In this document: positions 1-32,886 of the stretch, piece after piece
Layout of the letters: the number at the start of each line of letters is the position of its first letter
Numbering within the stretch: position 1 is the stretch's first letter
Assembly (NCBI GenBank): GCA_945830055.1
Contig: CALZXH010000021.1
Coordinates: forward strand, 1 to 32,886
DNA length: 32,886 nucleotides
Origin: an uncultured Prevotella sp.
GTDB taxonomy: Bacteria; Bacteroidota; Bacteroidia; Bacteroidales; Bacteroidaceae
Direction of reading: 5' to 3'
Notes under the pieces: generated by a model
What the model was told of the DNA's origin: nothing
Database searches by the model: none
Seen by the model: the letters and a program-made list of their open reading frames with translations, nothing else
Position numbers and translations under genes: made by a program

Positions 1-344
1 TCAACATCATGGGATTCTGCAAGGAGTTCAACGCCAGAACCCAGGATAAGGCAGGAAAGATTCTTCCTGTTGTTATCACTTACTACAACGACAAGTCTTT
101 CAGTTTCGTAATCAAGACACCTCCTGCTGCCGTACAGTTGAAGGAGGTTGCCAAATTGAAGAGCGGATCAGCACAGCCTAACCGCCAAAAGGTTGCAACC
201 GTAACCTGGGAGCAGATTAGGGCTATTGCCGAGGATAAGATGAGCGATTTGAATTGCTTTACTATCGAGTCTGCTATGAAACTGGTGGCTGGTACTGCAA
301 GAAGTATGGGTATTACCGTAAAAGGGGATTTCCCTGAAAAATAA
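1..344 (+). CDS. rplK: 50S ribosomal protein L11, 5'-truncated by window start
   Basis: Frame open from the window edge ([35 protein letters not shown]...[10 protein letters not shown]); L11 C-terminal signature; followed by L1, L10, L7/L12. Confidence 0.97.
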
Positions 345-364
345 TTTATAACTTCAATTAAGAA

Positions 365-1057
365 ATGAGTAAACTGACAAAAAATCAAAAGTTAGTAGCT
401 GATAAGGTTGAAGCAGGGAAAGCATACTCTATGAAAGAGGCTGCCGCTTTGGTGAAGGAAATTACCACCACCAAGTTTGATGCCTCTGTAGATATTGACG
501 TGCGCTTGGGCGTAGATCCACGTAAGGCTAACCAGATGGTACGTGGCGTAGTAACGCTGCCTCACGGTACCGGTAAGGTGACCCGCGTGCTCTGCCTCTG
601 CACCCCCGATGCGGAAGCCGCTGCTAAAGAAGCAGGAGCCGATTATGTTGGTCTTGACGAGTATATCGAGAAGATCAAGGGCGGTTGGACTGATATTGAT
701 GTGATTATCACGATGCCTTCGTGCATGGGTAAACTCGGTCCTTTGGGACGTGTGCTCGGTCCTCGTGGCCTGATGCCTAACCCCAAGAGCGGTACCGTAA
801 CCATGGACGTTGCAAAGGCTGTCAAGGACGTGAAGCAGGGTAAAATCGACTTCAAGGTTGACAAGGCTGGTATCGTGCATACATCCATCGGCAAAGTTTC
901 ATTTACTGAGGACCAGATTTTCGATAATGCCAAGGAGTTTATCCAGACCATTATCAAATTGAAGCCCGCAGCTGCGAAGGGTACTTATCTGAAGAGCGTC
1001 TTCATCTCAAGTACGATGAGTAAGGGTATCAAGGTAGATCCGAAATCAGTTGAATAA
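365..1057 (+). CDS. rplA: 50S ribosomal protein L1
   Basis: 230 aa; [16 protein letters not shown]..., [33 protein letters not shown] signature. Confidence 0.98.
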
Positions 1058-1076
1058 CTCGTAAAAGTTTAGTAAA

Positions 1077-1595
1077 ATGAAAAAGGAATTAAAAGATACT
1101 ATCATCGCAGAACTTGGTGCCAAACTGAAGGAATATCCTCACTTTTACCTGGTAAATGCAGAGGGACTCAGTGCTGAGAAGACCAGTGAATTGCGCAGAA
1201 AGTGCTTCAAGAACGAAATCAAGATGGTTGTTGTGAAGAACACCCTTCTTCACAAGGCTTTCGAGGCTTCGGATATTGATTTTGAACCACTCTATGGTTG
1301 CTTGAAAGGCAATACGACTGTGATGTTCTGCAACACAGCCAATGTGCCCGCCAAATTGCTCAAGGAGTACACCAAGGATGCTACACCTGCGCTGAAAGCA
1401 GCGTATGTGGAAGAGAGCTTCTTCGTTGGTGCTGACAAACTTGAGGAACTGGCATCTCTCAAGAGCAAGAACGAACTCATCGCAGATGTTGTGGCTCTGC
1501 TGCAGTCGCCTGCAAAGAACGTTGTTTCTGCTCTTCAATCAGGGGCAAACACCATACATGGTGTGCTGAAGACTTTAGGCGAGCGTCCTGAATAA
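1077..1595 (+). CDS. rplJ: 50S ribosomal protein L10
   Basis: 172 aa, L10-type N-terminus, between rplA and rplL. Confidence 0.96.
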   Translation: MKKELKDTIIAELGAKLKEYPHFYLVNAEGLSAEKTSELRRKCFKNEIKMVVVKNTLLHKAFEASDIDFEPLYGCLKGNTTVMFCNTANVPAKLLKEYTKDATPALKAAYVEESFFVGADKLEELASLKSKNELIADVVALLQSPAKNVVSALQSGANTIHGVLKTLGERPE

Positions 1596-1661
1596 ACGTC
1601 GGAAAAGACACTAAATAAAGTCATAATAATCAACATTAAAAATCAATAAAATTTAAATAAA

Positions 1662-2042
1662 ATGGCAGATATCAAAGCTATTGCTGAAGAATTAGTAAAT
1701 CTTACAGTTAAGGAAGTAAATGAGTTGGCAACAGTCCTGAAGGACGAGTATGGAATTGAGCCCGCTGCTGCAGCTGTTGCTGTTGCTGCTGGTCCTGCTG
1801 CTGGTGGCGCTGCTGCCGCAGCTGAAGAGAAGACTTCTTTCGACGTTGTTCTGAAGGAGGCTGGTTCAGCTAAGCTGCAGGTTGTAAAGGCTGTTAAGGA
1901 AGCTTGCGGTCTTGGTTTGAAGGAGGCTAAGGACCTCGTTGACGGTGCACCTTCTACTCTGAAGGAAGGCTTGTCTAAGGACGAGGCTGAGAACCTGAAG
2001 AAGACCATCGAGGCTGCTGGTGCAGTAGTTGAACTCAAGTAA
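1662..2042 (+). CDS. rplL: 50S ribosomal protein L7/L12
   Basis: 126 aa; Ala-rich hinge and C-terminal [43 protein letters not shown]. Confidence 0.98.
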
Positions 2043-2065
2043 TTTTCAATTGCTACATAATACAT

Positions 2066-2118
2066 AAGGGTTAAGAGTCTCCCAGTCGGAGATTCTTAAC
2101 CCTTTGTTTTCTTTTTGT
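2066..2118 (+). terminator. Rho-independent terminator/attenuator between rplL and rpoB
   Basis: AAGGGTTAAGAGTCTCC-CAGTC-GGAGATTCTTAACCCTT (17-bp stem with one G-U, 5-nt loop) followed by TTGTTTTCTTTTTG. Confidence 0.85.
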
Positions 2119-2191
2119 ACGTCATCCTGAGAGAGAACAGTGCTTTGATGATGTATTTCTCGCATTCAGATAGATAACTATATCAATATAT

Positions 2192-5100
2192 ATGGCTTCA
2201 AAATTAGTAGATAACAGAGTTAACTTTGGAAGCGTCAAGAATCCGATGCCCCTTCCGGACTTCCTTGATGTGCAACTAAAGTCGTTCAAAGACTTCCTGC
2301 AGTTGGATACTCCACCTGAAGAACGCAAGAATGACGGTTTGTATAAGGTTTTCGCCGAGAATTTCCCTATCACCGACACGAGAAACAATTTCGTTCTTGA
2401 GTTCTTGGATTACTATATCGACCCGCCCAGATACACCATTGACGAGTGTCTGGAGCGCGGCTTGACCTATAGTGTACCCTTGAAGGCCAAGTTGAAACTT
2501 TATTGCACTGACCCCGATCACGAAGATTTTGAGCCGGTGGTTCAGGACGTGTTCCTCGGTCCAATTCCCTACATGACATCCAATGGTACCTTTGTTATCA
2601 ACGGTGCCGAGCGCGTAGTGGTGTCGCAGTTACACCGCTCACCGGGCGTGTTCTTCGGACAGAGTGTGCATGCCAACGGTTCCAAACTCTACTCTGCACG
2701 TATTATCCCGTTCAAGGGTTCGTGGATTGAGTTTGCCACCGACATCAACAATGTGATGTATGCTTACATCGACCGCAAGAAGAAGTTGCCCGTAACCACT
2801 CTGCTTCGTGCTATCGGTTTCGAGACCGATAAGGAGATACTCCAGATTTTTGACCTAGCAGAAGAGGTGAAGGTGACCAAGGCAAACCTGAAGAAGGTGC
2901 TTGGCTGCAAGTTGGCCGCCCGTGTGCTGAAGAGCTGGAACGAGGACTTCGCAGATGAGGATACCGGTGAGGTAGTATCTATCGAGCGTAACGAAGTAAT
3001 CATGGACCGTGAAACCGAGATTACCGAGGAAAAGATGATGGATATTCTGGAGAGTGGTGCACAGACCATCCTCGTACACAAGGACGAAAGTCTGGCACAG
3101 GATTTCTCTATTATTTTCAATACTCTGCAGAAAGACCCCAGTAACTCCGAGAAAGAGGCTGTGCTGTATATCTACCGCCAGTTGCGTAATGCCGATCCCG
3201 CTGACGATGCATCGGCACGTGAGGTGATACAGAACCTGTTCTTCTCAGACAAACGCTATGACTTGGGAGATGTGGGTAGATACAGAATCAACAAGAAGTT
3301 GGGACTGCACACCGAGATGGATGTGCGTGTGCTCACCAAGGAGGATATCATCGAGATTATCAAGTATCTCATTCAGCTGATTAACTCCAAGGCCACCGTT
3401 GACGATATCGACCATTTGTCCAACCGCCGTGTGAGAACCGTGGGTGAGCAGTTGAGCAACCAGTTCTCTATCGGTCTGGCACGCATGAGCAGAACGATTC
3501 GTGAGCGCATGAACGTGCGTGACAATGAGGTGTTTGCTCCCACCGATCTTATCAACGCCAAGACCATTTCGAGCGTTATCAACTCGTTCTTCGGAACCAA
3601 TCCTCTGTCGCAGTTCATGGATCAGACCAACCCTCTGGCAGAGGTGACTCACAAGCGCCGTTTGTCTGCATTGGGTCCTGGCGGTCTGTCACGCGAGCGT
3701 GCAGGTTTTGAGGTGCGCGACGTACACTATACTCACTACGGCCGTCTGTGCCCCATCGAGAGCCCTGAAGGTCCTAACATCGGACTTATCTCATCTCTCT
3801 GCGTGTATGCCAAGATCAACGAGCTCGGATTTATCGAGACACCTTACCGTAAGGTGGAGAACGGTATCGCCAACCTGAACAACGAGAATGTGGTGTATCT
3901 TACCGCAGAGGAGGAGGAAGAGCATATCATCGGTCAGGGCAATGCTCCGCTCAACGATGATGGTACCTTTATCCGTGAGGTGGTGAAGTGCCGTCAGGAT
4001 GCCGACTTCCCTGTGGTGCCTCCTTCGGATGTGGATCTGATGGACGTGTCACCGCAGCAGATCGCTTCTATTGCAGCTTCGCTCATCCCCTTCCTGGAGC
4101 ACGACGATGCCCACCGTGCGCTGATGGGCTCCAACATGATGCGTCAGGCAGTGCCTCTGCTTCACAACGAGGCTCCCATCGTGGGAACAGGTATCGAGAA
4201 GCAGGTGTGCGAGGACTCCCGTACTATGATTACTGCTGAGACCGACGGTGTGGTAGAGTATGTAGATGCCACTACCATCCGCGTGCTTTACGACCGTACT
4301 GAAGACGAGGACTTCGTGAGCTTTGAACCCGCCCTGCGCGAGTATCGCATCCCCAAGTTCCGTCGTACCAACCAGAATATGACCATCGACCTTCGTCCTA
4401 TCTGTACCAAGGGTCAGCGTGTGAAGAAGGGCGACATCCTTACCGAGGGATACGCTACCGAGAACGGCGAACTGGCTTTGGGTCGCAACCTGCTTGTGGC
4501 TTACATGCCTTGGAAAGGATATAACTATGAGGACGCCATTGTGCTCAACGAGCGTATCGTACGCGAAGATGTGCTCACCTCTGTGCATGTGGATGAGTTC
4601 TCGCTCGATGTGCGCGAAACCAAGCGCGGTCTGGAGGAGTTTACCAGCGATATTCCCAACGTGAGTGAGGAGGCTACCAAGGACCTCGACGACAACGGTA
4701 TCATCCGTGTGGGTGCCCGTGTAGAGCCCGGTGATATCCTCATCGGTAAGATTTCTCCCAAGGGAGAGAGCGATCCCTCACCAGAGGAAAAACTGCTGCG
4801 TGCCATCTTCGGTGACAAGGCAGGCGATGTGAAAGACTCTTCACTCAAGGCCAATCCCTCTCTCTCGGGTGTGGTTATCGACAAGAAACTCTTTGCTCGT
4901 GCCATCAAGACCCGTCAGACCAAACAGCAAGACAAGATTGTCTTGGCAAAGATTGACGAGGAATATGCAGCCAAGGGCGAAGACCTGAAGGATATTCTGG
5001 TAGACAAGTTGCTCACCCTTACAGAGGGCAAGGTGTCTCAGGGCATCAAAGACTACAGTGGTGCCGAGATTATCACCAAGGGCAGCAAGTTTACCATGAC

Positions 5101-6004
5101 CAACCTGAAGAACCTGGAGTACAGCGATATTCAGATCAGTCAGTGGACCGATGACGAGCATACCAATGATCTCATCTCCAAGTTGATTATCAACTACATG
5201 AAGAAGTTCAAGCTGCTCGATGCCGAGATGAAGCGCAAGAAGTTTGCCATCACCATCGGTGACGAACTGCCCTCAGGTATCTTGCAGATGGCAAAGGTGT
5301 ATATTGCTAAGAAACGCAAGATTGGTGTAGGTGATAAGTTGGCAGGTCGTCACGGTAACAAGGGTATCGTGTCCAAGGTGGTGCGCCAGGAGGATATGCC
5401 GTTCCTGGAAGACGGACGTCCTGTGGATTTGGTGCTCAACCCTCTGGGTGTGCCCTCACGTATGAACCTGGGACAGATTTTCGAGGCCATCCTCGGTGCT
5501 GCCGGCAAGCGCCTGGGCGTGAAGTTCGCCACTCCTATCTTCGATGGTGCCAAACTGGACGACCTGGCAGAGTGGACCGACAAGGCAGGCTTGCCCCACC
5601 TGTGCTCAACCCATCTGTACGACGGTGAGACAGGAGAGCGTTTCGACCAGCCCGCCACTGTGGGTATCACCTACTTCCTCAAGTTGGGCCACATGGTGGA
5701 AGACAAGATGCATGCCCGTTCTATCGGTCCGTATTCGCTCATCACACAGCAGCCTCTTGGAGGTAAGGCACAGTTTGGTGGACAGCGTTTCGGAGAGATG
5801 GAGGTTTGGGCACTCGAGGCTTTCGGTGCCAGCCATGTGCTTCAAGAGATATTGACCATCAAGTCAGACGATGTGGTAGGCCGCAGCAAGGCATACGAGG
5901 CCATCGTCAAAGGCGAGCCGATGCCTACTCCCGGTATTCCCGAATCGCTCAACGTGTTGCTGCACGAGTTGAAGGGACTTGGTTTGAGTGTCACCCTGGA
6001 TTAA
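2192..6004 (+). CDS. rpoB: DNA-directed RNA polymerase subunit beta
   Basis: 1270 aa; [62 protein letters not shown]. Confidence 0.99.
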
Positions 6005-6032
6005 AACCATCGATAAATACAATCTAAAGAAT

Positions 6033-9000
6033 ATGGCTTTTAAAAAAGATACAAAGATAAAGAGTAATTTCACCAAGATAACCATTGGTCTGGCTTCTCC
6101 TGAAGAGGTGCTGGAAAACTCGTTTGGTGAGGTAACAAAACCTGAGACCATCAACTACCGTACCTACAAACCCGAGCGTGATGGACTTTTCTGCGAGCGT
6201 ATCTTCGGTCCTACCAAGGATTTCGAGTGTGCCTGCGGCAAGTACAAGCGCATCCGCTACAAGGGTATTGTGTGCGACCGATGCGGTGTGGAAGTGACTG
6301 AGAAGAAGGTGCGTCGCGAGCGTACCGGTCATATCGAACTGGTGGTTCCCGTGGCACATATCTGGTACTTCCGTTCGCTGCCCAACAAGATGGGCTACCT
6401 GCTCGGATTGCCTACCAAGAAACTGGATGCCATTATCTACTATGAGCGCTATGTGGTGATTCAGCCGGGTATCGTGGCTGGTCGTACCGATGCAGAGGGC
6501 AATCCCCTGCCAGGTTCCAATGCCTACGACCTTTTGTCAGAGGATGAATACAATGATTTGTTGGACAATGTGGTGCCTGCAGAAAACGACCTGTTGGATG
6601 ACAGCGATCCCAACAAGTTCGTGGCCAAGATGGGTGCCGAGGCTATCTATGACCTCCTTGCCCGTCTGGATCTCGACTCCCTGTCGTATGAACTGCGCGA
6701 CCGTGCCAATTCCGACTCTTCCGTGCAGCGCAAGAACGAGGCTCTGAAGCGCCTGCAGGTAGTGGAGGCATTCCGCTCAAGCAAGGAGATTAACAAGCCC
6801 GAGTGGATGATTCTCAAGATTATCCCCGTGATACCTCCCGAGTTGCGTCCCTTGGTGCCCCTGGATGGCGGACGCTTTGCTACTTCTGACCTCAACGACC
6901 TCTATCGTCGTGTCATCATCCGCAACAACCGTCTGAAGAGACTTATCGAAATCAAGGCTCCCGAAGTGATTTTGCGCAACGAGAAGCGTATGCTGCAGGA
7001 GGCTGTGGACAGCCTGTTTGACAACTCGCGCAAGAGCAGTGCGGTGAAGAGCGAGAGCAACCGTCCGTTGAAGTCCTTGTCTGACTCCCTCAAGGGTAAG
7101 GCCGGACGCTTCCGCCAGAACCTGTTGGGTAAGCGTGTTGACTACTCTGCCCGTTCGGTTATCGTGGTTGGTCCTGAGCTGAAGATGGGCGAGTGTGGTC
7201 TGCCCAAGCTGATGGCAGCCGAACTCTACAAACCGTTCATCATCCGCAAGCTGATAGAGCGTGGCATCGTGAAGACGGTGAAGAGTGCCAAGAAGATTGT
7301 GGATCGCCGCGAGCCGATTATCTGGGATATCCTGGAGAATGTGATGAAGGGTCATCCCGTATTGCTCAACCGTGCACCTACACTGCACCGTCTGGGTATT
7401 CAGGCCTTCCAGCCCAAACTCATCGAAGGCAAGGCCATACAGCTGCATCCTCTGGCATGTACCGCGTTCAATGCCGACTTCGACGGTGACCAGATGGCTG
7501 TGCACTTGCCTTTGAGCAATGAGGCCATCCTTGAAGCTCAGATTCTGATGCTCCAGAGCCACAACATCCTCAATCCTGCCAACGGTGCGCCTATCACGGT
7601 GCCCTCACAGGATATGGTGCTCGGACTCTACTATATCACAAAGATTCGTCCCGGTGCCAAGGGAGAGGGACTCACTTTCTACGGTCCAGAGGAGGCTATC
7701 ATCGCCAACAACGAAGGCAAGTGCGACCTGCACGCCTTGATTAAGGTAATGGTGGATGACCTCGATGAGAACGGCAACCCTATTAGGCATCTTGTGGAGA
7801 CCTCGGTAGGTCGTGTGATTGTCAACGGCATTATCCCCGATGAAGTGGGCTATGTCAACAAGATTATCTCCAAGAAGAGTCTGCGCGACATCATTGCCGA
7901 TGTGATCAAGACTGTGGGATTTGCCGAGGCATGTGAGTTCCTCGACGGAATCAAGAACCTTGGTTACCGCATGGCATACGTGGCAGGTCTGTCGTTCAAC
8001 CTCGACGATATCATCATCCCGAAGGAGAAGGTCGATTTGGTGGCACGTGGAAACGAAGAGGTGCGCCAGATTACCGAGAACTACAACATGGGATTCATCA
8101 CCGATACCGAGCGTTACAACCAGGTTATCGACACCTGGACACATATCAACAATGACTTGGGCAATGTGCTGATGAAGGAGATGACCGAGGCTGACCAGGG
8201 ATTCAATGCCGTATTTATGATGCTCGACTCTGGTGCCCGTGGTTCGAAAGACCAGATCAGACAGCTTTCGGGTATGCGTGGACTGATGGCCAAGCCGCAG
8301 AAGGCCGGTGCTGAGGGTGCGCAGATCATTGAGAACCCCATCCTTTCAAACTTCAAGGAAGGAATGTCAGTGTTGGAGTACTTCATCTCTACCCACGGTG
8401 CACGTAAGGGTTTGGCTGACACCGCCATGAAGACAGCCGACGCAGGTTATCTGACCCGTCGTCTAGTCGATGTGTCTCACGATGTGATTATCAACGAAGA
8501 AGACTGTGGTACACTGCGCGGTTTGGTATGCACCGCTTTGAAGAATGGCGATGAGGTTATCTCTACCCTTTCAGAGCGCATCCTGGGTCGTGTGTCTGTA
8601 CACGATATCATCAACCCCACTACCGGCGAACTCATCGTAGCTGCCGGTGAAGAGATTACCGAGTCAGTGGCACAGGCCATTGAGGATTCGCCCATCGAGA
8701 GTGTGGAAATCCGTTCGGTGCTCACCTGCGAGAGCAAGCATGGTGTCTGCATGAAGTGCTATGGCCGCAACCTGGCTACCCGCAAGATGGTACAGAAAGG
8801 TGAGGCTGTGGGCGTGATTGCTGCACAGGCCATCGGTGAGCCCGGTACCCAGCTTACCCTCCGTACCTTCCACGCCGGTGGTGTGGCTGCCAACGCAGCC
8901 GCCAATGCCAGCATCGTGGCAAAGAACGAGAGTCTGCTTGAGTTTGAGGAGCTGCGCACCGTGCCGTTTGATGAAGACGGCAGGGCCTGCGAGATGGTGG

Positions 9001-10367
9001 TAAGCCGTCTGGGTGAAGTGCGCTTTGTAGATCCTCATACCAATATCGTTCTCTCTACCATGAACGTTCCTTACGGTTCGGTGCTCTATCATAAGCAGAA
9101 TGATGTGGTATCAAAGGGTGAGAAGATTGCCCAGTGGGACCCCTTCAACGCTGTCATCGTTACAGAATATGCAGGTGTGCTGAAATTCAACGATGTGATA
9201 GAGGGTGTGACCTTCCGCTCCGAGACCGACGAAACAACCGGTTTGACCGAGAAGATCATCACCGAGTCGAAAGACAAGTCCAAGGTGCCAACCTGTGACA
9301 TCATCAATGCCAAGGGCGAGAAGGTCGGAACCTATAACTTCCCCGTAGGCGGTCATATCGTGGTGGAAGACGGTCAGTCGGTGAAGACCGGTGAAACGCT
9401 TGTCAAGATTCCTCGTGTTGCTGTGAAGGGTGGTGACATCACCGGAGGTCTGCCCCGTGTTACCGAGCTCTTTGAGGCACGCAATCCATCTAACCCCGCT
9501 GTGGTTTCCGAAATCGATGGCGAGGTAACCATGGGTAAGGTGAAGCGAGGCAACCGCGAGATTATCGTTACTTCCAAAACCGGCGAGCAGCGCAAGTATC
9601 TCGTTTCGCTCGGCAAGCAGATCCTGGTGCAGGAGCATGATGCCGTGCGTGCAGGCACACCGCTTTCTGACGGTGTGATTACTCCCGCCGACATCCTTGC
9701 CATCAAGGGTCCCACTGCCGTGCAGGAGTATATCGTCAACGAGGTGCAGGATGTGTATCGCCTGCAGGGTGTGAAGATCAACGACAAGCACTTCGAGATT
9801 ATCGTGCGCCAGATGATGCGCAAGGTGCAGATCAACGAACCCGGAGATACTTCGTTCCTGGAGCAGGAAGTGGTGGACAAGCTCGACTTCAACGAAGAGA
9901 ACGACCGTATATGGGGCAAGAAAGTGGTTACAGATGCAGGCGACAGCGAGAACCTGAAAGCCGGACAGATAGTTACCGCCCGCAAGTTGCGCGACGAGAA
10001 CTCATCGCTCAAGCGTCGCGACCTCAGACTGGTTACTGTGCGTGATGCCGTTCCTGCTACCTCTACCCAGATCTTGCAGGGTATCACCCGTGCTGCTTTG
10101 CAGACCAAGAGCTTCATGTCGGCAGCATCGTTCCAGGAAACCACCAAGGTGCTCAACGAAGCAGCTATCCGTGGCAAGGTGGATCGTCTGGAAGGCATGA
10201 AGGAGAACGTTATCTGCGGTCACCTCATTCCTGCCGGTACCGGTCTGCGTGAGTTCGAGAAGATTATTGTCGGCTCCAAGGAAGAGTACGAGCGTATGCA
10301 GGCAAACCGCAAGAACGTGCTCGACTTTGCCGGAGAGAACGGACAGAGCGAAGACGAACAGGAATAA
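6033..10367 (+). CDS. rpoC: DNA-directed RNA polymerase subunit beta'
   Basis: [12 protein letters not shown] catalytic motif, zinc-finger [22 protein letters not shown]. Start [13 protein letters not shown] at 6033 preferred over the track's 5988, which overlaps the end of rpoB. Confidence 0.98.
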
Positions 10368-10420
10368 ACTGCTGATGGGGGGTATCGTTCATTGATACCT
10401 CGCATACAGATCTGATAGGT

Positions 10421-10458
10421 AAAGTCTGCAACAGGCCAAGGTGTCTGTTGCAGACTTT
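10421..10458 (+). terminator. Stem-loop downstream of rpoC (probable terminator or 3'-end hairpin)
   Basis: Perfect 14-bp inverted repeat AAAGTCTGCAACAG / CTGTTGCAGACTTT, 10-nt loop, short T tract. Confidence 0.65.
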
Positions 10459-10491
10459 TAAGCATTATCTCACTATAAATATTATACTGCT

Positions 10492-11127
10492 ATGAAACAT
10501 CTTAAACCCCTTTTTACCGTATTGTTCAGTACATTCTTCCTGCTTCAGGTAGCTGCACAGGACGTTTATACCAAAGCCCCGGCAGACAAGAAGACCGAGA
10601 AAAAGGCTGCCAAATGGGCAAAGAAAGGAGCCTGGCGACAGGGCTTCACTGCTGCCGGTCCTCATGCCTCTGTCAACCTCAGTGAGTTCTACACCCAGTA
10701 CCAGCGCAACACCGCCCAGTGGCAAGCCATGTTCCGTTGGTTGGCCACCCACGACTTGCTCACCATTCCTGCCGGCAAGCATCCCATTGAGGGCACGTCC
10801 TTGGTGGTCAGTGTGGAGGACAGCGAGAATGGTCCTCTTGCCAAGCGCCGCAGTGAAAGTCACTACCATCATATCGACTTCCAGTACGTGGTGCGGGGTA
10901 CCGAGCGGTTTGGTATCATCGAGCACAACAGTTCCAAGCCCAACAGCAAGTACAAGCCCGATGTGATGCACTACGACTATGATTTGGAGAAAGCCATCTT
11001 CCACGACTCCACCCCCGATGCCTTTTTCCTTTTCTTCCCCGATGACTGGCATATCGCCAAGGTTCAGACCGACAAGGACGACCAGCATATCCGTGTGATA
11101 GTGGTCAAACTCGACTATGTGGAGTAA
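10492..11127 (+). CDS. Secreted YhcH/YjgK/YiaL (DUF386)-like protein
   Basis: 211 aa; signal peptide MKHLKPLFTVLFSTFFLLQVAAQ; SHYHHIDFQYVVRGTERFGII and FFLFFPDDWHIAKV resemble the metal-binding beta-sandwich core of the family. Confidence 0.75.
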   Translation: MKHLKPLFTVLFSTFFLLQVAAQDVYTKAPADKKTEKKAAKWAKKGAWRQGFTAAGPHASVNLSEFYTQYQRNTAQWQAMFRWLATHDLLTIPAGKHPIEGTSLVVSVEDSENGPLAKRRSESHYHHIDFQYVVRGTERFGIIEHNSSKPNSKYKPDVMHYDYDLEKAIFHDSTPDAFFLFFPDDWHIAKVQTDKDDQHIRVIVVKLDYVE

Positions 11128-11256
11128 GTAGGAAAGCTGTTATTTTTCAGATACTCCACCGACAAACTATTGATTTTTGGCTATTGTATGGTTGCCATGA
11201 TGGCTATTCATATTGTATCTGCATGACTGTTATAATATCACAAGGAATGCGTAGCT

Positions 11257-11350
11257 GTTTTTCGTTCACCACTGCTGAACGATCGTCTAACAGTGGTGAA
11301 CGATCGTTCAGCGTCGTTGAACGATCGTCCAGCGACGCTGAACGAAAAAC
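11257..11350. repeat. 94-nt nested palindromic (three-way-junction-like) repeat element
   Basis: GTTTTTCG [TTCACCACTG-16nt-CAGTGGTGAA] CGATCG [TTCAGCGTCG-16nt-CGACGCTGAA] CGAAAAAC; TGAACGATCGT repeats at 11276, 11297 and 11318, with a partial TGAACGA at 11339 (21-nt period). Confidence 0.9.
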
Positions 11351-11754
11351 GGATGCTGTATCGTTGTACAATTACATTGCCTTAAGTGTATATTTCCAGA
11401 CAGTTATCCTTGTTACTTTATGACAGTCAAGCATCAGTCAAACAATCTAAGGGATAATAAACAACGTGAATTCGATGAATAACGAATCCATCTAACACAG
11501 GTAAAATAGGTAATAATCTCCGAAATCTATATACCAAAAGTATTGGGAATTAACCGTATTTTTGTAGCCGAGATGATACCTGTTAAAACTGCCAATAAAG
11601 TCTGTCTATTCGAGCTTTTCCGTATGAGCTGGGTGTTGTCTAAGCTGCCATATTGATGGCAACAATGGGAACTTCAGCCCAATCCTTTTTCATTAAAAAT
11701 GAGTTTATCGTTTAAATTGCAATTATGTACCTAAAAAAACGGAGAAAAAATTTA

Positions 11755-11783
11755 TTGAGTTTAGATTATTTTTAATACATTTG
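11755..11783 (+). promoter_or_regulatory. Candidate Bacteroidota-type promoter for the susC-like gene
   Basis: TACATTTG (-7 box TAnnTTTG) at 11776-11783, with TTG at 11755-11757 about 18 nt upstream; AT-rich context; implies a leader of about 190 nt before 11982. Confidence 0.6.
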
Positions 11784-11981
11784 CACCGAAAGTGTATCTC
11801 CAAGCATGAGATAATCTTTGTCTGACCCCTTGTTGGCATGATTTCGATACTTCGGATTTGCATCATCTTTACCGTATGTGGCCTATATATAATGTTTAAT
11901 GTGCGATTTCAGACGCCCATTGCAGGTCAGAGGGATAGAAATACATAGAAAAAGATTCTAAAACAAACCAAATATAATAAT

Positions 11982-14900
11982 ATGAAAAAACTCGCGAAGC
12001 ATTATTCGGGCATTCGCTTTACCAATGCCACCATGGCAGTGGGACTTACTGCACTTCTCTGCATGCCTCTTCAGGCAAATGCCGAGGAAAACTCTTCTGC
12101 AGCCCCCGTTGCCCAGGCGGTTCAGCAGAGCCGTACAGTGAAAGGACAAGTGGTTGATGAAATGGGAGAACCCATGATTGGCGTTACCGTGCGTGTAAAG
12201 GGTACCGGCAAGGGAACCATCACCGACCTGGACGGTAGATTTACCATTCAGGCAGAGGCAAACGCTACTCTTGAGATATCCTTTGTGGGGTACAAAACGC
12301 AGACTTTCAAGGCTTCCAAGACCAGCTACCAGTTGAAGATGGAACTGGACAACACCGGTTTGGACGAAGTAGTAGTTATCGGTTATGGTACCCAGAAGAA
12401 GCGCGACCTTACAGGTGCCATCACCTCCATCAAGAGTGAGGACATCACCGCAGCGCCGCTGCCCAACCCCATCGAGTCGCTTCAGGGAAAGGTGGCAGGT
12501 CTTGATATCACCCGTTCTTCTGGTCAGGCTGGTGCGTCGAGCAGTATTAAGCTGCGTGGTACACGTTCGCTCATGGCCTCGGAAGACGGCAATGATGCCC
12601 CGCTGGTGCTGGTGGACGGACTGCCCGGAAGCCTTTCTACACTGAATGCCAACGACATCGAGAGCATCGAGGTGCTCAAGGATGCCGCTTCGACCGCTGT
12701 CTATGGTTCTTCAGGAGCCAATGGTGTGATTATCGTTACCACCAAAGGTGGAAAAGAGGGCAAGGCAAAGGTGAGCCTCAATGCCTATCTCGGTATCAAC
12801 GGCTGGTCCACGGTGCCTGAGGTGTACCACGGAGATTCGTTCTTCAACCTGGCACGCACCGCGCAGCAACAGTCTGGCCACTACATTTCCGATGAAGAGG
12901 TGTACAACCAGGAGGTCTATCAGGCTTTGCTCGCAGGCAAGGACATCGACTGGGCAGATGCCCTGTTGCGCACCGGCATCACCCAGAACTATTCGCTCTC
13001 GGTGAGTGGTGGTACGGAGAAGACCAAGGCGTATATGTCGCTCAACTTCTCGGGTGAAGACGGACAGTATGTCAACGACAACTACCGCGTGTACTCCACC
13101 AATATCAAGATAGACCACCAGTTGCGCAGCTGGCTTACCATCGGTACCAATATCCAGGGCAGCTTCACCCACAAGAACAGCGCGTATGCCAAACTGGAGA
13201 ATGCCCTGATTTCGCGCCCCATCGGTTCGCTCTATGACGACGAGGGCAATGTGAATGCCTTCCCTGTTGCTGGTGATGCCTCTACGGTGAGCCTGTTGCT
13301 CAACAACCACAGCAACTACCGCAACAACAGCCAGAACACCAATATCTATCTGAATCCCTACATCCGCATCAACCCCATCAAGGGACTTACCTTTGAGAGC
13401 CGCCTCAGTCTGGCACTCTCCTACAGCAAGGCCAACAGGTTCCAGGGCATCGGATCGTACCAGTATTATGATGCCAACCGCTCTGCCGACGGTGTCAGCA
13501 CCAATGCCAACGTTACCGCCTCGGTGGCAAACACCAACGCCTACAACTACAAGTGGGAGAACATCCTGACCTATAACTTCAAACTTGGCGAAGACCATGA
13601 CTTCACCGTGACCGGTGTTACCTCATGGAACCACAACCGCCGCGAATACACCTATGCCGGTTCCAACACCATCACCGCCAATGAATACCTGTGGCACAAA
13701 CTCGATGCCGGACAGAACCAGAACGCACAGTCATGGTACAGGATGTCCAAGGGGATGGGCTTCGTGGGCCGTCTCACCTATTCCTATCAGGGCAAGTACC
13801 TGGCATCCGCATCCGTGCGTCACGACGGTTCTTCACGCCTTGCCAAGGACAACCGTTGGGACACCTTCCCCGCTTTCTCCTTGGGATGGCGCATTTCTGA
13901 GGAGGGCTTCATGAAGAGCACCCGCGGATGGCTCGACAACCTGAAACTGCGTGTAGGCTGGGGTGTCACGGGTACCGCCTCTATCTCAGAATACCAGACC
14001 CAGTCGGAGCTGGAGCAGTCATACATGATATTGGGTAACCAGACCCTCGTATCCTACAGCTATCCACAGGGCATCGTTGACCCGAATCTGGGTTGGGAGA
14101 AATCATATAACACCAATATTGGTCTGGATGCCAACTTCCTTGGCGGACGCATCGAGCTGAACGCTGACTATTACTACACCAAGACCAAGGACATCATCTG
14201 GACCAGTCTGGTTCCTGTGACCAACGGCGGCTACAATTCAAGCAGCCAGTACACCGTGACCACCAACATCTGTGAGTCGCAAAACAAGGGTCTGGAACTC
14301 TCGCTTACCGGTCGTCCGTTCGTGGCACGCAAGGAGGGAGACTTCAGCTGGACCATCAACGCCACCTATACCAAGAGCAGTGAGAAACTGACCAAGTTTG
14401 CTGCCGAAGACGGTACTACCCAGTATATCAACGGCAACAAGATACTGAAAGAGGGCGAACCCATCAACTCATTCTATGACTATAAGCTCAACGGCACCTG
14501 GAAAACATCGGAGGCAGCCGAGGCTGCCATCTTCTATGCGCAGCCCGGTGACTTGAAGATTGACTGTCCTGACATCAGCCGTCAGGTGGATGCCGATGGT
14601 ACGGTATATTATGTGGGCAAGGATGCCGAGGGCAACGATGTGCGCTATGACGCCAGCAATCCTTATGACGCCACACAGGCCAAGCAGGTGCTGGGCCACC
14701 AGCAGCCCGACTGGACCATGGGTCTCAAGAACACCTTCACCTACAAGGGCTTCGACCTGTCGATATATCTCTACTGGCGCTTCGGACAGATGATCAACTA
14801 TAGTATGCTGGGACGCTACAATCCGCAGGGAACAAGCAACTTCCCCACCTACTTTGACTATTGGACTAAAGAGACCGGTGACGAGAACCATGTATATCCC

Positions 14901-15185
14901 GCCCTCAACTCCAACAAGCCTCTCAACAAGTACAGCGGATGGACCGGACTCACCTATGTGGACGGCTCTTTCTTCAAGGTAAAGAACATCACTCTGGGCT
15001 ACACCCTGCCCAAGAACTTCATCAAGAAACTCGGTATCGAGAACCTGCGTGTCTATGGCACCATCACCAACCCCTTCGTGGTGGCAAAGAGCAGTCTGCT
15101 GAAAGACTACGACCCGGAAATGGCAGGCAGTCTGGACTATCCTCTCACCAAGCAGATGGTATTCGGTGTGAATATGACGTTCTAA
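11982..15185 (+). CDS. SusC/RagA-family TonB-linked outer membrane protein
   Basis: 1067 aa; carboxypeptidase-D-like domain (VKGQVVDEMGEPMIGVTVRVKGTGKGTITDLDGRFTI), TonB-box-like DEVVVIGYGTQKKRDLTGAI, plug domain, C-terminal F. Confidence 0.97.
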   Translation: MKKLAKHYSGIRFTNATMAVGLTALLCMPLQANAEENSSAAPVAQAVQQSRTVKGQVVDEMGEPMIGVTVRVKGTGKGTITDLDGRFTIQAEANATLEISFVGYKTQTFKASKTSYQLKMELDNTGLDEVVVIGYGTQKKRDLTGAITSIKSEDITAAPLPNPIESLQGKVAGLDITRSSGQAGASSSIKLRGTRSLMASEDGNDAPLVLVDGLPGSLSTLNANDIESIEVLKDAASTAVYGSSGANGVIIVTTKGGKEGKAKVSLNAYLGINGWSTVPEVYHGDSFFNLARTAQQQSGHYISDEEVYNQEVYQALLAGKDIDWADALLRTGITQNYSLSVSGGTEKTKAYMSLNFSGEDGQYVNDNYRVYSTNIKIDHQLRSWLTIGTNIQGSFTHKNSAYAKLENALISRPIGSLYDDEGNVNAFPVAGDASTVSLLLNNHSNYRNNSQNTNIYLNPYIRINPIKGLTFESRLSLALSYSKANRFQGIGSYQYYDANRSADGVSTNANVTASVANTNAYNYKWENILTYNFKLGEDHDFTVTGVTSWNHNRREYTYAGSNTITANEYLWHKLDAGQNQNAQSWYRMSKGMGFVGRLTYSYQGKYLASASVRHDGSSRLAKDNRWDTFPAFSLGWRISEEGFMKSTRGWLDNLKLRVGWGVTGTASISEYQTQSELEQSYMILGNQTLVSYSYPQGIVDPNLGWEKSYNTNIGLDANFLGGRIELNADYYYTKTKDIIWTSLVPVTNGGYNSSSQYTVTTNICESQNKGLELSLTGRPFVARKEGDFSWTINATYTKSSEKLTKFAAEDGTTQYINGNKILKEGEPINSFYDYKLNGTWKTSEAAEAAIFYAQPGDLKIDCPDISRQVDADGTVYYVGKDAEGNDVRYDASNPYDATQAKQVLGHQQPDWTMGLKNTFTYKGFDLSIYLYWRFGQMINYSMLGRYNPQGTSNFPTYFDYWTKETGDENHVYPALNSNKPLNKYSGWTGLTYVDGSFFKVKNITLGYTLPKNFIKKLGIENLRVYGTITNPFVVAKSSLLKDYDPEMAGSLDYPLTKQMVFGVNMTF

Positions 15186-15219
15186 ATGCAACAATCCAAT
15201 GAATTCAAACCAACGAAAT

Positions 15220-17286
15220 ATGAAAAAGCAATTGATATATATGGCTGTCGGATTGGCGTGTGCCACCGGTCTGACATCATGCGAGCTCGATGAATACAAC
15301 CCCTCTGCAGGAGCTTCCACCATTGAGTCGTACAACACCTGGAAGGGTCTGCAGGCAAAATGTTACTCCACCCTGTACCACGAACTGTATTCCAAGAGCG
15401 ACTTCCTGTTCCTCTCAGAGTGCGGAACAGACCTGTGGCTCAATCCCGCTGCTACGGAATACTCCAAGGAGACAGTCTATTACACCGGATTAGGTGTGGA
15501 GCGCGGCGAGCCCAGCAAGGTATGGCAGCAGGCTTACTCCGTGATTGCCACCTGCAACAGCGTCATCCAGGAAGCAGGTAATGTGAGCAACGGGGATGCC
15601 AATGCCATCAGGATTCTCACTGCAGAGGCGAAGTGCATCCGTGCCTTCATGCACCTTACACTCGCCACCTACTTCGGTCCCATCCCCCTGTGTACCACAG
15701 AGGTGGGAGTGATGGACAAGGCTCCCGTGAGAAACTCGCTGGCCGAGGTATATCAGTCTATTACCACCGACTTGAAAGAGGCTGCTGCTGATCTGGAGGT
15801 GCAGCCGTATGAAGACAACTATGCCCGCGTTACCAAGAAGACTGCCCTTGGACTGCTGGCAAGGGCATACGCCCAGGGCGCAGGTGAGAACCTGAGTGAA
15901 GACGGCAAATCCTACTGGCAGCGTGCCAAGGAGGTGGCAGAGGACCTGATAGCCAACAGCAGTGCCTACGGCATGTACCTCTATCCCGATGTGTCTGACC
16001 TCTGGGCGACAGCCAACAACCGTAACAACAAGGAAGCGCTGTTCACTGCAGCCGGACTGGACGCTACCGGTGTGGATGCTGCCATGGCAGGCTACTACTT
16101 CAATGCCACCTGCTATCTTTACGGCTATACCCGTACCGATCCCAACTGTCTGCAGGACATATACACCACACAGAAGTCGCTCAACTATCTTCTCGGTTCC
16201 CACAACCAGGGTGGTGTGATGGCTCCCACCAAGCACGCCATCGATGTATATGGCGACTGGGACAAGCGCTATGAGAATACCTTCCTTACCGCTTTCGGTG
16301 CCTTCACCGAAGAGGGTGTTTCTTCCGTGGTGCGCAAGCGCATCAAACTCACCTCGTCCATGTGCAACCGCTATGGCATCAACCAGGCATACGTTGATAA
16401 GTACATCAATCCATGCGTGCATCTGAAGAGGGTAACCCAGCCGGGCGGTGAGCAGATAGTGGCAGTGGGTATGTACAAGAAAGGCGATCCTAATACCATC
16501 GAGCCTACCAAGAATCCTTTGGTGGTTGACATGCCCCTTGACAAGGACGACGACCGCTTCTCTATCTACCTGTCCAAGAATGACCTTGGCTATGCCGATC
16601 CCATTACTGACAGCGACGATGATGACGATGATGAGGATGAGACACCCGTCATTCCCAACGATGGCAAGGACGGAAAAGACCGTCGCCCCTACTTCTGCAT
16701 CAATATCAGCGAGCTCTTTGATGCCGACGGCAACTACCGTGAGAATGCCTATCGCTACCGTGAGGGGGCTCCCGCTACCAAGGCTAACCAGCTGTTCCCC
16801 TGTCTTATCAAGTACAACTGGGTGTTTGACGGAGCCACACGTCACTTGGGTAGCGACAACTATGACTTCCGCAATGGCGACATCTACATCATGCGTGCCG
16901 CAGAGGTGTATCTCATCGCCGCAGAGGCAAACGTGATGCTGGGCAATGCGGCTGCCGCCAAGCAGTACCTGAAACCGTTGCGCGACCGTGCCTGCCGTAC
17001 AGGTTATACCGTGCCCACAATCACCGACCCCACCGAGCAGGAAATTCTTGACGAGTATGCACGTGAGTTCTGCGGTGAGCACATGCGCTGGCCTGTACTG
17101 AAGCGTCACCGTGCATCTGGCTTGTTCAAGCAGGCATTGCAGAACTACAACAAGAAAGCTGCTGCAGGCTTCAACGAAGACATCCACTATTGCCGTCCTA
17201 TCCCGAAACTCTACCTCGACCAGATTTCCAATGCTGCCGAGTTCGGAGACAACGGTTATGGCTATATAGGCGTCAAGGGGTATTGA
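15220..17286 (+). CDS. SusD/RagB-family nutrient-binding lipoprotein
   Basis: Lipoprotein signal MKKQLIYMAVGLACATGLTSCELDEYNPS; RIMRAAEVYLIAAEA-type motif (IYIMRAAEVYLIAAEANVMLGN); directly after susC. Track start 15199; ATG at 15220 gives a cleaner signal peptide. Confidence 0.95.
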   Translation: MKKQLIYMAVGLACATGLTSCELDEYNPSAGASTIESYNTWKGLQAKCYSTLYHELYSKSDFLFLSECGTDLWLNPAATEYSKETVYYTGLGVERGEPSKVWQQAYSVIATCNSVIQEAGNVSNGDANAIRILTAEAKCIRAFMHLTLATYFGPIPLCTTEVGVMDKAPVRNSLAEVYQSITTDLKEAAADLEVQPYEDNYARVTKKTALGLLARAYAQGAGENLSEDGKSYWQRAKEVAEDLIANSSAYGMYLYPDVSDLWATANNRNNKEALFTAAGLDATGVDAAMAGYYFNATCYLYGYTRTDPNCLQDIYTTQKSLNYLLGSHNQGGVMAPTKHAIDVYGDWDKRYENTFLTAFGAFTEEGVSSVVRKRIKLTSSMCNRYGINQAYVDKYINPCVHLKRVTQPGGEQIVAVGMYKKGDPNTIEPTKNPLVVDMPLDKDDDRFSIYLSKNDLGYADPITDSDDDDDDEDETPVIPNDGKDGKDRRPYFCINISELFDADGNYRENAYRYREGAPATKANQLFPCLIKYNWVFDGATRHLGSDNYDFRNGDIYIMRAAEVYLIAAEANVMLGNAAAAKQYLKPLRDRACRTGYTVPTITDPTEQEILDEYAREFCGEHMRWPVLKRHRASGLFKQALQNYNKKAAAGFNEDIHYCRPIPKLYLDQISNAAEFGDNGYGYIGVKGY

Positions 17287-17295
17287 TCCCAAGCC

Positions 17296-17344
17296 CTCTC
17301 TTATCGGAGTGCAAGGACTTGCACCATGCACTCCGATGAGAGAG
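17296..17344 (+). terminator. Stem-loop after the susD-like gene
   Basis: CTCTCTTATCGGAGTGCA / TGCACTCCGATGAGAGAG (18-bp stem, one U-G wobble), 13-nt loop; no strong T tract, so processing or partial termination is possible. Confidence 0.6.
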
Positions 17345-17414
17345 TATTTACATAAGTATCGAAAACAAGAGAATCTCTATTTATTCAATCTATTATTAAC
17401 TTAAAACAAACAAC

Positions 17415-19034
17415 ATGAAAAAATTATTTACTTTTGTTGCAGCTGCCCTGATGTCGGCATCTGCATTCGCACAGGCACACTGTGAGTGGACTGTTGAACA
17501 GCTTCCCCAGCAGGTGTTTGCCGGTCAGGCTGCTGCTGTTGAGGCAGGATTTGTGACCATGTGGTGGGCTCCCGACACCAGCGAAGGCGGTGTGGGTGAT
17601 GCTGCTCCCGTGAAATGGATGGGTATGCCTGCTTGCGATCTGATCAACACCGCCAACATCAAGGTTTCTCTGCCTTTGGATTACAACTATGTGAGCGTAG
17701 GTAACAACAAGTACTCTGGCGTGAGCTATGCTTACAAGCTCATCATGGGTATGAACAACTCTACCCGCGACGGTATCGACCCGCTGAACTTTGCTGAGGG
17801 TTTGACCAACAACTCTTATATTCGCAAGTCTGGTAATGCAGACCAGAAGCCCGAAGGCTCTGAGACAGGTTATGTAATCAACGACGCCATCATCAAGATC
17901 AAGGTGAAGTCGGCCAACTATGGTGCCATCACACTTACCTACAACCGTGGTGGCAACAACTCTGCCATGTATGTGGTTGACTCTACCAAGACACGCAACA
18001 TTCTTTGGTCTGTGACCCGCTGCCCGGATGATAACGTGCAGAACCATGTGGCACGTTTCGGCGTGGAGCCCGGACATACCTATTATGTAATGGCTTCTGA
18101 GAAGGGTTCTGTAGAACTCTACGGCATCGAGTATGACGAGTGCACCGACGAGGATTATGAAGTGCTTGTTTCTGAGGCAAACAGCACCGACCTCTGGACT
18201 GCCGCACAGCTTCCCAACGAGGTGTTTGCCGGTCAGGCTGCTGCCGTTGCTGCCGGCTATACCACTATGTGGTGGGCACCCGACACCAGCGAAGGTGGTG
18301 TGGGTGATGCTGCTCCCGTGAAATGGATGGGTATGCCTGCTTGCGATCTGATCAACACCGCCAACATCAAGGTTTCTCTGCCTTTGGATTACAACTATGT
18401 GAGCGTAGGTAACAACAAGTACTCTGGCGTGAGCTATGCTTACAAGCTCATCATGGGTATGAACAACTCTACCCGCGACGGTATCGACCCGCTGAACTTT
18501 GCTGAGGGTTTGACCAACAACTCTTATATTCGCAAGTCTGGTAATGCAGACCAGAAGCCCGAAGGCTCTGAAACAGGTTATGTAATCAACGATGCCATCA
18601 TCAAGATCAACGTTCCTGCTGACGGTAATTATGGCCGCGTGATTCTGAACTACAACCGTGGTGGTAACAACTCTGCCATGTATGTGGTTGACTCTACCAA
18701 GACCAACCAGGTGCTGCAGACCACTACCCGTTGCCCGGACGATGCTGTGAAGACACATGCTGCCATCTTCAACGTACAGCCCAACCACACTTACTATGTA
18801 ATGGCTTCTGAAAAGGGTTCTGTAGAGCTCTACGCTATCGGTTACTGCTCTGCTGCAGATGCCAAGTATGCTGCATTGGGTACCTCTACCGGTATCAAGA
18901 CCATTGAGAGTGTGGCTAAATCTGCTGTGAACAACAACATGATTTACACCATCAGCGGTCGTATGGTAGGTACTAACAGAGACGCTCTGAGCAAGGGTCT
19001 CTACATCCAGAACGGCAAGAAGTTCGTGAAATAA
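17415..19034 (+). CDS. Secreted protein with two near-identical ~230-aa repeats and a T9SS-like C-terminal tail; function unknown
   Basis: Signal peptide MKKLFTFVAAALMSASAFAQ; repeated WTxxQLPxxVFAGQAAAVxAG...MASEKGSVELYxIxY; C-terminus IYTISGRMVGTNRDALSKGLYIQNGKKFVK. Confidence 0.85.
   Translation: MKKLFTFVAAALMSASAFAQAHCEWTVEQLPQQVFAGQAAAVEAGFVTMWWAPDTSEGGVGDAAPVKWMGMPACDLINTANIKVSLPLDYNYVSVGNNKYSGVSYAYKLIMGMNNSTRDGIDPLNFAEGLTNNSYIRKSGNADQKPEGSETGYVINDAIIKIKVKSANYGAITLTYNRGGNNSAMYVVDSTKTRNILWSVTRCPDDNVQNHVARFGVEPGHTYYVMASEKGSVELYGIEYDECTDEDYEVLVSEANSTDLWTAAQLPNEVFAGQAAAVAAGYTTMWWAPDTSEGGVGDAAPVKWMGMPACDLINTANIKVSLPLDYNYVSVGNNKYSGVSYAYKLIMGMNNSTRDGIDPLNFAEGLTNNSYIRKSGNADQKPEGSETGYVINDAIIKINVPADGNYGRVILNYNRGGNNSAMYVVDSTKTNQVLQTTTRCPDDAVKTHAAIFNVQPNHTYYVMASEKGSVELYAIGYCSAADAKYAALGTSTGIKTIESVAKSAVNNNMIYTISGRMVGTNRDALSKGLYIQNGKKFVK
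17571..17901 (+). repeat. Copy 1 of intragenic direct repeat core
   Basis: 331 bp aligned to 18279-18609 (offset 708 bp) with 3 mismatches by eye. Confidence 0.95.
18279..18609 (+). repeat. Copy 2 of intragenic direct repeat core
   Basis: See copy 1; the differences are synonymous (GGC/GGT, GAG/GAA, GAC/GAT). Confidence 0.95.
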
Positions 19035-19065
19035 TCAAGGTTTTACATACTACTTATTGTTCATG

Positions 19066-19100
19066 TCGGGTGCCTCATAACGGGGCACCCGATTCTTGTT
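19066..19100 (+). terminator. Rho-independent terminator
   Basis: TCGGGTGCC-TCATAACGG-GGCACCCGA followed by TTCTTGTT. Confidence 0.75.
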
Positions 19101-19226
19101 TGACCAGCAGTTTCTTCACTTCGATGTTTTGGAGGATAGCAATGCCATGTTACCGGTAAATCACCTGCTATCGGGTGGAAAAACTATCCGAAGTTGGGGG
19201 AATTTCTGTTTTTCTTTCCTGAAGAA

Positions 19227-19258
19227 TTGTGCGGATGAAGTAATTAGTGTTATATTTG
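19227..19258 (+). promoter_or_regulatory. Candidate promoter for the pectinase gene
   Basis: TATATTTG (TAnnTTTG) at 19251-19258, with TTG at 19227-19229. Confidence 0.55.
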
Positions 19259-19321
19259 CAGTGTCTTTGACTTATTTCCGGTGGGTTTTCAGTACCCACC
19301 TTCACCTAAAACATACACCTG

Positions 19322-22300
19322 ATGAAAAGTTATCATTTAAGTTCTATCCTCTTTTACGCATGGCTGGCAGTATTTGCCATGGCCGGAATGCCTGTACAGG
19401 CAGAAATAGAAGGCAGCTTGGATCCTGCCTCTGTAGTGGAGAAATGGAGTAACAGCTCCACCTACCCCAAAGTGATTGACATCAATTTCAGCGACGAGAT
19501 GTGGCCGGGGCATCTGTGGACAGGTGAAACCGGCAAGGACTGTCCCGAATGGGCAGACAGTGCATACGTGAATGCCATCCTGCGTGTTCCTGCCAATGGT
19601 GGCAGTGAGGTTACCTATCCCGTGCTGTTCCACAACTGTACCTTTGCCAACAAGACCAGCTACAAGGGTTATGCAGGTGCCACCTCTGCCTTTTGCCGCC
19701 AGTACTATTTAGGCGAGAACAAGACAGGTAACAGTGTCACCACCTATAATAACTGGACGGTGCCTGGGCATACCAACTATCTGGAAGACAATATTAAATA
19801 TGATGCGGATAATACCCCTATCTACGGTGAGGCAGGCTTTGTGCAATTCTGCCGCAACGAGGGTTATATTGATGTGGCAGCCAAAAAGCGTGTCAGTCTG
19901 CATGGATGGATGGAGATAGACCATATTCCCTACGTGGAGCGCATACAGTGGTCGTGGTCTTCCACCTCATGGGGCAGGGGCATCAAGTGTGACATCAAGA
20001 TTGGGGATGAAGACTGGAAGCCGCTGGTGTGGATGGGTTCCAACCAGCATAAGGCGGGCTATACCGTGTTCAGCGACCAGGGCTATTTCATGGAGAATGT
20101 GATTGATGCCCATGACGTGTCCATCCGCTGGCGCGTGTGGGACGGCGACAACGGACTTACGCTGGTGCAGACAAAGCCCGACGGCACTTCGGCCTTTGGA
20201 GTGGCTGTAGATACCGTTGCCCAGCAGCAGACCGCCCGTGTACACAAGATACAGATTTTCGGTACTGCCATTACCGCAGAACAGGCACAGTATGCCACCG
20301 ACCATCCTGTGGGCAATGTAGGCACACTGAGCGACCTGAATGCCGGAGGCGGTGAGAAAGTGGACGATGCTCCCGATGCCAATGCTCCTGTGGTGCTGCT
20401 CACCGTAGCACAGGATGGCACGGGCGACTATACCAAGGTGCAGCAGGCCATCAATGCCGTACCCAACGGCTCGAGAGGCATCATCTATATCCGTCCGGGT
20501 GTGTACGAAGAGAATATCTATTGCGGTACCAAAACCAGTCATGACAAGTACATTAGTCTGGTGGGTGAGAATAAGGAAACTACCATCCTCACTTCTTCGG
20601 TGGATCGGGGCAGCAGCAATCCTTCGAACACCTATAACGACTGTGCCGCACTGAATGTATATACCACCCGCTTCTATGCCGAGAACCTCACCATCCGCAA
20701 TACGGCAGGCAATGTGGGACAGGCAGAGGCGCTCTTCACCTCAGGTGACGCCCACCTGTTCAACAACTGCGTGCTCAGCGGGTATCAGGATACCTATAAG
20801 GCAAACATCGGGTCGCGCGGATATTTCACCGGCTGTACCATTATCGGTGCCACCGACTTTATCTATGACAGCGGTCTGGAATGGTTTGAGAACTGTGAAA
20901 TACGCTGTGTGAAGGGAGGTGGATATATCACTGCCGCCGCTGACTGCGGACTCACACTCACCCGTACCCTGCATCCCGAACTCAGTGTCAGTCCTTTCTA
21001 TGCCGGTCTGTTCTTCCGTGGCTGCAATGTGGTGGCAGACGAAGGTGTGGCAGACGGTGCCTACTATCTTGGCCGTCCGTGGAAAGAGAAGTGCGGTACC
21101 ATGTTCCTGCAGTGTACTTTAGGTAGCCATATCAATGCCAAGGGATGGAAGGAGTGGAGCGGAACAGAAGCCAACTGCTGCTATATGGAATACAAGAATG
21201 TGGATGCTTCAGGCAATCCCGTGGATGTGTCTTCCCGTGTGTCGTTCGGTCATCAGGCTACCGATGCCGAGGTGCAGGCATACATGAATCCCGAATTCCT
21301 TTTTGACAAGTTCTCCAGTGTGCCGTTTGATTACGAGTATATCCTGGAGGGTGCAGCTGCTCCTACAGGCTTTGAGGCCAATGGCAATGCCTTTACATGG
21401 CAGAGCGACAGCAAGGCAGCCGGATACATTATTTATAAGGATGGTCAGTTTGTCGCTTTGGTTAGCGAGCCCTCGTTTGCCACAGACGGCAGTGATGCTG
21501 CCTACACTGTGAGTGCGGTGTCTCGCCACGGTGTGGTAGGCAAGGCTGTCAAGATGGAGGAGAAAGGTGAACTGATTGCATTCCCCACCGCACAGGGCTT
21601 CGGCAAGTATGCTACCGGCGGACGTGGAGGAAAGGTGGTTACCGTTACCTCTTTGGATGATGTGGCAGGACAGAAGGGAACATTGCGCTGGGCTTTCACG
21701 CAATATCCTGACGAGCCTATTACCATTGTCTTTGCTGTGAGCGGAGAGATACAGTTGAAAGACCCCCTTAGCGTGAAGCGTGCCGACTGGACCCTTGCCG
21801 GACAGACAGCACCGGGAGAAGGCATCGTGCTGTCGCGCAACAAGGTGAACTTCGGAGGTTCGCAGAACTTCATCGTGCGCAACATCCGTTTCCGCAGCGG
21901 TGCCACCAATACAGCCGGAGAGGTGCTTGCCGACCAGGCATGCGGTGTGGAAAACTGTAACAACTTCATCTTCGACCACTGCGTGTTCGGTTGGTCTGTG
22001 GAGGAAAATATGAACACACAAGACAGCCACTTCCTCACCGTGCAATACAGTATGGTGCACGAGGGTCTCTACAATTCAGGACATCCCAAGGGAGCGCGTG
22101 GTTATGGTTCGCAGTGGGGCGGCTCGCCTGCTACCTATCACCACAACCTGTTGGCACACAACAAGTCGAGAAGTCCGCGTTTCAACGGCGCCCGTGGAGA
22201 TGATTATGTGGTGTTCATGGAGTATGCGAACAATGTGAACTATAACTTCAGTGCCCGTGGTACCTATGGTGGAGAGAATACAGCCGACATCATGAAGTAT

Positions 22301-23245
22301 AACGGGGTGAACTCGGTGCATGAATGTAACTTTATGAACAACTATTACAAGGCAGGCAAGATAGCCACGGCATCGAGCAGCAAGTTCCTGGTGTCGAGCT
22401 ATGCGCGTGCAGGTGCCACCTCATGGGCTCCTGCGAAGTGGTATATCAACGGCAATGTGATGGAGGGAAATACCACAGCCACCAACGACAACTGGAAAGC
22501 AGTGGGTGTGGAAACCTATACATTGGATGATATCCGGGTGGATGAGCGCATCGTTACCGCCACTCCATACAACAAGTATTCTATAGATGGCGGAAGGGGA
22601 GTGTATGTGCCCGAACGCTACATGCTGCAGGATATTGCTACAGCGCAGGATGCCTATACCGATGTGGTGAACCATGCCGGAACCATCAACCGCGACAAGG
22701 TGGAGCAACGTATTGCCAATGAGGTACTCACCGGTACATGTACCTATGGCGGTGCTGCCATAGGGGCAGGAAAAGGTATCATCGACACCGAGAACGATGC
22801 GGAAGGGTTCTATGCCTATTCTACCGACTATACCGTGCCTGCCGACACTGACGGTGACGGAATGCCCGACGAGTGGGAAAACAAGCACGGACTGAATCCC
22901 CAAGTGGCTGACCAGAACCTTGTGAACCTGGATGGATATACCGCTTTGGAAGTGTATCTCAATGAACTGATGGGCGAGAAGATGGACAGCGATTTCACCA
23001 CTGCCATCACGAGTGTGATGATGACACCTTCGCAGATGCTTTACGATGCAGGCAGTGCCACTCTGCATGTGGGTGAAGAAACCGTGGGCAGCCGACTGAG
23101 CGTATATACCGCTGACGGGCGCCTGGTGAAAAGCCAGCAGATTACCGACAGACAGACCCATTTAGGCGACATGCCGCAAGGATTGTTGCTGATGCAGGTG
23201 GAGGGTAAAACCATCTGTCCACGAACGCTCAAGGTGGTACAATGA
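19322..23245 (+). CDS. Bifunctional pectinesterase (CE8-like) / pectate lyase (PL1-like) with T9SS-like C-terminus
   Basis: 1307 aa. CE8 motifs GVYEEN, QAEAL, GYQDT, ATDFIYD, LGRPW; FN3-like linker; right-handed beta-helix lyase section with TGGRGGKVVTVTSLDD, HHNLLAHNKSRSPRFNGARGD; Ca-binding-like DTDGDGMPDEWE; C-terminal LSVYTADGRLVKSQQI...GLLLMQVEGKTICPRTLKVVQ. Confidence 0.9.
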   Translation: MKSYHLSSILFYAWLAVFAMAGMPVQAEIEGSLDPASVVEKWSNSSTYPKVIDINFSDEMWPGHLWTGETGKDCPEWADSAYVNAILRVPANGGSEVTYPVLFHNCTFANKTSYKGYAGATSAFCRQYYLGENKTGNSVTTYNNWTVPGHTNYLEDNIKYDADNTPIYGEAGFVQFCRNEGYIDVAAKKRVSLHGWMEIDHIPYVERIQWSWSSTSWGRGIKCDIKIGDEDWKPLVWMGSNQHKAGYTVFSDQGYFMENVIDAHDVSIRWRVWDGDNGLTLVQTKPDGTSAFGVAVDTVAQQQTARVHKIQIFGTAITAEQAQYATDHPVGNVGTLSDLNAGGGEKVDDAPDANAPVVLLTVAQDGTGDYTKVQQAINAVPNGSRGIIYIRPGVYEENIYCGTKTSHDKYISLVGENKETTILTSSVDRGSSNPSNTYNDCAALNVYTTRFYAENLTIRNTAGNVGQAEALFTSGDAHLFNNCVLSGYQDTYKANIGSRGYFTGCTIIGATDFIYDSGLEWFENCEIRCVKGGGYITAAADCGLTLTRTLHPELSVSPFYAGLFFRGCNVVADEGVADGAYYLGRPWKEKCGTMFLQCTLGSHINAKGWKEWSGTEANCCYMEYKNVDASGNPVDVSSRVSFGHQATDAEVQAYMNPEFLFDKFSSVPFDYEYILEGAAAPTGFEANGNAFTWQSDSKAAGYIIYKDGQFVALVSEPSFATDGSDAAYTVSAVSRHGVVGKAVKMEEKGELIAFPTAQGFGKYATGGRGGKVVTVTSLDDVAGQKGTLRWAFTQYPDEPITIVFAVSGEIQLKDPLSVKRADWTLAGQTAPGEGIVLSRNKVNFGGSQNFIVRNIRFRSGATNTAGEVLADQACGVENCNNFIFDHCVFGWSVEENMNTQDSHFLTVQYSMVHEGLYNSGHPKGARGYGSQWGGSPATYHHNLLAHNKSRSPRFNGARGDDYVVFMEYANNVNYNFSARGTYGGENTADIMKYNGVNSVHECNFMNNYYKAGKIATASSSKFLVSSYARAGATSWAPAKWYINGNVMEGNTTATNDNWKAVGVETYTLDDIRVDERIVTATPYNKYSIDGGRGVYVPERYMLQDIATAQDAYTDVVNHAGTINRDKVEQRIANEVLTGTCTYGGAAIGAGKGIIDTENDAEGFYAYSTDYTVPADTDGDGMPDEWENKHGLNPQVADQNLVNLDGYTALEVYLNELMGEKMDSDFTTAITSVMMTPSQMLYDAGSATLHVGEETVGSRLSVYTADGRLVKSQQITDRQTHLGDMPQGLLLMQVEGKTICPRTLKVVQ

Positions 23246-23347
23246 TATTGGGATAAAGTCAAGGAAATGACATTAGCAGAAAAAGTGTTTCAGCGGAAAC
23301 ATCTTATTTAGAGGTTAGATATTATTTTTCGAACTTTTCTACCCAAT

Positions 23348-23390
23348 GGAGGGCCGCCGTGAGGTGAGGCTCTCCTTCTTATTTATTCTC
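23348..23390 (+). terminator. Probable terminator after the pectinase gene
   Basis: GGAGGGCC / GGCTCTCC stem (one G-U) followed by TTCTTATTTATT. Confidence 0.6.
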
Positions 23391-23494
23391 GAAATGCCCA
23401 TGCAGAATGGTCAATGTTGAATAGAATATCCTAAAAAGGAAAATGTGAACATTTTATGTTTCTATCTGAATAAGTGTAATTGCTTTAAAATGAC

Positions 23495-23502
23495 TAACTT
23501 TG
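23495..23502 (+). promoter_or_regulatory. Candidate -7 box for the efflux operon
   Basis: TAACTTTG 20 nt upstream of ATG 23523; no clear -33 TTTG. Confidence 0.45.
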
Positions 23503-23522
23503 CAGCCGAAAATAGAGAAACG

Positions 23523-24845
23523 ATGAAAAAAGTATTGTTCATTTTTGTATTGTTGGGGGTGACAGTTGTGGCTGGTGCCCAGGAAATGCTGACTCTCTCC
23601 CAATGCCTGCAACGTGCCATAGACAACAATCTTTCGCTGAAAAGCAGCAGGAACGAACTTGGTAAGGCGCGTTACAATCTGAGTGAAAACTGGGCAAAGT
23701 TGTTGCCGCAAATCAACTTAGTGGCAAGTTTCAACGACAATTTCGAACCGCCCGTGTCTGTGACCGACGGTACAGCCTACGGCAAGTTGTACAATGTGAC
23801 CAAGACACTGCAGTACAACGCTGCGGCAGGACTGCAGTTGCAGATGCCCCTGTACAACCAAACCGTTTATACTTCCATAGGAATCGCAAAAACGGTGAAC
23901 AGTCTGAACGAGCTGTCATACGAGAAAGCACGCGAAGATCTCATCATGCAGGTGAGTCGCATGTATTATCTGGCGCAGAATACCGAAGAACAACTCAAAC
24001 TGGTGCAGGAGAACATCACAAGACTCAAGGCTCTCCGCGATATCACCGTGGCATTCTATGACAACGGAATGGCTGTGGAAGTGGATGTACAGCGTGTCAA
24101 TATCAATCTGGAAAACCTGCAGGTGCAGTACGATAATGCGAAAGCCATGCTTACCCAGCAGTACAACACGCTGAAGTATGTGATGGACTATCCCGCCGAA
24201 CAGCAGATAACGGTGACTGCCGCTGATGTCAACGAAATGGAGAAACTGCAGTATGAGGGGCCTGCCATGAACCAGTATGAGCTGCTGCTGTTGCAGGAGA
24301 AAGAGAAACTGGCACGCCAGCAGACCAAGGTCATCAAGGACGGATATCTGCCCACGCTGAGTCTTACAGGCAGCTGGATGTACAGCGCCTATACCGATAA
24401 GTTCAAGAACTGGTTCCATAGCGGAGAGTCCAATCATTGGTTTGGCTCCAACGGCGTGGGACTGTCACTGCGTGTGCCCGTGTTTGACGGTTTTGACAAG
24501 CGCAGCAGGATAAGGAAAGGCAAGATAGATATTGAAAATGCCCGACTCTCCTATGAGAACGCACGGAAGAATGTGGAGACACAGTACATGAATGCCACCA
24601 ACGACCTGCAGAACAGCGAGCGCAACTACATGAAGCAGAAAGACAACTACCGGCTGGCGGAGAATGTGTGTGGCGTGACTACCGACAGATACCGTGAGGG
24701 TATCGCTTCCATGACCGAGGTGCTGCAGGACGAGATGAGGGTGAGCGAGGCTCAGAACAACTATCTTACCGCACACTATAACTATCAGGTGGCAAACCTG
24801 ACACTGATGAAGCTGACAAGACAATTAGACAGACTTACAAAATAA
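23523..24845 (+). CDS. TolC-family outer membrane efflux protein
   Basis: Signal peptide MKKVLFIFVLLGVTVVAGAQ, LTLSQCLQRAIDNNLSLKSSRNEL, coiled-coil TolC organisation. ATG 23523 chosen over 23445 because of the signal peptide and promoter position. Confidence 0.93.
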   Translation: MKKVLFIFVLLGVTVVAGAQEMLTLSQCLQRAIDNNLSLKSSRNELGKARYNLSENWAKLLPQINLVASFNDNFEPPVSVTDGTAYGKLYNVTKTLQYNAAAGLQLQMPLYNQTVYTSIGIAKTVNSLNELSYEKAREDLIMQVSRMYYLAQNTEEQLKLVQENITRLKALRDITVAFYDNGMAVEVDVQRVNINLENLQVQYDNAKAMLTQQYNTLKYVMDYPAEQQITVTAADVNEMEKLQYEGPAMNQYELLLLQEKEKLARQQTKVIKDGYLPTLSLTGSWMYSAYTDKFKNWFHSGESNHWFGSNGVGLSLRVPVFDGFDKRSRIRKGKIDIENARLSYENARKNVETQYMNATNDLQNSERNYMKQKDNYRLAENVCGVTTDRYREGIASMTEVLQDEMRVSEAQNNYLTAHYNYQVANLTLMKLTRQLDRLTK

Positions 24846-24867
24846 CTCCCAAAATCCCAATACTACC

Positions 24868-25962
24868 ATGAAAGAAAAAGCAAACAACAATACGAACGTG
24901 AGCAGAGAAGAGCAGGTTATAAAACTGAAGAAGCAACGCCGCAGACAGATGGTGACCAGTGGCATCGGACTGGCTATCCTGGTGTGGGGACTCATCAAGG
25001 TGGTGGGTATCTTCATTGATTACCGCAGTACAGAAACCAGCAACGACGCACAGGTGGAGCAGTATCTCTCGCCTGTCAATCTTCGCGCTGCCGGTTATAT
25101 CAAGAAGATATACTTCACGGAGCATCAGAGTGTGAAGAAAGGAGATACCCTGCTGGTTCTCGACGACCGTGAATACCGTATCAGGGTGATGGAGGCGGAA
25201 GCCGCCTTGAAGGATGCCATGGCGGGAGCCAATGTGATAGACGCCACCCTGCAGACCACGCAGACCTCTGCCACCGTATATGATTCGAGCATTGCAGAGA
25301 TAGAGGTGAGACTGGCAAAACTGGACAAGGATATCAAGCGCTACCGCAATCTGGTGGAACGTAAGGCTGCCACTCCTATCCAACTGGAACAGCTGGAAAC
25401 GGAATATGCCGCTACCAAGAAGAAGTTGGAACAGGTGAGAAAACAGCAGAAAGCTGCATTCTCGGGTGTCAATGAGGTGACCAACCGCAAGGCGAACATG
25501 GAAGCATCCATCGAGCGTGCCCAGGCAGCCTTAGAGATGGCTAAGCTCAATCTCTCCTACTGTACAGTGGTGGCTCCCTGCGACGGACAATTGGGACGCC
25601 GTGCCTTGGAAGAGGGACAGTTTATCAGCGCCGGACAAACCATTACCTATATCATGCCCAACACCACCAAATGGGTCATCGCCAACTACAAGGAGACACA
25701 GGTGGAAAACCTGTTTGTGGGTCAGCATGTGCGCATGACGGTGGATGCCATCAGCGACAAGGAGTTTGAAGGTACTGTGACTGCTATATCAGGTGCTACA
25801 GGTTCCAAGTATTCTTTGGTACCTACCGACAATTCTGCCGGCAACTTCGTCAAGATACAGCAGCGTGTGCCTGTGAGAATAGATTTCAACAACCTGTCGG
25901 AGGAAGACAATCTGCGTCTGGCTGCCGGCATGATGGTGATAGTGAAAGCTGAAAGGAAATAA
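24868..25962 (+). CDS. HlyD/EmrA-family membrane fusion protein
   Basis: One N-terminal TM, STETSNDAQVEQYLSPVNLRAAGYIKKIYFTEHQSVKKGDTLLVLDDREY, C-terminal AGMMVIVKAERK. Confidence 0.93.
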   Translation: MKEKANNNTNVSREEQVIKLKKQRRRQMVTSGIGLAILVWGLIKVVGIFIDYRSTETSNDAQVEQYLSPVNLRAAGYIKKIYFTEHQSVKKGDTLLVLDDREYRIRVMEAEAALKDAMAGANVIDATLQTTQTSATVYDSSIAEIEVRLAKLDKDIKRYRNLVERKAATPIQLEQLETEYAATKKKLEQVRKQQKAAFSGVNEVTNRKANMEASIERAQAALEMAKLNLSYCTVVAPCDGQLGRRALEEGQFISAGQTITYIMPNTTKWVIANYKETQVENLFVGQHVRMTVDAISDKEFEGTVTAISGATGSKYSLVPTDNSAGNFVKIQQRVPVRIDFNNLSEEDNLRLAAGMMVIVKAERK

Positions 25963-25963
25963 A

Positions 25964-27652
25964 ATGGCATCTAATCCACGCAACTTCCCTTTCTACAACT
26001 GGGTGCCCAAACCCTTGGGCATCATCTTCCTCATCATCCTGTTCATCCCGATCATGACCATCAGTGGCGTGTATTCGGTGAACAGCAGTGAGATGATTGG
26101 CGGTTTGGGAATACAATCGGAGCATATCTCGTTTGTGGGATTTGTCACCTCGGTGGGCATGGCTGCCTTCTCTCCCTTCTTCTACGACCTGGTATGCCTG
26201 CGTCGTCAGAAGATGATGAGTGTGGTGGGATTCTCCATTCTTTTCGCACTCAGTTATGTGTGCGCCAAGACCGACAGCATCTTCCTGCTTGCAGTATGCA
26301 GTCTTATCATGGGATTTGTGCGCCAGACCTTGCTGATGACCACCCTCTTTACACTGATAAAATACGGTTTCCATATCGAGGCCACCCAAAATCTCACGCC
26401 GGGCAATGAACCCACCACGGAAGAGGGTTGGGACAAACTGGACACGGAGAAAACCACCAGTATGCCTACCATCTATTTCTTCTTCATGATTCTGGGACAG
26501 ATGGGTACATGGCTTACCGCCTATCTGGCATACGCCTATGAATGGCAGTATGTGTATTACTTTATGATGGCCGCCATGTTGGTTGCCATTGTCATCAGCA
26601 TGGTTGCCATGCCCTATCACAAATATCCCATGAAGAAGTTTCCTATCAACTTCTCCAAATTTGGCAATGTGGTGGTGTTCAGTATGATGTGTTGTTCGTT
26701 CATCTTTATCATGGTCTATGGTAAGGTGCTCGACTGGTATTCTCATCCCTACATCCGCATGGCTACTATCGTATGTGTGGTGTTCACCCTGCTTTTCGTG
26801 TATCTGGAATACACACGCAGGTCGCCTTATTTCCTGCTCAGTACTTTGAAGTTGCGCAGTGTGCAGGGAGGCATCCTGCTGTTCCTGGGACTGATGATAT
26901 TCAACTCCAGTGCCATGTTTGTGAATGTGTTTGTCAGTGTGGGTATGAAGGTAGATAACTGGCAGAATGCCATTCTCGGCAACTGGGTGCTGGTGGGCTA
27001 TTTTCTGGGACTGGTGATGGCTGTGATTTGCAGTGCCAAAGGCTTCCATCTGAAATGGCTCTTCGCCTTGGGCTTTATCCTTATCGGACTGTCTGCCCTC
27101 TACATGTATTTCGAGGTGCAGGATACCGGTATGTATGAGCGGATGAAATGGCCCGTCATTATACGTGCTACGGGTATGATGCTGCTCTATGCCCTCACGG
27201 CGGTATATGCCAACCAGCGTATGCCCTATCGGTACATGTCCACCTGGGTGTGTATCATGCTTACTGTGCGTATGATTATCGGTCCGGGTATAGGCTCTGC
27301 CCTCTATTCCAATGTGTTGCAGGAGCGCCAGCAGCATTACGTGACCCGCTTTGCACAGGATTTCGACCGTATGGAAAGTCAGGTGGCGGCAGACTACCAG
27401 CGTACCGTACAAGGTATGATGTATCAGGGCAGGAGTGAGACAGAGGCCCAGCAGATGGCTGCCATGTCGCTCAAAGGCAAGGTGCAGGTGCAGGCTACGC
27501 TTACCGCCATCAAGGAAATGGCAGGCTGGACTTTCTATGGATGCCTGATATGTGCCGGTGTCATTCTGCTTGTACCGTGGCGCAAGAAGCCGCTTGAGAA
27601 AGTGCTCGCTGACATCAAACCAAAATATTTATCCCGCAACAAAGCGGTGTAA
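25964..27652 (+). CDS. MFS (DHA2/EmrB-like) multidrug efflux permease
   Basis: 562 aa, many hydrophobic TM segments, starts 1 nt after the HlyD stop; operon context TolC-HlyD-MFS. Confidence 0.85.
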   Translation: MASNPRNFPFYNWVPKPLGIIFLIILFIPIMTISGVYSVNSSEMIGGLGIQSEHISFVGFVTSVGMAAFSPFFYDLVCLRRQKMMSVVGFSILFALSYVCAKTDSIFLLAVCSLIMGFVRQTLLMTTLFTLIKYGFHIEATQNLTPGNEPTTEEGWDKLDTEKTTSMPTIYFFFMILGQMGTWLTAYLAYAYEWQYVYYFMMAAMLVAIVISMVAMPYHKYPMKKFPINFSKFGNVVVFSMMCCSFIFIMVYGKVLDWYSHPYIRMATIVCVVFTLLFVYLEYTRRSPYFLLSTLKLRSVQGGILLFLGLMIFNSSAMFVNVFVSVGMKVDNWQNAILGNWVLVGYFLGLVMAVICSAKGFHLKWLFALGFILIGLSALYMYFEVQDTGMYERMKWPVIIRATGMMLLYALTAVYANQRMPYRYMSTWVCIMLTVRMIIGPGIGSALYSNVLQERQQHYVTRFAQDFDRMESQVAADYQRTVQGMMYQGRSETEAQQMAAMSLKGKVQVQATLTAIKEMAGWTFYGCLICAGVILLVPWRKKPLEKVLADIKPKYLSRNKAV

Positions 27653-27701
27653 TTTCAGAAAAATAACTATATTTGTGTCCTGAAACAGAATACTCTTTTT
27701 C

Positions 27702-28577
27702 ATGGCACCTGTCACTAATGTATCAGAAACATTGCAAGCCTTTACCATGGCGATTCTCAATAATGCAGATATCTGTGGTACCAAATGTGCCATAGGTGCC
27801 TTTCCCGAAGAGCTGTATCATCCCTATATGATTGACCGTATCGGTGTCATTGTATGCCGGAAGGGGAACTTCCGTTTTACAGTCAATCAGAAAGAGTTTA
27901 CTTGCTATGCCGGACAAACCGTGTTCCTGTCGTCTGAATCTTCTTTCTGCGTGTTGGAGGCTTCAGCCGATATGCAGGTGCATGTGCTGTTTTATAATGT
28001 AGAGTCCATACGCGACGTGTTGGGCAGTTCGGTGATGAACATGCGCCTCTATGCCCTGCTTTCACCCGGGGCGTGTGATATATGGATTACTGGTCAGGAG
28101 GAAGAGCTGGTACACTATATCTCCCTGCTTGCTGCTCAGGAAGACAATCCTGCAACACCCTATTCAGACCATGAGCGCAAGCTGTTGCTCATGGCAATAA
28201 CCTACCGCCTGTGTGCCATCTATGCCGAGCGCCTGAATGCAAGCGGCATGATTGCTGGGCGCAGGATGGAGGTGTTCATCAAACTGGTGGAACTGATAGA
28301 GATACATTATGCCGAGCATCGCGGTGTAAAGTTTTATGCCGATGCGCTGTGTCTCTCGCCCAAATATCTCTCGTCTCTGGTGAAGAGCATCTGCGGATAC
28401 ACGGTACAGGAAATGGTGTTCAAGGCGATTCTCAGGCGTAGCATCTTCCTGATGAAGAACTCAACACTCAATGTGCAGCAGATGGCTGCCGAACTAAACT
28501 TCCCTAATGCCTCCGCTTTCGGCACTTTTTTCAAGAAGCATACCGGCATGTCGCCAAAGCATTACCGGCAGTCGTAG
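27702..28577 (+). CDS. AraC-family transcriptional regulator
   Basis: 291 aa; C-terminal double HTH (FYADALCLSPKYLSSLVKSICGYTVQEMVFKAILRRSIFLMKNSTLNVQQMAAELNFPNASAFGTFFKKHTGMSPKHYRQS). TATATTTG -7-like box at 27668-27675. Confidence 0.93.
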   Translation: MAPVTNVSETLQAFTMAILNNADICGTKCAIGAFPEELYHPYMIDRIGVIVCRKGNFRFTVNQKEFTCYAGQTVFLSSESSFCVLEASADMQVHVLFYNVESIRDVLGSSVMNMRLYALLSPGACDIWITGQEEELVHYISLLAAQEDNPATPYSDHERKLLLMAITYRLCAIYAERLNASGMIAGRRMEVFIKLVELIEIHYAEHRGVKFYADALCLSPKYLSSLVKSICGYTVQEMVFKAILRRSIFLMKNSTLNVQQMAAELNFPNASAFGTFFKKHTGMSPKHYRQS

Positions 28578-28635
28578 GACAAGGATGGGATGGACGAGAG
28601 TATCTAATAGCGAAAAACTAACAAATCAAAGAGTT

Positions 28636-28956
28636 ATGACAGACAATAATGAAAACAAGCAGGGACAGTTTCAGATTGAACTGCCTGCAGATGTAGCGCA
28701 AGGCAACTATGCCAACTTTGCCATCATCACCCATTCAAGCAGTGACTTTGTATTGGATTTTGCACGCGTGCTTCCCGGATTGCCTAAGGCTCAGGTGAAG
28801 AGCAGAGTGATACTGGCTCCTGAACATGCCAAACGTCTGCTCATGGCATTGCAGGAAAATATCGTGAGATACGAACGCGAATATGGCTCCATTAAAATAC
28901 CTAATCAGGAACCACGCACCATCGCTCCGTTCAATGTAAGTAAAGGAGAGGCATGA
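28636..28956 (+). CDS. DUF3467-like small protein
   Basis: MTDNNENKQGQFQIELPADVAQGNYANFAIITHSSSDFVLDFARVLPGLPKAQVKSRVILAPEHAKRLLMALQENIVRYE; start at 28636 rather than the track's 28507, which overlaps araC. Confidence 0.85.
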   Translation: MTDNNENKQGQFQIELPADVAQGNYANFAIITHSSSDFVLDFARVLPGLPKAQVKSRVILAPEHAKRLLMALQENIVRYEREYGSIKIPNQEPRTIAPFNVSKGEA

Positions 28957-29059
28957 TGCAAAGGGTTTAATGAAGGAGGGTTTTTGTTAAACATCTTAAA
29001 AAAATAGCAGAAAGTGTCAAAATACTGAGGCAGAAGTGCATATATCAGTAGAATATAAG

Positions 29060-29067
29060 TAACTTTG
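29060..29067 (+). promoter_or_regulatory. Candidate -7 box
   Basis: TAACTTTG upstream of the 29150 CDS. Confidence 0.45.
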
Positions 29068-29149
29068 TGGTCGTTTAGGACACAAGTACAGTAGAAATAT
29101 GTTTAATTTTCAGCGGTGATTTCACCGCCTATATCAATCGTTATTCAAC

Positions 29150-30829
29150 ATGCAGTACGCAAAATTTCTCTTCTTGTCAGCTACCGCAGCTTTGGTGCTG
29201 ACATCATGCTCAGGCAAACTGGGCGCCCTTTCCGCTGATAACTTCAAGGTTACTCCTAACCCGCTGGAGGCTCATCAGGGCAAAGTGCAGGCCACTATCA
29301 ATGGCATGTTCCCGGAAAAATACATGAACAAAAAGGCAGTGGTGACCGTGACACCCGAGTTGCGTTATGGCAATGGTCAGGTGGCAAAAGGTAGCAGTGC
29401 TACTTTCCAGGGCGAAAAGGTAGTGGATAACAATCAGACTATCTCTTATCAGGTAGGTGGAAACTACAGCATGAAGTCCACTTTTGACTATGTGCCTGAC
29501 ATGCAAAAGAGCGAGCTTTATCTTACTTTCGATGCCAAGGTAGGCAAGAAGACAGTGAGTGTGCCCGACGTGAAAGTGGCAGACGGTGTGATTGCCACCT
29601 CAGAACTTTACAAGAAGACTGTGGCAGCTGCCGCACCTTGTATCTCTCCCGATGCTTTCCAGCGCGTGACTAAAGAGAAGTATGAGGCAAATATCAAGTT
29701 CCTTATCCAGCAGGCTAATCTGAGAAAGAGTGAACTGAAGAACAACTCTGTTACCGAGTTCGTGAACCTGTTGCAGCGTATCAGCAAAGACCAGGAGGGC
29801 CTTAACGTGAACAATGTGGAGGTTTCTGCTTATGCTTCACCCGACGGTGGTTTCAAACTTAACGACAAACTGGCAAACCAGCGTCAGCAGGTATCTGAGA
29901 AGTATGTGAACCAGCAGCTCAAGAAAGCAAAGTTGGAGACTCCGGTAGATGCTAAATACACAGCACAGGACTGGGAGGGCTTCCAGCAGTTGGTAAGCGC
30001 TTCCAATATCCAAGACAAAGATGTGATCTTGCGTGTCCTCTCTATGTACAAGGATCCCGAGGAGCGTGAGCAGCAGATCAAGAACATGAGTGCCGGCTTC
30101 CGTGAATTGGCTGAGGGCATTTTGCCCGAGTTGCGTCGTGCCCGTCTTACTATCAACTATGAGGTGATTGGTCGTGACGATGCCCAGATTGAGAGCCAGC
30201 TCAAGGAGGATGCTTCCAAGCTGAGTGTGGAGGAGATGCTCTATGCTGCCACATTGGCAAACAGTGCAGCAGAGAAAGAGGCTGTTTACAAGAAGACTAC
30301 AGAGGTTTATCCTAATGATGCACGTGCTTACAACAATGTGGCTGTGCAGGAATATGCCAAAGGTAACTATGCAGAGGCTGCCAAGTATGTACAGAAGGCT
30401 CTGCAGGTAGATCCCAAGAATGCTGAGGCCAATGCCAACAAGGGCTTGCTGGCACTGCAGCAGGGCGACCTGAATACTGCCGAGACTTATGTGGCCAAAG
30501 CAGCTGGTGCCAAAGGCTTGTCTGAGGTTCTTGGCAATCTGCACCTGGCACAGGGCAACTACTCATTGGCAGAGCAGGATTTCAACAAGGTGAATTCCAA
30601 TAGCGCTGCATTGGCACAGATCCTCAACAAGAACTATCAGGCTGCTACCACCACTTTGAACAATGTGGCAAATCCTGATGCAATGACCGACTATCTCAAG
30701 GCTATCCTCAACGCTCGTCAGGGCAACAACTCAGCCGCTGCTACTGCTCTGCGTGCTGCCGTTGCCAAGGATGCAAGTCTGGCTACTTATGCTGCCAACG
30801 ACTTGGAGCTGATGAATGTGGCAAAATAA
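29150..30829 (+). CDS. Outer-membrane-type lipoprotein with OmpA-like segment and C-terminal TPRs
   Basis: Lipobox ALVLTSCSG; VEVSAYASPDGGFKLNDKLANQRQQV resembles OmpA-family domains; TPR repeats (ARAYNNVAVQEYAKGNYAEAAKYVQKALQVDPKNAEANANKGLLALQQGD). Confidence 0.8.
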   Translation: MQYAKFLFLSATAALVLTSCSGKLGALSADNFKVTPNPLEAHQGKVQATINGMFPEKYMNKKAVVTVTPELRYGNGQVAKGSSATFQGEKVVDNNQTISYQVGGNYSMKSTFDYVPDMQKSELYLTFDAKVGKKTVSVPDVKVADGVIATSELYKKTVAAAAPCISPDAFQRVTKEKYEANIKFLIQQANLRKSELKNNSVTEFVNLLQRISKDQEGLNVNNVEVSAYASPDGGFKLNDKLANQRQQVSEKYVNQQLKKAKLETPVDAKYTAQDWEGFQQLVSASNIQDKDVILRVLSMYKDPEEREQQIKNMSAGFRELAEGILPELRRARLTINYEVIGRDDAQIESQLKEDASKLSVEEMLYAATLANSAAEKEAVYKKTTEVYPNDARAYNNVAVQEYAKGNYAEAAKYVQKALQVDPKNAEANANKGLLALQQGDLNTAETYVAKAAGAKGLSEVLGNLHLAQGNYSLAEQDFNKVNSNSAALAQILNKNYQAATTTLNNVANPDAMTDYLKAILNARQGNNSAAATALRAAVAKDASLATYAANDLELMNVAK

Positions 30830-30852
30830 AAACAGATGAAGTTGCAATACGC

Positions 30853-31983
30853 ATGAAGTCTTGTAACAACCTGAAAAAGATGATAAGCACCCCTATTGCC
30901 CAAGCAATGGGGTGCTTTGTTTTTTGTATCTTCTTCCTTTGTTCTTGTTCAGAGAACGATGGGAGATTCAGAATCACGGGGCAGTTCAAACACCTCAATC
31001 AGGCGCAGTTCTATGTCTATTCTGAGGGTGCTGCCATGAATGGGATTGATACCATCAAGGTACAGAGCGGGCGCTTTACCTATGAGAAAGAGGTAAGAAC
31101 ACCGCAGACGATGATTCTCATATTTCCCAACTTTACCGAACAACCTGTGTTTGTAGTGCCGGGAAAGGAAATCACCATGGTGGGAGATGCCTCACATCTG
31201 AAGGAAATGGAGATAAAGGGTACGGAAGAGAATGAACTGATGACCGCTTTTCGCTTGCATGCTAACACATTGACACCTCCAGAGACCAACGAAGCGGTGA
31301 AGCGGTTTGTGAATGAGCATCCCACGTCACCGGTGTCCCTCTACCTCATTCGGAAATATTTTATCAATACTCTGCCCTCTGACTATGCCACTGCTATCCT
31401 GCTACTGAAAAAGATGAAGGGTGAGCTTGATGCCTGCCGAAAGCAACTGGCGTCTGAGAAGAAAGAAGACTTGTCTGTTACCACATTGAGTACGGCTGTC
31501 AATGAACTGCTGCCTAAAATCACCGGGCTGAAATCCTTGGCAAAAGGCACACTGCTGCCTTCTTTCGGTGTCAAGGATATTAACGGAAACAGGGTCAATA
31601 ATGTCTCAATGACAAACAAGGTGAGCATTATCAGCGTCTGGGCATCGTGGTATTACTCCAGTGAACAGGTGCAGCGCAAGCTGCGCTATCTCAAACGTGA
31701 ATACGGCGACCGCCTTTATCTGCTCAGCGTGTGCATTGATGCCAACGACAAGGAGTGCAGGCGCTTTGCTGCTACCGATACGTTGAAATGGGCGCATGTG
31801 TGTACGGGAGAGATGTGGGAAACGCCCCTGCTTCAAATCATGGGACTGCAGACAGTGACCAGCAATATTGTGCTTGACTCCAACGGCAAGGTGGTGGCTA
31901 CCAACCTGAACGAAAAGAATCTGGAGGGTACGGTAAAACGGTTGTTGGAAACAAACAAAGACAAAAATACAGTCAAGAAATAA
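30853..31983 (+). CDS. TlpA/thioredoxin-fold lipoprotein (DUF4369-like N-terminus) lacking CXXC
   Basis: Lipoprotein signal [19 protein letters not shown] (in-frame ATG at 30907 may be the true start); [41 protein letters not shown] aligns with the TlpA active-site region. Confidence 0.8.
30885..30925 (+). terminator. Intrinsic terminator overlapping the start of the downstream lipoprotein gene
   Basis: AAGCACCCC(T)ATTGC-CCAA-GCAATGGGGTGCTT followed by TGTTTTTTG. Confidence 0.75.
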
Positions 31984-31993
31984 CAATTGGAAT

Positions 31994-32886
31994 ATGATTT
32001 CACGTACCTTTACTGCCGCTATGCAGGGACTGGAGGCCACAACCGTTTCTGTGGAGGTATGTTTCGCAAGAGGCATACAGTTCCATCTGTCCGGATTGGG
32101 AGATACGTCGGTGAAAGAGAGCAAGGACCGTATTGTAGCGGCTTTAGATAATTCCGGTTTCAAATTCCCCATGATGGATATTACGGTGAATATGGCACCT
32201 GCCGATATCCGCAAGGAGGGAACGGGTTATGACCTGCCCATCGCAGTGGCTATACTGGCGGCAAATGACAAGGTACGTTGTGCTGACCTGCACCGAATCA
32301 TGATGATTGGAGAATTGGGTCTCGACGGCAGATTGCAGCCGGTGCGTGGCATACTGCCAGTGGCTATCAAGGCGCGGGCAGAGAAGTTCAAGGCGCTTAT
32401 TGTACCCGAGCAGAATCTCCGTGAGGCTGCTGTGGTCAACAACATCGATGTGTATGGTATGGACTCGTTGGCAGATGTGGTGAGGTTCCTCAACGGTGAG
32501 GGAACCTATCAGCCTACCGTCAATGATACTCGCAAGGAGTTTTACGAGCAGCAAGTGCATTTTGATAACGACTTTGCTGATGTGCGCGGACAGGAGAATG
32601 TGAAGCGTGCCATAGAGGTGGCAGCCGCCGGTGGTCATAACCTGATTATGATAGGTCCTCCGGGTAGTGGCAAGTCGATGATGGCAAAGCGCATCCCTTC
32701 CATCCTGCCACCACTCACTTTGTCAGAGAGTCTGGAGACAACGCAGATACACAGCGTGGCGGGCAAGTTGAGCAAGAATACCTCACTCATCACCCAGCGC
32801 CCCTTCCGTTCTCCCCATCATACTATCTCGCCTGTTGCCTTGGTGGGCGGAGGCAATAATCCCCAGCCGGGAGAAATTTCTTTGGC
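31994..32886 (+). CDS. ComM/YifB-family Mg-chelatase-like AAA+ ATPase, 3'-truncated by window end
   Basis: Open frame to window edge: [47 protein letters not shown]...[11 protein letters not shown]...[29 protein letters not shown]...[19 protein letters not shown]. Confidence 0.95.

Follow-up and report, generated by a model that had tools for sequence, protein, structure and literature searches.

It is known that RAYT transposases or MITEs derived from IS elements account for most of the dispersed palindromic repeats of bacteria. Besides these, the Correia repeat enclosed elements of Neisseria (PMC2649163) are small intergenic inverted-repeat elements near genes, which can bind a DNA-bending protein, helically phased protein sites of 21-22 bp, some of them inverted, make up the iteron and operator arrays, and the Gram-positive SOS box (LexA/DinR) has the form GAAC-N4-GTTC. 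In the order to which the present DNA belongs, the nearest published analogue is given by the BrickBuilt and 464/PgRS MITEs of Porphyromonas gingivalis, which occur in 10-20 intergenic copies per genome and are restricted to one species as judged by BLAST (PMC4596501).

Here we analyse a palindromic element in a window of 32,886 nucleotides (the whole stretch of DNA that was studied) from an uncultured Prevotella sp. The first-pass annotation had parsed the 94-mer at 11257-11350 into two hairpins inside a closing stem. Letter for letter the parse is correct, but the natural unit is better described as four tandem 21-bp repeats than as two hairpins, with the two hairpins being units 1+2 and 3+4, and the CGATCG palindromes that had been noticed in the loops and at the centre, which are indeed present, are the junctions between the 21-bp units. 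The core unit is (GTTC/GTCT/GTCC)-N9-GAAC plus GATC, with the general form GTTC-N9-GAAC-N4, and four such units lie at 11264-11343 inside the closing stem. In the register of 21 they read GTTC ACCACTGCT GAAC / GTCT AACAGTGGT GAAC / GTTC AGCGTCGTT GAAC / GTCC AGCGACGCT GAAC, with GATC between them and GTTTTTC...GAAAAAC around the whole; most arrays in other genomes are likewise bordered by A/T-rich closing inverted repeats. The repeated element is larger than the 94-mer, extending over ~270 bp (about 11166-11435), because the flanks are common to other copies. The features are as follows.

10492 to 11127, plus strand: upstream neighbour, YhcH/YjgK/YiaL (DUF386) protein (PF04074, E 1.4e-28)
11166 to 11435, no strand: whole dispersed element, from BLAST and the alignment of copies, with approximate edges as the copies fade gradually; homologous to copies on contigs C12, C9, C53, C24, C5, C99, C18, C97 and C79 of its own genome
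11166 to 11256, no strand: left flank, degenerate ~23-nt repeats facing outwards, reverse complement of AATAGCCATNNNGGCAACCATAC / AACAGTCATGCAGATACAATATG
11257 to 11263, no strand: 5' side of the closing stem, GTTTTTC, from the sequence
11264 to 11280, no strand: unit 1, GTTCACCACTGCTGAAC
11285 to 11301, no strand: unit 2, GTCTAACAGTGGTGAAC
11306 to 11322, no strand: unit 3, GTTCAGCGTCGTTGAAC
11327 to 11343, no strand: unit 4, GTCCAGCGACGCTGAAC
11344 to 11350, no strand: 3' side of the closing stem, GAAAAAC, from the sequence
11351 to 11435, no strand: right flank, common to C12, C9, C53, C5, C99 and C18
11982 to 15185, plus strand: downstream neighbour, SusC-like TonB-dependent receptor with Plug and CarboxypepD_reg-like domains

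The element starts 39 nt past the stop of yhcH, and the probable susC promoter motif, TACATTTG at 11776, lies well outside it. In the closest sampled species, G287, with 82% DNA identity over yhcH, the yhcH-susC order is kept and the promoter motif is conserved, while the element is absent from the yhcH-susC gap, giving an empty site. The distance from the yhcH stop to the promoter motif is 649 nt in the window versus 181 nt in G287, so that the gap of the window is ~470 nt longer, exceeding the 270-bp element, and more than the element differs between the two. It is also seen that a contig of G287 (its C99) ends in CTGTCTCTTATACACATCT, a Nextera adapter remaining in the public assembly. Downstream of the element, the region 11982-23245 carries susC-like and susD-like genes, then a secreted-type protein made of two nearly identical halves (17415-19034, an internal duplication of ~230 residues), then a 1307-residue protein that resembles, by eye only, a pectinesterase/pectate lyase fusion; the region looks like a pectin utilisation locus.

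In the assembly from which the window comes (120 contigs, 85.5% complete), the search gives further copies on contigs C12, C9, C24, C5 and C53, and the search with the flanks included adds those on C99, C18 and C97 together with a fragment on C79. The copies have flanks in common beyond the palindrome, and the distinct ones, whole or broken, can be counted only as ~8-10 because C24, C5 and C99 break off in the array at the contig end. The dispersed intergenic copies that had been named as support are found, in this genome and, as described below, elsewhere. The two stem spellings of the window, CCACTG/CAGTGG and GCGTCG/CGACGC, are recurring unit spellings common to the sister copies, and the copy on C53 has two units rather than four. 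Several single copies deserve description. On C97 (4029-4150) both flanks are present with a clean gap in place of the core, as would result from a deletion or from a copy that never had it; on C18 (905-1085) the same flanks enclose, in place of the four-unit core, an unrelated hairpin, TGACACGGAA-AGGACA-TTCCGTGTCA; and on C79 (8380-9517) the left flank stops beside an IS110-family transposase gene, where the copy is cut. IS elements targeting palindromic repeats are known (PMC1525189). Another short repeat, of 45 bp with 96% identity, is common to C9 (6647-6691) and C53 (9731-9775). The C53 copy was also considered as an insertion into a DUF4143 gene, of which there is a weak Pfam remnant only (E 0.076), and this is not used as evidence. 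Note also that, since three contigs of this assembly end inside arrays, the arrays break short-read assembly, which is a warning for assemblers.

These copies bear on two other readings. The first is that the array encodes a small repeat-containing protein, as 21 bp corresponds to 7 codons and a frame is open at 11244-11420. In C21 and C12 it can be read through the whole array, but there is a stop in C5 and frameshifts in C9 and C53, the core is lost in C97 and C18, and there is no Pfam match, so that with the open reading frame not conserved this reading is rejected as almost certainly wrong. The second is that the element is a usual MITE, i.e., a deletion derivative of an IS that was moved by the transposase of that IS via terminal inverted repeats, the palindrome array being a passenger, as in BrickBuilt/PgRS of Porphyromonas. 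Dispersed short non-coding copies, common flanks, the size, the intergenic placement and the empty site are all consistent with this, and so is the resemblance of the left and right flanks to imperfect inverted repeats. However, the aligned copies of this genome, as inspected by eye, show no sharp common ends and no target-site duplication, and their inverted flanks are composed of repeats of a 22-23-nt unit rather than being a terminal inverted repeat. Moreover, the same core is present in many species with unrelated flank spelling, which implies that the array is no chance passenger. We therefore consider the usual MITE to be rather unlikely. The suggestion of the first-pass annotation that the 94-mer is a structured mobile repeat stands as far as its being dispersed, intergenic and structured is concerned, with the mobility being probable.

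BLAST of the 94-mer gives no match in 60 relatives, and BLAST of the right flank in 299 congeners gives two weak matches only (G009 and G245, E 0.004 each), which are discounted because such an E is expected by chance over 299 genomes, with the one in G009 lying apparently within coding sequence. The exact flank pattern has no match in GTDB and IMG/VR, and BLAST against plasmids and phages returns nothing save 40 bp of a Sphingomonas phage (E 6e-3), taken as chance. A weak match in G153, when inspected closely, follows this plan but spells it differently, GTTCCGCAGTGCGGAAC. The spelling-free motif GTTC-N9-GAAC-N4-GTTC-N9-GAAC occurs in 14 of the 398 genomes of the genus, versus 1 of 398 for the reversed control; when up to 2 mismatches are allowed, the number of matches is 7-36 in array-bearing genomes, where the control gives 2-13, and 0-3 in array-free genomes. 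If 3 mismatches at most are tolerated, the 3-unit motif is found in 45 of 398 congeneric genomes, but the reversed control is found in at least 7 and some of the 45 are clearly due to chance (G392, G170, G268 and G391), so the true share is roughly a tenth of the genomes of the genus. In GTDB, the genomes with exact three-unit arrays include strains of Segatella copri, Prevotellaceae of the rumen, MAGs of Bacteroidaceae and one of Parabacteroides. In these scans the period of 21 bp and the GTTC/GAAC anchors are fixed, and families with other anchors would be missed. With the reversed control CAAG-N9-CTTG at period 21, 6, 5 and 2 matches are obtained in G133, G174 and G205, respectively, which may hold arrays with other anchor letters. 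The 3-unit matches in Planctomycetaceae, Nostoc, Micrarchaeota, other distant groups and 7 viral contigs are set aside, because they are mostly long uniform satellites or have unrelated spellings. In Planctomycetaceae (5 loci) and Nostoc (4 loci) the satellites consist of 7-15 units of the 21-bp form GTTC-N9-GAAC and are probably unrelated to the Bacteroidales arrays. In the literature searched, mostly without subscription papers, no description of this repeat family was found, and its novelty is not proven.

The plan of the arrays is nearly constant. Of the 49 Bacteroidales arrays from the GTDB scan, four units are present in 41, three in 4 and five in another 4, and in three further genomes that were scanned with two-unit seeds, four-unit arrays amount to 11/13, 5/6 and 10/11; as the scan needs two to three good units at fixed 21 bp, both the phasing and the usual number of four are partly ascertained. 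There are about 5-15 arrays per array-bearing genome. With genes called by a simple codon-score method, none of the 49 arrays lies inside a predicted gene; 19 are in tandem gaps, 9 in divergent gaps, 9 in convergent gaps and 12 at contig edges. The convergent share (9 of the 37 placed) is, in raw counts, somewhat above the background of 9 in 78 gaps. The neighbours are diverse: 74 neighbouring genes carry 111 Pfam families, and no family is seen in more than three.

The arrays between convergent genes would be consistent with a bidirectional transcription terminator. But in 54 of 76 arrays there is no TTTT within 12 nt past the last unit on either strand, and in only 3 of 76 is it present on both strands; several arrays are preceded by a separate hairpin of the ordinary terminator type, and 9 of the 37 placed arrays are in divergent gaps. 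The earlier statement that the 94-mer is not an ordinary intrinsic terminator, made from its lack of T-runs, thus agrees with the T-runs not being conserved across the family, and on the T-run count we reject the terminator reading, which is very improbable.

Likewise, short, intergenic and genome-specific palindromes are what would be expected if a Y1 (RAYT-like) transposase had spread a REP/BIME or REPIN family, and Y1_Tnp (PF01797) is present in 8 of 16 array-bearing genomes. However, it is undetected in the other 8, among which near-complete G102, G103, G403 and G229 are found, and also in the window's own genome at its 85.5% completeness; in G069, where Y1 genes are present, ~56 kb separate them from the nearest array found. 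The GTAG at 11251-11254, which had been taken as similar to the mark of REP/RAYT elements, is absent from the other copies of its own genome, no conserved GTAG/GTGG head occurs in the family, and the copy number is that given above rather than hundreds of single units. The standard REP/RAYT link is thus not supported, and we regard this reading as quite improbable.

Now we consider whether the pairing of the palindromes is itself functional, i.e., whether the array works as a structured RNA (a 3'-UTR stabiliser, an RNase III target or a loop-loop kissing RNA). As RNA, the 94-mer folds with -52.4 kcal/mol, compared with -24.8 +/- 3.4 kcal/mol for 200 dinucleotide shuffles (z -8.1), and since none of the 200 is as low, the symmetry is not due to chance. 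The paired unit spellings in C21, C12 and C24 are also in favour of such an RNA. If pairing were selected, the halves of one unit would match better than halves taken from different units. Pooled over 9 genomes, the intra-unit pairing gives 686 matches versus 703 +/- 11 for within-genome permutation (P 0.95), and in four genomes it is significantly below permutation; the pairing of units 1-2 and 3-4 is equal to permutation (P 0.53) and that of units 2-3 is worse. A small intra-unit excess is present in the window's own genome (P 0.007) and in G066 (P 0.0035) alone, which may be real or may be a product of related copies with common descent. The compensatory changes that had been proposed for the two stems are thus not borne out across the family. 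Moreover, all three kinds of gap (tandem, divergent and convergent) contain arrays, and the Rfam search of the 94-mer returns no family at the gathering threshold. The functional RNA is thus unlikely.

By contrast, symmetry is evident at the level of the genome. Half-sites are spelled alike throughout a genome but differently from one genome to the next, with consensuses that include TAAA, ATAA, GTGG, CGCA, AACG and AGCG, and in 7 of 9 genomes the left half-site consensus is the reverse complement of the right, there being a near match in G066 and RUG10880 and a difference in RUG14468. From a symmetric consensus without pairwise covariation, we infer that the units are sites of a dimeric DNA-binding protein. 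Protein binding at phased sites was one option of the first-pass annotation, and it is the reading that the sequence data appear to favour.

The flanks have a regularity of their own. Read outwards in 116 flanks of 58 arrays, with mononucleotide shuffles as the control, both sides have a period of 22 nt (z 27.9 at lag 22, with echoes at 43-44), and A-rich stretches are located at ~19-26, 41-48 and 63-71 nt from the array. For the copies of the window's own genome, which are related, the period is 23 nt (z 5.5). Left and right flanks resemble each other by 0.45 versus 0.35 for shuffles, and within an array they are no more alike than between arrays of the same genome. With symmetry at several levels of flank and core, the whole element is two-fold symmetric.

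Based on these data, we think it rather probable that the palindrome of the window is one copy of a non-coding intergenic mobile element that carries four phased sites for a putative co-evolving dimeric protein. In this model, the core would be four dyad-symmetric 17-bp protein sites with an exact spacing of 21 bp (two helical turns), bordered to the left and right by 22-23-nt repeats that face outwards and contain A-rich stretches in phase. On either side of the dyad, the putative dimer would read one half-site (GTTC with its species-specific continuation), four dimers would stack along one face of the helix, and the flanks may be bent around them. As copies spread within a genome, the half-site spelling would become uniform within that genome and different between genomes. 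The putative protein could be a transposase or recombinase, or a chromosome-organising protein. The repeat family itself is established by the data. Speaking against the model are the small intra-unit excess in two genomes, the lack of clean terminal repeats or a target-site duplication to mark an insertion, the surplus length of the yhcH-susC gap over the element, and the C18 copy with its hairpin instead of the array. More tentatively, and with a good deal of doubt, the arrays may represent a new class of chromosomal docking site in Bacteroidales, with usually four dimer sites in 21-bp phase, outward 22-bp bent repeats and a fast-evolving reader protein with a spelling of its own in each lineage, which may serve chromosome organisation, segregation or the mobility of the element. 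What matters is that, in a genus of major importance in gut and rumen, a minority of the genomes carry one fixed plan whose half-site spelling changes from lineage to lineage; this pattern of plan and spelling implies a co-evolving putative DNA-binding protein, for which the motif, the named Segatella copri strains and the site lists provide a handle.

Finally, we compare the element with the known systems. The junction between its units matches the LexA/DinR box GAAC-N4-GTTC, but the arrays begin and end in whole GTTC-N9-GAAC units and not in whole GAAC-N4-GTTC boxes. The Bacteroidetes SOS repressors use CTAA-N5-TTAG or GGA-N5-TCC, and a LexA operator is rejected as the motif differs from these published ones (PMC8565304). 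The iteron and operator arrays adjoin a replication origin or a promoter beside the gene of their protein, whereas the present arrays are dispersed with no common neighbour. The Correia elements have defined terminal repeats and a TA duplication, and differ from the present element in sequence and plan. The REP, BIME and REPIN elements with RAYT (PMC2817692, PMC3116915) are alike in being intergenic, genome-specific palindromes with several per cluster; by contrast, the present family has no GTAG/GTGG head, no consistent Y1 transposase and a low copy number, with usually four units at 21 bp and 22-nt flank repeats. The BrickBuilt and PgRS elements share with it the order, the intergenic placement and the presence, within a dispersed element, of tandem repeats with a short unit (23 and 41 nt) (PMC4596501). 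Their repeat number varies freely and their units are direct rather than palindromic (PMC4596501), and they have terminal repeats of the IS5 type, which are absent here: the BrickBuilt ends GAGACC..GGTCTC do not occur in the inspected copies of the window's own genome. In the present element the core unit is a 21-bp palindrome, usually present four times, and the plan is found in many species.
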